Shown here: positions 1-64,000 of the stretch, in pieces
Position numbering within the stretch: the first letter of the stretch is position 1
How the letters are laid out: each line of letters starts with the position of its first letter
IMG/VR virus record: IMGVR_UViG_3300033144_007170
Coordinates: 29,557 to 93,556 of that record
Length of the DNA stretch: 64,000 bases
Strand: one strand, 5' to 3'
Source: a virus
Notes under the pieces: model-generated
Seen by the model: the letters and a program-made list of their open reading frames with translations, nothing else
What the model was told of the DNA's origin: nothing
Database searches by the model: none
Made by a program: the position numbers and the translations under genes

Positions 1-108
1 TTCATATAAAACATCTTCCATAACTTTATTTATGGCTAAAGTTATCTTAGCCCTCGTAGTAGGATCTTGTTTTAATTCATTCACCTTTTTTTCTAATTCC
101 CCACTCAT
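1..108 (-). CDS. hypothetical protein, truncated by the window edge
   Basis: A reading frame runs from an ATG at 108 to the edge of the window (36 codons seen, rich in Lys and Glu). The same frame is open from just after the stop of the gene at 175-390, and no good ribosome binding site stands before this ATG, so the true start may be an upstream non-ATG codon. No domain is recognised. The C-terminal part lies outside the window. Confidence 0.45.
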   Translation of the reverse strand, partial: MSGELEKKVNELKQDPTTRAKITLAINKVMEDVLYE

Positions 109-174
109 TTTACTAATAAGTACCTTCGCTAATTTATTATGCAAAGCATCTTTGATGCTATTTTTAGAATTCCT

Positions 175-390
175 CTAAATAGCTTCTTTAAAAAGTAAAG
201 ACCATTCTCCCACATAGTATAAACCTCTGGGACCCCGCCCAGTAGTATAATAATTCGGAATTTTATCCCTGCCGTCTATAGATACAGCTTCCCCTTTTTT
301 GTTTAATATATATTGTACTCTGGTAAATTCACTCTGTATTCCCCTACAATTGCCGTTTTTAAGTTCTATTAAAGCTTCTTTTATTTTCAT
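175..390 (-). CDS. hypothetical protein, 71 aa
   Basis: I do not recognise this protein. It is basic, with a central stretch containing TTGRGPRG and an aromatic C-terminus. Its ATG overlaps the stop of the nuclease gene upstream (387-881) in an ATGA junction, which indicates translational coupling and supports both the start and the reality of the gene. Confidence 0.6.
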   Translation of the reverse strand: MKIKEALIELKNGNCRGIQSEFTRVQYILNKKGEAVSIDGRDKIPNYYTTGRGPRGLYYVGEWSLLFKEAI

Positions 391-881
391 CTAAATAATT
401 CCTTCATCCAATAGGGAATTAATATTATAGGTTCGTCTATTGTCCTTACTGCTTCAAGGTATTTTCTTTTTCCGCCCAAAGCCCAAACTCCTTTTACTTC
501 AACAAAAGTTCTTGCTGCTGGAATATAAAAATCCGGAGTCCAATGTTTTGTTCCGTCAAATAAATCCAAAGTTACTTTCTCATACCAAAACCCAATCCCC
601 TTTTTTATAAAATATTTTGCTACTAAAACCTCAAATTGGGATCTAAATAGCTTTTTTAAAGAATAAGAATATACGGGATATTCATCAGAAACCATAGGAT
701 TTTTTGTATGCTTTCTTAAAAGACGTTCTGTTCCCGCTTCTGTATATTTCCTAAGTAATCTATTCGATATACAATCGGGACTACAGTATACATCAGCTTG
801 CCCTGGAGTATCCTTCCATACTTTAGGGGATCTTATTATAGGATTCCCACATACACTGCATATTTTTTCGGGTGATTTCAT
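387..881 (-). CDS. PD-(D/E)XK nuclease with N-terminal zinc finger
   Basis: Seen: four cysteines at about residues 8, 11, 33 and 37 form a Cx2C...Cx3C zinc-binding pattern. Further on are Glu84, then TPDF (Asp117) and EVKG (Glu128, Lys130), in the order and spacing of the PD-(D/E)XK nuclease core. Family knowledge: phage proteins of this layout act as structure-specific or recombination nucleases (Holliday junction resolvase, RecB-like). Its place at the end of the recombination block, soon after RecA, fits a role in processing recombination intermediates. A homing or Vsr-like nuclease is an alternative. The exact substrate cannot be told from sequence. Confidence 0.75.
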   Translation of the reverse strand: MKSPEKICSVCGNPIIRSPKVWKDTPGQADVYCSPDCISNRLLRKYTEAGTERLLRKHTKNPMVSDEYPVYSYSLKKLFRSQFEVLVAKYFIKKGIGFWYEKVTLDLFDGTKHWTPDFYIPAARTFVEVKGVWALGGKRKYLEAVRTIDEPIILIPYWMKELFR

Positions 882-893
882 TTTAATTAGATT

Positions 894-1115
894 TTATTTA
901 ACGACCAAGGAGTCGCCTGAACGTTTAAGTTTCATTACCGCCTTCTGTGCTTCTTCAATAGATATAGATTCCTTTATAAGAGATACTTTTTTCCACAAGG
1001 ATATATTCTCTTCTTGGAATGCCCTAAAACAAAATAATTTTATTTCTAATCCATGTTCGGGACACTGAAACCCATACCCCAAATCCTGTAATTCCCCTGA
1101 AGATTTCTTTTCCAT
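894..1115 (-). CDS. hypothetical protein, 73 aa
   Basis: Unknown small protein. It has a CPEH...C pattern in the first 30 residues that could bind a metal, followed by a charged helical C-terminal half. It starts one base after the RecA stop codon, with a G-rich ribosome binding site lying inside the end of the RecA gene, so it is probably co-translated with RecA. Confidence 0.6.
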   Translation of the reverse strand: MEKKSSGELQDLGYGFQCPEHGLEIKLFCFRAFQEENISLWKKVSLIKESISIEEAQKAVMKLKRSGDSLVVK

Positions 1116-1116
1116 T

Positions 1117-2202
1117 TTACCCCCTATTTAAAATCAAAGATTTTGCCTTATCTATTATTTGTTTTTGGAGAGAATAATATACTTTTTCATCCGCTCTAAA
1201 AAGAGATAGAATATCGGATTTAGTATACTCAGTTCCTTTATAGGAATATTTTTTCTTACTCCCGTTAGATATAAAATCAAATTGTATAGCTTTGCTTAAT
1301 ACAGTCTCCCAATCCATTACAGTACCTCTTCTGAACTCGTGTTCATTTGAAGTAACTACTGTAAATTCCGCCGCCCCTGCCAAAACCAAAAGTTTCTTCT
1401 TACTGGCAGCGCTTCCCAGAGATACACTAATTTTTGTATGTTCAGGGAGTCCGGTAGAATCTATAAGTTTAACTGCCCTTCTCCCAGTTCTTCCTGATAA
1501 TGTAAAATCATGTTTACTCGCATTACCACCTGGAGCTTCTTCGGAAGGCTGCCCAAACTTAGCAGGTTTTGCTCTTAATTGGTTTAACATTAAAACAGCC
1601 ACCCTATGCCCAATTTTTCTTTCCTTCATTAATAGGGTTTTGCCTTTTCTTATCATATAGGAAACAAGACGGGCTTGGGTCATAACATAATTATCTTCAG
1701 CACTTCCCGCCATTTCTGCGTTTGGAGTCAGGTCTGCAATACTATCTAAGATTATAAGTCCTACATCCTCCGCCCGTATTGCAGAATGATAAATATCTAC
1801 ATACTCTTCCCCTGTAAGACCGTAAACTATATCTGTGTCTTCCGGAACTCCTATATCCTCTGCCCAACTCCAATCAAATGACCCTTCTGCGTCAATAAAT
1901 AAAGTCTTTAATTTTAAAGATCTTTCCTTACACGTACAGTCCCACTCATAGTTATAACACCTGTGACAGAGCAAATTGGACTGTATAATCATCTTTTGTG
2001 CTATATAGGTCTTCGAGCTTGACGGCGGCCCCCAATAGGAAGAAGTGGACCCTACAGGCGCCCCGCCCCCTATACAAAAATCAAGAGCAAAAATTCCGGT
2101 AGGTATCCTTGGAAAATCTCTTGGAGCAGAATTTGCTTTGAGAAAAGTACCTTTTCCGTATTTCTCTTCCCCTGCTTTAATAACATTAGATAATTTAGCC
2201 AC
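1117..2202 (-). CDS. recA: RecA/UvsX-type recombinase
   Basis: Strand-exchange ATPase that coats single-stranded DNA in recombination-dependent replication and repair. Seen: Walker A GPPSSSKT at residues 58-65, Walker B LIILD at about 149-153, and an L2-type segment NQLRAKPAKFG...PGGNASK at about 207-230 that is typical of RecA. Two oddities: the glycine before the Walker A lysine is replaced by Ser (T4 UvsX also departs here), and a Cys-rich insert (Cys79, 82, 89, 91) sits between the Walker A helix and the next strand. The start is GTG; it overlaps a small frameshifted frame upstream. The coding sequence contains one copy of the dispersed TGAACACGAGTTCA motif. Confidence 0.93.
   Translation of the reverse strand: MAKLSNVIKAGEEKYGKGTFLKANSAPRDFPRIPTGIFALDFCIGGGAPVGSTSSYWGPPSSSKTYIAQKMIIQSNLLCHRCYNYEWDCTCKERSLKLKTLFIDAEGSFDWSWAEDIGVPEDTDIVYGLTGEEYVDIYHSAIRAEDVGLIILDSIADLTPNAEMAGSAEDNYVMTQARLVSYMIRKGKTLLMKERKIGHRVAVLMLNQLRAKPAKFGQPSEEAPGGNASKHDFTLSGRTGRRAVKLIDSTGLPEHTKISVSLGSAASKKKLLVLAGAAEFTVVTSNEHEFRRGTVMDWETVLSKAIQFDFISNGSKKKYSYKGTEYTKSDILSLFRADEKVYYSLQKQIIDKAKSLILNRG
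1332..1345. repeat. TGAAC-N4-GTTCA dispersed motif, copy 1 (inside recA)
   Basis: The plus strand reads TGAACTCGTGTTCA. This exact 14-mer (or its complement) recurs at 5525, 12195 and 37666. Here it encodes the EHEF residues of RecA. Possible role: operator or stoperator-like protein-binding site; see findings. Confidence 0.8.
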
Positions 2203-2361
2203 TTTCTTTTCCTTTTTTTCTCTTTAATAAAAAATAAGCGGCTATGCCCCCTCCCGATATTCTATAATAAAGCTTACAACGATCTGGAAAAGGGGCTTTG
2301 CCATAGAAAACACAATCGACTATACAAAAAAAATAAATAAAATACTAAATAAAATAAACAT
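2195..2361 (-). CDS. small membrane protein candidate needing a -1 frameshift
   Basis: A strong ribosome binding site (GGGAGGGAGG) precedes the ATG at 2361. The 0 frame encodes a hydrophobic 13-residue peptide and stops at a TAG (2320-2322). Just before it lies T TTT TTT, a classic -1 slippery heptamer. In the -1 frame the sequence continues for about 43 more codons, with protein-like composition, Cys/Tyr-rich segments and a basic tail (KRKKGKE), to a stop that overlaps the recA start. The joined product would be about 55 residues. Either the phage uses programmed frameshifting, or the run of eight Ts carries a sequencing or assembly error. Confidence 0.4.
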
Positions 2362-2445
2362 ATCCTCCCTCCCTATACTACTTTATAGGATTCCTTTTCC
2401 TTCCATACGACCACTGTCTTCATATTTTTCAGGCCCTTTTGCTAC

Positions 2446-2655
2446 CTATACCTTGATCTTCCGTCGGGGCTTCTCTTTCAATACTGTTTCTAATTGAGGC
2501 TCGTCAAAAGACACCTCCTTAGGTAATTCACCGTCTTTGTTTATCACTGGTTGAACGCTAATTCTATCGCACCCCTGTAAATAACTATGACGGGCGACTG
2601 CAATTCCCTTAAATCCAGATACACTATCTTCTACTCTCTCTCCTAAAGTTACCAT
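2446..2655 (-). CDS. small conserved phage protein, paralogue of 61062-61349
   Basis: The start is set at the ATG at 2655, because the AAAGGAGG ribosome binding site lies 9 bases upstream and inside the longer frame that begins at 2676. The pattern LGxxVxDxVSGFKGI...GC...V.P...DG.L...F/LD...LE is shared with the protein at 61062-61349. It looks like a small all-beta (SH3-like) fold. Function unknown. Two diverged copies at opposite ends of the window point to duplication or separate acquisition. Confidence 0.65.
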   Translation of the reverse strand: MVTLGERVEDSVSGFKGIAVARHSYLQGCDRISVQPVINKDGELPKEVSFDEPQLETVLKEKPRRKIKV

Positions 2656-2679
2656 AATACATTCCTCCTTTTTCATAAT

Positions 2680-3045
2680 TTATTTTCCCTCTATTTCAAT
2701 TCCTAATATTTCCGCTGCTCCCCTTAATTGATATAGAGTAAACCTCCCGCTATTACCTGAATAATCGAATGTTTTTTGGAAAGCTTCTCTATAGACTACA
2801 GCTTTTTTCTCCTCTTCCCATACTTGACGATTTTCATATAAGGCATAGTTAGAACTGTAATCTGTCTTTTCTCTCCAAGTATCAATATAAAATTGTAGCT
2901 CAAAATAGGAATCGACTTTTTCTTTCGTAGAAAAATATTTTCTACCCACTTTAACGACAATACAATTTCGGGGTTCCTTGGCATTTCTTACATTAATGCC
3001 AGCATTAACAAGAAATAATACATCCCCCTTTTTTGGTTTTCTCAT
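2680..3045 (-). CDS. hypothetical protein, 121 aa, beta-rich N-terminus
   Basis: Unknown. The first 80 residues look like a beta barrel: a KKGD turn, LFLVN, a VVKVGRKYF strand, then F-Y-DTWREKT-Y. A helical C-terminal segment follows. Similar small proteins with the xVGRKYF/DTWREKT pattern are, in my knowledge, common but uncharacterised in phages and bacteria. Spacing to both neighbours is tight (operon). Confidence 0.6.
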   Translation of the reverse strand: MRKPKKGDVLFLVNAGINVRNAKEPRNCIVVKVGRKYFSTKEKVDSYFELQFYIDTWREKTDYSSNYALYENRQVWEEEKKAVVYREAFQKTFDYSGNSGRFTLYQLRGAAEILGIEIEGK

Positions 3046-3056
3046 AATCCTTTACC

Positions 3057-3380
3057 CTATACTACTTTATTTGCACGGCCCAATTCGGATAATTTCTTAT
3101 CCATTTTATTATCCATCCATCCTGCAACTTGTTGCTCTACGTTATCTATTTCTTCTACATAACAAGGAATTTTAGCCGTAATATCCAACCGAATAAACTC
3201 AAAATTCCCCATATTTTTTGTAATTCCCATACTTCCGCCAATATATGCGGGATCTGTCTCAAATTTTCTGACTAATATAGTTTCCTCTTCAGAATAATCT
3301 TCTAATACTTTATCCAATCTTGTTCTTCGTACTGTAATTAATGCTTTTCCTTCTAAAATCTTATTCTCATTTTCTTTCAT
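3057..3380 (-). CDS. hypothetical protein, 107 aa
   Basis: Unknown acidic/basic mixed protein. It has an MDNKMDKKLSE helix near the C-terminus and a beta-like middle (FEFIRLDITAKIPCYVEE). It is the first gene after the tmRNA gene in the direction of transcription, with a purine-rich ribosome binding site (AAAGGAACTGAG) before the ATG. No domain recognised. Confidence 0.55.
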   Translation of the reverse strand: MKENENKILEGKALITVRRTRLDKVLEDYSEEETILVRKFETDPAYIGGSMGITKNMGNFEFIRLDITAKIPCYVEEIDNVEQQVAGWMDNKMDKKLSELGRANKVV

Positions 3381-3404
3381 ATCTCAGTTCCTTTTTTTGT
3401 ATGT

Positions 3405-3750
3405 GTCAGGGAGCAGGACTCGAACCTGCACGAGATACTGCCCTCCGCGGACAGCCTCTCTTTTACACTGTAGTTTTGCAATATTTTTTATGCTTTTTCA
3501 CTGATTAGGCTACTTCGGCATATCAATATTGGGGCCTCTTACGGCCCCTCCTAGACTCAAGTAATCAACTCTATATCCTTCGCAGCAATGTACTTATTGC
3601 GTATACCAATAACAAATTGAATCGAAAACTCGTAATGTATCCGTTTAGCAGCCTAAGATACGTCTGTTTTCGCTCGTTATAGTTACTGCTCCTATTACTC
3701 TTAAAGGGAATTGTGACCCCAACTCAATTTATTAATTCCGCCATCCCCGA
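3405..3750 (-). ncRNA. ssrA: transfer-messenger RNA (tmRNA), compact phage form
   Basis: Role: rescues stalled ribosomes and tags the nascent peptide, together with host SmpB. Seen on the minus strand: the 5' end TCGGGGA (3744-3750) pairs with TCCCTGA (3406-3412) over 7 bp. The third pair is G:U, the alanine identity element. A canonical T arm (GCAGG-TTCGAGT-CCTGC, 3413-3429) adjoins the 3' strand. In between is a tag-like frame at 3645-3689 in a tmRNA-like context (ATAGGA then resume codon GCA), reading AVTITSENRRILGC-stop. CGAAAAC (3666-3672) pairs with GTTTTCG (3623-3629), placing the stop in a loop as in tmRNA helix 5. A GGGGCC/GGCCCC hairpin lies at 3531-3548. Total 346 nt, the usual tmRNA size. 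Weak points: the D-loop GGxTTCGAC consensus is poor, the tag ends LGC rather than LAA, and CCA is not encoded. Confidence 0.7.
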
Positions 3751-3754
3751 CATA

Positions 3755-4414
3755 TTAAAATTTTGCTCTAAGCTGTACTGTTTTTTTATCCGCTCTCAAT
3801 GCTGTCTTCTCCATCCACTTCATAGCCTGCACTAAACTCGCATCCGAAGTCGCTTTCATAGCAACTTCTGGTTTTTCCCAAAAACAAAATAATACTGCCT
3901 GCATACGGTATGGAGTTGTATACTGACGATGATACTCGGAAGCTCTTTGTAATAATCTTAATTGATCTTTAGTATACATTCTCCAGCGCCCCACTGCTTT
4001 GTAAGATGCTTCGGGAACTAATCCGTTTCTGATAAGGTCTCTAAAATAAGATATTGAAATCCCCATTGCATCGGCGGCATACCGAATACTGTACAGTCTT
4101 TGTCCTTTTTTCGTCCGTACAATAGTACGGTTGCTCTTTCCGACGTTTACTTTATTTCTATGGTACCACTCTGTTGACTTTTTTCTGTGGTATTCTCGAA
4201 CCTCCTCCGATTCATTATATCGTTTTGCCTTTTGTACTTTTATTCGTTCCTTGTTGGTTTGATAATATTCAGAATGATAGGAACTCCTGTCAGAAAGACA
4301 TTTTTTATCATTATCTAATTTTATTGAGGGCCGGAGAGAATGACGTATTTTTTTCGGCGGTATTATCTCCATATTCGATTGTTGACTTGATGCAGTTGTG
4401 ACTTCTTTTTCCAT
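3755..4414 (-). CDS. DNA-binding protein with C-terminal HTH
   Basis: Start set at the ATG at 4414 (AAAGG lies 10 bases upstream); an in-frame ATG at 4423 sits too close to the site. The first 90 residues are polar and low in hydrophobics, with repeated YHxxY/YxxNKE motifs like those seen near HNH/NUMOD-type DNA-binding segments. Residues about 105-150 (YSIRYAADAMGISISYFRDLIRNG) fit a MerR/excisionase-type winged HTH that grips one DNA site. The rest is helical. It stops 5 bases before the tmRNA. Likely a regulator or DNA-recognition subunit; the target is unknown. Confidence 0.6.
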   Translation of the reverse strand: MEKEVTTASSQQSNMEIIPPKKIRHSLRPSIKLDNDKKCLSDRSSYHSEYYQTNKERIKVQKAKRYNESEEVREYHRKKSTEWYHRNKVNVGKSNRTIVRTKKGQRLYSIRYAADAMGISISYFRDLIRNGLVPEASYKAVGRWRMYTKDQLRLLQRASEYHRQYTTPYRMQAVLFCFWEKPEVAMKATSDASLVQAMKWMEKTALRADKKTVQLRAKF

Positions 4415-4427
4415 TATATCCATACCT

Positions 4428-5774
4428 TTATGCTATAATTAATTCCCCTTTTACATCAGAATGTCGATACTCCGACATTCTGCCACGATACCAATTTTGA
4501 CATTCGTTAATATCATTATCTACCAAATCTATAATAACAGGACGTTTCTTACCTTTATATAATCTTGAAATTCTTCCTATGGATTGACGTACTCTTGATT
4601 GAGGCGTAGCAAATACTAATCCGGCTAAATCTGGAACATCCATACCTGTAGAAAACATGCCGAATGTAGCGTAGATTATTCCACAGGTTTCAAGGATATC
4701 TCGTTTTTCCTCTTTTGTAGTTTTACTTATAAATAATCCCGGTTTATGTGCAGGATGTGTTTTATTTAACATATATTTTAATTGTTCTATTCTATCTGAC
4801 AAAACCAATACCCTCCTACCAGATAGAGCTAATTTTATAATTAAAGAAACTAAAATATCACTCCGATCTGTGTCTTCAGCCAAAGCACTTATAATAACTC
4901 CCCTTTTTCGTACCTTAGCTAATTGATATGTCCAACTTGGAATAAATCTGTTCGCCCCTTTATATCCGATAACTATAATTTTAGGTCTATTCTCTTCTTC
5001 TCTATCCGATTCTAAAGAAATTAGCTTTTCTCCAAGATGAAGACGAAAAACTATATCCATCCCATCAGGTCTATCTAAGGTTCCGGAAGCTCCTATCCGA
5101 TACTTAGCAGAAAACATTGAAACTGCTTTACTGAATTGCTCAGCCCCAGTCCTATGTAATTCATCGTATACAATTACACCGAAATGTTTCTTAAAATCTT
5201 CTCCGTATTTATCTTTACACACAGACTGGATAGTCGCTAATGTTATTGGTTTATCTTCATAATCTATTATATCGGCTTGTACATGCCCGATATCTTGTTT
5301 ACAGTGTTTAGTATGCTCTACTATCATATCCTTCCATTGCTCCAGAAGGCTGGTAGTAGGAACTACCACAAGAACATTCATCCCTATATGCTCAAGGAAT
5401 TTAAGAAGCATGACCGTCTTCCCGCTTCCTGTGCGTGCTTTTAGAATAAATCCAGTTTTCCCAATTGCTACAGAATCCATAAATTCTTGGTATAGCGGCA
5501 GTTGATTATCCCTAAGCTGAGAAATGAACTCGTGTTCAGAAAAAACGCCCTCGGAGATATCTATCTTTAGGTCTTCTATTTGAGCACAATCTACTCCATA
5601 ATACCGAGGTATGCCGAAATAGCCCTTCTTGCTTTCATCATACATAGGAACAGAAGCTAAATCTTCATACTTCGGCCTTGCTGTTAATTTAGCTCTTAGC
5701 TTTTTTATCGGGGCCTGCAATTCATCTATAGAAAGAAATAAATGGGTCCCCAATATTCCTTTTGTATAACTCAT
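4428..5774 (-). CDS. superfamily 2 DNA helicase, UvsW/XPB-like
   Basis: ATP-dependent helicase or branch-migration enzyme. Seen: a 100-residue N-terminal domain, Walker A ARTGSGKT (113-120), motif Ia VVPTTSL, DELH box (204-207), motif III-like SGT, and in the second RecA-like domain motif VI QSIGRISR near residue 400. Length (448 aa) is close to T4 UvsW-type helicases, which resolve recombination intermediates and R-loops. Its neighbours (SSB, RecA, nuclease) agree with that role. The coding sequence carries one exact copy of the TGAACACGAGTTCA motif. Confidence 0.88.
   Translation of the reverse strand: MSYTKGILGTHLFLSIDELQAPIKKLRAKLTARPKYEDLASVPMYDESKKGYFGIPRYYGVDCAQIEDLKIDISEGVFSEHEFISQLRDNQLPLYQEFMDSVAIGKTGFILKARTGSGKTVMLLKFLEHIGMNVLVVVPTTSLLEQWKDMIVEHTKHCKQDIGHVQADIIDYEDKPITLATIQSVCKDKYGEDFKKHFGVIVYDELHRTGAEQFSKAVSMFSAKYRIGASGTLDRPDGMDIVFRLHLGEKLISLESDREEENRPKIIVIGYKGANRFIPSWTYQLAKVRKRGVIISALAEDTDRSDILVSLIIKLALSGRRVLVLSDRIEQLKYMLNKTHPAHKPGLFISKTTKEEKRDILETCGIIYATFGMFSTGMDVPDLAGLVFATPQSRVRQSIGRISRLYKGKKRPVIIDLVDNDINECQNWYRGRMSEYRHSDVKGELIIA
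5525..5538. repeat. TGAAC-N4-GTTCA dispersed motif, copy 2 (inside helicase gene)
   Basis: Plus strand TGAACTCGTGTTCA, identical to the copies at 1332 and 12195 and in the same orientation. It encodes SEHEF in the helicase. Confidence 0.8.
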
Positions 5775-5776
5775 TA

Positions 5777-6043
5777 CTATTCAAAAATTCCTAATTTTTC
5801 ATACATTTCAGTTAATGCGGGATATAATGCATTATACAATTTTTCGATTGCCCTAAGTTGTGCTATCTCTAAAGTTTTTGCCGGAAGACGTACCCACTCA
5901 AACAGTCCATCACAATAACACACCCAAGGATTTTCCTCTCTGATAACAAGTCGGAATCTTCCGAAATATATCTCAGAGTATTGTTTTCTATTAATTGAGG
6001 ATATCGTATCTTTCCATTTAGGTTGTATAAATTTTGTATGCAT
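5777..6043 (-). CDS. small tandem paralogue protein A, 88 aa
   Basis: One of three adjacent related small proteins (with 6043-6285 and 6311-6595). Shared layout: a beta-rich first half ending in W-x-x-x-C-(D/E)GLF/P, then a helix with A-(I/V)-x-KL near the end. Its ATG overlaps the stop of the upstream copy (TAATG). Function unknown. Lies between the helicase and SSB genes. Confidence 0.6.
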   Translation of the reverse strand: MHTKFIQPKWKDTISSINRKQYSEIYFGRFRLVIREENPWVCYCDGLFEWVRLPAKTLEIAQLRAIEKLYNALYPALTEMYEKLGIFE

Positions 6044-6285
6044 TACTCATAGCCTTCGGATAATTCAGTAAGAGCTCCCTGTAAAATTTTCTGCAATTCC
6101 ATCACAGCATATTTTTTTCTTTCTAAAAGATCTTTGCCTTTTATAGGCAAATCGTAAGGCAAACCTTCACAAGAAAGCAACCAACATTTTTTATTAAATT
6201 GAATACCTGGCCGAAGATATAAATCAATGTCTCCGAAAGTAGCTACAGTAATCTCGGTCCCTTCTTCAGTTTCCCATTTGGCCAT
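6043..6285 (-). CDS. small tandem paralogue protein B, 80 aa
   Basis: Start set at the ATG at 6285 (MAKWETEEG), because GGAGGAA lies 8 bases upstream. The longer frame from 6336 would overlap the previous gene and has no such site. It shares MAKW at the N-terminus, WLLSCEGLP in the middle and the LQxxLxxALxE C-terminal helix with the copy at 6311-6595. Unknown function. Confidence 0.65.
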   Translation of the reverse strand: MAKWETEEGTEITVATFGDIDLYLRPGIQFNKKCWLLSCEGLPYDLPIKGKDLLERKKYAVMELQKILQGALTELSEGYE

Positions 6286-6310
6286 TATAAATTCCTCCAT
6301 TTTGTATACA

Positions 6311-6595
6311 TTACTTACAGCCCTTCGATATTTCATCTAAAGCTTCTCGGAGAACGATTTGTAATTTTGCTATAGCTTCGCATTTGGCTTCCGAAAGTTT
6401 TTTTCTTTTTGAATAGGCAAAAGTATTAAAACATAGATAAGTATTATCAAATAAACTATCACAAGATAAATACCAAATAAAATTCCGTTTATCTTGTGAC
6501 ATATAATGATGAACTCTAAGAATAAAGGCTCCTATTATAGCCTCAGAACATATAATACCACCGTGTCCGTCTTTATAATTCACCCACTTAGCCAT
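6311..6595 (-). CDS. small tandem paralogue protein C, 94 aa
   Basis: Third member of the local family: MAKWVN start, WYLSCDSLF centre, and the A-I-A-KLQ-x-x-LREALDEI helix. The start overlaps the stop of the SSB gene by one base (TAATG). The three copies arose by tandem duplication and have diverged strongly, which suggests diversification rather than dosage. Function unknown. Confidence 0.65.
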   Translation of the reverse strand: MAKWVNYKDGHGGIICSEAIIGAFILRVHHYMSQDKRNFIWYLSCDSLFDNTYLCFNTFAYSKRKKLSEAKCEAIAKLQIVLREALDEISKGCK

Positions 6596-7365
6596 TACAA
6601 GAATCTCCCTATGTCTGCTTTTTCCGAAGGAGTTGCATTACTATCACTTTCGGTACTCTCACTCCCAACAGGAGGTGTACCACCAATAATAGCCAAAAGA
6701 TCGGCGGCGGGTTTGGGATTAAATACTTCCCTACAATTAAAGGGTTTAATCCATTCGTTTGAATCTATTTCTTCCATTCCATTTTTACCCATAACTGTTT
6801 CAGGGGCAAAAGCTTTTAATTCCTCTTCCGTACATCTTTTAATAAACTCAAAATCAGAACCGGAGTTATTATCTTTATCCCCAAATCTTGATATCTCAAA
6901 AGTACACCCAGTCAGATTACTCTCTCTCTGCTCTTTCTTTTTAAGAATTTTATTTCGAGCCGAAGATTTAAACACAGCAAGGCGTTTTGAGTTTTTGATC
7001 CGCATTCCTGCATTAGGCCCCTTTTTAAGTATGTATTCCGAATGATCTATGCCTGTAAATACTACGGCATAATAGCATATATTGCCCGCATCGCATAAAG
7101 GACAATTATCGAAATCTGAAAGACAGGTCTCGAAGTTAACCCAAGATCCAGCTATAAACAATTGGTGTTCCCTAATAAAAAAGCCTTTGGTATCCAAAAA
7201 AGTAAATTTTATAGAACTGTCTGGAGGCATCCATAACCTTCTCTTTTTGGCTATTACATTTTCATCTCTGGATTCCGCCCGTCTCTTGGCAGCTTCCTCA
7301 TCTACTTTTTTTCCTTCTATCTCCCCTTCCTCTCCTGTCTTAAACCAATTTTTATTACCACTCAT
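6595..7365 (-). CDS. single-stranded DNA-binding protein, gp32-like
   Basis: Coats single-stranded DNA at the fork. Start set at the ATG at 7365 (MSGNKNWFKTG) with a GGGG site 9 bases upstream, so it overlaps the end of the previous gene. Seen: a basic leader, an OB-like region (IKFTFLDTKGFFIREHQLF), a C...CPLC zinc-type motif, and an acidic Ser/Asp/Glu-rich tail ending DIGRFL, as SSB proteins use to recruit partners. It lies between primase and helicase genes. The assignment rests on layout and context rather than on a strong family motif. Confidence 0.7.
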   Translation of the reverse strand: MSGNKNWFKTGEEGEIEGKKVDEEAAKRRAESRDENVIAKKRRLWMPPDSSIKFTFLDTKGFFIREHQLFIAGSWVNFETCLSDFDNCPLCDAGNICYYAVVFTGIDHSEYILKKGPNAGMRIKNSKRLAVFKSSARNKILKKKEQRESNLTGCTFEISRFGDKDNNSGSDFEFIKRCTEEELKAFAPETVMGKNGMEEIDSNEWIKPFNCREVFNPKPAADLLAIIGGTPPVGSESTESDSNATPSEKADIGRFL

Positions 7366-7555
7366 GTATTTTCCCCTTTTCTTTTGTTTGTCGAAGATCT
7401 CTACCGCATATCCCACAATACCGAGATCCTACCTTTTCTGTTTGACCCTTGCACTGAGCGCAAGGAGCTTTAGTGCAAGATTGCTCAAATAATCTATCAA
7501 TATACATTTCATATCCAAAATCATCGTGAAAATCTTCTCGTTGTTCTCTCTTCAT
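7355..7555 (-). CDS. zinc-ribbon small protein, 66 aa
   Basis: Acidic N-terminal half, then a Cx2C...Cx2C zinc ribbon (CAQC and CGIC, separated by 12 residues). Its last 11 bases overlap the SSB start. It may be a regulator or adaptor; function unknown. Confidence 0.6.
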   Translation of the reverse strand: MKREQREDFHDDFGYEMYIDRLFEQSCTKAPCAQCKGQTEKVGSRYCGICGRDLRQTKEKGKIHEW

Positions 7556-7590
7556 CTGATCTATCCTCTTTAACTATAAAGGTATAATAA

Positions 7591-7721
7591 TGTGCGCCAC
7601 CCTGCCAAAAAGTGATGGAATCGAACCACCGTAAAACGTAATAATTTCGGTAATGATCACTCCCGCCATTATCCAATAGCTTATTTCCTCAATATACGGG
7701 ATCGAACCGTAATGGCGCACA
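7591..7721 (-). ncRNA. structured RNA with two tRNA-type T-arm hairpins
   Basis: On the minus strand the segment is closed by a 9-bp inverted repeat (TGTGCGCCA/TGGCGCACA). Inside are two hairpins with perfect T-arm form: TACGG-TTCGATC-CCGTA and GGTGG-TTCGATT-CCATC. Between them are GCTA-TTGGATAA-TGGC, which looks like a tRNA D arm, and GGATAATG...CATTACC. I could not fit a normal cloverleaf: no 7-nt anticodon loop with U33 appears, and acceptor strands do not adjoin the T arms correctly. It may be degenerate or rearranged tRNAs, or a different structured RNA. Confidence 0.35.
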
Positions 7722-7731
7722 AAGTTACAAT

Positions 7732-7764
7732 AAAATTTTTGTTATGCACTATATCAAAAATTTT
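7732..7764. repeat. 10-bp inverted repeat, AT-rich
   Basis: AAAATTTTTG and CAAAAATTTT face each other across a 13-nt loop. The stem is perfect, but it has a single G:C pair. It separates the two structured RNA candidates in this gene-free stretch. It could be a weak bidirectional terminator or a protein site. Confidence 0.4.
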
Positions 7765-7765
7765 A

Positions 7766-7849
7766 GGGGGTCTGTAGCGCAAAGGGTACATGGTGCCCCA
7801 AGCTAACCGTTTAAAGTTTCCCATGAAGTTTTAAAAAGTTCCGACCCCC
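7766..7849 (+). ncRNA. tRNA-like or other structured RNA, 84 nt
   Basis: GGGGGTC (7766-7772) pairs with GACCCCC (7843-7849), like a 7-bp acceptor stem. The following TGTA-GCGCAAAGGG-TACA resembles a D arm. GGGTAC/GTGCCC and TAGC/GCTA can form an alternative nested stem. No T-loop consensus (TTCRA) and no proper anticodon arm are present on either strand. Strand is chosen from the D-arm likeness only. It may be a decayed tRNA. Confidence 0.3.
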
Positions 7850-7853
7850 TTCT

Positions 7854-8900
7854 TCATAATAAAATTTTCTTACTATACACTTTATCGAAATCTGCTTTTG
7901 ATTCCAATCCCCCGGCGTCTTTTATCCCTACTATTTTCCAATCTAAAGCGAATAAAGTGGAATACCCCTTAAGATATTTTTTTGCTTTTATTTGATTTTT
8001 TAATCCTGGAATATCCGCATCAAATCCTAAAATAACTACATTATGGTAAAGCCGGTCAAGTTGTGCTTTTTGTATGCCTCCTCCAGAAGCTATTGCGTTA
8101 TATATTCCAAGAGTATGTAATCTTAATACGTCCGTTTCGGATTCTACTATAATAACAGGTTCTTTTGTAAGAAACTGTTCTCCAAAAAATCTTGAGGAGT
8201 CTCCCCAAAAGTCCCTGCTGGCTTTTGGTTTCCGCATCGCCTCATCTTTCCATTTATTTTGTGCATATGTATGCGATATAGAAAAAAACACTTTCGATAA
8301 TCTTGATCTTGCTCGTAACCACCAAACTTTATTTTCTCTGTCTATTCGGGGAAATATTATTAAACTATCCTCATTGTCGCATCTTAAATTAAAATGTTCT
8401 TGCGTGGCTCTACCTATGCCTCTCTTATCGCTTAAAAAAGAACTGCATTTTTTTACTATGAACCCACAGTGACTTTTCAACAAAGGGAACTTATCTAAAA
8501 CTATCTCAGGTACTTCTGTTTTCTGCACTGTTTTCTCCCCCCTATTTTCCCATTGCGGTAAAGATGCAAAAACTTTATCTGTATTTGAAAAAATCTCCTG
8601 TTTCCCGTATATCTCCATTGCTTCCGGCCACCCTGGGATATCAAGCATCCAAAGATTATGAATTAACCCAGAAAGAGGAGCTGGATCGGTGCAGGTAAAA
8701 CATCTATATAAAGATTCCCCTTCCCGATTGACTAAAATACCGAAAGAGGGATGCCTATCTGTACCTTTTTCATGGGAAACAGAAGCTAAGGGACAGGAGG
8801 AATTAACCCAATCCCATTGATAGGAATTCCAATTATCCAAAACAGAAGTCCTTCCCATACCCAACGCATGCAATAACTGCACAATGCCGCCTTTATTCAT
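7854..8900 (-). CDS. DNA primase, CHC2 zinc finger plus Toprim
   Basis: Makes RNA primers for lagging-strand synthesis. Seen: a CHC2-type zinc finger at the N-terminus (Cys36, His43, Cys67, Cys70), a middle region with conserved-looking RAxSRLSK, and a Toprim domain with catalytic Glu253 (VESETD) and the DAD motif at 294-296 (LGFDADIPG). At 348 aa it is shorter than bacterial DnaG and lacks a helicase domain; the helicase is the separate gene at 9623. Function is well supported. Confidence 0.85.
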   Translation of the reverse strand: MNKGGIVQLLHALGMGRTSVLDNWNSYQWDWVNSSCPLASVSHEKGTDRHPSFGILVNREGESLYRCFTCTDPAPLSGLIHNLWMLDIPGWPEAMEIYGKQEIFSNTDKVFASLPQWENRGEKTVQKTEVPEIVLDKFPLLKSHCGFIVKKCSSFLSDKRGIGRATQEHFNLRCDNEDSLIIFPRIDRENKVWWLRARSRLSKVFFSISHTYAQNKWKDEAMRKPKASRDFWGDSSRFFGEQFLTKEPVIIVESETDVLRLHTLGIYNAIASGGGIQKAQLDRLYHNVVILGFDADIPGLKNQIKAKKYLKGYSTLFALDWKIVGIKDAGGLESKADFDKVYSKKILL

Positions 8901-9341
8901 TTATTTCTTTTTACCTATTTTGACTGTAATGCTGGCATTAGGTATTGTTTCCGCTATTTTATCAAAAAAAACAGTGCCTAATTTCTTCCGGGCATCCGCT
9001 ACTTTTACAGACACCATACCTAAAAATTCAGGGCTTCGTCCCAACTCCTCTAAAAGATTTCGCAGATCGAGAGGTTCCATAGTTGAAGTCGCCCTACCTA
9101 AAAGTTTTACCGTCCCCTTTTCCCCGTAAAAAGATTCTCCAGGTACCCCCGCCCCCCTAAAAAAACTTTTAAAGGCTTTTGCCTTTTTTTCTATTCTATC
9201 TAAATCCTCTTTAACGGAAAGAGCCATATCAACTATATCTGATACAGACATATCCTTTTCTATTCCTATAGATTTAAGAAACCTAATCTTAGCCCTCTGG
9301 ATATTAATAATTTCTTCTTTTGTCACTTTCTTTTGTTCCAT
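8901..9341 (-). CDS. hypothetical protein, 146 aa, coiled coil
   Basis: Unknown. The first 65 residues are strongly helical and charged (EEIINIQRAKIRFL...EDLDRIEKKAKAFK). A small alpha/beta C-terminal part ends in a basic tail. It abuts the primase start, so it may be a replication accessory protein, but no family is recognised. Confidence 0.6.
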   Translation of the reverse strand: MEQKKVTKEEIINIQRAKIRFLKSIGIEKDMSVSDIVDMALSVKEDLDRIEKKAKAFKSFFRGAGVPGESFYGEKGTVKLLGRATSTMEPLDLRNLLEELGRSPEFLGMVSVKVADARKKLGTVFFDKIAETIPNASITVKIGKKK

Positions 9342-9356
9342 TTCCGCCTCCTTAAT

Positions 9357-9548
9357 TTATTCTAATACTTCTACTTCATGGATATGCCAATACGCTGCAC
9401 GACTATATTCTTTATAATCTGTGTAATACCAAGAAATCGCTTCCCAATACTTTTTCTTGGAATTCTCCATTTCCGTTATGGCTTTTGCTTCATCCTTTAA
9501 AACAACCGCCTGCATACTGTCATTCATACAAATTATATAGGCTATCAA
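9357..9548 (-). CDS. hypothetical protein, 63 aa
   Basis: Small protein with a beta strand start (IAYIICMNDSMQAVVLKDEAKA), then a Tyr/Trp-rich helix and a WHIHEVEVLE end. Small phage proteins ending in YWHIHEVE are, to my knowledge, widespread but of unknown function. The start is a TTG at 9548 with AAGGGA 7 bases upstream; an ATG at 9527 is the alternative. It is the first gene downstream of the promoter at 9586-9614. Confidence 0.55.
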   Translation of the reverse strand: MIAYIICMNDSMQAVVLKDEAKAITEMENSKKKYWEAISWYYTDYKEYSRAAYWHIHEVEVLE

Positions 9549-9585
9549 GGCAATTCCCTTTTTTATTTATTTTTGATTGAAATTA

Positions 9586-9614
9586 TGTATAGCATAGGAT
9601 TAAATTTAAGTCAA
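9586..9614 (-). promoter_or_regulatory. sigma70-like promoter
   Basis: Minus strand: -35 TTGACT (9609-9614), 17-bp spacer, -10 TATACA (9586-9591). The spacer/-10 junction TTTAATCCTATGCTATA is almost the same as in the promoter at 27922-27950. Transcription would begin near 9579, ahead of the 9357-9548 gene and the primase block. Confidence 0.6.
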
Positions 9615-9622
9615 CATCTATT

Positions 9623-10933
9623 TTAAATAAAAGCAATAGGCATATTATCTCTTTCATTACCGAAATTTTCTTCCGCATCTTCGAGTTCAAAATCATTAGT
9701 CATGCCAGATAAAACTGTGTTTTGGGAAAAGACCATCCTATTGAAATCCAATTCTATTCGTATTTTTCCGGTCTCCCCTTCTCTCCCCTTTAATAATTTT
9801 AAAGTACGGTATTGTACAGGCAAACTTAATGTAGAATCCTCCACTCCTTCAGTATCAAGAGATATTGCTATGGAAGACAATTGCGCTACCCCGTCACTAT
9901 ACGCCACTCCTTCCAAAGTCCCAGGGGCTGTTTTATTGAATTGAAAAGTTATATATATCGGTATATTTTCGGTTAAAGCTATTTGTTTTAATACTTCTAA
10001 TACGTGTAAAATCCGCTCCCATCTCTGCCCCCCTTTTGCGGAAGTTCTAATTAAATAAGCACCGTCTATATAAACAATACTTGGGTGATAATGTTTTATT
10101 TGAGCGTATATTCTATCTATCGTTCCAAAAATACCCCCTGACAGCCATTGAAAGGACTCTTGAGAATCCATAAAAACTACATCTTCCTCTAATCTCCGTA
10201 TCCCAAAAGAAGACACCCGTCCAAATCTCAATCTATTATAATTCAGCCCTGTCCGTAATGCAGATAATCTTCTTGCGCATTGGGATATAGGCATTTCCAT
10301 ACTTATAAAAAGAACCTTCTCCCCTATACTATGTGCATGCCTTGCCTCGTCCAATATAACATAACTCTTACACGTCGAGGGTCTGCCAATTAAAGAAATT
10401 ATGTCCCCGCCGCCCATTCCTCCAGAAACGAGGTTTAAATAAGGAAAAGCAAAAGGGATTCCTGGTATTTCTATAGGGTTTTGTTGTACTCTATTATGTA
10501 AATCGATTACTTCTTGAGCGGCCTCCTTTATAGATTGTACGGAATAATCATTTCTGCTTTCTTCTAATTGGATATAAACATTTTGAATGCATTCTCTGAG
10601 TCGTAATAAATCCCTACGCCCCATCGCATCTTGAGCTTGGGATAGTATAGTCCCAGCTTGTAACAATAACGATCTTTCTTTTACTTGATCTATCCAATAA
10701 TCTAACGGTTCTATTGGAAAATTGTCCCACGGAACCTTAATGCCAGAAGAGACTTCTATTGTATCTAAAGTAGGGAGTTCTCCATAAGAAAGATAAAATT
10801 GCTCTATCGCCGAAAATACAATACGCTCCTCTCCTTGGAAAATATCATTAGTTATACCTTTATCAGATAGGGATACTAAAGCTCCAGGACCTTGATGGAT
10901 AACAGATTTTAAAAGACCATACCCTACACTCAT
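9623..10933 (-). CDS. replicative DNA helicase, DnaB-like
   Basis: Unwinds DNA at the fork. Seen: a helical DnaB-type N-terminal domain (residues 1-130) and a RecA-like C-terminal domain with Walker A GRPSTCKS (183-190), a following helix and EMP motif (FISMEMP), a Walker B region (SIVYIDGAYL) and QFNK near the sensor position. The residue before the catalytic Lys is Cys instead of the usual Gly. Length (436 aa) is normal for DnaB-type enzymes. Pairs functionally with the separate primase at 7854-8900. Confidence 0.87.
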   Translation of the reverse strand: MSVGYGLLKSVIHQGPGALVSLSDKGITNDIFQGEERIVFSAIEQFYLSYGELPTLDTIEVSSGIKVPWDNFPIEPLDYWIDQVKERSLLLQAGTILSQAQDAMGRRDLLRLRECIQNVYIQLEESRNDYSVQSIKEAAQEVIDLHNRVQQNPIEIPGIPFAFPYLNLVSGGMGGGDIISLIGRPSTCKSYVILDEARHAHSIGEKVLFISMEMPISQCARRLSALRTGLNYNRLRFGRVSSFGIRRLEEDVVFMDSQESFQWLSGGIFGTIDRIYAQIKHYHPSIVYIDGAYLIRTSAKGGQRWERILHVLEVLKQIALTENIPIYITFQFNKTAPGTLEGVAYSDGVAQLSSIAISLDTEGVEDSTLSLPVQYRTLKLLKGREGETGKIRIELDFNRMVFSQNTVLSGMTNDFELEDAEENFGNERDNMPIAFI

Positions 10934-11436
10934 ATATTATCACCGGATTTTAAAAATTCCCTAATTGAAATCATTTCTTCGCATCGGAATAAAGAGGTTA
11001 CATAAATAAAGGGTTCATTCAAATTATGCCCGTTTATACGAATGTGCTCTCTTGCGGCCTTTTCTGTAAAATGAGCATTTACAAATTTATTTTCATCTAT
11101 ATAATAAAGTTTTTCATAACCACATACTTCCGCCGCCCCCTTAGATAAACTACCCGCCTCTTCTATACGATTATCGGAAGAACGGTACCATTCAAAGGTA
11201 TCGGAATACTCCTCAGTTAGACCATAGATACGTTCTTTTTCAAAAACACAGAATAAAGGATTGGCAGTTATTCGATTATCTTGTGTTTTTATTTCATGAG
11301 CGATCCCTCTAAAATCTATTTTTGTCTTTCTTTCCGGAATTCTCCGCTTAGAAGAAAAAAGCGAGGGCGGGGCGGGAGGCGGAGGGGGCTTCTTTTGTAT
11401 GTTCGGGGGTTGCGGATTAGATTCTTTTTTACTCAT
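10930..11436 (-). CDS. hypothetical protein with proline-rich N-terminus
   Basis: Residues 1-35 contain a PPPPPAPP run and are probably disordered. The remainder is a compact domain ending in a conserved-looking pattern (GHNLNEPFIYV...R..E....REFL) that I have seen in unassigned phage proteins. It overlaps both neighbours by 1-4 bases (ATGA), so it is co-translated with the DnaB-like helicase. Function unknown; a helicase-associated role is only a guess from position. Confidence 0.6.
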   Translation of the reverse strand: MSKKESNPQPPNIQKKPPPPPAPPSLFSSKRRIPERKTKIDFRGIAHEIKTQDNRITANPLFCVFEKERIYGLTEEYSDTFEWYRSSDNRIEEAGSLSKGAAEVCGYEKLYYIDENKFVNAHFTEKAAREHIRINGHNLNEPFIYVTSLFRCEEMISIREFLKSGDNI

Positions 11437-12071
11437 TATTCTCCTTTCAAAACTATATATTTTGTCATTCTATCTCCAAATAAATCCCTTGCTTGCCACC
11501 CAAAAAAATCAACTAAAGGTGCAGAGTGTTCAAGTGCTTCTTTCTTATTTTTTGGCAATGTTTCACTGTATAAACTACATATAAAAGGTTTCTTTTGCAT
11601 TTTTCGATCAGTCAGTAATTCTATGATTTTAGGGCGAGCCTTTATATACCCCGGATGAATCGCTTCAAAACACGGAAACATTAATAAGGCACAGGTTTGT
11701 ATAGGTAGTTCATCGTCTGCGGGTAAAAAGGATTGCTTCCCAAAAGCAAATTCTATGAGCCCCTGCGGGCTTTTTATTTCGGCATTGAGATTTGTAGATA
11801 AGACAAAAGTTGCGGCGACATAGGCATACAATGTTCTAATATAAGTAATGGAATCGGAAAAGCAAACTACCCATTTTCTGCTTTTTGTACATATTTGAGT
11901 AATTAAGAACTCGATTCTCTCCTCCATTAATACTGAAGGTTTAGAAAATACAAAATCTGGAATTTTCCTATCTTTTAAATAATACAATGCCCATCTATAG
12001 TTAGACAATTCTGTATCTATCTCCCAAGGTTTTACTACCTTAAACAGGAAAGATTTGTTTTCGTTCTGCAT
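11436..12071 (-). CDS. hypothetical protein, 211 aa, upstream of helicase
   Basis: Unknown. The alternating hydrophobic strands (KWVVCFSDS, ALLMFPCFEAI, PFICSLYSE) resemble an alpha/beta ATPase-like core, but no Walker A loop is present. Helicase loaders often sit here in phage genomes, so a degenerate loader is one possibility. The N-terminus overlaps the preceding gene by 32 bases. Confidence 0.55.
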   Translation of the reverse strand: MQNENKSFLFKVVKPWEIDTELSNYRWALYYLKDRKIPDFVFSKPSVLMEERIEFLITQICTKSRKWVVCFSDSITYIRTLYAYVAATFVLSTNLNAEIKSPQGLIEFAFGKQSFLPADDELPIQTCALLMFPCFEAIHPGYIKARPKIIELLTDRKMQKKPFICSLYSETLPKNKKEALEHSAPLVDFFGWQARDLFGDRMTKYIVLKGE

Positions 12072-12495
12072 TCAGTAAAGAAGTCTCCTTTTTTCTATCT
12101 TCGGTTAAAAAAGAAATAATATCGTTTTTACAGTAAAGAAATGCTCTAAGATTTGGGCGAGTCGGCATAGCCATTTTTTTATTCTCTACTGTACTGAACT
12201 CGTGTTCAGCAATATCATCCACCCATCGGATTACCAAATCTTTTGCTATATCCGCAATTTTCTGTGTATCTGCTTTCTGAGAAAGTTGCTTAATAAGATG
12301 ATTTAACATCCCCTGATCTTTCTTTGTTATGCCTGCGGGAACCCCAAATCCTTCTTCTTTGAAGTGTCTCTCAAAAATACTAATAAATAATCGGGAAGTC
12401 ATAGGTTTTTGCAGTTTCTTTACAAATTTAGCAATTTTCGCATTCAATGCTTTCTGCTTTCCTTGGAGAATAGCCTCCCTTAGAGTAAGCTTCAA
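12040..12495 (-). CDS. hypothetical helical protein, 151 aa
   Basis: Mostly helical, basic N-terminal half (KQKALNAKIAKFVKKLQK), then a small C-terminal domain. Overlaps both neighbours (32 and 68 bases). Position in the replication block suggests an accessory or loader role, but nothing in the sequence proves it. Carries an exact TGAACACGAGTTCA copy encoding AEHEF. Confidence 0.55.
   Translation of the reverse strand: MKLTLREAILQGKQKALNAKIAKFVKKLQKPMTSRLFISIFERHFKEEGFGVPAGITKKDQGMLNHLIKQLSQKADTQKIADIAKDLVIRWVDDIAEHEFSTVENKKMAMPTRPNLRAFLYCKNDIISFLTEDRKKETSLLNAERKQIFPV
12195..12208. repeat. TGAAC-N4-GTTCA dispersed motif, copy 3
   Basis: Plus strand TGAACTCGTGTTCA, inside the gene at 12040-12495, in the same orientation as copies 1 and 2. 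Confidence 0.8.
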
Positions 12496-12763
12496 TTATT
12501 TCCCCTAAATGCTTATTTAAATATTGTATTTCCCATTCTAATGCATCCGTTCTATTTATAAATCCATTTTGTAATAATATAACATTTGAAAAATAAGGAG
12601 GAATTCCCGCCACTGCCCAATATCCCCTATCGTTGTTGAAAGTAACAGCAGTTGCTCTTTTTATATTAGGCAAACCTATTCTCTGTAAATTCATTGTATC
12701 CGAATACACAGAAGTAACCGTTCCGTCTGGACTTATAATTATTTTAAAGGGTTTATTTTTCAT
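12428..12763 (-). CDS. hypothetical protein with ISPDG N-terminal strand
   Basis: Starts FKIIISPDGTVTSVYSD, then LxRIGLPNIKRATAV, a pattern found in uncharacterised phage proteins. The first 12 residues resemble those of the DUF2997 protein at 12967-13155 (FKITISPDG). Its 3' end overlaps the next gene by 68 bases, so the true extent of one of them could be shorter. Function unknown. Confidence 0.55.
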   Translation of the reverse strand: MKNKPFKIIISPDGTVTSVYSDTMNLQRIGLPNIKRATAVTFNNDRGYWAVAGIPPYFSNVILLQNGFINRTDALEWEIQYLNKHLGEIIEAYSKGGYSPRKAESIECENC

Positions 12764-12926
12764 GGCAATTATTCTTTTCTCTGAATTGGTATTCTTTATC
12801 CGCAGCCTTACAGATAGCAGAATTCCGGGGATCGTTTTCTTTTATATTCTCAGCCAGCCATCGTAAATAACCACTCGGCAAACTTGTAATATCTTGATTT
12901 CTATATTTACCGTAAGGCATAATCAT
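12753..12926 (-). CDS. DUF3820-like small protein, 57 aa
   Basis: ATG at 12926 follows GGGAGA at good spacing. The peptide contains MPYGKYR...I..LPSGYLRWLAEN, the hallmark of the DUF3820 family (M-P-x-GK-x-x-G..L..LP..YL.W). The family is widespread in phages and bacteria; function unknown. It is too short for simple gene finders. Its stop overlaps the next ATG. Confidence 0.75.
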   Translation of the reverse strand: MIMPYGKYRNQDITSLPSGYLRWLAENIKENDPRNSAICKAADKEYQFREKNNCHEK

Positions 12927-12966
12927 TTATCGTCTCCCTCTACCTTCATTTTATCTAATTCCTTTA

Positions 12967-13155
12967 TTAAATTTTTACTGTAATAGAATCAGGGGTTTCT
13001 ATATAAAATTCCGTTTTCTTTTCGGATACTGCACTTTGTCCGAGGTTATTAAATACTTCAGTTAGCTTTACACAAGAGGGGCCTACTATATCCCCCACAT
13101 CCACTTCCACCTTACTACCATCAGGCGAAATTGTTATTTTAAATGTTCCTTTCAT
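12967..13155 (-). CDS. DUF2997 family protein, 62 aa
   Basis: Pattern FKITISPDG-x-V-x-V-DV...G-x-SC-x-x-LT...L...E...E matches DUF2997. This family typically sits next to DUF1257, as here (13152-13532, ATGA overlap). Biochemical function is unknown to me. Confidence 0.65.
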   Translation of the reverse strand: MKGTFKITISPDGSKVEVDVGDIVGPSCVKLTEVFNNLGQSAVSEKKTEFYIETPDSITVKI

Positions 13156-13532
13156 AAATAAACCCCCTGTAATACAACGCTACCGTCTTCTTGAATCTCT
13201 ACAAAATCCACCATTCCTACAGTATTAGCCTGCTGTATTACTGCTTCGGTTGTGTATTCCCGACATAGCTTTTCGCATTTATCCCCAATAACTTCAGAAA
13301 GTTGATTGCGATAATTATCCCACTGTATTTCATAACCTTCTAACGTTTGTACTATTGCAGCCTCGCCTCCTCGGTTATTCGTAACAACTGCTATACATTC
13401 TATTTCGGAAGTCCAAGCAGATATATACGTCTTTTGGGTTACATCTAAATATAGATCTAAATTCTCACATGCTTTCTTTAAAATAGATAAATCCGTTATC
13501 TCTATATTTGATATTCTTTCTATACAACTCAT
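13152..13532 (-). CDS. DUF1257 (Ycf35-like) family protein, 126 aa
   Basis: Pattern: start MSCIERI, then I-T-D-L-x-x-L-KKACENL, an AWTSEI...VVTNN..GGEAAIVQTLEGYEIQWDNY beta region, and the end Y-x-x-x-x-V-x-x-A...G...V..QEDGSVVLQGVYL. This is the architecture of DUF1257/Ycf35. Its usual partner DUF2997 is next door. Function unknown; pairing suggests the two act together. Confidence 0.65.
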   Translation of the reverse strand: MSCIERISNIEITDLSILKKACENLDLYLDVTQKTYISAWTSEIECIAVVTNNRGGEAAIVQTLEGYEIQWDNYRNQLSEVIGDKCEKLCREYTTEAVIQQANTVGMVDFVEIQEDGSVVLQGVYL

Positions 13533-13612
13533 TTTATTTTCCTTTTTATAACGTTTAAACTGAGCTGCGGCGGTAAAGCCTGTGAATATCTATGGCCTAT
13601 CCGAAATGGCAT
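13529..13612 (-). CDS. possible 27-aa peptide
   Basis: ATG at 13612 with GGAAG 8 bases upstream; the stop overlaps the DUF1257 ATG (ATGA). Very basic. The longer frame upstream (to 13729) would run over the end of the gene at 13650 and is not favoured. Weak call based on tiling only. Confidence 0.35.
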   Translation of the reverse strand: MPFRIGHRYSQALPPQLSLNVIKRKIK

Positions 13613-13649
13613 GACATTCTTCCGTTGGCTCAAGTGATTGGTTATATAT

Positions 13650-14333
13650 CTATTCCTGATAAAAACACCCCTGCTTAAAAACAAAGCACTCTTGGCAATC
13701 GGCTGCTCTTGTTTCGTTTTTTGTCTCATCTAATGACAGCCAATCGCACCATATCCCGCAGCATCTTGCTACTTTTCTTTGGTTAAAATAAAGTTCGGCT
13801 TTATTAACAGTTACATCAGGACAACATATTATTTTATTAATTGATAGCTTTTTAGCTTCTTCAACAGTGTCGGCATGAAGGCCAATTCTTAAATTATCTA
13901 TTTGTGGAAAGTTTATATTTCTCCAAAACGATTTGTTTCTTGTATAACCGTTTTGTAAAATTCCTATCGCTGATAGTTTTAACATTATATCACTTATTTT
14001 ATCTGCTATTTCTGGTAGACAATCCCCCCAAGGCCACCAGTATAAATGCATAAGATTATAATCACACATATCCTCTAATATTTTATTTATTATTGTAGTC
14101 GCACTATTATCCTCAAAAAATTTATATGCTCTTCTCTCATGCTTATTAGTTTCTTGTGTGGGACAATACAGAAGACAATGCTCGGTTAAATATGCACAAG
14201 TACCACCATCTTCCGGTAATCCTACAGGAAAGATTATAGCCGGGAACATACCATCTAAAAAAACTATTTTATTATTTACGTTCATAAAGTACACCACACT
14301 CCCATTGTTGGCAAAATACTGGCCTTTTTTCAT
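13650..14333 (-). CDS. cysteine-rich protein, possible GP88-like
   Basis: 227 aa with a clustered motif FPxGLPEDGGTCAYLTEHCLLYC and further Cys pairs (IICC, RCCGIWC, CQEC, GC). The first cluster resembles the entry of phage GP88-type proteins (PxxSLPAG..TC....C..CYA), and an R-I-x-LHADT segment also fits. A metal or Fe-S centre is likely. Enzymatic role unknown. Overlaps the CxxCxxCC gene by 62 bases. Confidence 0.55.
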   Translation of the reverse strand: MKKGQYFANNGSVVYFMNVNNKIVFLDGMFPAIIFPVGLPEDGGTCAYLTEHCLLYCPTQETNKHERRAYKFFEDNSATTIINKILEDMCDYNLMHLYWWPWGDCLPEIADKISDIMLKLSAIGILQNGYTRNKSFWRNINFPQIDNLRIGLHADTVEEAKKLSINKIICCPDVTVNKAELYFNQRKVARCCGIWCDWLSLDETKNETRAADCQECFVFKQGCFYQE

Positions 14334-14511
14334 AAATAGAACATCTGTTAGCTCGTGTTAAAAACTTACACTTTTTTTTAAAAATTATAGAGCAAGTTGC
14401 AAAAGAAATTCTCAATCTATCTATAAAAGACAGATTATCGCAACAACGAGCACAATAAGCGCACTGAAATAAAATTTTATTCCCTATTTCTATTTTGTGA
14501 TCACATAGCAT
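14272..14511 (-). CDS. CxxCxxCC-type zinc/iron-chelating protein (YkgJ-like), 79 aa
   Basis: Seen: CAYCARCC near residue 17, then C..C in CKFLTRANRCSIYEKRPVFC. This is the PF03692 signature (CxxCxxCC...C.iY..RP..C). Such proteins are thought to bind zinc or an Fe-S cluster; the substrate is unknown. Being next to another Cys-rich protein suggests a joint function. Confidence 0.75.
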   Translation of the reverse strand: MLCDHKIEIGNKILFQCAYCARCCDNLSFIDRLRISFATCSIIFKKKCKFLTRANRCSIYEKRPVFCQQWECGVLYERK

Positions 14512-14568
14512 AGTATCTAAAATATAACATCTGGCTGAACATATATGTGTCTAAAGTATAACCTAAAG

Positions 14569-14784
14569 CTATACACGCTTCTCAAAACCGGCGCAAAAAA
14601 AGTCTTGGTTTGTCCATATTTCATCAACAAATTCTCCCCCACAGCCATACCCCATACATCCTAAATCTATATCAAGTAAGTCCTTAATTTTTTCACACTC
14701 CGCATCATTCATTTCAGGTTGCTTTACGCCGGACTCAAATTGGTATTTTAATGCTTTCCAATGTAAACACTTTAAACACTTCAT
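14569..14784 (-). CDS. cysteine-rich small protein, 71 aa
   Basis: Cys at residues 3, 6 and further (C-E...GCMGYGCGGEF...FCAGFE). The pattern suggests metal binding, and the FCAGFEKR ending occurs in other small phage proteins. Its start overlaps the stop of the gene at 14781 (ATGA). Unknown function. Confidence 0.6.
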   Translation of the reverse strand: MKCLKCLHWKALKYQFESGVKQPEMNDAECEKIKDLLDIDLGCMGYGCGGEFVDEIWTNQDFFCAGFEKRV

Positions 14785-15302
14785 AGTCTTATTCTCCGTA
14801 TCTGCGAAGTTGCTGGGCTTATAATAGGGATTCCCTTATCTGATTCTCTAATAACCATACGCCTGAGCAGCGATTTAGATAACGGCATCTGCTGTTTGTA
14901 AAATCCATAGGATGCGGATTCTTTCCCTAAAAGCTCTTTTATTTCTCTATCCCCCATAAATCTACCTTTGCCCGAAAAATAAGTTTTAGTGTCTGCTTCA
15001 CATATAGGTAAGATTTTTGTTTCTCTTTCGTGTATATCCAATTTAAAATAAAAAGAAAAAAATTGTTTCTGTATCCCAAAACCTTCAGTAAGAGTAAATA
15101 TTTTGAAATAAGGATCATAGGCTTCAAAAAATTCATTCTTCTTAACTATTGCATGCCCTTCTCTCAAAGACTGAAAAAATATTTTTTCTTCCATTCCTAC
15201 GGTTGTAAAACTTGGCAAAAGATGAAATAACAGAAACTTAGACACCGATCTTTTTTCTGGGTATTTAGTTACCCCCCCTATAAAATTGAAAGAATACCTC
15301 AA
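14781..15302 (-). CDS. hypothetical protein, 173 aa
   Basis: Unknown, aromatic-rich (FFSFYFKLDI) with a basic C-terminal third. The C-terminal helix SKSLLRRMVIRESDKG might contact nucleic acid. No family recognised. Start ATG at 15302 has weak upstream Shine-Dalgarno signal. Confidence 0.5.
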   Translation of the reverse strand: MRYSFNFIGGVTKYPEKRSVSKFLLFHLLPSFTTVGMEEKIFFQSLREGHAIVKKNEFFEAYDPYFKIFTLTEGFGIQKQFFSFYFKLDIHERETKILPICEADTKTYFSGKGRFMGDREIKELLGKESASYGFYKQQMPLSKSLLRRMVIRESDKGIPIISPATSQIRRIRL

Positions 15303-15323
15303 ATCAAAATTCCTTTTTTTATT

Positions 15324-15337
15324 TGAACACGTGTGCG
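15324..15337. repeat. degenerate TGAAC motif relative
   Basis: TGAACACGTGTGCG: the left half matches the dispersed motif, the right half is diverged. It lies between two genes, and a similar GGAACACGTGTGCC lies at 17803-17816. Confidence 0.3.
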
Positions 15338-15340
15338 GGA

Positions 15341-15706
15341 TTAAATAATATCAATATGCATAATGCCGACTTTATATTCCCCCTCCTGATAAAAATTCAA
15401 TACCCCTATTTTGTTGTCTATTCCTAAACCAAAAGAATCTTCGTATCCTATTGACTTAGCCCATTCTATTGCCAATTCAAAGTTATCCTCAGAGAAAACT
15501 TTATTTTGATCTGCATAACAAAGAATAGATTTATTTGTTACAACTATCCAAGCAGTTCTATTTTTTGGCGCTATATACCGTTTTTCATCTATATAACCCC
15601 TACATTTTGGATTACAAGTAGTAAATTTACATGGAAAATTCACACAGGTTATTTCTTCACAATCTTTATAGGAAGTCTCTAATATTTCTCCGTTTTTAGG
15701 TGACAA
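15341..15706 (-). CDS. hypothetical protein with N-terminal Cys cluster, 121 aa
   Basis: Starts at TTG (15706) behind a perfect AAGGAGGAG site. Cys residues in C..ITCVNFPC..TTCNPKC could bind metal. The rest is a small alpha/beta domain. It is the first gene after the promoter at 15739-15767 and ends in an HIDII strand. Unknown function. Confidence 0.6.
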   Translation of the reverse strand: MSPKNGEILETSYKDCEEITCVNFPCKFTTCNPKCRGYIDEKRYIAPKNRTAWIVVTNKSILCYADQNKVFSEDNFELAIEWAKSIGYEDSFGLGIDNKIGVLNFYQEGEYKVGIMHIDII

Positions 15707-15738
15707 TTATTTCTCCTCCTTAATTTTATTTTAAACCC

Positions 15739-15767
15739 TCTATAACATAGATAAAAACAAAAGTCAA
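15739..15767 (-). promoter_or_regulatory. sigma70-like promoter
   Basis: Minus strand: -35 TTGACT (15762-15767), 17-bp spacer, -10 TATAGA (15739-15744). The string TTTTATCTATGTTA upstream of the -10 is shared with the promoter at 23650-23678. Drives the TTG-start gene 15341-15706. Confidence 0.65.
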
Positions 15768-15902
15768 CAAGTAAAATATAAAGCGATTTAAAGAGACTTT
15801 TTTAGTGGAGATATAGTAGGATATGTAAAATATAAAAAGTCTGCTTATTTGATACAATGCCGTCCAATTTTTATAGAATTTATAGTTTGGCATTAAAGCA
15901 AA

Positions 15903-16808
15903 TTACGATTTAGGAATAATAGGCTTTCTGTTTTCAGGAGAAGTTTTCTTTGATTTTTTATTGTATCTAACCATTGCCGCTTCTATATTTGTGAATTTAT
16001 TATATAAATCATTGCCATTATGTATAGCGGGGGTGAATCTTTCTTTAACATGATTAGAATACCAATCTAATGCAGTATCAATTCGCTCTTCCGAAACTTC
16101 CTTATCCAAGACCAAAGTGCGTATAGAAAATAAAAATTTCTGTGTTTCAGGCACTGTGTATGCAATATTGTTATAGGGACTAAGAATATCTATTATTTTT
16201 CCAGTCAAACGGAAAAACAAAGTATCCTCTACTTTTTTTATATCCGGTATTAAATTTTCCGAAATATTTTTTTCTTTTTTCATATGAGAGGATTTTTTAG
16301 GGGAAAAATTTTTTTCGCTCTCTCTCTTTTTTTTATTAATATTCTTTTCTTTAATTTTTTTATTACTTAGTCTTTTTAGTGCGGTGTTTTCCGCCGCCGA
16401 GGTACCCGCTGGCGGGTTTTCAGGGCGTGGCTTTACGGCCTCAAGTCCTTTATTTTTTAGGGTATTCATATGGTTTTCTATATTAAATTGACCCTGTGCA
16501 TTAGCATACGCCCAAAACATTCCAACATACTGTTTTGTTTCAGCATCCCGATATCTAATCCGCCTTAAATAATCGTTTTGTTCCAATTCTCGAATTCCTG
16601 ACCTTATTGCATCCCTTCCTTCCTTCATTATTTTTTGTAAAGTAGTTATATAAGACCGCCAACCGTGCTTATTGGAGAGTAAAATACATAGTATAGCTTT
16701 CGCTTTACCGGAGATATCCGGATTTCGTAAAAGATCATTAGGTATCTGCGTAAATTTTTCTGTTGGGCTGCAATTAATCGCATCCATTAATCTATTTTCT
16801 TTTTTCAT
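15903..16808 (-). CDS. winged-helix replication initiator candidate
   Basis: Start set at the ATG at 16808 with GGAG 7 bases upstream. Residues about 15-100 (FTQIPNDLLRNPDISGKAKA...HGWRSYITTLQKIMKEGRDAIRSGIRELEQNDYLRRI) form the winged HTH found in phage replication organisers. A Lys/Ser/Pro-rich linker follows (110-190), then a helical C-terminal domain that may contact helicase or loader. Lambda O/DnaD-like roles are inferred; the origin site would be expected nearby but I did not identify iterons. Confidence 0.65.
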   Translation of the reverse strand: MKKENRLMDAINCSPTEKFTQIPNDLLRNPDISGKAKAILCILLSNKHGWRSYITTLQKIMKEGRDAIRSGIRELEQNDYLRRIRYRDAETKQYVGMFWAYANAQGQFNIENHMNTLKNKGLEAVKPRPENPPAGTSAAENTALKRLSNKKIKEKNINKKKRESEKNFSPKKSSHMKKEKNISENLIPDIKKVEDTLFFRLTGKIIDILSPYNNIAYTVPETQKFLFSIRTLVLDKEVSEERIDTALDWYSNHVKERFTPAIHNGNDLYNKFTNIEAAMVRYNKKSKKTSPENRKPIIPKS

Positions 16809-16882
16809 TTTCAATCTCCAAATTAGTATCTTAGTTTTAAATTAGTTAAGATTATCCAATAATTCGATCTCGTATTCTTTTT

Positions 16883-17206
16883 TTAAGAACTCCCTGTTCT
16901 CCAATATCTGCATCTTGTACAACTAAGTATATTATCAAAAACAGATTGTATTAGAGATGCTCCGCACTCAGGGCATAGGTTTGTATTTTCTTTTTCTTTT
17001 TTCTTATCTTGCATTTCATTCCAAGGATTTATTGTGGGGGCGGTAATTGCACCATTATTTTTGATGCTGGCCCAAGACCACGATTCTGCCCCCTCTACAT
17101 GCAATAAAAATTTAATTTCCCCGTCCGGTAGTTCTGGATGATTAGTAGCCCTGAGAATTTTTTGTACTGCATCGGATATATCTCTTTTTTGCTGTACTGA
17201 AAACAT
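16883..17206 (-). CDS. conserved phage protein with C-terminal zinc ribbon, 107 aa
   Basis: Start set at ATG 17206 (MFSVQQKRDISDAV) with GGAG at good spacing and a TAATG overlap with the upstream gene. The motif RATNHPELP-GEI-F-LHV-GAESWSWA-I-NNGA is one I know from uncharacterised phage proteins. The C-terminus adds CPECG...CTRCR, a zinc ribbon. Function unknown. Confidence 0.65.
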   Translation of the reverse strand: MFSVQQKRDISDAVQKILRATNHPELPDGEIKFLLHVEGAESWSWASIKNNGAITAPTINPWNEMQDKKKEKENTNLCPECGASLIQSVFDNILSCTRCRYWRTGSS

Positions 17207-17433
17207 TATGCTCTCCTTTCTTTCTTCTCTTCCCAAGACGGTTGGGTCCACTCTATACAAAACGCCTTAATTAATATTAATCCTTGATCTATATCTATTT
17301 TAGAAGTTGGGCTAATTCTATACTCCTTGTTTTTAAATATAATTCTTTCTATGTTATTATAGATATTATAGCTTGTTATTTTAGTGTATACATATACCCC
17401 CGTATAATCATAAAAATCTATTTGGGTTTGCAT
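17206..17433 (-). CDS. small paralogue protein, 75 aa (pair with 19881-20069)
   Basis: Shares QIxFYD...Y-x-T-x-IT-YNIY--I-RIIF--KEYRI-P-----D-GL-LIKA with the gene at 19881-20069. An ATG behind a strong GGAGG directly follows the long hairpin leader at 17455-17538, so translation may be controlled by that structure. Function unknown; all-beta fold expected. Confidence 0.65.
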   Translation of the reverse strand: MQTQIDFYDYTGVYVYTKITSYNIYNNIERIIFKNKEYRISPTSKIDIDQGLILIKAFCIEWTQPSWEEKKERRA

Positions 17434-17454
17434 ATTTTATTCCTCCTTCCAAAA

Positions 17455-17538
17455 CAAAATACCCCCAAGGAATTTATGTACGGCCTGAATAAACCGTCAA
17501 ATAGCATTACTACTATTTGATTCCTTGAGGGTATTTTG
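17455..17538 (-). promoter_or_regulatory. three-way-junction leader RNA element
   Basis: A 19-bp stem (17455-17473 with 17520-17538; one G:U pair in the minus-strand transcript) encloses two hairpins: C-AAATAG/CTATTT-G (7 bp) and ACGG/CCGT (4 bp). It lies between the promoter at 17600 and the ribosome binding site of the gene at 17206-17433. Position and form suit a regulatory 5' leader or a processing site. No known riboswitch is recognised. Confidence 0.6.
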
Positions 17539-17599
17539 TATGCCTCTTTAACATTACAGAAATATTTAGTCGAGTCTATTCAGTTTTTACATAGTTAGG

Positions 17600-17628
17600 C
17601 TTATAACAAATATAGATAAGATTGTCAA
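17600..17628 (-). promoter_or_regulatory. sigma70-like promoter, near consensus
   Basis: Minus strand: -35 TTGACA (17623-17628) is a perfect match, spacer 17 bp, -10 TATAAG (17600-17605) matches TATAAT in five of six. The strongest promoter seen in the window. The transcript starts near 17593 and first passes through the structured leader. Confidence 0.75.
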
Positions 17629-17633
17629 TACAA

Positions 17634-17798
17634 TTATTGCTTTTTAATACTTACCTTTTCTTTTCCTATATAAAAAATATGTTTTCCTGGTTTTAATTTA
17701 GATAAAGTTGTTTTTATAAAATCGGATGCTTTCTCACAAGCCGTTATAGTATCGTATCCTTGATTTTGTAGTATTTTAACTAATTGTTCTTTTACCAT
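17634..17798 (-). CDS. hypothetical protein, 54 aa
   Basis: Start taken at the ATG at 17798 (MVKEQLVKILQNQGYD). A longer upstream extension of this frame overlaps another small gene (17819-17995) and is not protein-like. Helix, turn, then a strand (GKHIFYIGKEKVSI). Resembles small phage proteins of unknown function. Ribosome binding site is weak. Confidence 0.5.
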   Translation of the reverse strand: MVKEQLVKILQNQGYDTITACEKASDFIKTTLSKLKPGKHIFYIGKEKVSIKKQ

Positions 17799-17818
17799 AA
17801 TAGGAACACGTGTGCCTT

Positions 17819-17995
17819 TTATTTTCTTGTGGGGATTATATAATCTATTTCGGTATCTCTTAAAGTTATGGAATAAAACCCCCAGCAAAATATTATAGCA
17901 TAACCCTCCGGGAATAAAATTGTATATAAAGAGGGCAACCAATAAAAGATCTTTCTATTTTTTTGTAATACACTTTTAAAGTTTTCTATTTTCAT
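17819..17995 (-). CDS. small hydrophobic protein, 58 aa
   Basis: ATG at 17995, two bases past the portal stop, with GGAAAA upstream. The centre (WLPSLYTILFPEGYAIIFCWGFY) is hydrophobic and could be membrane associated. Too short for normal gene finding. No family recognised. Confidence 0.5.
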   Translation of the reverse strand: MKIENFKSVLQKNRKIFYWLPSLYTILFPEGYAIIFCWGFYSITLRDTEIDYIIPTRK

Positions 17996-17997
17996 AA

Positions 17998-19812
17998 TTA
18001 TTTTTCCGGTTCTACTTCAACTTTATTTTTATTGTTTTCAGCTCTTATTTTATTAGAGAGAAGCTGATCTTTTGCTTTATTTAAAATTGAATTTAAAGCT
18101 TTATTTATATCGGTATTCAAATCCTCAGAATTTTCAGCAGCGGGCCCTTCTAATAAAACTGTTGGGTTATTAGTGGCGGAAGCGTTACCCTCAAGAACAT
18201 CTATAAGTTGTTGTAAATCGGCAAAAAATCCTCTATCTAAGAGTCTGGTAACAATAGCGAGGGGATAATCCCCCCATTCTTCGTCAATTTCTTCAAAGTC
18301 TAAGCCTAATGCTCGGTTTGCTATTTCGAGAGATTGGTTAATTGTGAGTATTCCGGCATTAGACACGGAGTCGAAACCTCTCATCAACCCCTCACCGGTA
18401 ACTAACGGCGGGCCGCCAGACTTAAATGCCCAATACTTGCTATCGAGTTCTGTCATTATAGTATTATTATAGATCTCATCTTCAATATTCCGTTCCGGCT
18501 CAAATACTTGTTCTTCCGCAATTATACGTGAGTGTTCTATAACGGCCCTATTATAATCACTTGACCGGCCCACATAGATCATCGGAAGTCTAAAATCCAT
18601 ACGAAGCTTTTCTTCTGTGGATTCTATATATTTTTGGAACATGGCATCTTCAGCTCTCGCTTCGTTCAGAGGTTTTAAATCTATTCTTGGAACTAATTTA
18701 TCATCAATTCCGCCCTCCGCTTGGGCTTCCAATAAAAGAATACGATTGAAGTTTTGGTATCCTTTTGCTTGTCTCAGCAATCCCTCAATAGTATCCATAC
18801 TATCCTGAGTCAGTATTCCTCCGGATATCATAATCACCAAAGGGGGGATGCCTTGGGAGTCGAACAGATCATAATTTATATAATCCGCACTTCTGACTCC
18901 AATGACTCCAAGTACATTTCCTATCCATCTCGGAAGTCCATAAGTATCTGCCCCATTTTTAAAGTGAATAAGTTCTGAAGCAATCTCTTTAACCGGAGCC
19001 TCATCTTCAAATTTACCTGTTATAGCATCCATCTGTCGAGGATCTCCGTATTCCTTGAACCATCTTATATTACCTTTAGCGGCTCCGGGGAGTACCTGAG
19101 CAAACCTCCTGAATTTTTTCCGTATAGTTATTGGCTTATCTTTCCCATTACGGGGAAGTTTTACTGTAATTTCCTGCGGTATTTCCTTTGTGAGAGTTGC
19201 AAGACGTATATACTTTGCTTGTGTTGAATATATACAAGCGATTTCTCCATCTTGAGATCGGGTCACTTCCATATACGCATAACCTAAAACCTCATAATCC
19301 ACCCGCATTGTTCTCCGTACAGTTTTAAAAGATTGACGTTCGTTTGCTTTGCGGAAAAAATCCGTAAGTCTTTTTTTATCTTTTTTAGCGTCGTCGGAAT
19401 CTTTCTTTCCTGTAGGTCCTATATATTTAAAGATAATATCAAACCCATCTATATTTTGTACATACGCATCTATATGCGGGGACAGAATAGAACTGGACTC
19501 ATACATAGAATAAAGCTGTGTCGGGGAGTAAGGAGGTACCATAAGACCGTATAGATCATAAGAACCCAAAAAGATATCGTCGGGTTGAAGCTGCCGGGAA
19601 TATACAACTTTTTCCGTAGAGTTAGTTACAGGCGCAGAAGAATAAAAAGGAGCGGGCAAAGGCAAATTTCTATCTCTTTGTTTTGCTTTGTATGAAGATA
19701 TATCATTCAATCTCCTATTTAGTCTATGTACTTGACTTTCTTTTATTGGTTCTTCCCTATTATCTTTTTGTTTATCTTTTTGTTTAGTTTTTTGTTTAGT
19801 TTTCCGTTTCAT
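17998..19812 (-). CDS. portal protein
   Basis: Forms the dodecameric DNA entry ring of the capsid. Seen: a Lys/Gln repeat N-terminus, then PPYSPTQLYSMYESSSILSPHIDAYVQNI...GF, the layout of PBSX-type portals. An FKNG...GLPRW motif and a helical stem/wing region with YVGRSSDYNRAVIEHSR follow. Length (604 aa) is normal. It lies far (over 30 kb) from the capsid and protease genes and has no terminase beside it, which is unusual. The start ATG is preceded by GGAGAGTC. Confidence 0.85.
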   Translation of the reverse strand: MKRKTKQKTKQKDKQKDNREEPIKESQVHRLNRRLNDISSYKAKQRDRNLPLPAPFYSSAPVTNSTEKVVYSRQLQPDDIFLGSYDLYGLMVPPYSPTQLYSMYESSSILSPHIDAYVQNIDGFDIIFKYIGPTGKKDSDDAKKDKKRLTDFFRKANERQSFKTVRRTMRVDYEVLGYAYMEVTRSQDGEIACIYSTQAKYIRLATLTKEIPQEITVKLPRNGKDKPITIRKKFRRFAQVLPGAAKGNIRWFKEYGDPRQMDAITGKFEDEAPVKEIASELIHFKNGADTYGLPRWIGNVLGVIGVRSADYINYDLFDSQGIPPLVIMISGGILTQDSMDTIEGLLRQAKGYQNFNRILLLEAQAEGGIDDKLVPRIDLKPLNEARAEDAMFQKYIESTEEKLRMDFRLPMIYVGRSSDYNRAVIEHSRIIAEEQVFEPERNIEDEIYNNTIMTELDSKYWAFKSGGPPLVTGEGLMRGFDSVSNAGILTINQSLEIANRALGLDFEEIDEEWGDYPLAIVTRLLDRGFFADLQQLIDVLEGNASATNNPTVLLEGPAAENSEDLNTDINKALNSILNKAKDQLLSNKIRAENNKNKVEVEPEK

Positions 19813-19880
19813 AATGACTCTCCAATTATCTGTTTGTGTATATCCCTTGTTAATTCCCTGTATTTTTTACAGGCTCTTTT

Positions 19881-20069
19881 TTAATCTTCAGTTATTCTAG
19901 AGGCCTTAATTAATACTAAGCCTTTATCCCTGTCCATAATGGCAGGATGGATTCTATATTCTTTACCTCTAAAAATAATTCTATCGATGCCCACATAAAT
20001 ATTATATTCTGTTATTTCGGTTACATAAAGCTTGTTCTTACAATCATAAAAAGATATCTGGGTTTCCAT
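19881..20069 (-). CDS. small paralogue protein, 62 aa (pair with 17206-17433)
   Basis: Start set at the ATG at 20069 with GGGGGA 8 bases upstream. Matches the 17206-17433 protein over most of its length (QISFYD, EYNIY, DRIIF-GKEYRI-P, D-GLVLIKA). The copies flank the portal gene, which suggests the portal region was inserted or duplicated around them. Function unknown. Confidence 0.6.
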   Translation of the reverse strand: METQISFYDCKNKLYVTEITEYNIYVGIDRIIFRGKEYRIHPAIMDRDKGLVLIKASRITED

Positions 20070-20071
20070 TT

Positions 20072-20125
20072 TCAATCCCCCATAGCTATTTGTTTAGTTT
20101 TTTGTTTGGGCTGTTGTTTTCTCAT
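20072..20125 (-). CDS. possible 17-aa basic peptide
   Basis: ATG at 20125 with AAGGAA upstream; the stop lies just before the paralogue start. Basic, with a KQKTKQ string that also occurs in the portal N-terminus. It may be a leader peptide or chance. Confidence 0.25.
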   Translation of the reverse strand: MRKQQPKQKTKQIAMGD

Positions 20126-20129
20126 AATT

Positions 20130-20315
20130 TTATTCCTTAAATTTTAAAGGGCATAAATCCGGAGTACAATTTCCTTCATAGAGATTTGGGTTATCTAGAT
20201 TAGTGCAGAATTTCAATACGGGTTCTTGTTCTCTATAGTTTTTGCCTCCGGTTATTTCATTTTCTTCCCATCGAGCACTTAAATACGTGCATCCTTTTCC
20301 ATACCATGCTTTCAT
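20130..20315 (-). CDS. hypothetical protein, 61 aa
   Basis: Four Cys (C9, C37, C50, C55) in a small Asn/Pro-rich protein ending NCTPDLCPLKFKE; possibly disulfide or metal stabilised. Its ATG overlaps the stop of the duplicated polymerase tail (ATGA). Unknown function. Confidence 0.55.
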   Translation of the reverse strand: MKAWYGKGCTYLSARWEENEITGGKNYREQEPVLKFCTNLDNPNLYEGNCTPDLCPLKFKE

Positions 20316-20377
20316 AATTTCAGTTCCTCCATAGAATAAAGATTATCCCCTATCTGAAATATTGTTTTCTTTTTCAC
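20312..20377 (-). pseudogene. duplicated DNA polymerase C-terminal tail, 21-aa frame
   Basis: GTG at 20377 overlaps the stop of the membrane gene upstream and the frame ends in an ATGA overlap. The peptide ends QIGDNLYSMEELKL; the polymerase ends QIGDTLYSMKEMKL. Over the last 45 bases, 39 match. It is therefore a copy of the polymerase 3' end on the far side of the 20374-20613 gene, kept in frame and in tiling register. It may still be translated. Confidence 0.6.
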
Positions 20378-20613
20378 AATTTAATTTCTTTTAAAATATC
20401 TACCCCTATACATACCGCATTAACCGTAGCAATTAAAGCAGCAATACATAGAAGAGAAAGACTTAGAGTTGCAAATCCGAAAACCCACAGGTCCATATAG
20501 GGTACATAAATTAAAGAGTTCCCAATTATTCGGATAAAGAAAAGACCTGTATAATAGGGGAGAAAGATTATCGTCGAAACTAATAGTATAGAAACTACTG
20601 TTTTTCTTATCAT
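20374..20613 (-). CDS. two-helix membrane protein, 79 aa
   Basis: Two hydrophobic stretches (about residues 5-30 and 45-70) separated by YVPYMDLW, with a basic N-terminus. The ATG overlaps the polymerase stop, so it is coupled to the polymerase. Direct repeats of the polymerase tail flank it, which suggests it entered by duplication or insertion at this junction. It could be a superinfection or membrane-anchoring protein; no family is recognised. Confidence 0.6.
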   Translation of the reverse strand: MIRKTVVSILLVSTIIFLPYYTGLFFIRIIGNSLIYVPYMDLWVFGFATLSLSLLCIAALIATVNAVCIGVDILKEIKL

Positions 20614-23195
20614 AATTTCATTTCCTTCATGGAATAAAGAGTATCCCCAATTTGTATATCAACTTTCATGGGAACACTTAATTCAAACCCAAAATCTGTA
20701 AGAGTATCTACATGCTCCATTCTATATTTTAATTCTTTTGCATAATATTCTATTTTATCTTCTTTAACTTCATAAACTAAAGAATCGTGGACAAAATTAA
20801 CTTCTTTTATGTTTATTTCATCTATAAAACCGCTTTTATACATTTGGCATCCGCCAAGAAGAGTATAATCAGAACTTGGTCCTTGTATTTTTACATTCAC
20901 TCCTTCTCTCTCTGTCCTTTTTACTGTTTTTTCATCTTTGGAGCTGAGATTTCTAAGATATCTATTTCGTCCGAAAATAGTCCGTACTTTACCATCTCTG
21001 TACATTTCTTGAATACATTTATCTTGCCATTCTTTTACTTTAGGGTATAAAGTATGCCAAGCTTCCCACATTTCTTTTGCTTCTTGTATAGATAATTTTA
21101 TTCCGTAATCATTAAGGGCATATTCTTTCAATCCCGGCACACTTAGAAGGTAAGAAAGGCCGAAATTAGCAGGCTTGGCTTTTTGCCGTGCTGTTTTTTG
21201 CCCAGCTTGGCTTAATTCCTCCCATTTCTTTCCTGTCCGCTCCACAAATGTTTTTGCAGTAATTATATGTATATCTTCATTATTTCTATAAGCTTCGAGC
21301 ATTCTTTCATCTTGAGATTCATGGGCTATAAAACGTAACTCCGCTTGGGATAAATCTATATTTAATAATTTATATCCCTTCGGGGCTATAAATAAACTCT
21401 TAACTATCTTTTTTTGTTTTTTATTTCTGGAAGGAAATACCATAGTGTTTGGCTTGCGAGCGCCCACACGCCCTGTTACAGTAAAACATATACTCATAGA
21501 AGTATGTAATCTGTCGTCGGAAGCTATGTGCTCTTGATAACTTTTTAGATAGTGCGTTTGGATAGTATGTAGTTCTTCCCTGTTTTCTCTCCATTCTATG
21601 AATTCCCGGACTCCTTTTTTGGAATTGTTTTTTATTTGTTTTAAAACCTCTTTACTTACTTGAGGTACTTTTTTGTTCGGAGTACTCTTTGCTGTAAATG
21701 CTTTGGGAGTTAGCCCAAAACCTTCTTCTGAAAAAAGAATATCTATTATTAATCTGCTTCTATTCAAATTTAAAACACCTTTTTCATTTACAAATTTGGC
21801 ATGTTTGTCTTGAATAGCTTGCGGTATTCTTTTTACGCATTCTTTTTCGCAAATATCTAATTCTTCAAGGACTTCAAGTTCTGCTTTTCTAATGCCCTTT
21901 TTATCTATTAGAATCCCATTTTTGGAAATATTATATAAAACAGTCTCGGATACCGGATGTACTAATTTCATATAATAGTTTGCAGTTCTTGGATCCTTCA
22001 TCATTTCTTCTCTGACGGCGAGTCCTACTCTTCTCGTACCGTCTGCGTCCTTAATAGCGTAGAGATTAAACGCTTCTCGATTCTCTCTTAAGGAAAACAA
22101 CATATCCTCTTTTTTGTAGGTTGCTGAGAATTCTTCTTTCCAGGCAGGCATTGTTGTAAAGGATTGTACAAGAGATTCCAAAGAATTGTTTAGATGTAAT
22201 TCTGGATCCAGAGCATGACTTGCAATTTGTGTATCCATTACGTGATTAATAATGGGGGGGAATCTGCCAGATTCAAATACATGGCAATCATACCCTATAC
22301 CGTTTTTGGTATATTTTTTTATGTCGCTACGAATTAAAAGTTCATGCAATTCTTTAACTTTAGTATCGTAATTATCCGACTTTCTGAGAAAAACAGGTAC
22401 GTCTTCTTTATCCCGATTCCAGACAATACATTTATCATGCTTTGGTATTTCATCCTCAAGGGGTAGGACTTCCTCCCATAAAACTATGTTATACCCAGTT
22501 CTCTCTTCATCTGAAATTGAATAGGATATAAAAACAAAATTGTCATCGAACCATCGCAGCCCCTGAGTTTCGGTATCTATCCCGATTGTTATATCTTTTT
22601 TATCTAAGATAAACTGAATAGAATTAACTTCTTTATAAGAAGTTTCTTCGGAAGGGACAGTAAAATTGTTATCTATAAAGTTTCTGAGGGTTCTTAAATC
22701 TTGCTGGAATTTCGGCAGATCGCTTTCATTCCGCAATGTTGCCGAGGGATGCAAAGTATATAATACTTGGCAATTAAACTCTTCGGAGAAGGCCCAATTA
22801 CCCCGTCTTTTCTTTATCCCGGTTATAGGTGTACCCATAACGGAATGAGAAGCGATCCCCCCGCAAGCAACAATAACTTTGGGTTTTATATATTCTATAG
22901 TAGTTTTAAGGGCGCCTCTACAACTTTTTAAGATTTGTTTGATTTGAGAATCAGAAAGAGAGTTTTTATTTAGTATGCACCGTGAGGCATTCAATACAAA
23001 TACTTCTTCTCTTTTGAGTCCTATTTTATTAAGTTCCGTTTCCCATCTCTTTCCTGCTTTGCCCACAACAGGTCTTTTTTCCTGAAGTTCGGTATAGCCG
23101 GGAGATTCAAAAGTAAATAGGATGTCTGCTTCCAGATTGCCCTCGAACTTCACTTCTTGATTTCCGGCTGATATACAATCGCAATTTTTTGACAC
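20610..23195 (-). CDS. DNA polymerase I fused to a family-4 uracil-DNA glycosylase domain
   Basis: Replicative polymerase. N-terminal domain (1-175): Cys5/7/73/92 fit a 4Fe-4S set, E-SPG (30-33) and HPSA (149-152) match family-4/SPO1-type glycosylase motifs. 3'-5' exonuclease: IDTE (206-209), N-x-x-x-YD, and YAIKD of Exo III. Polymerase: motif A LDLS-type (NIDLSQAELR), motif B RQKAKPANFGLSY, motif C VHDS. No 5'-3' exonuclease. 861 aa. The same fusion type is known for phage SPO1 polymerase. Start is GTG in a TAGTG overlap with the upstream gene. Whether the glycosylase domain is active cannot be told by eye. Confidence 0.9.
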   Translation of the reverse strand: MSKNCDCISAGNQEVKFEGNLEADILFTFESPGYTELQEKRPVVGKAGKRWETELNKIGLKREEVFVLNASRCILNKNSLSDSQIKQILKSCRGALKTTIEYIKPKVIVACGGIASHSVMGTPITGIKKRRGNWAFSEEFNCQVLYTLHPSATLRNESDLPKFQQDLRTLRNFIDNNFTVPSEETSYKEVNSIQFILDKKDITIGIDTETQGLRWFDDNFVFISYSISDEERTGYNIVLWEEVLPLEDEIPKHDKCIVWNRDKEDVPVFLRKSDNYDTKVKELHELLIRSDIKKYTKNGIGYDCHVFESGRFPPIINHVMDTQIASHALDPELHLNNSLESLVQSFTTMPAWKEEFSATYKKEDMLFSLRENREAFNLYAIKDADGTRRVGLAVREEMMKDPRTANYYMKLVHPVSETVLYNISKNGILIDKKGIRKAELEVLEELDICEKECVKRIPQAIQDKHAKFVNEKGVLNLNRSRLIIDILFSEEGFGLTPKAFTAKSTPNKKVPQVSKEVLKQIKNNSKKGVREFIEWRENREELHTIQTHYLKSYQEHIASDDRLHTSMSICFTVTGRVGARKPNTMVFPSRNKKQKKIVKSLFIAPKGYKLLNIDLSQAELRFIAHESQDERMLEAYRNNEDIHIITAKTFVERTGKKWEELSQAGQKTARQKAKPANFGLSYLLSVPGLKEYALNDYGIKLSIQEAKEMWEAWHTLYPKVKEWQDKCIQEMYRDGKVRTIFGRNRYLRNLSSKDEKTVKRTEREGVNVKIQGPSSDYTLLGGCQMYKSGFIDEINIKEVNFVHDSLVYEVKEDKIEYYAKELKYRMEHVDTLTDFGFELSVPMKVDIQIGDTLYSMKEMKL

Positions 23196-23443
23196 TATAG
23201 AACCCCTTTAAAATTTCTATAAAGGATTTCGTTTTTAGAAATACATTTTTCGTTCCTTACAATAGTATTTAATTCTGAAATAGAATTAAAAGAAGCGCAA
23301 CCCTTCCCCACATGAATAAAGCCATGCAGTTTTGAGTCCCCCCCATCATAAGTTGTGACGTCAAAGGATAAATCATGTAATTTAGGTACTTGTTTTTGAA
23401 TGTCTTTGTAAATTGCCATAAGGTAACTTTCTATTTTATCCAT
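23195..23443 (-). CDS. hypothetical protein, 82 aa
   Basis: Unknown. Helix (MDKIESYLMAIYKDIQKQ), beta strands with YDGGDSKLHGF, and a C-terminal ILYRNFKGVL. It is the first gene behind the large structured leader 23468-23637 and is coupled to the polymerase. Any control by the leader would therefore reach the polymerase. Confidence 0.6.
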   Translation of the reverse strand: MDKIESYLMAIYKDIQKQVPKLHDLSFDVTTYDGGDSKLHGFIHVGKGCASFNSISELNTIVRNEKCISKNEILYRNFKGVL

Positions 23444-23467
23444 GTTTTCTTTTCTCCTTTTTGTTTT

Positions 23468-23637
23468 ATTATCTATCTAAAAAGGAGCACGACCACACAT
23501 ATCTTGGTTTTTGCTGCGGCATGACTTGACCGAATATACCAAGTTTTCGACCCCCGTCCAGACTTTCGTTGCTGACCTTCCCAGCAAGATCTGTGAAAAT
23601 TTTTTTTAATGTCTGCGCTCCTTTTTAGATAGATAAT
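23468..23637 (-). ncRNA. large structured leader or small RNA, 170 nt
   Basis: A perfect 21-bp inverted repeat (23468-23488 with 23617-23637) closes the element. Near its inner end ACAT/ATGT extends the stem. Inside are TTGCTG-GGAAGGT-CAGCAA (6-bp hairpin) and a CTTGGT/ACCAAG pairing. It begins about 5 nt after the predicted start of the 23650 promoter and ends before the AAAGGAG of the 23195-23443 gene. The second arm ends in GCTCCTTTTT, which could terminate transcription. It may be an sRNA, an attenuator or a riboswitch-like leader of the polymerase operon. No known family matched. Confidence 0.6.
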
Positions 23638-23649
23638 TAATTTAAAGAC

Positions 23650-23678
23650 TACTTAACATAGATAAAACTAAAAGTCAA
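23650..23678 (-). promoter_or_regulatory. sigma70-like promoter for the structured leader
   Basis: Minus strand: -35 TTGACT (23673-23678), 17-bp spacer, -10 TAAGTA (23650-23655). The stretch TTTTATCTATGTTA is shared with the 15739 promoter. The predicted start (about 23643) is immediately before the 21-bp stem. Confidence 0.55.
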
Positions 23679-23682
23679 CAAA

Positions 23683-23952
23683 TTATTTCAGCCAAATTTC
23701 ATCTTCCACCATTATTTTTAAAATATCGCCGTGGCACGCTAATGGCTTACACCAACACCCTAATGTTTTTCCTATAAGCTCAGGCAAGGCTTGAATAAGG
23801 TCGGATCTGTACATTATATAGGCTTCGTATTTAGATATAACTTCGTCTCTCGTTCCGTCTTTACCTATTCTAAATGGATTTTCCCATTTAGAAGGTCTTC
23901 CGATATAAACATCATAAGGTTCTTTTTTACAGTGTACGACTTTTATAGACAT
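23683..23952 (-). CDS. DUF4326 family protein, 89 aa
   Basis: Family signature: VHCKKEPYDVYIGRPSKWENPF, then DGTR-EVI-KYE-Y, then ALPEL-GKTLGCWCKPLACHGDIL. These proteins are common in phages. The conserved Cys/His set (CWCKP-ACHGD) suggests metal binding or a catalytic centre. Function not established in my knowledge. Confidence 0.85.
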   Translation of the reverse strand: MSIKVVHCKKEPYDVYIGRPSKWENPFRIGKDGTRDEVISKYEAYIMYRSDLIQALPELIGKTLGCWCKPLACHGDILKIMVEDEIWLK

Positions 23953-23973
23953 ATATGTACTCCTTTCTATATC

Positions 23974-25086
23974 TTAAGATTTTTCTTTCTTTTTCTTGCA
24001 GAGTTCTTTGGCTGTGCGTATCGCCCCCATCCATTTTGGGGTTAATAATTCCGCCCTGTATTTTTGTACTACAGCTTCTCTTGCGGCAGTCCCTAAAAAC
24101 TTTCGTTGTTTTTCATTGTCTATTAAAGCTTTTATATTATTAACCCAATCTTCGTTAACATTTTGTACAGCAAGTATGGGGAAATTATCTTCGTATGCTC
24201 TTTTATAAGGACCGAAATTAGAGGCTATTGTCGGGATTGAAAGTAAAGAATAATGAAGCAGTCGAATATTGGATCTTGCGTTTGAAAAATCAGATTCAGA
24301 TAAAGGGGCAAGCCCTATCGAAAATTGGAGCTTATGCATTAAATCCGGGAATTCTGCTACATCAGTGAATTCATAGAAAAATACTTGTTCCGGAAAATCT
24401 TTAAGTAGGGAGTCTATTTTATCTCCGATGGTTACAAATTTAACATCCGGATAATCGGTTAAAATTTTATGCATGGGTTCTTCAAGAATCTTTAAATCTT
24501 CGGAATGATAGTGGCCGCCTGCCCAGCCCACTATAAAATCCGGTTGATTGTAGTTTTTCTTTTTTGGCGCATCCCACATTTCAATATCAATATAATTAGG
24601 AATAACCTGGATAGGGGTTATAGTATACTCTTCTGCGGATTCTTTTATCTTTTCCTCAGTAACTACAATTACATCGACAAGTTGCATCATGTTTCTTATA
24701 TCTTCGGCTACTCTTTCAGTATCCGTGGCTTCATATTCTTTAGCTTCCGGATAATTAAAAATGTCATCGTCGATATCGAACAGGGTAGCCGTATTTGTCA
24801 TCCTACAATACTGCACCAGGGCTTCCATAGATCTACCGCCCACTCTTTGAAACACTACAACATCTGCCCAGTCAATGGTTTCCTTGGTAAATTTAGCAAA
24901 CATTACGCCACAGTTTGCAGCTTTGGCTCTCGAAAGATACTTACTTGGAATTAAAGCTCTTTGATGGACAATAGCCCGTGAGCCCGAACCAAGAAAAAAT
25001 ACATTAGGTACAGAGGGAGAAGATCTATGGAAAAGATCAGAAACAGGGTTTGCGGATTGACCGCCGAAAGTAGATTTATTTTTCAT
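23974..25086 (-). CDS. glycosyltransferase, GT4-like (GT-B fold)
   Basis: Transfers a sugar from a nucleotide donor. Seen: an N-terminal half with FQRVGGRS and DIDDDIFNYP, a linker (VIPNYIDIEMW), and a C-terminal nucleotide-binding half with VGWAGGHYH and GLAPLSESDFSNARSNIRLLHYS in place of the E-x7-E region. Length 370 aa is usual. Donor and acceptor are unknown. It sits beside a radical SAM protein and a GT2 enzyme. Confidence 0.8.
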   Translation of the reverse strand: MKNKSTFGGQSANPVSDLFHRSSPSVPNVFFLGSGSRAIVHQRALIPSKYLSRAKAANCGVMFAKFTKETIDWADVVVFQRVGGRSMEALVQYCRMTNTATLFDIDDDIFNYPEAKEYEATDTERVAEDIRNMMQLVDVIVVTEEKIKESAEEYTITPIQVIPNYIDIEMWDAPKKKNYNQPDFIVGWAGGHYHSEDLKILEEPMHKILTDYPDVKFVTIGDKIDSLLKDFPEQVFFYEFTDVAEFPDLMHKLQFSIGLAPLSESDFSNARSNIRLLHYSLLSIPTIASNFGPYKRAYEDNFPILAVQNVNEDWVNNIKALIDNEKQRKFLGTAAREAVVQKYRAELLTPKWMGAIRTAKELCKKKKEKS

Positions 25087-25101
25087 TTGATTTCCTTAAT
25101 G

Positions 25102-26079
25102 TTATAAAGAGTTTTCATATAAAGTTAGACTATTAAAAATTCGATTCTGTCTATTTTTCCCTGTGTGTCTCTTTTTTAAAAAAGAAGAGAAATTCATTTT
25201 TTTAAATATATTAGGCTGATTGCACCAAGCTGCAAGGTCGATATAAAAATCTGAGTATTCATTATCCCAGCAACTAATATCTCTCATTATGTAAGGCAAA
25301 CATTGCCATTTTTTTAAATATTTTATTCTTAAAACAGTTTCAGAAAGGTTCATATTTGGATGGATATAGACAAAAAATTTCAATTGGAACGCTTTTCTCC
25401 AACTAAGAAATTTTAATTTATTTTCTATGACCTTTTTATATTCAATAGAATCGAAAGCGAATGTATAATCCCCTAAATAATTTAATTTATTTAATAGTTC
25501 GCTATTTTCTTTATCTATCAATCTAATATCTAAGCCTTGATTAAATTGACAATTGATTTTTTTTGTAATTAATTCTCGCAGAAGAATTTTGTGATTCGGT
25601 AAAGCTAAAAAATTATTATCTAAAAATTTAACTTTTTTATGCTTTACAATATCGTCTATAGTATTTACTTGTCTTAATTTACCCTCTTTTTTAGGTACAC
25701 AGCAGAAAAAACAATTTCGGATACACCCTCTGGAGATAAAACCATAGGAAATATCACACTCAGGGTATAGGGAGTAATCAGGGGCAAGGTTTTCTATTTT
25801 ATCCGGTAAAGTTTTATAAAGATTTACTCCCGTACCTCCAAAATTAATATTTCTACCCCAAATATATTTAGCATTATCTTTAAAAATAACACTACAAAAT
25901 GCTAAATCTACATTATTTGTTTCTTTTATCTTATGATCAATCTTTTTTTTATTTGGGTAATATGGAATATTAAGTCGAATTAACTTAACCGTAGCCCCTT
26001 TATTTTTATAATATTGTGACAATTTCATTAAAACTATATTGGGAATAACTGAATCGGCGTCTATCAATAAGACCTTCAT
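25102..26079 (-). CDS. radical SAM protein with N-terminal B12-binding-like domain
   Basis: Seen: MKVLLIDADSVIPNIVLMKLSQYYK start, like the cobalamin-binding-type domain of radical SAM enzymes, and the cluster motif GCIRNCFFCCVPKKEG (Cx3Cx2C) at about residue 118. A partial TIM barrel follows. Such phage proteins are often found with glycosyltransferases, but the substrate is unknown. It may modify a sugar, a nucleotide or a protein. Confidence 0.8.
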   Translation of the reverse strand: MKVLLIDADSVIPNIVLMKLSQYYKNKGATVKLIRLNIPYYPNKKKIDHKIKETNNVDLAFCSVIFKDNAKYIWGRNINFGGTGVNLYKTLPDKIENLAPDYSLYPECDISYGFISRGCIRNCFFCCVPKKEGKLRQVNTIDDIVKHKKVKFLDNNFLALPNHKILLRELITKKINCQFNQGLDIRLIDKENSELLNKLNYLGDYTFAFDSIEYKKVIENKLKFLSWRKAFQLKFFVYIHPNMNLSETVLRIKYLKKWQCLPYIMRDISCWDNEYSDFYIDLAAWCNQPNIFKKMNFSSFLKKRHTGKNRQNRIFNSLTLYENSL

Positions 26080-26082
26080 TTT

Positions 26083-26835
26083 TTATACCTGTGTTTTTTG
26101 TTTTGCAAGATTCTTCCGTGAGGAAGCACTACCTTCCATATTAATAGAATCGCCTTTTATTTTTCTTCCCTGAGCAAGATACTCAGGAAAATATGCAAAC
26201 TTTTCTTCAAGAGATAAAGCTCTAAGCAGAAAGCCCCAATCCGAGGCTCTTCTAAATGCGGCATCCTCTTCCCATAAATAATTTTTATCCCTATGGACAA
26301 ATGCGATATGGTCTATCCTATTATATAAATGCTCTATCCAGAATTGGGTTGCTTTTGTCCATTCTTCTTTTAGATCTAAAAGTTTCCCTGTTAAATTTCC
26401 TTCTTGGTCGCATTGATGTATTTCCATAAAATGGAAAGCCAAAAAAATATGTGGATTTTCGTCGAGATAGGTGACCATTTTTTCGCAACGGTTTGAAAAA
26501 TATAAATCATCATCTCCGAGATAGCTTAGATATTCAGGGCGTTCTTCTTGGGGGAGCTTCCATATATACCGAAGTCCTTGATTCACCCCAATAGCTACTC
26601 TGTTTGTTTGAGTTCTTTCAGATTCATCTTGGATGGGAATACTATTCACAAGCTTAAAAGCAGCAAATTTATCAGAGTAGCTATTTATAATATCCTTAAC
26701 TTCTTGAATACTCCCATCATCGACAACCACAACCAAAATTTGATCTGCAATAGTTTGATTTGCAATACTATTTAGAGCCTCTTTTATAAATCTTGGCCTA
26801 TTATAACTCGATACAATTACACCCAATTTAACCAT
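26083..26835 (-). CDS. glycosyltransferase family 2
   Basis: GT-A fold: GVIVSSYNRPRFIKEAL start, VVVDDGS, and GDDDLYF as the metal-binding DxD. The C-terminal part holds EEDAAFRRASDWGF (the ED/W acceptor-site region). Probably adds one sugar to a glycan. The 5' end overlaps the gene at 26817. Confidence 0.85.
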   Translation of the reverse strand: MVKLGVIVSSYNRPRFIKEALNSIANQTIADQILVVVVDDGSIQEVKDIINSYSDKFAAFKLVNSIPIQDESERTQTNRVAIGVNQGLRYIWKLPQEERPEYLSYLGDDDLYFSNRCEKMVTYLDENPHIFLAFHFMEIHQCDQEGNLTGKLLDLKEEWTKATQFWIEHLYNRIDHIAFVHRDKNYLWEEDAAFRRASDWGFLLRALSLEEKFAYFPEYLAQGRKIKGDSINMEGSASSRKNLAKQKTQV

Positions 26836-27038
26836 CTACTACATCTCCTTTTAAAATTTCTGAATAATATTTCTTGGTATTTTGCATCTTCTTTAGATTG
26901 ATGAACAATATAGGTCTTAGCAGGAATCCTATCATTTGACTTTATAGCAAGATAAAACCCATCACGGAAATACAAAACTTTAATCCACCAACAATTCTGA
27001 GCAAATAATCTATCCCCGAATATTAAAACATCAAACAC
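26817..27038 (-). CDS. hypothetical protein, 73 aa
   Basis: Start set at GTG 27038, because GGAG precedes it by 9 bases; the ATG at 27047 touches the site. Contains a WWIKVLYFRDGFYLAIKS beta hairpin and a basic C-terminus. Unknown function. Confidence 0.5.
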   Translation of the reverse strand: MFDVLIFGDRLFAQNCWWIKVLYFRDGFYLAIKSNDRIPAKTYIVHQSKEDAKYQEILFRNFKRRCSRWLNWV

Positions 27039-27207
27039 TGTCAACATCTCCTTTACTTAATAATTTGCGGTATTCCTCTATTAAACAATATGCCCCAATA
27101 ACCTCAGCGTCGTCCCACTGCGGTAATTTAGTAATATCGGTAATTGTAATTAACTGCATAATTCTACTCTCAAATGCATCTATAACTCTATCCTTTAAAT
27201 CCTTCAC
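27031..27207 (-). CDS. hypothetical protein, 58 aa
   Basis: GTG at 27207 with an AAGGAG site. Helical, acidic C-terminal half (DDAEVIGAYCLIEEYRKLLSKGDVDSV). It fills the gap between two neighbours and overlaps the next start. Too short for usual gene finding. Unknown function. Confidence 0.5.
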   Translation of the reverse strand: MKDLKDRVIDAFESRIMQLITITDITKLPQWDDAEVIGAYCLIEEYRKLLSKGDVDSV

Positions 27208-27227
27208 CCTTTATTACATCTCCTTTT

Positions 27228-27539
27228 TTACATTCTAATTCTTCTCATTGTATTTATTTTTTCTGGAATTGTTACAGATTGTTTAGATTTAATAAGGATA
27301 TTACCGTAGTTTTTTTTGAATACTTTATACCCACGCATAAAATCAGATAAATCAATAAGTTTTGTTTTAGGAATAATCATAATTTCCTCTTCTCCGTGAC
27401 ATTGGAGAGTGCACCATGTAAAATTTTCGTATATGTTCCTTCTAAAAAAGATACAATCTACAGGTTTATTGCAGACACTACAAATAAAAAGACATTTTTT
27501 TGCATTTACTATATTATTACACTTTATTTTAAAGGTCAT
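27228..27539 (-). CDS. zinc-motif small protein, 103 aa (pair with 27622-27915)
   Basis: CSVCNKPVD...CTLQCHGEEE is a Cx2C...C-x-x-x-CH pattern shared with the gene at 27622. Small phage proteins with CHGE are common and uncharacterised. A basic C-terminal tail follows. Probably metal-binding; function unknown. Confidence 0.55.
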   Translation of the reverse strand: MTFKIKCNNIVNAKKCLFICSVCNKPVDCIFFRRNIYENFTWCTLQCHGEEEIMIIPKTKLIDLSDFMRGYKVFKKNYGNILIKSKQSVTIPEKINTMRRIRM

Positions 27540-27606
27540 AAAAAATATTTTGATCTATTTTTAATAATTGAGGAGCTCTTTCTTCGCTCTGTAGTTTTTT
27601 TGCCAT
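27529..27606 (-). CDS. possible 25-aa peptide
   Basis: ATG at 27606 with GGAG 9 bases upstream, overlapping the end of the next gene. It fills an 80-base gap. Weak call. Confidence 0.35.
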   Translation of the reverse strand: MAKKLQSEERAPQLLKIDQNIFYDL

Positions 27607-27621
27607 CTACAACATCTCCTT

Positions 27622-27915
27622 TCAGAATTTTCGGTATAGTATTTCTTCTTTTGGCTTACGAAATTTTCGGAATAGTATTTTTCGGCGGTTAAGGCTTCCC
27701 ACAAAAACAAATTTAGGAATTATATTTTTTGATTGCTCCAATTCCGTTCTATTATACTCTATGTCGAATTCTTCTATTTCGCTATGACAAAATACGGTGA
27801 CGTGTTCTATCCTACAGATAATATCTCTATATACTGTAATTTTATCTATGTATTTATTGCATAGAGCACAAATGGGCCTTTGTATAAATTCAAAGTAATT
27901 TTTATATACAATCAT
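27622..27915 (-). CDS. zinc-motif small protein, 97 aa, leaderless start candidate
   Basis: CALCNKYID...VFCHSEIEEFDIEY parallels 27228-27539 (duplicate pair). The ATG at 27915 lies 7 bases from the -10 box, so the mRNA may begin at the start codon. No ribosome binding site is visible. Basic C-terminus with repeated FRKF/YRKF. Confidence 0.6.
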   Translation of the reverse strand: MIVYKNYFEFIQRPICALCNKYIDKITVYRDIICRIEHVTVFCHSEIEEFDIEYNRTELEQSKNIIPKFVFVGSLNRRKILFRKFRKPKEEILYRKF

Positions 27916-27921
27916 AAAAAA

Positions 27922-27950
27922 TATATAGCATAGGATTAACTATATGTCAA
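27922..27950 (-). promoter_or_regulatory. sigma70-like promoter
   Basis: Minus strand: -35 TTGACA (27945-27950), 17-bp spacer, -10 TATATA (27922-27927). The stretch GTTAATCCTATGCTATA is shared with the 9586 promoter (TTTAATCCTATGCTATA). It lies at the end of the tail gene 27956-28648 and opens the next operon. Confidence 0.7.
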
Positions 27951-27955
27951 CATGT

Positions 27956-28648
27956 TTAAAGCAGAAAATTCCGTACCGGAATAATATTGCTTTGGGTAAT
28001 ATCAAAATCGCTACCCACTGTGACTATCCCTACGGGTTTAAAGTCTGAAGAATAAGAAGAAGGGATTCGTGCGGCATCATATTTAGGAACTGCAACTCCT
28101 TCTTCGATAGCTATTTCTGCGAGAGTTGTATCTATACCGATTAATACTTTTTTAAAGTACCCTTCGGTTAAAGAAATTGCAAAATTCCCATTCGGCCCGA
28201 AGTCCAAAAACAATTCCTTTTTGGTATATATAGTAGTTCCGGATATTAATTTTCCGCCGTATAGTCTGACTTTACTGCCGGAATACGCTTCAAGTCTAAA
28301 TGCAAATATAGAATCTTTAAGATTAGCGAATAAAGAAGAGAATCTGTTCAGATCGTCTGCGATTATCGGAGAACCTAAACCATAATACGATATGGTAATA
28401 TCTTCCCCCGCTTTGTTTAAATGAAAATAAACTATCGATAAATCATAATCGATATAGAATTCTGTTTCTGAAGTCGGAGCAGATGTGGATTCCGTATATC
28501 CAGGAATTGTAATATCGTAATCTTCGCTTGGTTTCTCTTTTAAAGTAATAGAGTAAGGCACACTGGTTTTGATCGTATGCTCCTCATTTGATATAGAAAC
28601 AGCGGAACTTCTTTGGGGGTATTTAATATCGCAAATTAAAGATGTCAT
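27956..28648 (-). CDS. tail/baseplate structural protein, paralogue of 28693-29454
   Basis: Beta-rich, with the shared block FYIDYDLSIVYFHLNKAGEDI and TISYYGLGSPIIADDLNRFS, matching FYVDYEDSTIYF...YYGMGSVVAAEDMNRFA in the neighbour. A YF-K-L-IG-DT region follows. Likely a trimeric tail fibre or baseplate protein. Duplicated gene. Confidence 0.55.
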   Translation of the reverse strand: MTSLICDIKYPQRSSAVSISNEEHTIKTSVPYSITLKEKPSEDYDITIPGYTESTSAPTSETEFYIDYDLSIVYFHLNKAGEDITISYYGLGSPIIADDLNRFSSLFANLKDSIFAFRLEAYSGSKVRLYGGKLISGTTIYTKKELFLDFGPNGNFAISLTEGYFKKVLIGIDTTLAEIAIEEGVAVPKYDAARIPSSYSSDFKPVGIVTVGSDFDITQSNIIPVRNFLL

Positions 28649-28692
28649 ATCTTATATACCAATTTGTTACCAATTTTATAAAATTAGTAGTA

Positions 28693-29454
28693 TTAATTGT
28701 GTATTATCGCTCTTACGTCCTCTATGTTTGAAGAAGATATAGTTTGTATGGTACCAGCTCCAGCATTTCCATCATCCTGCACAGATACAACGGCACACGG
28801 TTTGCAATTCGCCGGAACCGAAGGGATTGTTGCACCGGCTTTTGTTGAGGCTTCAGACCCCTCAGTAACTATCATATCTTCAGTTGAGGTATTCACTGAA
28901 ACTAATAATTTTCTCCAATAGAAAACAGTCATAGCAGATACTACATATTCTTGTCCTGCCCCGAATTTCATAATTTCATCAGGAATGAACACAAGTTCAG
29001 TTCCGGTATTTATATACCCGCCGGTTAGATTTACATTTGTATCTACAGGGTCGCTCGGTTCTATAAGAAAGGAAGTCAGATAATCTTTCACAGAACACAG
29101 AAAGTTTGCAAATCTATTCATATCCTCAGCAGCTACTACCGAACCCATGCCGTAATAATAAATAGTTACAAGCTCCCCTGCTTGGCCTGAATAGAAATAT
29201 ATAGTAGAATCTTCATAATCGACATAGAATTGATTATCGTTTGTAGGCATAACAAGGACTTCTGTGAAATCTGTAATGGTAATTCCGGCAGTTTCATACG
29301 GTCTTTCCTCAAGATTTACCACATAAGGATAGGCCGAACCAATTACTTTTAGTTCAGGGCTGATAAGTTCGTAGGTACTTCTCTTGTCGGTTTTTTCTGT
29401 ACCGACCGTCCATTTTATTGCTGTTATTTCAGATCCTAAATCATAAATCGGCAT
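28693..29454 (-). CDS. tail/baseplate structural protein, paralogue of 27956-28648
   Basis: Same fold as the downstream copy; see the shared YYGxGS-x-x-A-D-NRF block. The N-terminus DLGSEITA resembles the DLNTEI repeat of the neighbouring tail genes. Contains a near copy of the dispersed TGAAC motif at 28986. Host-contact or baseplate role is inferred from position. Confidence 0.55.
   Translation of the reverse strand: MPIYDLGSEITAIKWTVGTEKTDKRSTYELISPELKVIGSAYPYVVNLEERPYETAGITITDFTEVLVMPTNDNQFYVDYEDSTIYFYSGQAGELVTIYYYGMGSVVAAEDMNRFANFLCSVKDYLTSFLIEPSDPVDTNVNLTGGYINTGTELVFIPDEIMKFGAGQEYVVSAMTVFYWRKLLVSVNTSTEDMIVTEGSEASTKAGATIPSVPANCKPCAVVSVQDDGNAGAGTIQTISSSNIEDVRAIIHN
28986..28999. repeat. 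near copy of the TGAAC-N4-GTTCA motif
   Basis: TGAACACAAGTTCA, one base different from the exact motif; both palindromic arms are intact. Inside a tail gene. Confidence 0.5.
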
Positions 29455-29463
29455 GATGTTTTC

Positions 29464-29844
29464 CTATTTTACAGATATTTTATAAAACTGTTTTTTTCCT
29501 CTTTGTAGTAACAGCTCCCCATCAACTGCATCCCTCTTGGACACGGTATAGGCTATGTCAGTTATAAGTTTTTTGTTAATCCTTAGCCCCTTTTGTTTTA
29601 TAAGTTTTTTTGCTTCGTTTAAAGATTTGCATAATCCAGAATCTTTAAACATCTTACAGACCCAAACAGGAAGTTCGAGCTTATATTCTGCCGTTGGATC
29701 CTTGGTCTGTTCGGTCGATTCTTTACTGTTTTGAATTTTACGGAACTCAACTTTAGTTGTCAGCTCAGCTATTTTTAAATTAGCTTTCCTGTATTCCTTT
29801 TTCTCATCCTCAGTCAAAAAATTTATATCTAAAGTAACCTCCAT
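29464..29844 (-). CDS. S4-domain RNA-binding protein resembling the TyrRS C-terminus
   Basis: Residues about 58-126 (PVWVCKMFKDSGLCKSLNEAKKLIKQKGLRINKKLITD...DGELLLQRGKKQFYKI) match the S4 fold found at the C-terminus of bacterial tyrosyl-tRNA synthetase: helix, (S/N)EA-x-(K/R)LI-QxG-(L/V)RIN, then (D/E)G..L.RGKK.F. The first 45 residues are a charged helix. It is alone: no synthetase core is present. Why an S4 protein sits in the tail operon is unclear. Confidence 0.6.
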   Translation of the reverse strand: MEVTLDINFLTEDEKKEYRKANLKIAELTTKVEFRKIQNSKESTEQTKDPTAEYKLELPVWVCKMFKDSGLCKSLNEAKKLIKQKGLRINKKLITDIAYTVSKRDAVDGELLLQRGKKQFYKISVK

Positions 29845-29847
29845 GAT

Positions 29848-31770
29848 TTACCCCACTACGTAAAGCCGACAAATAAAATTGTTTGATTCATAATCATCCA
29901 TCGTGCCTTCAAAATATTGAGTGCCGTCGCCGTACACAACAGGAGCACCATAAAGAGCCTCTTGATAATCTCCGGTAACTATCAAGCGAAAGAATACGAG
30001 CCCACGAGTAAGGGAGCAGTCCCGGCAATCTACTGTTAACTCTATATCTAATTTAGAATCGCAGGGCATGTCTCCTAAATCTAAAGGAGTTGCATTTATG
30101 GTTTGTTCAGCCCCCCCGTCTATTGAACAAGTTAGCCAATCGCAAGTAACTACCTCGTACCCGCCGGAAAATTGAGTATTTACATACTCAGCTTTTATCT
30201 TAGCATTCTTTAAAGGCTTTTTTCCCACCTGCCCACGGGCCCACCATAACTCAAAATTATACACATTAGAAGTTCCTACTCTAAGATAATCTAAAAACAA
30301 AGTTCTTAGCGGCCAAGAGTATCCAGAAAGGAGTATTTCTATTTCGGAACTTGTTGCGGTGTAACTACTTCCTGTCTTTGTCTTAAAACTGAAAGTGTAT
30401 GGTTTTTTCGCTGCAATATCCGTATTTAGAAATCTATTTGGGTCCCACTCTGTATTAAAGCTCCAGCGAGCATAACTTAGGGCTTCTACTTCTGTATCAA
30501 GCCAATACTTAGAACGGATAGCTGATATTTCAATGCTTAGATCGTAATAAATATCAGCAGAAATTGCCTGAATATCCGTATTTAAATCATAAAAAGTATC
30601 CCCTCTTGCTCGGATATCCGTATTTAAGTCCGATACAATCTGAGCATTCGTTATTATTTCTGTGTTTAAATCGTAAAGGCTCGATTTCGATGCCTTTATT
30701 TCTGTGTTTAAATCGTAAAATACAAAATCAGAGTTCGCTGATATTTCTGTATTTAGATCTACATAAGATCTTGCTACGGCCTGAATATCAGTGTTTAAGT
30801 CTTCAAAAGAAATATTAAAAGCTGCCGCAATTTCGGTGTTTAAATCTAATATCGTTTGTACTGTTGTGGCGGATATTTCTGTTTCTAAATCAAAAAAGAT
30901 CTCATCACTTGCTTGTATATCCGTTATTAAATCTTGTAGTGATTCAGAACCGCCAGATATTTCAGTATTTAAGTCGCTAAACTCAGTAAACGGTCCGGGT
31001 GCGGCCTGCAATAAATAAACTGGCCTTGATACTTTTTGATATAAGCCATAGGGCAAATCATTAAATAATGCTACTTGATCTGCCGATGGAGCAAAATCAA
31101 AAATACTACTACACTTAATAGTTCCGTCAAAAAATCTACCATTAGCTAAAACATCTCTGCCAAATCGTAGAGGTTGGGCAGTTGCATATAAAATACTTAA
31201 TTCGATACTTTTCGTATCAGCCTCTTCACCATCTACATATATTTTTTGGTCTTTTAAGTCATAAGTCCCAAATAATGTATGATCTCTATGGGTACTTAAT
31301 GCAGATGTACCATGAACTTCATACCAAGTAACAGAATTCAAAAAATAAAAATAGGGAATAGCCTCTGTGCAACGTAAAAAAAATCCTCGAAATGGTTTAC
31401 TTACAATATGGACTTTATTAGCATCAGCGTCAGTCCAATTATTAGCGTTGAACTTAACAAAAACCCCAAGTTTGGCTGGCGTGTAATCAGTCCCAATTCC
31501 TATTTCTGAATATTGAGAAAAAGCATCGTCTAAAACAATTCCTTGATCATTAAAAACTGCCCCATTTTTAAGGCTTCCCGCCCGATGAGGATTAACTAAA
31601 TCACTAAATACATCTCCATATCTTTCCCACATTGGGGATGTGAAAATAAGTCTGTCAGAATCTATCCCATAAATCTGCTCACAGTTTTTCTGGACAGCAT
31701 ACTGAACATTGGCAGGAGACCCCCAACGAACAGGCGGGATATTATAACTATGTCTTAGAAATATTGCCAT
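29848..31770 (-). CDS. tail fibre-like protein with LamG-like domain and DLNTEI repeats, 640 aa
   Basis: Residues 1-245: a jelly-roll domain with laminin G/concanavalin-like features (YFYFLNSVTWYEV, QKIYVDGEEAD, LRFGRDVLANGRFFDGTIKCSSIFD). Residues about 265-455: some 14 degenerate copies of DLNTEIxA at a spacing of 13-18 residues. Residues 460-640: beta sandwich with CDSKLDIELTVDC. Likely a large fibre or adhesin with sugar-binding head. The repeat is shared with 32727-33245. Confidence 0.6.
   Translation of the reverse strand: MAIFLRHSYNIPPVRWGSPANVQYAVQKNCEQIYGIDSDRLIFTSPMWERYGDVFSDLVNPHRAGSLKNGAVFNDQGIVLDDAFSQYSEIGIGTDYTPAKLGVFVKFNANNWTDADANKVHIVSKPFRGFFLRCTEAIPYFYFLNSVTWYEVHGTSALSTHRDHTLFGTYDLKDQKIYVDGEEADTKSIELSILYATAQPLRFGRDVLANGRFFDGTIKCSSIFDFAPSADQVALFNDLPYGLYQKVSRPVYLLQAAPGPFTEFSDLNTEISGGSESLQDLITDIQASDEIFFDLETEISATTVQTILDLNTEIAAAFNISFEDLNTDIQAVARSYVDLNTEISANSDFVFYDLNTEIKASKSSLYDLNTEIITNAQIVSDLNTDIRARGDTFYDLNTDIQAISADIYYDLSIEISAIRSKYWLDTEVEALSYARWSFNTEWDPNRFLNTDIAAKKPYTFSFKTKTGSSYTATSSEIEILLSGYSWPLRTLFLDYLRVGTSNVYNFELWWARGQVGKKPLKNAKIKAEYVNTQFSGGYEVVTCDWLTCSIDGGAEQTINATPLDLGDMPCDSKLDIELTVDCRDCSLTRGLVFFRLIVTGDYQEALYGAPVVYGDGTQYFEGTMDDYESNNFICRLYVVG
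30415..30985 (-). repeat. tandem protein repeat, DLNTEIxA type, about 14 copies
   Basis: Copies begin with DLNTEI, DLNTDI, DLETEI or DLSIEI, then a small residue and A, then a variable 6-9-residue linker. The DNA is diverged between copies, so selection acts on the protein. Direction of reading is minus. Confidence 0.75.
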
Positions 31771-32415
31771 TTAGATTCCAGTACACAAAGTATATGCACA
31801 AAAAGTATAAACATCAGGACCATCTACATCGTTGTTGGCATTGTAGATAATTCTAATACGACTAATTGCTAAACAATCTATGGTGATTGCCCACTGAGCG
31901 ACTACCTCTAAATCCGGATCATCTATATCCATAATGTATGATGTAGTAATATCCTGTTCATTAGCAAGTCCATCAAGAATTGTAATAGTATCACCACCAT
32001 CACCTGAATTAGATACTTGAAAAACTACTTCTGAATCGGCCACAACAGTGTTTAAAATAAATTTAAACTTTCCATCGTTATCTATCCCTGCTGTTTCAGG
32101 ATTTGTACATGCAATAACAGTTTCCGCAGCAGGTTCCGTAGCATCAAAGGCAAGCGGTGTAACTGGTGTTCCTTGCGGGCCTACCAGCGGCATTTCTATA
32201 GTCCAGTCATCTTTAGCTGGCGAGGCTTTCCCTGTAGTCTGGATTATAATTTCTGGTTGACCGGTACTTGCAACTGCTTCTCCTAATACCGCCTTAATAT
32301 ATAGCTTGCATTGATACGCAGAACTTACATCAAGTTCGGCCCCTAACCTAACTGCCCCATTCGCAGTCAGTGCCCATTCATCGAGAGTTGTTTGATCCCC
32401 TTTTGTTAATGCCAT
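31771..32415 (-). CDS. structural protein, 214 aa
   Basis: Acidic and Ala/Thr/Gly/Asp-rich, beta-sandwich-like. The start MALTKGDQTTLDEW is typical of phage surface proteins. No family recognised. The stop immediately precedes the start of the fibre gene. Confidence 0.55.
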   Translation of the reverse strand: MALTKGDQTTLDEWALTANGAVRLGAELDVSSAYQCKLYIKAVLGEAVASTGQPEIIIQTTGKASPAKDDWTIEMPLVGPQGTPVTPLAFDATEPAAETVIACTNPETAGIDNDGKFKFILNTVVADSEVVFQVSNSGDGGDTITILDGLANEQDITTSYIMDIDDPDLEVVAQWAITIDCLAISRIRIIYNANNDVDGPDVYTFCAYTLCTGI

Positions 32416-32424
32416 ATTTCCTCC

Positions 32425-32709
32425 TTATATTACCAATTCTGCTTGAACATCTGTAACAGATATATCCATTTGTGGATGGTTTAAAATATCTTGTTCTGAT
32501 TTATAGGCATCTATACAATATTGCATTTGATCAATAAATCCAGCTTCAACACGTGAAGGAGGATCACCTGTTTTATAGTCCTCATTAAAGCTTTGAGAGA
32601 ATAATTCCTCAGCTTCATCAAAACCCTTTAGTTCCCATACTACAGAATACTGCCCTTTCATGACTTGATTAACTGATTGTTTTATTATTAATATAGATGT
32701 TAATGCCAT
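32425..32709 (-). CDS. hypothetical tail-region protein, 94 aa
   Basis: Small alpha/beta protein starting MALTSILIIKQSVNQ, ending DISVTDVQAELVI. A tail-completion or chaperone role is possible from position only. Confidence 0.5.
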   Translation of the reverse strand: MALTSILIIKQSVNQVMKGQYSVVWELKGFDEAEELFSQSFNEDYKTGDPPSRVEAGFIDQMQYCIDAYKSEQDILNHPQMDISVTDVQAELVI

Positions 32710-32726
32710 AGCATCCTCCTTATTTT

Positions 32727-33245
32727 CTAAACTGTTAAATCTACAATTCCAGGATTCCCAGCTCTGTCTTTAATGAAAACAGATACCGTAATCTCACTGT
32801 TTAAATCCCAAGCCGTACTTGGAATAAATCTAATTGCATATCTGTATGGAATCGTTATCGGTAAAAATGTTATTTCGGAACTTTCGGAATTATAGACCAC
32901 TGAGTTTACTGTTAATTCCAATGATGTTAAATCTATTCCAGAAATCAAATCCTCAACAACTACATAGATAGGCCCATAAATACTTATTCCCCCTTCTCCG
33001 TCTAATGGGTATGTTTCTGGAAGGATATGAGGGCCTACAGCATCCACAGGAAATTTAGCCGCTATAGAGGTATTCAAATCCGTATAATAGAATCCTGCGG
33101 CTATATCAGAGCTTAGATCATTATATTCTGTATGATAATACTGGGCGGCAATTTCAGAGGATAGGTCGGCGAGAGAAATGAACTCGTGTGCAGCAGAAAT
33201 CTCGGTATTTAAAGAAATTAATCGAATACATAATGCCACTATCAA
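32727..33245 (-). CDS. tail protein with DLSSDI repeats and Ig-like domain, 172 aa
   Basis: Residues 10-65: four copies of the DLNTEI/DLSSDI repeat. Residues 75-172: an Ig/cadherin-like beta sandwich (ISIYGPIYVVVEDL...DLTSLELTVN...ITVSVFIKDRAGNPGIVDLTV). The same repeat as in 29848-31770, so both proteins probably associate or share a partner. Contains a near copy of the TGAAC motif at 33179. Confidence 0.6.
   Translation of the reverse strand: MIVALCIRLISLNTEISAAHEFISLADLSSEIAAQYYHTEYNDLSSDIAAGFYYTDLNTSIAAKFPVDAVGPHILPETYPLDGEGGISIYGPIYVVVEDLISGIDLTSLELTVNSVVYNSESSEITFLPITIPYRYAIRFIPSTAWDLNSEITVSVFIKDRAGNPGIVDLTV
33179..33192. repeat. near copy of the TGAAC-N4-GTTCA motif
   Basis: TGAACTCGTGTGCA, one base from the exact motif. 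It encodes AAHEF, similar to the EHEF at the other coding copies. Confidence 0.45.
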
Positions 33246-33571
33246 AGAATCTCCAGTAGAATTCCGGGGTTTCCAGAATCATCTCCGCAGTATAGTTCCA
33301 CATTTATTTCGGTGTCATACTCAAAAGCAGGGGGATTGAAATAAATGTGATGTTCCTGTGCCGATATAGTGGTAAAAGTAAGTCGGGAATTACCGTATTC
33401 GTACCAAACTCCTGCGTTAAATCTTACTTTAAATGTTGTATCGTCTATTCCGAAATTTGAGTCAGGGTTGTATAAACGAAATTTCATAGGTCGAGCTACC
33501 GGGACATTTTGTTCGTTCCGTCCCGGACTATGATCATGTCTTAATAATAGTGGATCAATAAAAACAGGCAT
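33242..33571 (-). CDS. small Ig-like structural protein, 109 aa
   Basis: FIDPLLLRHDHSPGR start and an Ig-type beta sandwich with CGDDSGNPGILLEIL near the end, related to the Ig-like part of the gene at 32727. ATGA overlap with it. Probably part of the same surface assembly. Confidence 0.5.
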   Translation of the reverse strand: MPVFIDPLLLRHDHSPGRNEQNVPVARPMKFRLYNPDSNFGIDDTTFKVRFNAGVWYEYGNSRLTFTTISAQEHHIYFNPPAFEYDTEINVELYCGDDSGNPGILLEIL

Positions 33572-33573
33572 TT

Positions 33574-33726
33574 TTATTCTCCAGTAAAAACTTTAAATAT
33601 TTTTCGTTTGATATCAAGTAAAGCCTGGATACAGCGCATTATTTGATACCCAACTTCTATCAAGAGTTTTTCTTTAAGAGGGAAGGGCAATAATCTTCCT
33701 AATTTCAATTTTGCCGGGATATACAT
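33574..33726 (-). CDS. small protein, 50 aa
   Basis: ATG at 33726. Basic and amphipathic with LGRLLPFPLKEKLLIEVGYQIMRCIQALLDIKRKIFK. It overlaps the gene at 33705-33830. Lies just past the holin in the lysis region. Weak ribosome binding site. Confidence 0.45.
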   Translation of the reverse strand: MYIPAKLKLGRLLPFPLKEKLLIEVGYQIMRCIQALLDIKRKIFKVFTGE

Positions 33727-33830
33727 TTTTCCAAATCCACTATCTTTTTCTTTAGATCTTTAACTTCTTTTACTAATCCGAATACGATTCGTTTGTAGAA
33801 AGCATATTCTGTTTCCCTATATACCCCCAT
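33705..33830 (-). CDS. small coiled-coil protein, 41 aa
   Basis: ATG at 33830 with AGGAA 8 bases upstream. Basic, with a VKEVKDLKKKIVDLEK coiled coil and a CISRQN end. Adjoins the holin gene. Unknown function. Confidence 0.45.
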   Translation of the reverse strand: MGVYRETEYAFYKRIVFGLVKEVKDLKKKIVDLEKCISRQN

Positions 33831-33833
33831 CCC

Positions 33834-34322
33834 TTATTCCTTTTTACGAGGTTGGCCACCAAACTTTGCCATAGCTCCCTGTACAATGCTTCCCATGTAC
33901 GGTGCTGCAAAATAAAAACCCAAAATGAGCATGACTGCCCCATTCATTTTTTCAGCAAAGACCCCGATGACTTGGGCAGATTCTAATAGAGGATTAACAT
34001 ATATGGCATTATCTCCAATTGTTTGCCTCATGGGTTCTACCCATATTCCGGCCACGCTTAAACCCATACAACTTAAATATTGCAATAGCCAAACCACCAC
34101 GATGCACAGAGCAATTAATCGCCTGGCAAGGTTTTGACCTTTCGTGCTATCCATCCATGCGATTATCATACTACGTGCAGCCGCACGATCTTTTGCCGCT
34201 GCCCCGGCTTTTTCCTCGTCCGTATAGATCAGGGCATCAATCCCTTTACTAACATTATCTATGACAGCCGTAATCGCTTTATCCGTACCAAATATTTTGC
34301 CTAATGTTGATCCTAAAAACAT
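33834..34322 (-). CDS. holin candidate, 3TM type
   Basis: Residues 1-60: amphipathic with DNVSKGIDALIYTDEEKA, the entry typical of 3TM holins. Then hydrophobic segments at about 68-95 (RLIALCIVVVWLLQYLSCMGLSVAGIWV) and 128-150 (AVMLILGFYFAAPYMGS). The pattern matches the 3TM holin family of gene transfer agents and phages. It would control timing of host lysis. No endolysin gene was seen nearby. Confidence 0.65.
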   Translation of the reverse strand: MFLGSTLGKIFGTDKAITAVIDNVSKGIDALIYTDEEKAGAAAKDRAAARSMIIAWMDSTKGQNLARRLIALCIVVVWLLQYLSCMGLSVAGIWVEPMRQTIGDNAIYVNPLLESAQVIGVFAEKMNGAVMLILGFYFAAPYMGSIVQGAMAKFGGQPRKKE

Positions 34323-34326
34323 ATTA

Positions 34327-35100
34327 TTAATACCCCAATATATTGAATTCTGAGCAGACCGCCCTTAATCCTCCATCTACTTCCGATATGGCCGTCAAGC
34401 TTATATATCTTACAGATTGTTCAGCAAACTCCACCAACTGTTCATCTCTGGTTTTCGATAGTTCCCCGAAGGCAAGTTCCGTCCAGCTTATTCCATCCAT
34501 ACTGCCAAAAATGGTAAATTCCTTGATGGTCCCGTTCCATTTTGCGTCTTGCCTTGCCAGATAATAAAATCCGGAAATACGATATATTTCCCCCAAATCA
34601 ATGTGAATTTCATGCGGATAATTCACATCCGTGCGCCAATATGTGTTTATGTTTCCGTCTATGGCCAGTCGGGCGAACTTTCCTTTTTCTGAATCCTCGC
34701 TACTTACATAAGTTATTTCCCAATTGTCTCTGGAAATCCTCATTGGGTCTTCTGTAGGTTCTTCTATTACCCCTCCACAAAATAAATAAATATTCTCAGG
34801 GGTTGGAACGCCTCTATAAAATGTAAGGCTTTTCGACCAATCACTCCATTCTCCTTCAGCATTACCTGCGGCGGCAGCAACGATATGCCTACCATCACTA
34901 AGATGATCTATATTGTAATATATCTGAACTTGGCCCCCAACATTTTCTATATCAGCAGACCGGACTTCCCCATTAAGATCTATCCTGTATTTAATTATAT
35001 CATTTGGTTGCGGATCGGCAGTTAAATGATCAGCGAAACTTATAGATGCTACCAATATCCCCATTACCACCATTAATGAAATAGAAATTTTTTTAAACAT
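34327..35100 (-). CDS. secreted protein with F5/8 type C (discoidin) domain
   Basis: Start set at ATG 35100, where AAAGGAG is well placed; an upstream frame to 35166 is not used. MFKKISISLMVVMGILVASISFA is a Sec signal peptide with cleavage after SFA. Residues about 125-255 (LAIDGNINTYWRTDVNYPHEIHIDLGEIYRISGFYYLAR...VEFAEQSVRYISLTA) form the F5/8C/CBM32 sugar-binding fold. Likely exported and cell-surface or glycan binding. Signal peptides are rare on phage tail genes, so this may be a host-derived accessory gene. Confidence 0.75.
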   Translation of the reverse strand: MFKKISISLMVVMGILVASISFADHLTADPQPNDIIKYRIDLNGEVRSADIENVGGQVQIYYNIDHLSDGRHIVAAAAGNAEGEWSDWSKSLTFYRGVPTPENIYLFCGGVIEEPTEDPMRISRDNWEITYVSSEDSEKGKFARLAIDGNINTYWRTDVNYPHEIHIDLGEIYRISGFYYLARQDAKWNGTIKEFTIFGSMDGISWTELAFGELSKTRDEQLVEFAEQSVRYISLTAISEVDGGLRAVCSEFNILGY

Positions 35101-35146
35101 TTTTATCTCCTTTTTATTTGAAAATAATGTAGTTTCCAAATTATTT

Positions 35147-35428
35147 TTAAGGTAAACTGTTTCCAAAAATAATCAGCTTCCAGAAAATAGCCATGAGTGA
35201 TGCTAAGCCTACTGTCGAGGCCGCCCGGACAATCCACTTCCAGTAATCCGTGTTTTTTTGATCTCGTTCACGCAGTGCTTTTTTGATTGCAATTATTGTT
35301 TCAACTTCTCCAAGTCTTTTATCGCAAACTGTAAATCTCTCATCAATCTTGCTGTAAACAGCAGCAAAGCCTTCATTCATATTTTTATTTAGGTCAGTTA
35401 TGGCCTCAAAGATTTTTACGGCTTCCAT
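35147..35428 (-). CDS. XhlA-like membrane protein, 93 aa
   Basis: Coiled coil (EAITDLNKNMNEGFAAVYSKIDERF...RLGEVETIIAIKKALRERD), then a single transmembrane segment at the C-terminus (WKWIVRAASTVGLASLMAIFWKLIIF). Same layout as XhlA/haemolysin-associated proteins that work with holins. Lysis-module neighbour. Confidence 0.6.
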   Translation of the reverse strand: MEAVKIFEAITDLNKNMNEGFAAVYSKIDERFTVCDKRLGEVETIIAIKKALRERDQKNTDYWKWIVRAASTVGLASLMAIFWKLIIFGNSLP

Positions 35429-35506
35429 TGTTAATCTCCATTCATTAAATTAATACTATGGGACTTTCTATCCCATTCGATATGTAGTTTTTGGACATCC
35501 TTCTTT

Positions 35507-36394
35507 TTATTCTAATTTATAGATTTTACCTGAAGTACTTACAGGAGCATAAAGAGCGCCATTGAAGACGGACAGTGTGTATATAAATGTTCCAGTTAAA
35601 GGCCCCGAAGCGGCCCAAGTAGTTCCATCTGAGCTTTTATATAAATCTCCGTCATTACCAGTACCTACATAAAGAACATTATTAAAAACTGCAAATGATC
35701 TTACCCAATCTCCAGAAGCGTCATAGACTTCTGCCCAATCTGTTCCATTTTGGGATCTTCGTATTTTATCGTCAATCCCTGCATAGATATAACCGTCGAA
35801 CTCCAATAGTGCCGTAACCGAATCTTCAGCAGAATCATCGACTTCCGCCCAATTCTTCCCGTTTGAACTTCTGAATATTTTACCAGATTCGCCAGTTCCG
35901 GCATAAATATAATTTCCGAAAGTCCCTAAAGAATAAACAATATTGGTTCCAGTATCTTCTACTTCGGCCCAGACGGTTCCATTAACGGTCCGATAAATTT
36001 TACCCTCGCCCCATCCAGTTCCGGCGTAAAGATACCCATCAAAAACACACAAACATCTTACGGAAGGTTGCGTTGTATCGTATACTTCAGCCCAATCTGT
36101 GCCGTTTAAGCTTCTATATATTTTACCGTCCTTACACCCATAATATAGATAACTCCCGAAAACAGCTAATGCCATAACATCCGCAGGTGTGCTTTCTACA
36201 TCTGTCCATGTATCTCCATCAGAGCTTCTATATATTTTATCGGCAGTTGCAGTTCCTGCGTATAAATATCCATCAAAAACAGCAGAGGCATAGATATAAG
36301 CTACGGCAAGATCTTCTACTTCCGTCCAAACATCAGGGGGAGCTTCTCCATTAGATTGTCCTATCATTAAGTGATATACTCGTTGAATGGTCAT
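35507..36394 (-). CDS. seven-bladed beta-propeller tail protein, 295 aa
   Basis: Seven repeats of about 41 residues: (Y)LYAGT...GKIYRS-(S/L)-NGT-(D)WAEV, with the N-terminal VWTEVED completing the last blade. The motif is BNR/kelch-like and typical of tail receptor-binding or sugar-binding heads. The gene directly follows the fibre gene 36394. No enzymatic residues were identified. Its repeats encode a regular ring, consistent with an adhesive function. Confidence 0.75.
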   Translation of the reverse strand: MTIQRVYHLMIGQSNGEAPPDVWTEVEDLAVAYIYASAVFDGYLYAGTATADKIYRSSDGDTWTDVESTPADVMALAVFGSYLYYGCKDGKIYRSLNGTDWAEVYDTTQPSVRCLCVFDGYLYAGTGWGEGKIYRTVNGTVWAEVEDTGTNIVYSLGTFGNYIYAGTGESGKIFRSSNGKNWAEVDDSAEDSVTALLEFDGYIYAGIDDKIRRSQNGTDWAEVYDASGDWVRSFAVFNNVLYVGTGNDGDLYKSSDGTTWAASGPLTGTFIYTLSVFNGALYAPVSTSGKIYKLE

Positions 36395-36849
36395 TATTTA
36401 CTATCCTCCCAAGATCTTCCACCATAAACAATAGTTCCATTGTCTCCGGACATAAATAAGGCGAAATCAGTACCCGCAGCAGTCCAAGAAGGCTCAGTTC
36501 CCCCAGGCCAATCCACAGAGGCGGGCCAGGAAAGGGTGTGAGCTCCGGCATTGATAAGTTTTAAAGTAAAAGAGGCCACTAAACCAGCATCAGGCCATCC
36601 AGTAAAAGCTACAGTAAAATCTCCCCCGACTGTAACTATATGATAAGTGCCTTGATTAAGTTTAAATTGTTCGGTGCCGGAAGATACTGTACCGTGGTCT
36701 TTTACCTTCTCAACAAAATCTTCTGTGGTTTCTATTCTCGTAAACTTACCCTTATTAGGTTTATCTTGTCCTATAGGGGTATCTTCTATTTCTCCGCCGT
36801 CTATATGAATAATCTGAGCTTTGGTCTCGGCTCTTTTTACGTGTATCAT
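36394..36849 (-). CDS. tail fibre-like protein, 151 aa
   Basis: Start set at ATG 36849 (MIHVKRA) with AAAGG 7 bases upstream. The segment Q-G-TYHIVTVGGDFTVAFTGWPDAG...F-LKL-NAGAHTLSWPASVDWPGG is the C-terminal block of many phage tail fibres. Ends ESK at the TAATG junction with the propeller. Confidence 0.65.
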   Translation of the reverse strand: MIHVKRAETKAQIIHIDGGEIEDTPIGQDKPNKGKFTRIETTEDFVEKVKDHGTVSSGTEQFKLNQGTYHIVTVGGDFTVAFTGWPDAGLVASFTLKLINAGAHTLSWPASVDWPGGTEPSWTAAGTDFALFMSGDNGTIVYGGRSWEDSK

Positions 36850-36853
36850 GATA

Positions 36854-37204
36854 TTACCTTTCAACCCCAACAGTAACTTCAATATCTACTCCAGCGCTTC
36901 CAGCAGAACCAGATAAAGTTACTTTAAGATATTCAGTAGCAACTCCGAATAGAATAAACTCATTCCTAATCAACGTGATGTCGTATTCCTCATCATGGAA
37001 CATTGCATCAGATTCAAATATTTCTTTACCATTTTGATTCCATCCTGTAACAGTAGCGGAACCGGGATTTGCAAATTCAGGAAGAGTAACCAGCATTTTG
37101 ATAACCTCCCCTCGAATATGTTTTGCGGGATCGAAATTTGAAGTTTTGCTGGTATCCCCTGATCCAAAACTAAAAGTATAGGCAGACTCCCGTATATCTT
37201 TCAT
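36854..37204 (-). CDS. hypothetical tail protein, 116 aa
   Basis: Beta-rich with GS/GD turns. I do not recognise the family. Fibre-adjacent position suggests a small baseplate or fibre connector. Confidence 0.5.
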   Translation of the reverse strand: MKDIRESAYTFSFGSGDTSKTSNFDPAKHIRGEVIKMLVTLPEFANPGSATVTGWNQNGKEIFESDAMFHDEEYDITLIRNEFILFGVATEYLKVTLSGSAGSAGVDIEVTVGVER

Positions 37205-37207
37205 AAT

Positions 37208-37618
37208 TTACTCCTTTCTTTTTAATCCAGGCAGCCATCCAGATGTAGTACCACCTCGGTATTCTTTTCCTTTTTGCAAAACTCTGACTGTAATATCGCC
37301 GATTCTGTATCTGTTCACAGATTTTCGCTGTAAAATAGTTATCCGATAAGAAACAATTTTATTCCCGATTCTTCCCATTAAATACACATTTTCGATAAGT
37401 GCATTCCGTCCCATAGGTATAACAGCTTCGATCATATGGAGATATTCTTCGTATCCAGATAATTTTATGGAATCGTTTGCTTGAGGAAGTAAATATTCAA
37501 GAGCTTTGATAGGTTTATTAGGAAGGGATGTCCAAAGAGAATCCTTTGACCCTAAAGGGTTCCCTTGAACAGTTTCATCATTTTCGTAGTGCGCTATAAA
37601 GCTTAATTTTTTAATCAT
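37208..37618 (-). CDS. hypothetical tail-region protein, 136 aa
   Basis: Unknown. Starts MIKKLSFIAHYENDET and ends in a basic tail GWLPGLKRKE. First gene downstream of the intergenic palindrome 37663-37682, so it may be the target of any operator there. Confidence 0.5.
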   Translation of the reverse strand: MIKKLSFIAHYENDETVQGNPLGSKDSLWTSLPNKPIKALEYLLPQANDSIKLSGYEEYLHMIEAVIPMGRNALIENVYLMGRIGNKIVSYRITILQRKSVNRYRIGDITVRVLQKGKEYRGGTTSGWLPGLKRKE

Positions 37619-37662
37619 TCTACTCCTTTATTATCTTTTTTGATTTTTAGCAAGGAGTTAAA

Positions 37663-37682
37663 AATTGAACACGAGTTCAATT
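37663..37682. promoter_or_regulatory. 20-bp palindrome, operator-like; intergenic copy 4 of the motif
   Basis: AATTGAACACGAGTTCAATT: two perfect 8-base arms and a 4-base centre. It contains the exact dispersed 14-mer at 37666-37679, in the opposite orientation to copies 1-3. The only exact copy outside a gene, and the only one with longer arms. Likely a binding site for a dimeric regulator upstream of 37208-37618. Confidence 0.65.
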
Positions 37683-37714
37683 ATCGCATAATACACCATA
37701 AGTATCTGGAATTA

Positions 37715-38377
37715 TTATGTATATGTGAACCTCAAACTGGTTTTGGGCAAAGAACTGAAAGGTGTAGCTGTAGAGGGAATACGAATACACATATTCCAAT
37801 AAACATTATCCCCGGCGCTTCCGATTGCTGATCCTGTGTTCAGGTCGAGTCTATTACTATCGCCAGAACCTGCCATAGCTACAGCATCCGCATGCCCTAC
37901 CCAATTTGCACTTCCAGGGGCACCTTCTGTGGTAACTATCCCTTTTACCATAGAATCTGCCGGTGTTCCTGCACCTAAAGGCTGTAAAGCAATAGAATCG
38001 TGATCGGCATCGTCCCACATTTCCAAATACGGAGCTGATGCAGTATCTCCATCAAAATAGATACAAAAGACATACTGATTGTCTCCACCACTCTGTTGTC
38101 CTTGATCTGTTCCCGCTAAGGGAACTTGTTCCACAGTAGAGCCATCATCAATAAATGTTTTGTCTACTTCGAGACTATCGGCGGCAGGGATTATTACAGT
38201 ATCTCTTTCTCCAGTAGCATCGCCATCTGTAACAGCATCGCCTGTGAAAACAAGAGAATGTCCTGCACTTCCTACTGTAATTGCTGCCCAATCATCATTT
38301 GCCCCACTGCCATCTTCGTGGGCAGTCGCATCTCCACTTCCTGAATTATAAAACCAAAATACACTGGGTTCTGCCAT
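37715..38377 (-). CDS. structural protein, 220 aa
   Basis: Very acidic, Gly/Asp/Ser-rich. Starts MAEPSVFWFYNSGSGDATAHEDGSG, typical of minor tail or fibre proteins. LDLNTGSA near residue 177 resembles the start of the tail repeat. No enzymatic motif. Confidence 0.55.
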   Translation of the reverse strand: MAEPSVFWFYNSGSGDATAHEDGSGANDDWAAITVGSAGHSLVFTGDAVTDGDATGERDTVIIPAADSLEVDKTFIDDGSTVEQVPLAGTDQGQQSGGDNQYVFCIYFDGDTASAPYLEMWDDADHDSIALQPLGAGTPADSMVKGIVTTEGAPGSANWVGHADAVAMAGSGDSNRLDLNTGSAIGSAGDNVYWNMCIRIPSTATPFSSLPKTSLRFTYT

Positions 38378-38427
38378 GATAAGCTCCTTATGCTATATAA
38401 TTTATTATTTTGATATTGTATCATACT

Positions 38428-39696
38428 TTAATTTAAGTTCGGCGTAGCCCCTACACCATATATTAATCTAAAAACTTCAAAGGTTAAAGGAAACTCTACC
38501 GTACCGTCATTGCAAAGCCTTGGGAGATCATAAGGATCGTTTCCCGTATAAAAAGCGTCTATTCTGTAGGTATTTGTTTCTACCGTATAAGGTACGGGAG
38601 TTATACTCTCTTCGCTATCTATAGGATTTGTAACTATATTATTGCTAATATCTCCTTTTGAGGTAGTAACTGTAACCCATGCAGGTATATAAACTTTGTC
38701 TAATCGTTCAATTTCCGGGCTCGTATAATCCGCTCCTGGCGTATATACAGAACCGCCTTCGGCATACCAATCGCTTTGGTACCAGTGCTCATATGCAGCA
38801 GCAAGACATTCTTCCATAGTTCTACCCGAATCATAATAAATATGAGTGCCGTGATAAAAGGCCGAGGGTGTGCCACTAGTATTGTATTTTACTGTATAAT
38901 CTATCGAAGACTCAACTGTCATTATTAGAGCTTGTTCTTTTGCTGCATTACAACACCCATAGGACTGTGAAGCATATATACCACAAGGAGTCCCAAAGCC
39001 CCCGTCTGGAAAATCAGGCGAAGGTACTCTAGTATCTAAAAGCGTTGTTTTATAATAAGGTGCTCTAACTTCATAAAAACCAGGCCTAATACTAACCCCT
39101 GCTGAAATATAAGGATGTTTGTAATTATATTCTGGATTGTCTTTTGGGGATTTAACATAAATACACTGTTTACTATCCTTACAGAAAAAATAGGCTATGA
39201 ACTTTTTTCCTCTTCTAATTGGATACCAATCTTCACTTCCCCAAGTATAATACGGTATTGTCCAAATATGGGTTACGGTATTGTAAGAAAACTCAACGGG
39301 AAAACCTTCATATTTATCCCGTCTGTAGTACCAAGTATCCCCGATTTTATTCCAAAAAGGTATTTCATCCGGGTAATCTTCTGGTTCATATGCATGCGCC
39401 TCCCCGATAAGCACGTATCCCGGAGCATCCGGGTTTTCTTCCATCAAAGATATTCCATCGTATCTGCCAGACAATAATGTATGGTCTATTATAGTTCCAT
39501 CGTCTCTTGTAATTCTGAATTGAAAAAACCCTATTCTTCTATCCCCTCTTTTACTCCACACATGCCGAAAGGCTTTTTCACGAGAGGCGGAAGCCATACC
39601 GCCAAACTTAGGTACCCACCTTCCGCTGGAAACACGAGTTTGGATCTTTTTTTGATATTTAAGCCCTTTTGGAACTATAGCTATTCTAGTAGTCAT
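38428..39696 (-). CDS. tail/baseplate protein of unknown family, 422 aa
   Basis: Aromatic-rich (Trp/Tyr) beta protein with Cys pairs (GCCNAAKEQ, CLAAAYEHWYQ). Follows the hub gene. Could be a distal tail, fibre-base or wall-acting protein; no catalytic motif was found. Confidence 0.5.
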   Translation of the reverse strand: MTTRIAIVPKGLKYQKKIQTRVSSGRWVPKFGGMASASREKAFRHVWSKRGDRRIGFFQFRITRDDGTIIDHTLLSGRYDGISLMEENPDAPGYVLIGEAHAYEPEDYPDEIPFWNKIGDTWYYRRDKYEGFPVEFSYNTVTHIWTIPYYTWGSEDWYPIRRGKKFIAYFFCKDSKQCIYVKSPKDNPEYNYKHPYISAGVSIRPGFYEVRAPYYKTTLLDTRVPSPDFPDGGFGTPCGIYASQSYGCCNAAKEQALIMTVESSIDYTVKYNTSGTPSAFYHGTHIYYDSGRTMEECLAAAYEHWYQSDWYAEGGSVYTPGADYTSPEIERLDKVYIPAWVTVTTSKGDISNNIVTNPIDSEESITPVPYTVETNTYRIDAFYTGNDPYDLPRLCNDGTVEFPLTFEVFRLIYGVGATPNLN

Positions 39697-39908
39697 ACCC
39701 GCCAGTTGTTGTTTTTGTGTCCGTTTATAGGAATAATAAATATTGTGGATTTAGCATTTTGAGAAGCTCCAGGATTTGCATATATTCTTCCATATTTACA
39801 GAAATTACCCGCTGTAACTCGTACTATTTTGGGCATCATCATTTTTAGTAAACCTCTTGATCTTCGGGCATTATCATTACGGATTGCCCTTGATATTTTT
39901 CTATGCAC
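39693..39908 (-). CDS. hypothetical basic protein, 71 aa
   Basis: Strongly basic N-terminal half (RKISRAIRNDNARRSR). Between baseplate genes, overlapping both by 4-8 bases. Unknown. Confidence 0.45.
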   Translation of the reverse strand: MHRKISRAIRNDNARRSRGLLKMMMPKIVRVTAGNFCKYGRIYANPGASQNAKSTIFIIPINGHKNNNWRV

Positions 39909-41589
39909 GTCTCGCCTCCAAATCTAATTCAGTAGTATAGCCGTTAGAGTCTATATTAATAGTATACCCTTTTACATAATTATATCCGATTATTCCAGAT
40001 TCTATTATTGAACCCAGCCCAAATACTGCCATCAAAGGAATAGGGTCTATAAGGGGAGTCGAAGCTCGTACGGCTTGGAACTCATAAGCCACCAAAGCAG
40101 ATAAATAAGTGTAACAATCTTCTATAGAATTCCAATCGGGCGTATTGATGCTAAAAACTAAAGGAGGTTCATCTTTTACAGTAAGCATTGGACGTAATGG
40201 ACAATCCCCGGCGAATACCTGCATCGTTTTCTCTGCTCCATCAGTTCCGCCACTATTAAGATGTTGCTGTCCTCCTGCCTCTACAATATCATGCTCAAAA
40301 GTATAAGAAGTTTGCCACTCTTCTTCTTCGATATTCCACATCTTTGTAGCTATGATTGTATCAACACCGTAGGTCTCTGAACTTATTCTTGAATATCGAG
40401 ATGTACGGATTTCGGACATAATTAAAACAGCACTTTCATAGGATTCTAACCCCGACAATTTATAATCCCTTGCATCATATTTTGTATATGCGCCATCATC
40501 GGAATCATAAATATATAATTCCTGTTTGGATGTAACCTGTCCTTTGAGATGCAGTGTCAAATCATGTTCGTATGCTGTGGATATTATGCTATATGTAACT
40601 ATAGTCTCCCCTATTAGAGTTTTGCACGTTTCTGTTTCAGATTCTATTACCTGGCTCCATGCGTATACAATATCGGCTGAAGTTTCAAAATAACTCGTGT
40701 ATCCAAGGACGTCAGTTAGGGTTGATTGTTGAGTTCGATTAGTTAAAACCGATTCTCCTACTGCTATTCCTGTACGGGTTTCTGTTATAGCATAAACTTC
40801 ATAAGAACCGTCTGGTGCCACAACCATACCTGAATGTTCAGAATAACTACTTTGTCCTATACCGCTTACAAAATCAGGATCTAATGTAGGATCTAAATCT
40901 TCTCGATATTGGCCTTCCTGACCTTCTACTTTAATGCATCCAGGGACAGGGGCGTATTCGGTATCTACTGATTTTGAAGTTGTTCCTGTTAAGGTTAAAG
41001 GAAAACTCATTAAAGTTCCTGCGCCATTTCTCTCTAGAACATATAAAGTTCCCCCAGATAAAACTATCAAGGGCTCAAATGTAGAAATAAGTCCGGTAAG
41101 TGCTTCAAAGAAAGTCGAACCTATACCTATTGTAAAATCTCCCACCCAAAAATCGGGGAGGGTATTCTCAACCTCTAATCCCATCCACTCAATTACAATT
41201 TTTTCTATGATACTGTGCATGGACCAGCCCATTGAACCATATTGATCGCCAATTCGGATATATACTTGGGAATCAGGATATGGATTTTCTGTCATATAAG
41301 ATGCCTGATCTTCGGCAGTCATTGTAAAGAAAGAAATATCACAATCGGGCGATTTTCGAGTATAGGCATATTCCGTGGAGAACCCCGAAACTGTTGTAAT
41401 TAATCCACCTTCGGCATCTTCTGTATAGTTTATAGTTCGGATAGTCATTGTCCGATCTCTCCATAATCTCGGATCAGACAAAGATATAGTCGAACCTAAA
41501 ACATATACCTGTTCCCCCGGCTCACTGAAACTAATCTCTTCACAAAGCGTATTCTCATTAAAATTTATATTTATATTAATGTAGGCCAT
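39901..41589 (-). CDS. tail hub/baseplate protein, 562 aa
   Basis: Start set at ATG 41589 (MAYINI), because it follows the tape measure stop directly. Beta-rich with several Thr/Ser-rich blocks (TRTGIAVGESVLTNRTQQSTLTDVL). Position right after the tape measure is that of a distal tail or tail-hub protein that carries the fibres. Family not recognised. Confidence 0.6.
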   Translation of the reverse strand: MAYINININFNENTLCEEISFSEPGEQVYVLGSTISLSDPRLWRDRTMTIRTINYTEDAEGGLITTVSGFSTEYAYTRKSPDCDISFFTMTAEDQASYMTENPYPDSQVYIRIGDQYGSMGWSMHSIIEKIVIEWMGLEVENTLPDFWVGDFTIGIGSTFFEALTGLISTFEPLIVLSGGTLYVLERNGAGTLMSFPLTLTGTTSKSVDTEYAPVPGCIKVEGQEGQYREDLDPTLDPDFVSGIGQSSYSEHSGMVVAPDGSYEVYAITETRTGIAVGESVLTNRTQQSTLTDVLGYTSYFETSADIVYAWSQVIESETETCKTLIGETIVTYSIISTAYEHDLTLHLKGQVTSKQELYIYDSDDGAYTKYDARDYKLSGLESYESAVLIMSEIRTSRYSRISSETYGVDTIIATKMWNIEEEEWQTSYTFEHDIVEAGGQQHLNSGGTDGAEKTMQVFAGDCPLRPMLTVKDEPPLVFSINTPDWNSIEDCYTYLSALVAYEFQAVRASTPLIDPIPLMAVFGLGSIIESGIIGYNYVKGYTINIDSNGYTTELDLEARRA

Positions 41590-41591
41590 GA

Positions 41592-44500
41592 TTATCCAGC
41601 CGCCATAGCTTCCCAAATATAACCCCCTTGCTCAAAGGTTACTGTTTTGGGATTCGATTGAGTAATTTTACTGTTTCCTATTTGAGCAGAAGGGATAGTA
41701 GAAGTCTGAGGTATTCTATTGGAACTCAGACTGCCTCTAATCCCCGATGCTATGTTCTCTAACCATCTTGCAACTGTATCTGATTTAGATAAAGCCATTT
41801 TGGTATTGGCGACATTATTTCTTAATTCTTTCAACTGATCTTGTTGCATTTTTATATCAGCTCTGACTGTTTCCATAGTAGCTTTCATAAGATCTGTCTG
41901 CGCTCCTGCCATTTTTGCATAAAGACCGGCTCTTTCTTCGGATCTATGTTTAGTAAAAGGGACAGCCTTTTCGAGAAGAGCCATTCTCATTTCAGCTAAA
42001 GCTTTTCTGCCTCCCGGAAATTCCCCCGCACCTTTTCTTTCAACTACTGCTTTTTGAATTCCTTGTAATATATAGCTTATATAAGGAGGTACTTTCTTGC
42101 CTTCTCCTGCCCCCAAACCTTCTCTATAAGTCATACCCGCACGGCCCATTCCAAACATGCCTTTAGGGACCATAGATACATCACCTATTTTTTCCATGAC
42201 CATTCTACGAAAATCCCACTCCCTGCCTTCGCTTCTTGCTTTTATACTTTTTTGTCTTAATTCTTCATAACGGTCCTGTTTAGTTTTCCGTTTCGTGGGT
42301 ATCCCAGTCAAATCGGGCGGGGGTGCGGCTTCCTCCCCGCCATATTTAGCTATTCCTATGAAAGCCCCCTGTAATTTACTGGCGAAAGATAATATAGTAG
42401 ATTGTATCCCCCCAGCTAAGTTTGCCAAATTCTTAGCTATATTTCGAGGTATTTTAGCTAATTCTTTCTTATATTTTTTTTCTTTTTTTGTAGCCTCTTC
42501 CGTTAATTCTATTCTCTTTTTTAATAGCTCTATATAATCTTCTCTTTTAATATCGGGGACTTTTCCTTCAGCTACCTCCTGTAATTTTTTGACTACCAGC
42601 AATAAGGCTCCGGCATCTTTTTTTGCCATCTTATATTTATCTAACCAATCTTTAAGGCTATCAGGAGCAGCTTTTACCATAGAAACCAAATCGGTCCACG
42701 CATTTTTCTGATCTACGGTTTTATCGTACATCTCAGCGAGGGCATCTAATTTTTCTTGCAAATCGAACTTCTTTATATAAATTCCTAAATCTACTTTTTT
42801 GCCTGATTTAGCCGCTTTGAGAATAGCCTTATCGTATCCCTCCATTTGTTTTTGTGCCTCTTCTTGCTCTTTACCTCCTGTTTTCCTCCACTCCTCTAAA
42901 GCCCTAGCTCGTGTTAGATTTTTCTCTGCTTCAGCCAGTGAGTTGGTTATACCTTTTAAATCTTTTTTAGAAGTACCTATCATTTTATAGGCAAGTAATT
43001 GCTGTTTAAGACTTTCCAGATGGTATTTATGTTCTTTTAAGCTTAATTCTGGAGTTACTATTTCCTTCTTATCTCTTCCTAATTCATAATCAAAAATACC
43101 CTTCGCACGGGCCCCCAAGTCTTTAAATTTATCAGTTATCCCTTTATCCCCTTTTGCCTCTTTTTTAGCTTTACGCCGCTTGCCCCATCCCTCACTCATA
43201 GCTTCGGGCAGTCCCCGTGGCAAAACCCCTTTAACAAGAGTACTGAGCAGCCCTCCCATAAAAGCCTTACCGGAAGCTTTACCGGCAGCGACCATCCCTT
43301 CATAAAATAAAGCACCGAGAGTTTTAACAACATCTTTAATTATAGGGGGGAGACCCTCCATTAAAACCTTAGCTATTTTAGATACAAAAGTAAGAAAAGG
43401 ACTTTTCCATTCCTCTATTATAGTTCGTAGAACAATAGAGATTCTTTTGGCCGCTTCTACCACTCCCCCTAATAGATCCCCTTCTTTTAAGTATTTAGTC
43501 CAATCTACTTCGGATAAAATAGTTTTTAAAGTCGCCACGAATGCTCGCATATGCTTTCCAGCGTCCATTGCCCATTCTTTTACTATAGGGGAAGCAAACA
43601 CTTTCGTAAGCCAATCGTTCAAACTGGAAATAGCAGTAACTACTTCCCAATAAGCTCCAGTAGATTTCATCATATCATTTACAAAGGATCTATATTGATC
43701 CCTTAAATTCCCAATCTGGATACCAATATTCATGGCTGCATCGGCCATTGATTTGGCCGGGACATTTAATTTGACAAACTCCCCAAAAGCTTTAAGAGCT
43801 TTTTGTGAATCTTTGGTTATTTCATTTAAAGTATATCCTCCAGCTTCCGCTATTGCGTGTGCCGAAATCTCAAATCGTCTTCGTATAGATCTCATATCTC
43901 CAGACAAAGCTTCTCTAAGAGCAATGCCTGCCCCTTTAACTCCCTGTATCGGGTCAAGAGTAGCAAAACCTTGTATAATATTCATAATGTTTTTAAGGTC
44001 TTTTTCATCCGCCCGGCGGAACATAGGCTTTAAGGCCGGGAGAGCGGCAAGAGATCGGAAAGTATCCAGTACCTCCTCAAACATAGCGGGGTATTCTGCG
44101 GCATATTTGGTGGCAAACTTCATCATTTTGCCAAGAGCATAAGTATTTTTTATTATACCTCCAAGACTGATCTCATAAGATCTAAAAGCCTCTCTAATGG
44201 ACATAAAATCAACGACCATTCTTTTGGCAAACTGAGCAGTTTTATACCCTATATAAACAAAGGCCGCACCCCCTGCTACAGATACGGCAACAAAAGCAGC
44301 TACTAAAACGGTTAAGGCATTTTTTAAATTAAAAATCTTTTTAGCTACCGAAGAAAGTGCACGCCCTCCTCCAGATAACATATTCAGGAATCTTCCCCAA
44401 ACAGAAGTAGCCTTCTCTACCCCTTTGATATCCTGTTTAGGGGCTTTTACTCCCGGAATATCAGGCTTAGGGACTTTTGCTCTTGGAATATCCGGTCGGA

Positions 44501-45233
44501 GGAATTTTTTACTTAGTAGGGCTCGACGTTTACGTTCTGCGGAGTCAGCCTCGAATTTTTTACTTAGTAAAGCTCGACGTTTATGTTCTATCGCTTCCGC
44601 CATTGACGAAGGGTCGAATTTTCTGTATATAATCTTCTCTTTTTTAGGAAGATTATATTTTCTCGATAAAAGTTTTGTTCTTGCTTTAACGGCTTCCCGA
44701 AAAGCCTTCTTTTCTAAATCAGCTTTTAGACGTGCTGTTTCCACTATAAGACGTCTTTCTATAGCGGCCTTACGGCGGGCATTTCTTTCCTCTTGAGTAT
44801 GAATGCTTCTAAATAAATCTCCATCCTTAGTACGTCTGACCTTCTCTGATTTACCCTTCGGCTTTTTCTCCCCCATAGCCCACGTTACTGGAGCGGCTAA
44901 TTTCTGTCCGGCGAATTTAAAGAAATAATATTGCCGTCTAAGTTCTGAAAATTTCTTGGATAAACCAGATAACGCAGTAACCGAACCATCAGCAAAGCCT
45001 TTAATGTCTCTTTTCGATTCGGAAGCACTTTTACCCATTTTTTGGACACCGGCGCTGAACATAGTTATACGCCCTACATTGCGCATAATTTTGTAAAAAG
45101 CGCCGCCCGCCGAAGTTCCGAATTTCCCGACTCTCCCCCCAGCACTACCAGCAGCTCCGCCAACCTTATTGAAGGCTCCGGTTACTTTACCTGCACCACT
45201 GGTAGAAAATCTAATTCGTGCTCTGGCTGCCAC
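41592..45233 (-). CDS. tail tape measure protein, 1213 aa
   Basis: Sets tail length and, in many phages, goes into the host with DNA. Seen: N-terminal GSA-rich helix repeats, long Lys/Arg/Glu/Ala coiled coils, a hydrophobic membrane-active segment at about residues 305-335 (ALTVLVAAFVAVSVAGGAAFV), and further helices. GTG start at 45233. Length implies a tail of roughly 180 nm by the usual 1.5 angstrom per residue rule. No lysozyme domain was recognised. Confidence 0.88.
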   Translation of the reverse strand: MAARARIRFSTSGAGKVTGAFNKVGGAAGSAGGRVGKFGTSAGGAFYKIMRNVGRITMFSAGVQKMGKSASESKRDIKGFADGSVTALSGLSKKFSELRRQYYFFKFAGQKLAAPVTWAMGEKKPKGKSEKVRRTKDGDLFRSIHTQEERNARRKAAIERRLIVETARLKADLEKKAFREAVKARTKLLSRKYNLPKKEKIIYRKFDPSSMAEAIEHKRRALLSKKFEADSAERKRRALLSKKFLRPDIPRAKVPKPDIPGVKAPKQDIKGVEKATSVWGRFLNMLSGGGRALSSVAKKIFNLKNALTVLVAAFVAVSVAGGAAFVYIGYKTAQFAKRMVVDFMSIREAFRSYEISLGGIIKNTYALGKMMKFATKYAAEYPAMFEEVLDTFRSLAALPALKPMFRRADEKDLKNIMNIIQGFATLDPIQGVKGAGIALREALSGDMRSIRRRFEISAHAIAEAGGYTLNEITKDSQKALKAFGEFVKLNVPAKSMADAAMNIGIQIGNLRDQYRSFVNDMMKSTGAYWEVVTAISSLNDWLTKVFASPIVKEWAMDAGKHMRAFVATLKTILSEVDWTKYLKEGDLLGGVVEAAKRISIVLRTIIEEWKSPFLTFVSKIAKVLMEGLPPIIKDVVKTLGALFYEGMVAAGKASGKAFMGGLLSTLVKGVLPRGLPEAMSEGWGKRRKAKKEAKGDKGITDKFKDLGARAKGIFDYELGRDKKEIVTPELSLKEHKYHLESLKQQLLAYKMIGTSKKDLKGITNSLAEAEKNLTRARALEEWRKTGGKEQEEAQKQMEGYDKAILKAAKSGKKVDLGIYIKKFDLQEKLDALAEMYDKTVDQKNAWTDLVSMVKAAPDSLKDWLDKYKMAKKDAGALLLVVKKLQEVAEGKVPDIKREDYIELLKKRIELTEEATKKEKKYKKELAKIPRNIAKNLANLAGGIQSTILSFASKLQGAFIGIAKYGGEEAAPPPDLTGIPTKRKTKQDRYEELRQKSIKARSEGREWDFRRMVMEKIGDVSMVPKGMFGMGRAGMTYREGLGAGEGKKVPPYISYILQGIQKAVVERKGAGEFPGGRKALAEMRMALLEKAVPFTKHRSEERAGLYAKMAGAQTDLMKATMETVRADIKMQQDQLKELRNNVANTKMALSKSDTVARWLENIASGIRGSLSSNRIPQTSTIPSAQIGNSKITQSNPKTVTFEQGGYIWEAMAAG

Positions 45234-45936
45234 TGTTTTGTATCCTTTGGGTCAATGTATTCAATCGTTGTAAAATATCAGTATATTTACCGGATCTTTT
45301 TAACTCCTCTATATAAACTTTTGGGGGATCGGCATCGGGATGCCCTTTGTAATCTTTTGGGTATAATTCCCGACGAATTGCATCAAACTCCACCATAGCT
45401 TTTACTGCATCTAAAGGTAAAGGACGTCCCGCTTCCGCAGAAGTTAAATATCGTCCCCACAAAGTATTGTTCATAGAACAACGCTTTGCTACATTTCCGT
45501 ATTTTCCTAAACAACAATCTTTTCGATAAGTATCCCATTTCTGTTTAAAAGGTAATTTAAGCTTTGGATTGTTAGTTAGTCTAATTTTTACTTCACAATC
45601 AGCGGCGTTCAAATAATCAATATCATTAGGAAAATCGCGTAACGGGTCTTTTAATTTATCCTTAGCTCTATTCAATTTCTCTTCCGGATCTCCTTCGCTC
45701 TTGTCTTCATCTAAATTTATCCCGGCAAACGCTGCTTGCGTTTTTAATTCCTGCAAATTGCGCTCTTGCAGTTTATTCCAATAAAGTCTTAATAAAGGAC
45801 GGGTAAACCCTGTTAATCTTCCGTTTTCCCAATTTCCTTGGATATATTCTCTGGTGTACCCATATTCTTTGGCGAAGTGCTCATAGATGGCTCCAATTGA
45901 ACTGGTTCTCGACTCTCTGTTCTGATCTCCATCCAC
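45211..45936 (-). CDS. tail assembly chaperone extension (GT frame), reached by -1 frameshift
   Basis: The frame lies -1 relative to the upstream chaperone and overlaps it. Expressed by slipping at A AAA AAC (45954-45960) to give a fusion of about 399 residues. Direct initiation at the GTG at 45936 is unlikely, as no good ribosome binding site is seen. The distal part (helical, EEKLNRAKDKLKDPLRD) would bind the tape measure or tail tube, as in lambda gpGT. The 3' end overlaps the tape measure start by 23 bases. Confidence 0.8.
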   Translation of the reverse strand: MDGDQNRESRTSSIGAIYEHFAKEYGYTREYIQGNWENGRLTGFTRPLLRLYWNKLQERNLQELKTQAAFAGINLDEDKSEGDPEEKLNRAKDKLKDPLRDFPNDIDYLNAADCEVKIRLTNNPKLKLPFKQKWDTYRKDCCLGKYGNVAKRCSMNNTLWGRYLTSAEAGRPLPLDAVKAMVEFDAIRRELYPKDYKGHPDADPPKVYIEELKRSGKYTDILQRLNTLTQRIQNSGSQSTN

Positions 45937-46409
45937 TCCATGAGCCCCTTGAAGTTTTTTTCCGTACCTTCTGGGGCAGTGTCATAACTAAAATTTTGAA
46001 CAAAAATTAAACTCGCTATATACCGAAGTTGCTGTATCGTAGCTCTTTTAACGTCAACTTCTGGTATTTTAAAAAGCTCAGATAGCATAACCCTTAATCT
46101 TCCGCTTCCAAGAATAGCAGGTAAAGCATCCTGTTGAAGTGCTTCCAATACAGCATTTTTACAGGATTCGTTTATGCAAACTACTTGCTCTCCTAATGCT
46201 TCTTTATAGACTTTACCACATACTGGACATTTCATATCTGTTGTATATAAAGCATACAGAATTTTAGATATGGTCTTAGACAGCTTCTCAGCTTGCCCTT
46301 CCGTAAGAGGATACAAAGTATGTACTTTAGATCCTATCAAAATAGGCCTCGCTTGCCATTCCGGATTCAGTATCTCAAGTTCTTTAGGTATATCTATTGT
46401 TTCCGTCAT
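45813..46409 (-). CDS. tail assembly chaperone (G frame), with Cys4 motif
   Basis: Start set at ATG 46409 (MTETIDIP) with AAAGGAG 9 bases upstream. Shorter of the two frameshift products. Cx2C (MKCPVCGK) and C-x-x-x-x-C (CINESC) suggest a zinc site, unusual for this family. C-terminal 45 codons are specific to the unshifted product. Location directly upstream of the tape measure is the classical one. Confidence 0.75.
   Translation of the reverse strand: MTETIDIPKELEILNPEWQARPILIGSKVHTLYPLTEGQAEKLSKTISKILYALYTTDMKCPVCGKVYKEALGEQVVCINESCKNAVLEALQQDALPAILGSGRLRVMLSELFKIPEVDVKRATIQQLRYIASLIFVQNFSYDTAPEGTEKNFKGLMEWMEIRTESREPVQLEPSMSTSPKNMGTPENISKEIGKTED
45954..45960 (-). other. programmed -1 ribosomal frameshift site A AAA AAC
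   Basis: In the chaperone frame the codons read GAA AAA AAC (E-K-N). A AAA AAC is the strongest known -1 slippery heptamer. After slipping, translation continues CTT CAA GGG GCT into the 45211-45936 frame with no stop. Geometry matches the lambda G/GT arrangement. Confidence 0.85.
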
Positions 46410-46423
46410 CTTCGCCATCTCCT

Positions 46424-46702
46424 TTAAGTTTCAGTGTGTTTATGCGCTGTAATTTCAGCATTATAAAGATCTAAGGGTGGGTATATAGGAGATATGCTGG
46501 GATCTCCTTCTAATACCCACCCACTTCCAACTATTTCTGTAATTTTCGTATTGACCTCTGCTTCGGTAGCCCAGAACATTCTCCAAGATTTTGAAGTAAA
46601 GTATCCCAGTTCCTGCACTTCAGCACTGCCTCCAACAAGTACAAATTCTGCTTGTCTTAGACGTTTTATTTCAGGACTATCCACTACAAAAGGTCTGCTC
46701 AT
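46424..46702 (-). CDS. hypothetical tail protein, 92 aa
   Basis: Starts MSRPFVVDSPEIKRLRQAEF; beta-rich middle (VLVGGSAEVQELGYFTSKSWRMFW). Between tail tube and chaperone genes. Unknown function. Confidence 0.5.
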   Translation of the reverse strand: MSRPFVVDSPEIKRLRQAEFVLVGGSAEVQELGYFTSKSWRMFWATEAEVNTKITEIVGSGWVLEGDPSISPIYPPLDLYNAEITAHKHTET

Positions 46703-46716
46703 TTATATTTTCCTTA

Positions 46717-47445
46717 TTAGGCTGACCCCTCGAAAATTTCTATCGTCTCTTCAAAATCCGCCCTATCCTCAGCGTTGAGGGTCATGGTCTTACGAATAGT
46801 ATACTGATTCGCAGATCCGATTTCTGCACTACCGAACAGATCAGAGGTTAGTACATTATCGCACGCATTTCCTGCTGTATTCCCTGTATACTTGATAAAC
46901 TCGCAAGTAAACGTTTCCCATTCAGTAGACTCTTTTACTACATCCACCCGACGGCACATAAAATCGTCTCCATAAACTTCTGCTCCGCTTGACAGACAAT
47001 CTACAGCGGCTTTGATTCCTGAGCCGGCGGCGGCTCCAAGATCCAAATATTCACCACGAGCCCAAGGCGCTCCGCCTGCCGGGGAATAACCTTCGATTGT
47101 AAGAGTTTCTGCTACACGGAAAACAATAAGCCCATCTGTATAAGTAAGCAGATCGCTACTTCCGGGAACCTCCCCAGGACTGAACGGAATATTGTGAGGG
47201 TCCGTTGCTTCTTCGGATCTTTCCCATGTTACTGTTTTAAGGGTTCGTCCGGTCGGATTATCAGCGGAACCCTCGATGCCGTATGTTAATGCATAAGAAG
47301 ACGGCGCACTTCTTGTTAAGGTTTTTGAATGCTTTAAATCAAAAACTGTGGTTGAAAATCCATCTCTGAACTCTAACTCTTCCATTGTTTGGGAATCTTC
47401 GTCTCTCTCAACGTTCCCAGATGCCCCGAATAGCGGAAAACCCAT
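46717..47445 (-). CDS. major tail (tube) protein candidate, 242 aa
   Basis: Acidic, beta-rich, of normal length for a tail tube subunit. GDDFMCRRVDVVKESTEWETFTCEFIKYTG is a long beta hairpin. The place just upstream of the chaperone pair is that of the major tail protein. Assignment mostly from gene order. Confidence 0.6.
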   Translation of the reverse strand: MGFPLFGASGNVERDEDSQTMEELEFRDGFSTTVFDLKHSKTLTRSAPSSYALTYGIEGSADNPTGRTLKTVTWERSEEATDPHNIPFSPGEVPGSSDLLTYTDGLIVFRVAETLTIEGYSPAGGAPWARGEYLDLGAAAGSGIKAAVDCLSSGAEVYGDDFMCRRVDVVKESTEWETFTCEFIKYTGNTAGNACDNVLTSDLFGSAEIGSANQYTIRKTMTLNAEDRADFEETIEIFEGSA

Positions 47446-47487
47446 GATATCCTCCTTTTGTAAAGATAAAAAATACTAATAGTTTTA

Positions 47488-47961
47488 TTACGGCAAAATG
47501 CCGTCTCTACTCATGTGAAGTAAATAATCAGACCGAAACCCCCGATTTGGGGTTTCGTCTGGAAAATTAAGCATACCCGAATCGTCGAATCTTGGTATTA
47601 AACAATAAGGTGTTAAGTCTATGATGTTGGAAGTATCTGCAAAATCATAGAGAGGTATTGTATTATAATTTAACGCTTCTGTAACATAATCAGCAAGCTC
47701 AGAAGCGTTGTTCCCATACAGATCGTTTTGTATCTTACTCATTATATTGATTTGTACTCTGATATTGGTGAAGATAGCCCCTTTGAAAGTTAGCCAGAAT
47801 ATAGTGAGCCATAAGTCAGTTCCTTGGGGAACAGCTCCTGCTATCTCCCCATAATTAATAAAACAGCGAGGCGTTGACGGCTCAGTAACTAATTTTAGAT
47901 GCAGCCATTTATTAAAACTTCTTTTAATATTAAGAAGTTTTGAGTTTGCAGGAAGAGTCAT
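47488..47961 (-). CDS. tail terminator-like protein, 157 aa
   Basis: Small alpha/beta protein (NIKRSFNKWLHLKLVTEPS; LTIFWLTFKGAIFTNIRVQINIMSK) in the slot between neck and tail tube genes, where the tail terminator usually is. Motif support is weak. Confidence 0.45.
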   Translation of the reverse strand: MTLPANSKLLNIKRSFNKWLHLKLVTEPSTPRCFINYGEIAGAVPQGTDLWLTIFWLTFKGAIFTNIRVQINIMSKIQNDLYGNNASELADYVTEALNYNTIPLYDFADTSNIIDLTPYCLIPRFDDSGMLNFPDETPNRGFRSDYLLHMSRDGILP

Positions 47962-48003
47962 TTCTCTCGACTCCTTATCTTGAATCTATTTTGAAAAATC
48001 TGT

Positions 48004-48465
48004 TTATTGCCAATGCTTCTCTATTGGAGCATCGAATACTTTTTTTGCCCATGAAGGCACTTCCTGATCCATTTCGTCCTGAACTTCTCTAACGAAGCCC
48101 ATTTCTTTTATTCCTGGATGATTTACATAGGGGGCAAGTACAATATCCCCATCCCACTCAAAACGTAATGCTTTTTTGGTCTTGGGGAAAATCATATGCG
48201 GGGCTGTACCGTATTCCACATAATCTATTCTGTCGTGGGGATTTGTTATCTCAAACCCTGTGATAAATCCCATGCTTCTTTCATATTCTATCTCCCATGC
48301 ATCTCCTGCATGTTCTGTAGTATTTTCATTTCTGGGCGTTACTTTCTGTAATTCTTTTTTCTGTGCTTCTGCATACGCTTTTATTGCGCCTTGTCTAAAT
48401 CCGTATTTGAAAGTTCTTACCGATTTTTTACAAGCCTCTGAAACATTTTCTACCAGTTTAAACAT
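48004..48465 (-). CDS. HK97 gp10-like head-tail/neck protein
   Basis: TP-N-T...GDAWEIEYER...DYVEYGTAPH and HPGI-EMGFVREV match the HK97 gp10 family of neck proteins that join head and tail. Length 153 aa. The region KKALRFEWDG precedes HPGI as in the family. Confidence 0.75.
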   Translation of the reverse strand: MFKLVENVSEACKKSVRTFKYGFRQGAIKAYAEAQKKELQKVTPRNENTTEHAGDAWEIEYERSMGFITGFEITNPHDRIDYVEYGTAPHMIFPKTKKALRFEWDGDIVLAPYVNHPGIKEMGFVREVQDEMDQEVPSWAKKVFDAPIEKHWQ

Positions 48466-48826
48466 CTTCGGATTTCTTTCCTATCACTCTGTATTTATTA
48501 AAGGCTTTTCTGTCTGTAATAGCAAAGATCTCATACAGATCTGCTCCCTTGCGTATTAAATAGCTTGTCTTTAATCCTATATCTGTTCCAAACAAGAATT
48601 TTTGTACGTCAAAACCAAAGCCTGTTCCGTAGATTTCTTTTTCTTTTACAGATACTGGAAATACTAATGCTTTTATATCTTTATCTAAATCCTCTACGCT
48701 TCCTTGAATTAATAAATAAGGGTCTCCCGAACCCTGCTCCACTATATCTATTACCGCTCCATATATAGGATAGAGTTGATCAAAACCAGAAGTAAAAAGA
48801 GCATCCAAGTCTGTTTGAAGACTCAT
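48458..48826 (-). CDS. head-closure/connector protein candidate, 122 aa
   Basis: Small beta-barrel-like protein (YGAVIDIVEQGSGDPYLLIQGSV; YLIRKGADLYEIF) between the adaptor and gp10-like genes. Overlaps both by 4-8 bases. Position suggests a head-closure or stopper protein. Confidence 0.5.
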   Translation of the reverse strand: MSLQTDLDALFTSGFDQLYPIYGAVIDIVEQGSGDPYLLIQGSVEDLDKDIKALVFPVSVKEKEIYGTGFGFDVQKFLFGTDIGLKTSYLIRKGADLYEIFAITDRKAFNKYRVIGKKSEDV

Positions 48827-49341
48827 ATTAAAGCCCCTCTTTTTATATAGGGCTTCATTGTAAACAGAACTATAGTACGGGCAGGTGCTCCGGAAGGAGC
48901 CATAAGACTGGCACCGGAAACATATTTTGCAGTAAAATCTCCCCGCACAGTCAGCTCCCCGATTTTTAAAGCATCAGGATTGGACTGGGCATAATCGTTT
49001 GCTGCAAAATAAACTAATTCTGACTGAGAATCTTTTACTTCCGTAGGTATAGTATCAGAACCGTAAATAGGTTGGCTATCTTCATCCCTGGGGAATTTTA
49101 AAGCTTGGGGTACATGATCTTCTTCCCAATTATCTTTATTAGCATCGTCGGCAGAAGATCCTATGATGGGAAAGGAATCCAGGATCTTACAGCCTATTTT
49201 GGTAAGCCTTTCTTTTGCGGCGGAACCAAAAGCAGACCAAGCAGTAAGATCATATCCTGTAGTAGCAAGATAAGTGTCTATTTCAGCTACGGTGGCATAG
49301 CTATTTGAAGCACTGCCACCGATAGTTGTGATAAGTGCCAT
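48823..49341 (-). CDS. head-tail adaptor (DnaT-like family), 172 aa
   Basis: Motif NSYATVAEIDTYLA...W......K...L..A...LDSFP...G.......QAL-FPR...G..IP..V-D-Q-EL-Y is that of phage head-tail connector proteins annotated as DnaT-like. Joins portal and tail. ATGA overlap with the downstream gene. Confidence 0.7.
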   Translation of the reverse strand: MALITTIGGSASNSYATVAEIDTYLATTGYDLTAWSAFGSAAKERLTKIGCKILDSFPIIGSSADDANKDNWEEDHVPQALKFPRDEDSQPIYGSDTIPTEVKDSQSELVYFAANDYAQSNPDALKIGELTVRGDFTAKYVSGASLMAPSGAPARTIVLFTMKPYIKRGALI

Positions 49342-49358
49342 ACCAGCATCCTTTTAGC

Positions 49359-49706
49359 CTATTGTTTCACCGAAGTATTGTCCTGGTCGAACCAAAATAC
49401 AAGCAAATCCCCCGCACTAAGATTCGAAGTCATTGCAATATTATTTGTAGATCCCGCCACAAGGGAACAAACATCAGTTTCTATAGAAAAAGATCCTGTA
49501 TCTTTTATGTAAGTGGCAGCCAATAGGGTATCGTTGGCTGTAATAGTGGCGGAACCGTCGGTTAGAGTAGAACTGCCAGCGTTTACGCCTGTTGCGAAAG
49601 ATACCCGCAATCCTTGTAATTCAGTGAGGATATTTTTAAGTCCTGCACCTTGCTGATCTGTAAGCTTGGCCCCGCCCTGTCCAAAATGATTAGCGATTGT
49701 TCTCAT
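49359..49706 (-). CDS. capsid decoration or head protein candidate, 115 aa
   Basis: Ala/Thr/Gly-rich with a beta-strand pattern, in the head cluster just downstream of the capsid gene. Possibly a decoration or minor head protein. No family recognised. Confidence 0.45.
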   Translation of the reverse strand: MRTIANHFGQGGAKLTDQQGAGLKNILTELQGLRVSFATGVNAGSSTLTDGSATITANDTLLAATYIKDTGSFSIETDVCSLVAGSTNNIAMTSNLSAGDLLVFWFDQDNTSVKQ

Positions 49707-49738
49707 AATATATTTCCTCCATCATAAATGGAATACCT

Positions 49739-50068
49739 TCACTCAGTATTTAACTTTACAGGCTTTCTTTTTAAACTCTCAAGCCTTTCTTTTTTAAATT
49801 TTTTAGATTTTTTATTCATTTTTATTCTCAGAGCTTCATCTTCATTAGTAGCTTCTACGGTCTTTTCTGTAGTTACTTTTACGGTCTTAAATCTATGCTC
49901 TATCTCGAATAAAAAGACACCTTTATCGTCTTTTAAGGTAGCCAGATGTGCAGAAAAACTGGGATGTACATCTTTATATTCAATTCCTCTTTCAAACGCC
50001 CACTTTTTATCTGCGTAAATTACCTTAATCTTTTCTCGGCCTATTAATCTTACTATAGGAAGCTTCAT
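49739..50068 (-). CDS. hypothetical head-region protein, 109 aa
   Basis: Start set at ATG 50068 with AAGGA about 10 bases upstream; GTG 50077 is the alternative. Beta-strand first half (PIVRLIGREKIKVIYADKKW), charged C-terminus (KMNKKSKKFKKERLESLKRK). Unknown. Confidence 0.5.
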   Translation of the reverse strand: MKLPIVRLIGREKIKVIYADKKWAFERGIEYKDVHPSFSAHLATLKDDKGVFLFEIEHRFKTVKVTTEKTVEATNEDEALRIKMNKKSKKFKKERLESLKRKPVKLNTE

Positions 50069-50090
50069 CCCCAACACCGTCCTTTATATA

Positions 50091-51005
50091 TTATTCACCA
50101 ATTCCGGTAATAACCGTCAAGGCATCTTCTGTTTCTGTAGCGATTGCAATCCGGAGAGTTACGACAAATTTAACTACTCTCTCGGAGATGAGCCGTTCGG
50201 ACTCCATCATAATCTGTCTTTGTACTCCTAAGATCAGATTTTTGGGATCTACAAAAATCATCTTAGTATCTGGAATATGAATATCGTGTTTAATATCTAC
50301 CCCAAATACCATTACAGGCTTATGTCCTTGTAAAGTATTATCCCCATATCCGGTCTGCCTATCTGCCGTTATATCTCTATATTCCGTCTCATTATCTGGA
50401 GAGATATAAAAGTTCATTGCATTACGATTTCTGAGATATTTGGTAGGCATCTCCAAAATAGCTTGTTTAAAAATGTTTTTGCCCACAGCACTATTATCCC
50501 CCGCAATGCTTGCGGTATGGGAAGTAGCCATTTGTAAAGCGCCGTCAAATAGTGCAAGATAGGTATCTTCGCTTTCTGTATCCCCAAGCACCAACAGCTC
50601 TCCTAAGTCCAAAGCAATTCTTTCTGCAATCATAGCCATAAGAGAATCTTCAAAATTATCTTGTTCTATATTATCTTCCAGAACATCATAGGGAATATGT
50701 ACTTCTGCGATTGTCTCTTTCGTAGTAAGTGTGATCTTGCCTGTCGTAGGAGCGGATCTATCGGCAGACCCTAAAGCGGTTCCTGACGCTGGAGCGGCTT
50801 TAAGAATACGAGAACCAAATCCTATATTTTCTATTATTCTCACCGGGGCATTCATTTTTACGAAACGGACGTCATTTATTAAAGTAGGGGCATCCTGAAC
50901 ATCACGCAAGAATGCATCAGCCTGTTCCGGATTAAGATAACCGCCGTCCGATATTAAATCGGCTACCGTGATCATTGCTTTTTCTACAATTTGTCTTTGG
51001 TTCAT
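50091..51005 (-). CDS. major capsid protein, HK97-type
   Basis: Shell protein. Length 304 aa, without the long HK97 delta domain; a separate scaffold is at 51050. Seen: N-arm, E-loop-like region with KITLTTKE-IAEVHIPYDVLEDN, a spine helix IAERIALDLGELLVLGD, and a P-domain/A-domain end with MIFVDPKNLILGVQRQI. Gene order (protease, scaffold, capsid) supports the call. Confidence 0.85.
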   Translation of the reverse strand: MNQRQIVEKAMITVADLISDGGYLNPEQADAFLRDVQDAPTLINDVRFVKMNAPVRIIENIGFGSRILKAAPASGTALGSADRSAPTTGKITLTTKETIAEVHIPYDVLEDNIEQDNFEDSLMAMIAERIALDLGELLVLGDTESEDTYLALFDGALQMATSHTASIAGDNSAVGKNIFKQAILEMPTKYLRNRNAMNFYISPDNETEYRDITADRQTGYGDNTLQGHKPVMVFGVDIKHDIHIPDTKMIFVDPKNLILGVQRQIMMESERLISERVVKFVVTLRIAIATETEDALTVITGIGE

Positions 51006-51026
51006 TTTATCCTCCTAAATATACAG

Positions 51027-51040
51027 TGAATACGTGTTCT
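51027..51040. repeat. degenerate TGAAC-type motif upstream of the capsid gene
   Basis: TGAATACGTGTTCT: TGAA and GTTC arms around ACGT-like centre. Located 22 bases upstream of the capsid start codon. A divergent relative of the dispersed motif; functional meaning uncertain. Confidence 0.3.
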
Positions 51041-51049
51041 TATTCATAA

Positions 51050-52105
51050 TTACATAGACCCACTAATTCCAGGATGCGTACCTTTTTTAGTGAATAATCC
51101 TGAATATACACTTTCTTTTTTTAGTGTATTTGGATTATTGGGATCGTCTATAACGGTTTTAGATACTACAGTACCGGACATTTTTTCCAATTTCTCAGTT
51201 ACTTCTTTTACAGAAGTCTTTAAATCGTCGATCTCTTTCTCTTTAGCAAGACGCTCGTCTTCTGCCTTCTTAGTAGCAGCTTGAGTCTCTGCACTTTTCG
51301 CATCCTCTTCCGCTTTCTGTGTTATTGCTTTCGTAACAACATCAGCGATAATTCCAGTCAGTTCCTCTTTGCTTTCTAATTCAAACATAGTACCCTCCTT
51401 GTTTGCTTTTTTAATAGGTATTTGTTTCTGTAACATTTCTATGAATTTAGCGGCTCGTTCTCCCACAGGAGGAGTACCGTTAGATTTTGCTTCTGAAAAG
51501 ATAGTTTCACAAAAGGATCTGAAATTATCTATGGCTAAAAGAACCGTTTTTTTCATATCCGATTCTTCCATATCCGATTCTTTCATATTACTCTGGGACA
51601 TAGAACCCGATATAAGATCCATCATTGCGTACATCTCCTCCCAGACGGTCCAAGTGTCCACTTCTTTAATATCTTCTTTTAATACTATTGTCTTAGGGGG
51701 ATCATTCAGATTTTTTTCATCTTTTTCTTTTTTATCTGCAAGTAAATCATAAGTAATCGCATACACATGATTTTCAGGGTCTATAGCAACAATTGATTTG
51801 GTATCAAGAGCACAGGCAGATTTATCGACCTGTTCATAAATAAGATAATTGCCGTCTTCCTTTATTGTATCCTTTCTAAAATCTTTCCCTACTAAAGTTT
51901 CAAGATCAGCTTTACTATCTTTTTCAATTCTTATTGCCTGAACTACTTTATTCATCTTCTCCCCCTTATTCCCTTTCACTACCCGAAAGGGAGTATTATT
52001 TGCACCATGCCTTACCAAAGATACAAAAGTAACTTCCGGCTCTTTTAAAAAATCTACCGTAGTTTCTTTTGGTACGGTTATAACGTCCTTACTTATTTTT
52101 TTCAT
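51050..52105 (-). CDS. scaffold-like protein, 351 aa
   Basis: Start set at ATG 52105 (MKKISKDVITVP), five bases after the protease stop. N-terminal 160 residues are alpha/beta with VTFVSLVRHGANNTPFRVVK, typical of XkdF-type head morphogenesis proteins. The C-terminal 120 residues are a long coiled coil (EEDAKSAETQAATKKAEDERLAKEKEID...). Most likely the internal scaffold cut by the protease during maturation. Confidence 0.65.
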   Translation of the reverse strand: MKKISKDVITVPKETTVDFLKEPEVTFVSLVRHGANNTPFRVVKGNKGEKMNKVVQAIRIEKDSKADLETLVGKDFRKDTIKEDGNYLIYEQVDKSACALDTKSIVAIDPENHVYAITYDLLADKKEKDEKNLNDPPKTIVLKEDIKEVDTWTVWEEMYAMMDLISGSMSQSNMKESDMEESDMKKTVLLAIDNFRSFCETIFSEAKSNGTPPVGERAAKFIEMLQKQIPIKKANKEGTMFELESKEELTGIIADVVTKAITQKAEEDAKSAETQAATKKAEDERLAKEKEIDDLKTSVKEVTEKLEKMSGTVVSKTVIDDPNNPNTLKKESVYSGLFTKKGTHPGISGSM

Positions 52106-52109
52106 AGTA

Positions 52110-52745
52110 TTACTCAACAAAATATCTATGGGAATGTTCCATTGCTTTTTCCGTAGCCGAAGTTAATAAGATTGTGTGTTGATGGTTATGGTCAAAAGAA
52201 GTATATCCGGAAACTACACCGCCTTTGGAGTCCAATCGGATAACATAGGTATGTTCGTGGGGTTCTACATCTTTCTCCGATGATTGGCCTTCTTCTGTAT
52301 TACCGGTGGCTAAGGTAACCACATCCACCACTACAGAAACAGGCTGTTTTATGCTGGTGCCATAAAAAGAAAAAGCATTTAACTCTCCAGATTTAACATT
52401 TTTCCAGACATCGTCCGGAACCCACACCCCCATAACCCAAGCCCCTTCTGTATATAGAGGATCATCGGGAGTTCGGACTATATAACTCTCGACTACAACA
52501 GCTCCGCTTTTTTCGAGATTATGCCCTACATCAATATTATCAAGATAATTATTTTTCAGGAAAGTATGGGCGGCGTATTCTACATCTTCTGGGGTCATTG
52601 CTTCCCAATCAGTATCTACCATATTAGGAGCATAAACCTCCCCAAATACTAATTGTTTGTCCTCAACTAAATGTTTAAATACTACTTTAAGAAGTTCTTC
52701 TGAAGTTTCGGATTTTGTTGAAGATTTTTTTATTTGGAAGGCCAT
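52110..52745 (-). CDS. xkdF: XkdF-type prohead protease with His-rich tail
   Basis: Pattern GEVYAPNMVDTDWEAMTPEDVEYAAHTFLKN...DVGHN...VVESYIVR...DPLYTEGAWVMGVWVPDDVWKNVKSGELNAFSF is that of the XkdF/S78-type head maturation protease. The C-terminal 50 residues are unusual: HEHT, DHNHQH, MEHSHRYF give a His-rich segment that may bind metal. The ATG at 52745 lies 7 bases after the -10 box at 52753. Confidence 0.75.
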   Translation of the reverse strand: MAFQIKKSSTKSETSEELLKVVFKHLVEDKQLVFGEVYAPNMVDTDWEAMTPEDVEYAAHTFLKNNYLDNIDVGHNLEKSGAVVVESYIVRTPDDPLYTEGAWVMGVWVPDDVWKNVKSGELNAFSFYGTSIKQPVSVVVDVVTLATGNTEEGQSSEKDVEPHEHTYVIRLDSKGGVVSGYTSFDHNHQHTILLTSATEKAMEHSHRYFVE

Positions 52746-52752
52746 GACATGC

Positions 52753-52782
52753 TCTATAATAAATAAATAGGATGCAGGTCAA
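52753..52782 (-). promoter_or_regulatory. sigma70-like promoter for the head operon
   Basis: Minus strand: -35 TTGACC (52777-52782), spacer 17-18 bp, -10 TATAGA (52753-52758, or TTATAG). The predicted start of the transcript falls on or next to the protease ATG, so the mRNA may be leaderless. It would drive the whole head and tail block. Confidence 0.5.
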
Positions 52783-52814
52783 TAAGGTAGGGTATTTTGG
52801 TAGAATATAATAGA

Positions 52815-53042
52815 CTAAGGTGTACTATCTGTACTAAAAAATCGAACTAAATCGTCGGAATATACTTTTCTTGCGGGGGATATAGGAAGTTTGCCTTGTT
52901 TTTGATAACGTCTTACTGTATGTCGATGCACTCCTAAAATTTGAGACACTTCTGTAAGATTATAGGTGCCTTTCTTGGGCAGTCCAACAGAAGGAAGTAT
53001 TGTATTTTCAAAATAGTTAGTATTATTTTTGGAATCTGACAT
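52815..53042 (-). CDS. HTH transcriptional regulator, excisionase/MerR type, 75 aa
   Basis: GTYNLTEVSQILGVHRHTVRRYQKQGKLPISPARKVYSDDLVRF is a complete winged HTH of the HTH_17/excisionase type. A 30-residue N-terminal arm precedes it. It lies directly upstream of the head-operon promoter, so it may regulate late genes; a terminase small subunit is a less likely alternative. Confidence 0.7.
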   Translation of the reverse strand: MSDSKNNTNYFENTILPSVGLPKKGTYNLTEVSQILGVHRHTVRRYQKQGKLPISPARKVYSDDLVRFFSTDSTP

Positions 53043-53043
53043 T

Positions 53044-53244
53044 TTATCGAGTTATTGCTCTATTTGTTTTTGGGGGGAGGGGTTCTAATTCAAAAGAATA
53101 AAACTCTACCTCCTTTAATTTTTTAGTTCTGCATTTTATTATTTGAGCAGAACCGGGCACATTAGATATAGACAATACCAGTACCCATTCTTTTTGAAGA
53201 ATATGCTGTACTGTTTTTCCTGGTATAATTTTTTCGATCTTCAT
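53044..53244 (-). CDS. hypothetical protein, 66 aa
   Basis: Start taken at ATG 53244 (MKIEKIIPG). SH3-like beta pattern (KTVQHILQKEWVLVLSI...AQIIKCRTKKLKEVEFYSFELEPL), similar to other small phage proteins. Ribosome binding site weak. Unknown function. Confidence 0.5.
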   Translation of the reverse strand: MKIEKIIPGKTVQHILQKEWVLVLSISNVPGSAQIIKCRTKKLKEVEFYSFELEPLPPKTNRAITR

Positions 53245-53252
53245 AATTAAGA

Positions 53253-54926
53253 TTACCACATAGGCTTGTCAAGCTTCTTTTGTTTTTTGGGCACCTTGTG
53301 CCTTCCTTGCCGTATCCTTTTTTCTTCTGCGCTCTCGATACGTTTTTCTGGTACTATATGCTCCAAAATACATTTAGTCATAATATCAATTACCATTTCT
53401 GGAGTAATTCCGGTAAGACAATAAACTTCGGGTTTTACACAATCTGTCCATTCTTTGTCTGTTCTTCCCCTACACCCGCCACATTCGAGATCTTCGATTC
53501 TAATTGGGTATTCTATAGCATCCGATGCCGGAGAGAAAGGATGCACGCATCCGTATATTACACAAGCTGGAGTACCTACCGCCTTTGCTATATGGGCACA
53601 ACCCGAATCTATTCCTAAAAACAAACAGCATTCTTTAATCAATGCGGCGGTTTGTTTTATAGGAAGCCCTCTGCAATCTTTGCCTACCCCGGTATATTGA
53701 GTTTGGGGGTTCCCTATCTCTAAGATCTCATAGCCTTTCTTTTTGTAATGAGAAGCAACTTTAACAAATCTATCCAACTCCCACTCTTTGCTTTTCCAGG
53801 CCCGCCCCGTATGGAATACAATATGTCTCTGGTTCGGTTTTAAAAAGCGTCGGATAGGATTTACATCGTCTTCGGTTAGGTATACTTGTAATTTAGCTTT
53901 CTTTAAAGTAACATTGCATTGATTGGCCATAGTTATTATGGCATTTTTTTCCATATCAACTTCATATCTTGGAGTTAAAACAATATCATATTTTTTTAGC
54001 TTTGGCTCTCTTCTGACAATCTCATTTATACAAGGGTTCCCTGTGAGGATCCCAGGGCAATCTGTTTCATATACTATATAGGAATTGGGGTATTTATTTT
54101 TTAATGCGAACAATATGGGGGTTGTTAATAAAACATCTCCCATAGCTCCCTTTCTTCTAAAAAGAATAGTGGGTTTGTCTGCTTCTATTTTAGATTCAAT
54201 CGGGCGCTTTCCTGTTACCCATTTACTAAACATTCTGTGCCTACTGGTGTTGTTTTGTTCTGGGGCAGTATGATCTAATTGTTTTTTAGACTTACTGCCG
54301 TAGTGTTTAATAGGAAGCTTCACAGTTTTGAGCTTTAGCCCCAATTCTTTAACCCTATAAGATAAATCTGCGTCTTCCCCATAAGCTGGATTAAACTGCA
54401 TATCAAACCCCTTTAATTCCTGAAACAATTTCCACTTTCCGAATAAGCACCAACCTTCTACGTAGCTCCAATCCTCCTCAATTTTGCTACTGCCTACATG
54501 ATTAACTGTTTCTTCTGCGTAATCGGGAGCTGCTTTATGGCACATAGTTCCTACTAACCCCACATTCTCTTCTTTGCTTGCCTGCATCAAAATAGGTAGC
54601 CAATTGTATCCTTTGATTTTACAATCGTTATTAAGGAAGAGGATATACTCGCACTCAGCTAATTTCAGAGCTTGGTTATTGCCTCCGGAAAATCCTCTGT
54701 TCCTCCGGTTTCTTACTATTAAATCCCGCTCCCCAGTCAATACTTCGTCTAAATATTTTAAAGTCCCGTCTTCCGATCCTTGATCGACTACAATTAAATC
54801 ATACTTATTTCTGTCTGTAAATTTTTTTATGGAATCTATACATATTTTAGTGTAGTGTACCTGATTCCATGCAAGTATTATAATAGCTACTTTATTTTTT
54901 TTCTGCTTCATCGTCATTATATCCAT
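53253..54926 (-). CDS. bifunctional glycosyltransferase, GT2 fused to GT9
   Basis: Residues 1-235: GT2 domain with IIILAWNQVHYTKICIDSI, VVDQGSEDGT, NNDC as the DxD position, GEDADLSYR at the acceptor site. Residues 245-515: GT9 heptosyltransferase-like domain with RRKGAMGDVLLTTPIL, VFHTGRAWKSKEW and GIDSGCAHIAKAVGTPACVIYG. The fusion suggests two sequential sugar transfers, the second possibly of a heptose. C-terminal tail is basic. Rarely seen as one chain in phages. Confidence 0.8.
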   Translation of the reverse strand: MDIMTMKQKKNKVAIIILAWNQVHYTKICIDSIKKFTDRNKYDLIVVDQGSEDGTLKYLDEVLTGERDLIVRNRRNRGFSGGNNQALKLAECEYILFLNNDCKIKGYNWLPILMQASKEENVGLVGTMCHKAAPDYAEETVNHVGSSKIEEDWSYVEGWCLFGKWKLFQELKGFDMQFNPAYGEDADLSYRVKELGLKLKTVKLPIKHYGSKSKKQLDHTAPEQNNTSRHRMFSKWVTGKRPIESKIEADKPTILFRRKGAMGDVLLTTPILFALKNKYPNSYIVYETDCPGILTGNPCINEIVRREPKLKKYDIVLTPRYEVDMEKNAIITMANQCNVTLKKAKLQVYLTEDDVNPIRRFLKPNQRHIVFHTGRAWKSKEWELDRFVKVASHYKKKGYEILEIGNPQTQYTGVGKDCRGLPIKQTAALIKECCLFLGIDSGCAHIAKAVGTPACVIYGCVHPFSPASDAIEYPIRIEDLECGGCRGRTDKEWTDCVKPEVYCLTGITPEMVIDIMTKCILEHIVPEKRIESAEEKRIRQGRHKVPKKQKKLDKPMW

Positions 54927-54928
54927 AT

Positions 54929-55615
54929 TTAATAGTTCCTACGGCTGATGTTTACTTCCGTGATCCTCAAACTTTTATATTCTTTGCATACTTTATATAT
55001 TACATCCGCAACTTCTGTCGGGTCACTAAGTTTTTCTCTATTTTCTCTATCTAAGGTCATACCTGTTTTCATTGCTCCGGGATAAATATCAACGACCCTT
55101 ATATTATGTCTTGTAACATCGAATTGAAGAGCTTTAGAGAATCCTGCTAATCCATGCTTACTTGCGCAATATGCGGTTTCTCCGTCTCCGCCGGCTTTCC
55201 CCGCAATAGAATTAATATTAAGTATTAATCCGGATCTTTTTCTTTGGAACAATTTGAATATCCTTGTTGCCAAAAGCATGGGAGCTATTAAATTCGTATT
55301 AATTACTTCTTTAACTGTAGCGGAAGATAAATATAAAATTTCCCTATTTACATACATTGCTGCATTATTGATTAATATATCAATATCCCTTGTCTTTGCA
55401 ATGTCCGTCAGTAGAGCTATTGTGGAATCTACTTGGATATCCCCTTGTATGGTATCGCATACAATTTCATACGCTCCAGTAAGCTTCTTCTGCAAATCCA
55501 CCAAAGCCATAAGATTTCGGCCATGTAATATCAAATTGTATCCGTTTTTTGCAAATATACAAGACAGTGCTCTACCGAGTCCACCGCTTGCGCCTGTAAT
55601 AAGTACTGTGCTCAT
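54929..55615 (-). CDS. short-chain dehydrogenase/reductase
   Basis: Start set at ATG 55615 (MSTVLITGASGG) behind GGAG. Rossmann TGASGGLG, NNAA, catalytic Ser (NINSIAG) and YCASK. NAD(P)-dependent oxidoreductase, probably acting on a sugar intermediate given its neighbours. 228 aa; normal length. Confidence 0.85.
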   Translation of the reverse strand: MSTVLITGASGGLGRALSCIFAKNGYNLILHGRNLMALVDLQKKLTGAYEIVCDTIQGDIQVDSTIALLTDIAKTRDIDILINNAAMYVNREILYLSSATVKEVINTNLIAPMLLATRIFKLFQRKRSGLILNINSIAGKAGGDGETAYCASKHGLAGFSKALQFDVTRHNIRVVDIYPGAMKTGMTLDRENREKLSDPTEVADVIYKVCKEYKSLRITEVNISRRNY

Positions 55616-55623
55616 TTGTGCTC

Positions 55624-56106
55624 CTAAAAAAAAGGCAGCCCCTCCCGCTTCAAGCAAATAATTGAAGGTGTTGCCATTAAATATGAATCAATCATGGCCT
55701 TTTCAGTCTCCACCATATTCCGGGGGAAGTACCCAAAAGTATTTTTAAGTAGTCCTACCAGACCTTCTGCGTTCAATGGCCTATGCGTAGGGCCGTGTGT
55801 GGGATAATCAGAATTCCCAACCAACATTACGGGTAAGTTTTGCTCATCTATGTCGATTTTAATTTGCTCAAAAGGACGTTCTATTAAAAAAGGAGTGAGC
55901 GTATAAACAACTGGTCTTAATCCTTCGATTGCCATTCCCGCAGCGATGCTTATCATACTCTGTTCGCAAAGACCGATATTAAAAAATCTATCTGGAAATT
56001 TCTCTACGAACTCATCCATTTCTTGGTATACATCCCCGATCAGGAGGACTATGCGCTCGTCTTTTTCAGCTAATCGTACAATGGTTTTTCCAAACTGACG
56101 CCTCAT
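55624..56106 (-). CDS. transketolase-type pyrimidine-binding subunit
   Basis: Start set at ATG 56106 behind GGAGGAA. Domain: LLIGD...FFNIGLCEQSMISIAAGMAIEGLRPVVYTLTPFLIERPFEQIKID: the Pyr domain of transketolase/DXS with the ThDP-activating Glu in CEQ. Lacks the C-terminal transketolase domain. Works with 56103-56828 as a split enzyme. Confidence 0.8.
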   Translation of the reverse strand: MRRQFGKTIVRLAEKDERIVLLIGDVYQEMDEFVEKFPDRFFNIGLCEQSMISIAAGMAIEGLRPVVYTLTPFLIERPFEQIKIDIDEQNLPVMLVGNSDYPTHGPTHRPLNAEGLVGLLKNTFGYFPRNMVETEKAMIDSYLMATPSIICLKREGLPFF

Positions 56107-56828
56107 TGTAATTCCTCCATTGCCTGTTTCAGTTCTTCGGGATTCGGAAATTTTGCATGCCATTCCGGGACGTTTTCCATAAAACTAACACCCTTTCCCT
56201 TTACTGTGCGTGCGATAATAAATCGGGGCATTTTTTCAATACTCCTTCTCACGCTATCGACAATATCGGCGCAATCGTGTCCATCTGCGGTCGAGGCATT
56301 CCAGCCAATTCTTGTTGCTATTCCACCCAAGTCGCCTATCGGAAGTATGTTGCTCAGGAATCCAGATCCCTGTAGTCTATTCCAATCCACGATCACAACG
56401 AGATTATCTAATTGATGATGTGTCGCTATAAGAAATGATTCCCATGTTGTTCCTTCTTGGCACTCGCCATCTCCCATAAGTACATAAACTTTCCCTGGTT
56501 TCTTAGCGATCTTTTTTGCCATCGCAATTCCTATTGCGGTAGGTAATCCGTGCCCCAGGCTTCCAGTAGTGCTGTGTATTCCATTATGCGGGTCTCGCTT
56601 TGGGTGTCCCTCTATAATAGGATTGTATCCCTTTTCCCGCAGAATAACATACAAAGGCCAACAACTATGCCCCTTACTGAGTATAAATTTATCGTCGTCA
56701 GTTAAAACATGGTCGTATAAAGCTATTAATATTTCCACCGCAGAGAAACTCCCTCCGAAATGGTATCCCCCATGTTTTAGAGATAATGTTATTGTATCTC
56801 TTCTTATTTGTTTTGATCTTGAATTCAT
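56103..56828 (-). CDS. transketolase-type ThDP-binding subunit
   Basis: Start set at ATG 56828 (MNSRSKQIRRDT) behind AAGGA. Has FGGSFSAVEILIALY, SKGHSCWPLYV, STTGSLGHGLPTAIG and GDGECQEGTTWE (ThDP/Mg2+ motif). Moves two-carbon units between sugar phosphates; possible products include sedoheptulose 7-phosphate, the entry to heptose synthesis. Coupled to the pyrimidine subunit by a 4-base overlap. Confidence 0.85.
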   Translation of the reverse strand: MNSRSKQIRRDTITLSLKHGGYHFGGSFSAVEILIALYDHVLTDDDKFILSKGHSCWPLYVILREKGYNPIIEGHPKRDPHNGIHSTTGSLGHGLPTAIGIAMAKKIAKKPGKVYVLMGDGECQEGTTWESFLIATHHQLDNLVVIVDWNRLQGSGFLSNILPIGDLGGIATRIGWNASTADGHDCADIVDSVRRSIEKMPRFIIARTVKGKGVSFMENVPEWHAKFPNPEELKQAMEELQ

Positions 56829-56935
56829 TTTTTCCTTATACATAAAAGATTTGTGTAGTTGTTTTTTTCCGGGGTATATATTTTAAGTAATTCTGAAATG
56901 TTAACCGGTTTTATTTTTTTCTCTTTTTTGTGCAT
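56825..56935 (-). CDS. small basic peptide, 36 aa
   Basis: ATG at 56935 with AAAGGTG upstream; stop overlaps the transketolase ATG (ATGA). Helical middle (PVNISELLKIYTPE). Probably a real coupled small gene; function unknown. Confidence 0.5.
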   Translation of the reverse strand: MHKKEKKIKPVNISELLKIYTPEKNNYTNLLCIRKK

Positions 56936-56945
56936 ATTTTCACCT

Positions 56946-57758
56946 TTAACCCCCAAGCGGATAGGCTATTTCTATATCCGGCCTGTCTGTTTTGTTTGGA
57001 AAATCGAGTCCGATTACAGGAAAGTTTACATCTGTTTTTTTTACTCCGGCAACTAAATCTTTTCTAACAAAACTTAGCTCGATCAATGGGGGGAAGCGAT
57101 ATCCTTCACTCCCTATTTCGGATAAAGAATTATTTGCATGTATATGATAAATATAAAAATGTTTATTTAGCTTTTTTAAAGCTCGGTAATACAATTCAAA
57201 TATTTTGTCGTTGATTTTGTCGTAAACAGATTTGTAAAATTTACTAAAATAGGGAGTTAATATAAAGTGAGGACCTGCAAATCCTGGTCTTTTCATTTGC
57301 GAGAAGGTATCAATGCTAACTATATGGAATTCAACTAATAATTGATTGAATTGCGTAAGCACTTCATCTGGCGTAGATAACAAAGCCTCCCACTCATCCC
57401 ATTCTATATCCATTTTTAATAGTTTTGAACTGCTCACAATATCACCCAGCATTATACTTTGCAGGCTTTCGTGGTTCTGACCAACTCCAAGCTTGAAAAA
57501 GGTAAATCTTTTGTGGTCGCAAGGCAAAGAATCTATTGTAGGGTCAAACAACCTTACGTGTGAATTCGGAAATCTGTTTACAAATTCAAGCTCAAAGCCT
57601 ACATCGTTTTCTACCCCAAAACTATAGACAGTGTTTGTTTTTTCGCATAGTTCTTTCAGTGCCACATATCCACCATCAGATTCATTGCCAATTCTGACTT
57701 TGGTTAGATTACAGTCAAAAACTTCGATTTCTTTTAAAAATTTTTGTATGTTTTTCAT
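56946..57758 (-). CDS. FkbM-like SAM-dependent methyltransferase, 270 aa
   Basis: Features: TKVRIGNESDGGYVALKEL, TVYSFGVENDVGFELEFVNRFPNSHVRLFDPT, FKLGVG, and LLKMDIEWDEWEAL, the FkbM-type core with the SAM-site acidic residue. Probably O-methylates a sugar made by the cassette. Confidence 0.7.
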   Translation of the reverse strand: MKNIQKFLKEIEVFDCNLTKVRIGNESDGGYVALKELCEKTNTVYSFGVENDVGFELEFVNRFPNSHVRLFDPTIDSLPCDHKRFTFFKLGVGQNHESLQSIMLGDIVSSSKLLKMDIEWDEWEALLSTPDEVLTQFNQLLVEFHIVSIDTFSQMKRPGFAGPHFILTPYFSKFYKSVYDKINDKIFELYYRALKKLNKHFYIYHIHANNSLSEIGSEGYRFPPLIELSFVRKDLVAGVKKTDVNFPVIGLDFPNKTDRPDIEIAYPLGG

Positions 57759-57766
57759 ATGTCTCT

Positions 57767-58834
57767 CTATGGCGATAATATTGCTCGACCAAGGATTGTC
57801 CCAGAACGAAGCAAATCCATAGCCCTATTGATTTCAATGAGATCGTAAAAAACTACATCTTCCTTAAACCCAATAAGTTTTGAGGGATCAAATATTCCTT
57901 GGCGGTACAACTCCAAGTATTTCGGAATGTCTGTTGTTGGGTTGGTTTGTCCCCCTTCACTATCTATTAGGGTTTTGCCTTTGAAATGCTGATAGGCATT
58001 CTTAAAAACAATATCTTGGTCTGGTTTTGGCTGTCCGACCATTATCGTTTTACCTCCAGCCTTCGTCAGTATATGGGCCATCTCGATGCAATTAATGTTT
58101 CCCGTGGTGTCTACACAGACATCGGCGCCATCGCAGGTACCTATAATTTTTTTCACTTCTGAATATGTGGTATTTCTACCCATATTGCAGTTATATATTA
58201 CGTGAGACGCCCCGCATTCTTTTGCGAGAAACAGTTTATTGTCAGCAATGTCTATCGCTATAATAGGGTTACCCGACACCATCGAAGCGCCTTGAATTAC
58301 ACTCAAACCAACACCGCCACAACCTATTACAACTATAGATTGTCCTATTTTCAATTTTGCCTCATTGTTAATTAAGCCCAACCCTGTAGTAGTACAGCAT
58401 CCCATTAAAGCAGCTATTTCATAGGGAATGTCGTCTTCTATTTTAGTTAGTCTATTTTCAGAAATTACTGCATAATTATTAAATGTTGTTACAAGCCCTC
58501 CTCCAACTAAGGATCCATCTTTTCTTGTATATTTAGGGAACTCGGATTCAATACCCGCTCCAGGTCTCCAGTGTAAGACTACACGATCCCCAGGTTTTAC
58601 ATGTCGTACAGAATTTCCTACATCAACAACTTCTCCTCCGCCCTCATGCCCCAGCAAAAAAGGCAAGAATTCCTTCCTTGTCCCAATTCCCTCCATATGA
58701 TAAAGCTGTGCTCCGCAGATTCCGCTACAATGTATTCGTACAAGCACTTGTCCACACGTAAGAGAAGGAATCTCTAACTGCTCTACCTCAAGAGGTTTCC
58801 CGAATTCCACTACAACTGCTGCATTTGTTTTCAT
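57767..58834 (-). CDS. zinc-dependent alcohol dehydrogenase, MDR family
   Basis: Start set at ATG 58834 (MKTNAAVVVEFGKP). GICGAQLYHMEG and GHEGGGEVVDVG give the catalytic zinc ligands; CGGVGLSVIQGA is the NAD fold. The four-Cys structural-zinc loop is absent. NAD-dependent oxidation or reduction of a sugar or polyol. 355 aa. Confidence 0.85.
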   Translation of the reverse strand: MKTNAAVVVEFGKPLEVEQLEIPSLTCGQVLVRIHCSGICGAQLYHMEGIGTRKEFLPFLLGHEGGGEVVDVGNSVRHVKPGDRVVLHWRPGAGIESEFPKYTRKDGSLVGGGLVTTFNNYAVISENRLTKIEDDIPYEIAALMGCCTTTGLGLINNEAKLKIGQSIVVIGCGGVGLSVIQGASMVSGNPIIAIDIADNKLFLAKECGASHVIYNCNMGRNTTYSEVKKIIGTCDGADVCVDTTGNINCIEMAHILTKAGGKTIMVGQPKPDQDIVFKNAYQHFKGKTLIDSEGGQTNPTTDIPKYLELYRQGIFDPSKLIGFKEDVVFYDLIEINRAMDLLRSGTILGRAILSP

Positions 58835-59571
58835 AAAGTTGTTACCCCCTGTTCCTGAATTACCTGCATTGCACATTTCTGTGCAAAATCTATAGCACTT
58901 TCAATATTCCCCTTTTTAACGTACTCAACGACAAGTCCCGCCAAAAAAGTATCGCCTGCGCCCGCAATACTTTTAACCTCAACTTCCCCCTCTACTGGAT
59001 ACCTTTTATTCCGATACCTACAACCCATAGGTCCGAGTGTAACTATTAGGCTACTTTTAATAAACTCGCTTTGTCTACTTAATACATGGTGTGTCCTTTC
59101 AAACTCAAGTTTATTAATCTTTATAAAATCAATTCCGAAACACCACTCGGAGAGCACTTTATTTGTTTGCATAAATGTTGTACACTCGGCTTCGCTTGCT
59201 ATAAAAGCTATATCTTCCTCATCTAAAAAACCCTTTCCGTAATCAGAAAGGACAATAGCATCATAGCCTTTAAGCCTTTTTATATCCCGTGTGTATCTGC
59301 ATCCCACAACATCATTCTCGTCCAGACGCATAAGCATTTGACCCGTCTTATCATCAATATATCTTGTCTTAACGATATTATCCACGCTTTCTATGCTATC
59401 ACAAGGATATCCAAGTGCTTTGAGGTTGTCGATAACATTGCCCGCCATGCCCCTGTTGGTCGTAGTCCTTAGGGGCAAAAACACAGGCACGGGGGCCTCT
59501 GGGCAAATTCTTTCGCAAGAACCATAAACAAAAACATCCGTGCATGTATCCCCAATTACCAGAAGTTTCAT
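58831..59571 (-). CDS. HldE/RfaE-type sugar kinase (PfkB family)
   Basis: MKLLVIGDTCTDVFVYGSCERICPEAPVPVF is the marker of D-beta-D-heptose 7-phosphate kinases; AGAGDTF is the PfkB catalytic motif. Only 246 residues, so the middle is shortened compared with bacterial kinases and the adenylyltransferase part is missing. Likely phosphorylates a heptose phosphate or related sugar in the pathway. Its neighbour GT9 points the same way. Confidence 0.8.
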   Translation of the reverse strand: MKLLVIGDTCTDVFVYGSCERICPEAPVPVFLPLRTTTNRGMAGNVIDNLKALGYPCDSIESVDNIVKTRYIDDKTGQMLMRLDENDVVGCRYTRDIKRLKGYDAIVLSDYGKGFLDEEDIAFIASEAECTTFMQTNKVLSEWCFGIDFIKINKLEFERTHHVLSRQSEFIKSSLIVTLGPMGCRYRNKRYPVEGEVEVKSIAGAGDTFLAGLVVEYVKKGNIESAIDFAQKCAMQVIQEQGVTTL

Positions 59572-59574
59572 ATT

Positions 59575-60195
59575 CTACTCTTTCTCTTTAAGACAAAAAA
59601 TGTTCCAGCTTCCACCGCCCAACTTGTTCATTTTTGCAGCCATTTCTAAATCTTGAACCAAACCACATAATACAAACTGTTTATGCCACCATTCCCACGG
59701 TTTAATTGTGAGACGTCCGGGCTTTCCGTGAGGCAGCTTTTTCAATACTTCTGTCGTCACTATCCCAAACACAAGATGCCCTTTTGTCAGTCGCCTCATA
59801 GAATCGATAGCTTTTTTGACATCCTCTTCTACCAAATAAGCCAGTACATTCCATGCAAATACAACATCGTATTGGCCGTTTATGTGAGACAAATCCCGAA
59901 GATCCCCTTGTACTATATCGCTTACTATTGCCTTATCAACTGCATATTGAGACAATTCTACACCTTTCACGTCCTCGCCCAGCTCACGAAGGAATTTTAC
60001 AAACCATCCAACTCCGCATCCAACATCAAGAAAAGTTTTACCGTGAAATCCAGCAGACAGTACCGAGACAACGCCACGAACTACGCCGAGTCCTTTTGCG
60101 TGAACATTTATTCTATTTCCTCCCTTTTCTCCGGTTACTCCTTCAAAAAATTCCTCATCAAAATGTGAGACTTTATACTCTGGCTTCTTTGTCAT
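59575..60195 (-). CDS. class I SAM-dependent methyltransferase
   Basis: Start set at ATG 60195 (MTKKPEYKVSHFD) behind AAAAGGAA. Motif I FLDVGCGVGWFVKFL, acidic loop VKGVELSQYAVDKA, motif II-like GDLRDL, and YDVVFAWNVLAYLVEED. Probably modifies a sugar or lipid; substrate unknown. Confidence 0.8.
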   Translation of the reverse strand: MTKKPEYKVSHFDEEFFEGVTGEKGGNRINVHAKGLGVVRGVVSVLSAGFHGKTFLDVGCGVGWFVKFLRELGEDVKGVELSQYAVDKAIVSDIVQGDLRDLSHINGQYDVVFAWNVLAYLVEEDVKKAIDSMRRLTKGHLVFGIVTTEVLKKLPHGKPGRLTIKPWEWWHKQFVLCGLVQDLEMAAKMNKLGGGSWNIFCLKEKE

Positions 60196-60223
60196 TTTTT
60201 TATTCCTTTTTAGTTTCAAAACA

Positions 60224-60772
60224 TTAATAATATTTTTCATCCGCATCAAATATTGTGTGTGCAAGTTCCGCAGGAAAGTCTAATCCTGTCCATTCTTTTA
60301 GACCACACAAAGTTCTTTTTGGATTCATAAATAAACAGCTTGTAAATACCATATAAAATCTTCCTGTAAACCCCGTAAACATCTGCCCTATAAACATCCA
60401 TTCCGCAACCAGATTAGTCCGAGCCTCCAAGAGTACTTTAGCGTGCCCTACATTAAGCTTAGATCGTGTATTACACAGCCAATCCCGAAGGGTTATTATA
60501 TAGCATGGCCTATATCCTGCTTTTTGAAACTTAGCACCCATATCTAATATGTCCGGCCTGCGGGTTGGATAATGGGGGATACTACGCCTAAAAACTAAAT
60601 GCTCTGGAGTCTCGTCTAAAATAGATTCTATACTAATACCGTCTTCAAATATAAATCGGTCTAATCTCTGTTTATGCTCATAGTCCCCAACACATCCCGC
60701 AGAACAAAAGAGACGGGTCACGACTCTTGTTCCTGAGCTTTCGGGGCCTATTACTATAAATACTTTTTTAAT
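60224..60772 (-). CDS. sulfotransferase-like P-loop protein, ATT start
   Basis: The frame extends upstream of GTG 60721 to an ATT codon at 60770-60772, six bases after a perfect AAGGAGG. The added residues KKVFIVIGPESSGTR supply the phosphosulfate-binding P-loop that the shorter frame lacks, which supports the ATT start. Later segments HYPTRRPDI and YIITLRDWLCNTRSKL fit a sulfotransferase-type fold (PAPS 3'-phosphate site). It might sulfate a sugar. 182 aa. Confidence 0.6.
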   Translation of the reverse strand: MKKVFIVIGPESSGTRVVTRLFCSAGCVGDYEHKQRLDRFIFEDGISIESILDETPEHLVFRRSIPHYPTRRPDILDMGAKFQKAGYRPCYIITLRDWLCNTRSKLNVGHAKVLLEARTNLVAEWMFIGQMFTGFTGRFYMVFTSCLFMNPKRTLCGLKEWTGLDFPAELAHTIFDADEKYY

Positions 60773-60783
60773 GCGTAACCTCC

Positions 60784-61026
60784 TTATATTTTGGGTTTAA
60801 TTTCTTCGATAGCACAAATAAAGAAACTTTCATTATTATCCTTTACGGCATCATAAATTTGCTTTTCGGCCACACCCCAAAAAAACCTACCAAGAAATCC
60901 ACTGATTCGAGTTCTCTCCAGTTCATCTGGTATTGCTTTCAAATACTCATCCTCTGTCATTGTAAAAATACTTTCTGGATAAGGATTCTCAGGCCACCAA
61001 TCCGGTCTTTTTTCTTTATCTTTCAT
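60784..61026 (-). CDS. conserved small phage protein, 80 aa
   Basis: Start set at ATG 61026 (MKDKEKRPDW) with AAAGG six bases upstream. WWPENPYPESIFTMTEDEYLKAIPDE...RTRISGFLGRFFW occurs in uncharacterised phage proteins as far as I recall. Function unknown. Confidence 0.6.
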   Translation of the reverse strand: MKDKEKRPDWWPENPYPESIFTMTEDEYLKAIPDELERTRISGFLGRFFWGVAEKQIYDAVKDNNESFFICAIEEIKPKI

Positions 61027-61061
61027 ATACAACCTTTAATAACTCCTATGGAATAAGAAAG

Positions 61062-61349
61062 CTATATTTTTTCAGGTAAATTTGCGGGGCCTTTTTTACC
61101 TTCGGCAATCTCCCCCCATTCAAAATTTGGAACTTCCATCACGGGAGTTTTGCTTATAACTTCTAACCTACTGACATCTAACCAATGACCTCCAACGAGC
61201 TTTCCACTTTTATCCAGACCCGTCGGTCTTACATCTGCCTGGATACATCCGTATAGATCAAAAGACATAGATATCACAATTCCCTTAAAGTCAGAAACTT
61301 TGTCTTTTACTTTAAATCCCAATAAACCCAAATGTTTTTTAATAAGCAT
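61062..61349 (-). CDS. small conserved phage protein, paralogue of 2446-2655
   Basis: LGFKVKDKVSDFKGIVISMSFDLYGCIQADVRPTGLDKSGKL...LDVSRLEVI matches the copy at 2446-2655. It adds a 25-residue C-terminal tail. SH3-like fold expected. Function unknown. Confidence 0.65.
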   Translation of the reverse strand: MLIKKHLGLLGFKVKDKVSDFKGIVISMSFDLYGCIQADVRPTGLDKSGKLVGGHWLDVSRLEVISKTPVMEVPNFEWGEIAEGKKGPANLPEKI

Positions 61350-61371
61350 TTTTACCCCCGTAGTATAGTAT

Positions 61372-61647
61372 TTAATTATCCCCGCAATTAAGCTTCGGCA
61401 ATCCTATATCCGATAAGATTTTTGAAATAAGACACCAACAGCCTTCCTTTCGTTTAAAATTTTTAAACTCCCCTTTTGTAAATATTTCTTGATTGTAGCT
61501 TTCCGCGGGAATATCAGAAATTTCATATTGGTAATTACCGTATTCTGGACGTTTGTCATTAGTCCCATCATTCCATATTTTTAATTCTCCGATCCGTTTT
61601 GATTTAGGGTCTCCAAAGGGATGGAAATCAATATGTAATTTTAGCAT
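61372..61647 (-). CDS. hypothetical protein, 91 aa
   Basis: HIDFHPFGDPKSKRIGELKIWNDGT...GNYQYEI is a pattern of small phage proteins with unknown role. Beta-rich; C-terminal GCWCLISKIL helix. Confidence 0.55.
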   Translation of the reverse strand: MLKLHIDFHPFGDPKSKRIGELKIWNDGTNDKRPEYGNYQYEISDIPAESYNQEIFTKGEFKNFKRKEGCWCLISKILSDIGLPKLNCGDN

Positions 61648-61712
61648 TTTTGTCTCTTTTTATAGGGTATAGCATCCGCTATACTCATTAAGGATCGGGC
61701 TTTAATAATCAT
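61641..61712 (-). CDS. possible 23-aa peptide
   Basis: ATG at 61712 overlaps the stop of the zinc ribbon gene (ATGA), and its end overlaps the next gene start. Weak call; coupling only. Confidence 0.3.
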   Translation of the reverse strand: MIIKARSLMSIADAIPYKKRQKC

Positions 61713-61831
61713 TTTTTATCCCCGCAATTCTTACAAATATACTGGAAACCCCCTGCACTTTCCTCAATTAATTTCAAAGTCTTTCCGCATTTAGGGCATC
61801 TATGAAATGCCCATATTCCCTTTTCCGCCAT
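61709..61831 (-). CDS. zinc ribbon protein, 40 aa
   Basis: ATG at 61831 with AAAGGAA upstream. HRCPKCGKTLKL...YICKNCGDKK is a complete Cx2C...Cx2C zinc ribbon. Too short for usual gene finders but well formed. Confidence 0.65.
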   Translation of the reverse strand: MAEKGIWAFHRCPKCGKTLKLIEESAGGFQYICKNCGDKK

Positions 61832-61832
61832 A

Positions 61833-62597
61833 TTAATTCCTTTCGTATATAACTTTAGCGTTTTTATAATAAAACTCTCCGGGCTCTATTCCCTGAAATT
61901 TCCCAGTTCTACTGCAATAAAAATTACAAGTATCCGCTCTATGGCAGGGCAGTATTATTTTAGGGTGATATTGATGAATACTACGGACATAATTTAATAT
62001 ATTTGCATCAAACCCTAATTCTTTCATGGTCAGGCTGAGTCCTGCATCACAGCTACATTCTCGATATTTTACTAAACCCAAATCTTCTCTTAAAATACCC
62101 CCTAAATAAAATAACCAAGAATTTGGAAATTGAGCTCCTGTATATGTCTTATAATCATTTACAGATCTTGTATTCCATCCTCTAAGTAAATGTTGAGTTG
62201 TTCGATCATAATTTTTATGCATACACGGGGCCAGTTGCAGATTTCGCACTTCCGTATATACGACTTCTTTATGCTTAATATGCTTTACTATTTCTTCATA
62301 TGCGAATTCCTGTAAAGGAACTACTCCGACATGATGAATGATTACAAACTCTGTATCGGAAGACATCATATCTAAACAATGGACTTTAGCGTCTAAAAAT
62401 CCTTCATTCTTCTCTAATCGAAGGTATTTAGCTTTAGGAAGAAACTTTCGGATAATGGGTTCGGGGTCTATATCAGAATGATCATCAATTATGCACACCT
62501 CAAAAGGCTCAGAGGTCTTTTGGCGAGAAATTGCATATAATGTGTTCGGCAGATATTTATTTTTGTTATACGTAGCCAGAAAAACTGCTGTCTTCAT
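61833..62597 (-). CDS. glycosyltransferase family 2
   Basis: AVFLATYNKNKYLPNTLYAI, EVCIIDDHS and a C-terminal CDAGLSLTMKELG region fit GT-A; a clear DxD is not obvious (IIHHVG takes its place), so it may be a variant or inactive. 254 aa. Confidence 0.7.
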   Translation of the reverse strand: MKTAVFLATYNKNKYLPNTLYAISRQKTSEPFEVCIIDDHSDIDPEPIIRKFLPKAKYLRLEKNEGFLDAKVHCLDMMSSDTEFVIIHHVGVVPLQEFAYEEIVKHIKHKEVVYTEVRNLQLAPCMHKNYDRTTQHLLRGWNTRSVNDYKTYTGAQFPNSWLFYLGGILREDLGLVKYRECSCDAGLSLTMKELGFDANILNYVRSIHQYHPKIILPCHRADTCNFYCSRTGKFQGIEPGEFYYKNAKVIYERN

Positions 62598-62638
62598 TCC
62601 AATCCAATCAACAAATTATTTGCGATTATATTAATAAA

Positions 62639-62800
62639 TTATTCTATAACTATAGCGACTATATATTTTATATTGATGGTATATTTGGAATCAAGTTTAT
62701 CAATAAAGCAGACCCAATTTTCGGATTCTTTCTCTTCTATCTGCTTACCCGTGAAAGTCAAACTCGGATTCCCCTCTAAAAGTATTGTTATTTTTTTCAT
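62639..62800 (-). CDS. small protein, 53 aa
   Basis: ATG at 62800 behind AAGGAGAA, ATGA overlap with the upstream methyltransferase stop. Beta-rich (KITILLEGNPSLTFTGKQI; YTINIKYIVAIVIE). Unknown; too short for usual gene finders. Confidence 0.6.
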   Translation of the reverse strand: MKKITILLEGNPSLTFTGKQIEEKESENWVCFIDKLDSKYTINIKYIVAIVIE

Positions 62801-63480
62801 AGTTCTCCTTCTATTTCAATTATACATATTTGTCTACCGTTATAAAATAAAGTTTCTTTGCTGTCTAAAACAGAAAAATCGGGATCTATAATATTAGGCA
62901 GGTAGTCTATTAATATATCCCTTATATATTTGCCGGTATACGCCAAAAAACATAATCTCTCATCTCCCTCTATTCTTTTAGTCCTATAAAATTTTGGAGT
63001 ATTATAGTAAGTCAGGGATAAGATTATCTTATGGCTAACTTTTATGTACCTTTCCAGAAATATTCGCAATCTTTGGTCTATATTCGGGAAAATATCATTA
63101 GCTATTACTACATCGTATTCTGAAGGTTTATGTTTATACCAATCATCTCCTACTATAAAATTGGAATCTATGTTATTTCTTCGAGGGATGTCTTTATATT
63201 GATCCCCGTATAACGGGTCGATTAATTCATATTTTTGTGTATTTTTAATTAATAAGCGGGTCAGGGAACTGTATCCGCCCCCCACATCTAACATTTTCAC
63301 GTTAGATGTATTCTGTAAATATTCCCCATACATCAAATTATATACTGCTCTTTTTTGCGGGGAGTCCGCTAACCACATATGAGATTTGGATAAAGAATCA
63401 GGAAATACTGAAGTCTCCCGCAATACTTCTAAAATAGGCTTTTCGTATTTATCTACTAAATCTTGAGTTAAAAGAATCAT
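62797..63480 (-). CDS. SAM-dependent methyltransferase-like protein
   Basis: VKMLDVGGGYSSLTRLLIK (motif I) and YELIDPL (acidic loop), then VGDDWYKHKPSEYDVVIANDIF fit a class I fold. Substrate unknown. First gene of the minus-strand block and divergent from the plus-strand gene at 63604. Confidence 0.7.
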   Translation of the reverse strand: MILLTQDLVDKYEKPILEVLRETSVFPDSLSKSHMWLADSPQKRAVYNLMYGEYLQNTSNVKMLDVGGGYSSLTRLLIKNTQKYELIDPLYGDQYKDIPRRNNIDSNFIVGDDWYKHKPSEYDVVIANDIFPNIDQRLRIFLERYIKVSHKIILSLTYYNTPKFYRTKRIEGDERLCFLAYTGKYIRDILIDYLPNIIDPDFSVLDSKETLFYNGRQICIIEIEGEL

Positions 63481-63603
63481 TTATAGCCCCCATATAAAAT
63501 CTTTAAATTTAAGTCTACTATTTTCCACATATTTTATAATTTTATCTATGTTATAGAAAGCAATAGTATTTTACATTATAGTAAATAAAAAACAGGACAC
63601 TAA
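63481..63603. promoter_or_regulatory. divergent intergenic region
   Basis: Separates the minus-strand gene ending at 63480 from the plus-strand gene at 63604. The plus strand carries TTTTATCTATGTTATAGA, the same pre -10 and -10 block as in promoters at 15739 and 23650, but without a clear TTGACA box. Likely holds promoters for both directions. Confidence 0.4.
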
Positions 63604-63795
63604 ATGAAAATTAAAGCTTCTATTCAATGTGTAAATTGTAATAAAGTCCACCAAGTCAAACTTGAAAAAATGCACACAGGCAATTCACTTAAGTGTTCTT
63701 GTGGTACAATAATTGAATTTGAAGGTGATGATATGCGTAAAGTACAAAAAGCATCAGACAACCTCGATAGAATCCTTAAGAACTTTGGAAAGTAA
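63604..63795 (+). CDS. zinc ribbon protein, 63 aa (only clear plus-strand gene)
   Basis: IQCVNCNKVHQVKLEKMHTGNSLKCSCGTIIEF: Cx2C and CxC pair, zinc ribbon. AGGA lies 8 bases before the ATG. The C-terminal helix DMRKVQKASDNLDRILKNFGK is charged. It is convergent with 63754-63906 and overlaps it by 42 bases. A Com-like translational activator is one loose analogy. Function unknown. Confidence 0.6.
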   Translation: MKIKASIQCVNCNKVHQVKLEKMHTGNSLKCSCGTIIEFEGDDMRKVQKASDNLDRILKNFGK

Positions 63796-63906
63796 ATCCG
63801 CATTAGTTGTTAGAAGCTCTATGATTGCCTCATTATTTTTAGATAGTTTATCTATTACCGTGGATACTTCATCTGTAAATCTTACTGTCATATCAATGCT
63901 GCCCAT
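63754..63906 (-). CDS. small helical protein, 50 aa
   Basis: ATG at 63906 behind GGAAAGGAG. MTVRFTDEVSTVIDKLSKNNEAI then LLTTNADLLSKVLKDSIEVV: an amphipathic, coil-like protein. Tail-to-tail overlap with the plus-strand zinc ribbon. Both reading frames look genuine; one could be silent. Confidence 0.5.
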   Translation of the reverse strand: MGSIDMTVRFTDEVSTVIDKLSKNNEAIIELLTTNADLLSKVLKDSIEVV

Positions 63907-64000
63907 AAATAACTCCTTTCCCATTTATTCTATATAATATAAAGCGTAGACTTAGTTGCGGCTTTGTTATGTGATTTTCTCCTCTGTTTCTATAACAGCC

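Follow-up and report, generated by a model that had tools for sequence, protein, structure and literature searches.

A probable structured intergenic RNA with a tmRNA-like order of parts in an unclassified bacterial virus

The virus record has a length of 93,556 bases and belongs to an unclassified bacterial virus. The window, the whole stretch of DNA that was analysed, comprises 64,000 nucleotides and corresponds to positions 29557-93556 of this record. The genes of the window are encoded on the minus strand. The candidate RNA (3405-3750) lies in a gap between two ORFs, near genes encoding a helicase and a UvsX-type RecA (Table 1). A promoter and terminator scan predicted neither at 3405-3750. 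A small protein (2680-3045, minus strand), encoded two genes downstream of 3405-3750, matches the Phage ProQ C-terminal-like domain (PF24203, E 2.5e-14) and by this match is possibly an RNA-binding relative. No SmpB gene was found in the phage record, which is expected if the SmpB of the host is used. A normal tRNA-Ile gene with anticodon UAU was present on the minus strand of the same phage record (G000:C1:9854-9928).

Table 1. Features at and around the candidate RNA, and permuted tmRNAs of UvsX relatives. Positions refer to the window unless another sequence is named.
Feature	Position	Strand	Remarks
UvsX-type RecA gene	1117-2202		Near candidate RNA
ORF, 107 aa, unknown	3057-3380		Adjoins gap, other side
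Gap with candidate RNA	3381-3754	minus	Longest stretch of window free of minus-strand ORFs of at least 40 aa
Terminal (acceptor-like) helix, 3' strand UCCCUGACA	3404-3412	minus	9 bp with 3744-3752
T arm GCAGG-UUCGAGU-CCUGC	3413-3429	minus	Perfect, canonical; directly before 3' closure strand
Hairpin GAGAGGCUGUCC/GGGCAGUAUCUC	3432-3460	minus	11 bp, directly 5' of T arm; pair probability 0.98
Long-range helix-5-like helix, 3' strand AGUAGCCUAA	3505-3514	minus	From fold
Hairpin GGGGCC-GUAAGA-GGCCCC	3531-3548	minus	Inside long-range helix; pair probability 1.0
Candidate tag frame AVTITSENRRILGC-stop	3645-3689	minus	ARAGORN at 85% threshold
Long-range helix-5-like helix, 5' strand UUAGGCUGCU	3647-3656	minus	Last tag codons; pair probability 0.94
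Resume-codon-like context AAUAGGAGCA	3687-3696	minus	8/10 bases as in E. coli ssrA AAUAGUCGCA
Terminal (acceptor-like) helix, 5' strand UGUCGGGGA	3744-3752	minus	Pairs with 3404-3412
ORF, weak match to transcriptional regulator	3755-4423		Adjoins gap
Helicase gene	4428-5774		Near candidate RNA
Permuted tmRNA, tag ANDTSFDVRLAA	phage SM1 (L094), 54071-54370		
Permuted tmRNA, tag ANDNVQADAIAIAA	G010 C1:8737-9187 (L100/L104)	minus	

Two tandem, slightly overlapping tRNA-like genes were located between two genes at 7606-7759 on the minus strand and reached 97 and 96% of the ARAGORN threshold. Both had canonical T arms and poor anticodon arms and were unreported by the Rfam tRNA model. Both are possibly phage tRNAs that have diverged or are decaying. 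Just upstream of them was a strong hairpin-like unit, GGGGGUC...GACCCCC, of approximately 84 nt (7766-7850, minus strand), which is tRNA-sized and lacks a T loop.

The candidate stretch folded at -106.7 kcal/mol, with a z score of -4.3 against dinucleotide shuffles. Its ends are closed by a helix of 9 bp (UGUCGGGGA/UCCCUGACA) which includes one G-U pair and spans 320 nt (pair probability 0.97 over 8 bp in the fold). The initial annotation, made from the sequence alone, had described a 7-bp acceptor stem with G:U as its third pair. This register is present, with UCGGGGA (3750-3744) paired to UCCCUGA (3412-3406) and G3 (3748) opposite U (3408), but the closure has 9 bp rather than 7, so the numbering of the third pair depends on choosing the 7-bp register. 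The canonical T arm reported beside the acceptor stem was found as described. The window contains three canonical T arms, where 0.09 would be expected. Per shuffled window, a T arm closed by 9 bp at a distance of 200-450 nt was expected 0.017 times and one closed by 7 bp 0.32 times, so a 7-bp helix alone is unremarkable and the 9-bp helix is remarkable; these and the other chance tests were run on a gap already singled out by the initial annotation, and their small numbers are therefore somewhat flattering.

The candidate tag frame reads GCA GUA ACU AUA ACG AGC GAA AAC AGA CGU AUC UUA GGC UGC UAA, comprising 14 codons and the UAA stop. At 45 nt including the stop it is close to the 48-126 nt range of known tmRNA frames (PMC1168896). 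The encoded tag ends in GC (ILGC) and not in -AA. The context AAUAG-NN-GCA is common to the candidate and E. coli, and the U-A upstream of the resume codon is present. The A of the E. coli context is its most important base and decides the frame (PMC2481249); this base is kept in AAUAGGAGCA. The claim of a tag-like frame in a resume-codon-like context was upheld, the frame running from 3689 to 3645 behind this context as in E. coli. Taken alone, the likeness of the tag to E. coli tag DNA was not beyond chance.

In tmRNA, helix 5 sits at the end of the tag, and its loop contains the stop codon (PMC1168896). In the candidate a long-range helix of 10 bp (UUAGGCUGCU/AGUAGCCUAA) begins at the last sense codons, and when the downstream part was shuffled, a 10-bp helix to the tag end was reached in 2.7% of cases. 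The initial annotation had also claimed a local 7-bp helix that places the stop codon in its loop, and this was not reproduced. The only local helix of this kind was GUAUC/GAUAC, of 5 bp, and the fold preferred the 10-bp long-range helix. The 11-bp hairpin at 3432-3460 occupies the expected place of the 3' strand of tmRNA helix 2. In a simple pseudoknot scan the E. coli tmRNA control scored no better than shuffles.

ARAGORN predicted no tmRNA in the window at its default threshold, and a search for intron-bearing tRNAs at default was also negative. When the threshold was lowered to 85%, ARAGORN returned a tmRNA at exactly 3405-3750 with the tag AVTITSENRRILGC, identical to the ends and tag of the initial annotation, together with two more hits elsewhere in the window. 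Among 6000 dinucleotide shuffles of the gap searched at 85% or above, a standard-form hit was obtained in 1/6000 and a hit of any form in 4/6000. The Rfam tmRNA models (RF00023, RF04321, RF01849-51, and RF02544), which had been proposed as a check along with ARAGORN, gave no match over 551 bases, even at E<=10. The same kind of search scored E. coli ssrA at 295.8 bits. No other Rfam family matched, either at gathering or at E<=10. A clean tRNA cloverleaf had been named as grounds for discarding the tmRNA reading, and the best tRNA reading of the 3413-3429 T arm attained only 74% of the ARAGORN threshold, with no match to the Rfam tRNA model (RF00005). A group I intron in a tRNA or tmRNA (RF00028) was rejected as there was no model match, and a search for a permuted tmRNA in this genome yielded only noise. 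The 5' end GGGGAUGGCGGAAUU resembles the starts of tRNA-Leu; an origin from tRNA-Leu was rejected, as no phage match to this stretch was found. A match of the 3' end to a Microbacterium phage was also set aside, as it lies between tRNA genes and spans only the T arm and acceptor.

Several features of known tmRNAs are lacking in the candidate. Known tmRNAs have, with a single exception, G-C at pair 1; G-C at pair 2 and G-U at pair 3 are invariant, and ahead of the T stem lies a helix 2a that has a conserved GAC (PMC1168896). The candidate has U1-A72 and C2-G71 where G1-C72 and G2-C71 would be required, with G3:U in the 7-bp register. The closure extends two pairs beyond the acceptor, C occupies position 73, and CCA is not encoded. 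GGAC is absent ahead of the T stem. The D-loop, which in tmRNA is stemless and carries UUCGAC, had been called atypical, and this motif is indeed absent from UGGCGGAAUUAAUAAAUUGA. Helix 2 was not found, with 5'-3' pairing candidates of 5-6 bp, the best of which has 6 bp, two of them G-U pairs, and is in competition with the 11-bp hairpin. Helix 2 and the D-loop motif define the tRNA-like domain of tmRNA. The earlier description of the RNA as reduced does not apply to its length (346 nt compared to 363 in E. coli) and holds for the missing helix 2 and D-loop motif. As the candidate departs from the family in these respects, it cannot at present be filed as a tmRNA. The departures may be compatible with an RNA that works like a tmRNA or interferes with one.

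The candidate RNA is probably real. The analysis supports a structured, intergenic, tRNA-closed RNA with a tmRNA-like order of parts, beyond chance: acceptor, resume context, short tag, helix at the tag end, T arm, and acceptor. The tmRNA identity given in the initial annotation stood as far as this order is concerned; the label itself was not secured, with no significant model match and no relative of the element found for covariation. A very divergent or decaying tmRNA-derived RNA was given about an even chance. The main rival is an unrelated structured phage RNA of approximately 350 nt with a tRNA-like acceptor and T arm end, which would serve RNase P processing and stability, and with a fortuitous tag frame. 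This is a possible, somewhat unlikely explanation. The strong fold and the very stable hairpins would suit such an RNA, as would the lack of a tmRNA model match and of helix 2, the tag likeness within chance, and the further ARAGORN hits in the window at 85%. However, the resume context, frame length, tag-end helix, and total length are all where a tmRNA needs them, and no Rfam family of another kind matches.

It is unlikely that the element is a decayed tRNA gene, with the T arm as a tRNA relic and the remainder as unrelated spacer. The two tandem tRNA-like genes 4 kb away (7606-7759), which are near threshold and have canonical T arms, point to divergent tRNAs in the region, but the reading based on the 3413-3429 T arm reached 74% of threshold compared to 96-97% for those two. 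The 9-bp pairing of the terminal helix across 320 nt also argues against a relic, as does the failure to find an intron-bearing tRNA (default threshold) or a group I intron (Rfam). Ordinary spacer with features picked out by reading many candidates is very improbable. The window had been scanned for striking things, and ARAGORN at 85% also hits two other places in it. Against this, largely separate signals (the fold, the T arm with its closure, and the tag-end helix) coincide in the largest gene-strand gap of a compact genome.

Under the preferred reading the candidate would be a strongly diverged phage descendant of a one-piece tmRNA, the type of molecule that frees stuck ribosomes. It would be cut from a minus-strand polycistronic transcript, closed by its acceptor and T arm, and possibly charged with alanine. 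Such an RNA would enter stalled ribosomes with the SmpB of the host. Translation might then be switched to the AVTITSENRRILGC frame. As another option, part of the tRNA-like domain may have been lost, which would make the RNA a competitor of the host tmRNA. There is a small chance that the element is a working tmRNA with a new layout. A local hairpin stacked on the T arm would then take the place of helix 2, the acceptor would have 8-9 bp and C73, and the ILGC tag end may not direct proteins to ClpXP. This molecule would free ribosomes without marking phage proteins for destruction.

Among known systems, E. coli ssrA (RF00023) resembles the candidate in length, part order, G3:U70 (in the 7-bp register), T arm, AAUAG-NN-GCA, and a short frame ending at a helix. 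In contrast to ssrA, the candidate is without helix 2, the UUCGAC D-loop, clear pseudoknots, and a model match, and it has other pairs at positions 1 and 2, C73, and a tag ending in GC. Mycobacterium phage DS6A carries a TLD-only tmRNA, and inhibition of tmRNA has been shown for a similar TLD-only molecule (PMC4131195). The DS6A tmRNA is like the candidate a phage-borne departure from the standard form. It keeps the tRNA-like domain and has lost the tag, whereas the candidate has a tag-like frame and an eroded tRNA-like domain. A 74-nt tmRNA-model match of 42.6 bits with no room for a tag was observed in G023 (C1, about 2900-3110; L097 1363-1575), with another copy of a tmRNA-like 5' start ahead of it. 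This element is possibly a TLD-only tmRNA, as in DS6A.

No homologue of the element was found in the collections searched, and the DNA patterns of the T arm with acceptor and of the tag region were unmatched in IMG/VR. The nearest phage relatives in public collections had identities of 36% for UvsX and 33% for the helicase, and no related element was found near the UvsX or helicase genes of relatives. GTDB genomes gave two weak UvsX matches. Closer relatives may exist, as the collections may omit records very near the genome of the window. High-scoring permuted tmRNAs (RF04321) are present in two of the UvsX relatives, with 118.6 bits in Pseudomonas phage SM1 and 121.6 bits in contig G010, so a tmRNA gene is at home in such phages. 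These tmRNAs are not homologues of the 3405-3750 element. They share with it the setting of a tmRNA in a UvsX-related phage, but unlike the candidate they are high-scoring, have a permuted order, and encode tags ending in -AA.

Phage tmRNAs are known but uncommon. A 2025 database holds 79 unique bacteriophage tmRNA sequences (PMC11915505), and tmRNA was found in 402/18,146 phage genomes (PMC9004378). If the tmRNA-derived reading is true, a tmRNA has escaped all current models and present counts would miss divergent forms. A tag that lacks the common -AA end would be a test of ribosome rescue without proteolysis in phages.
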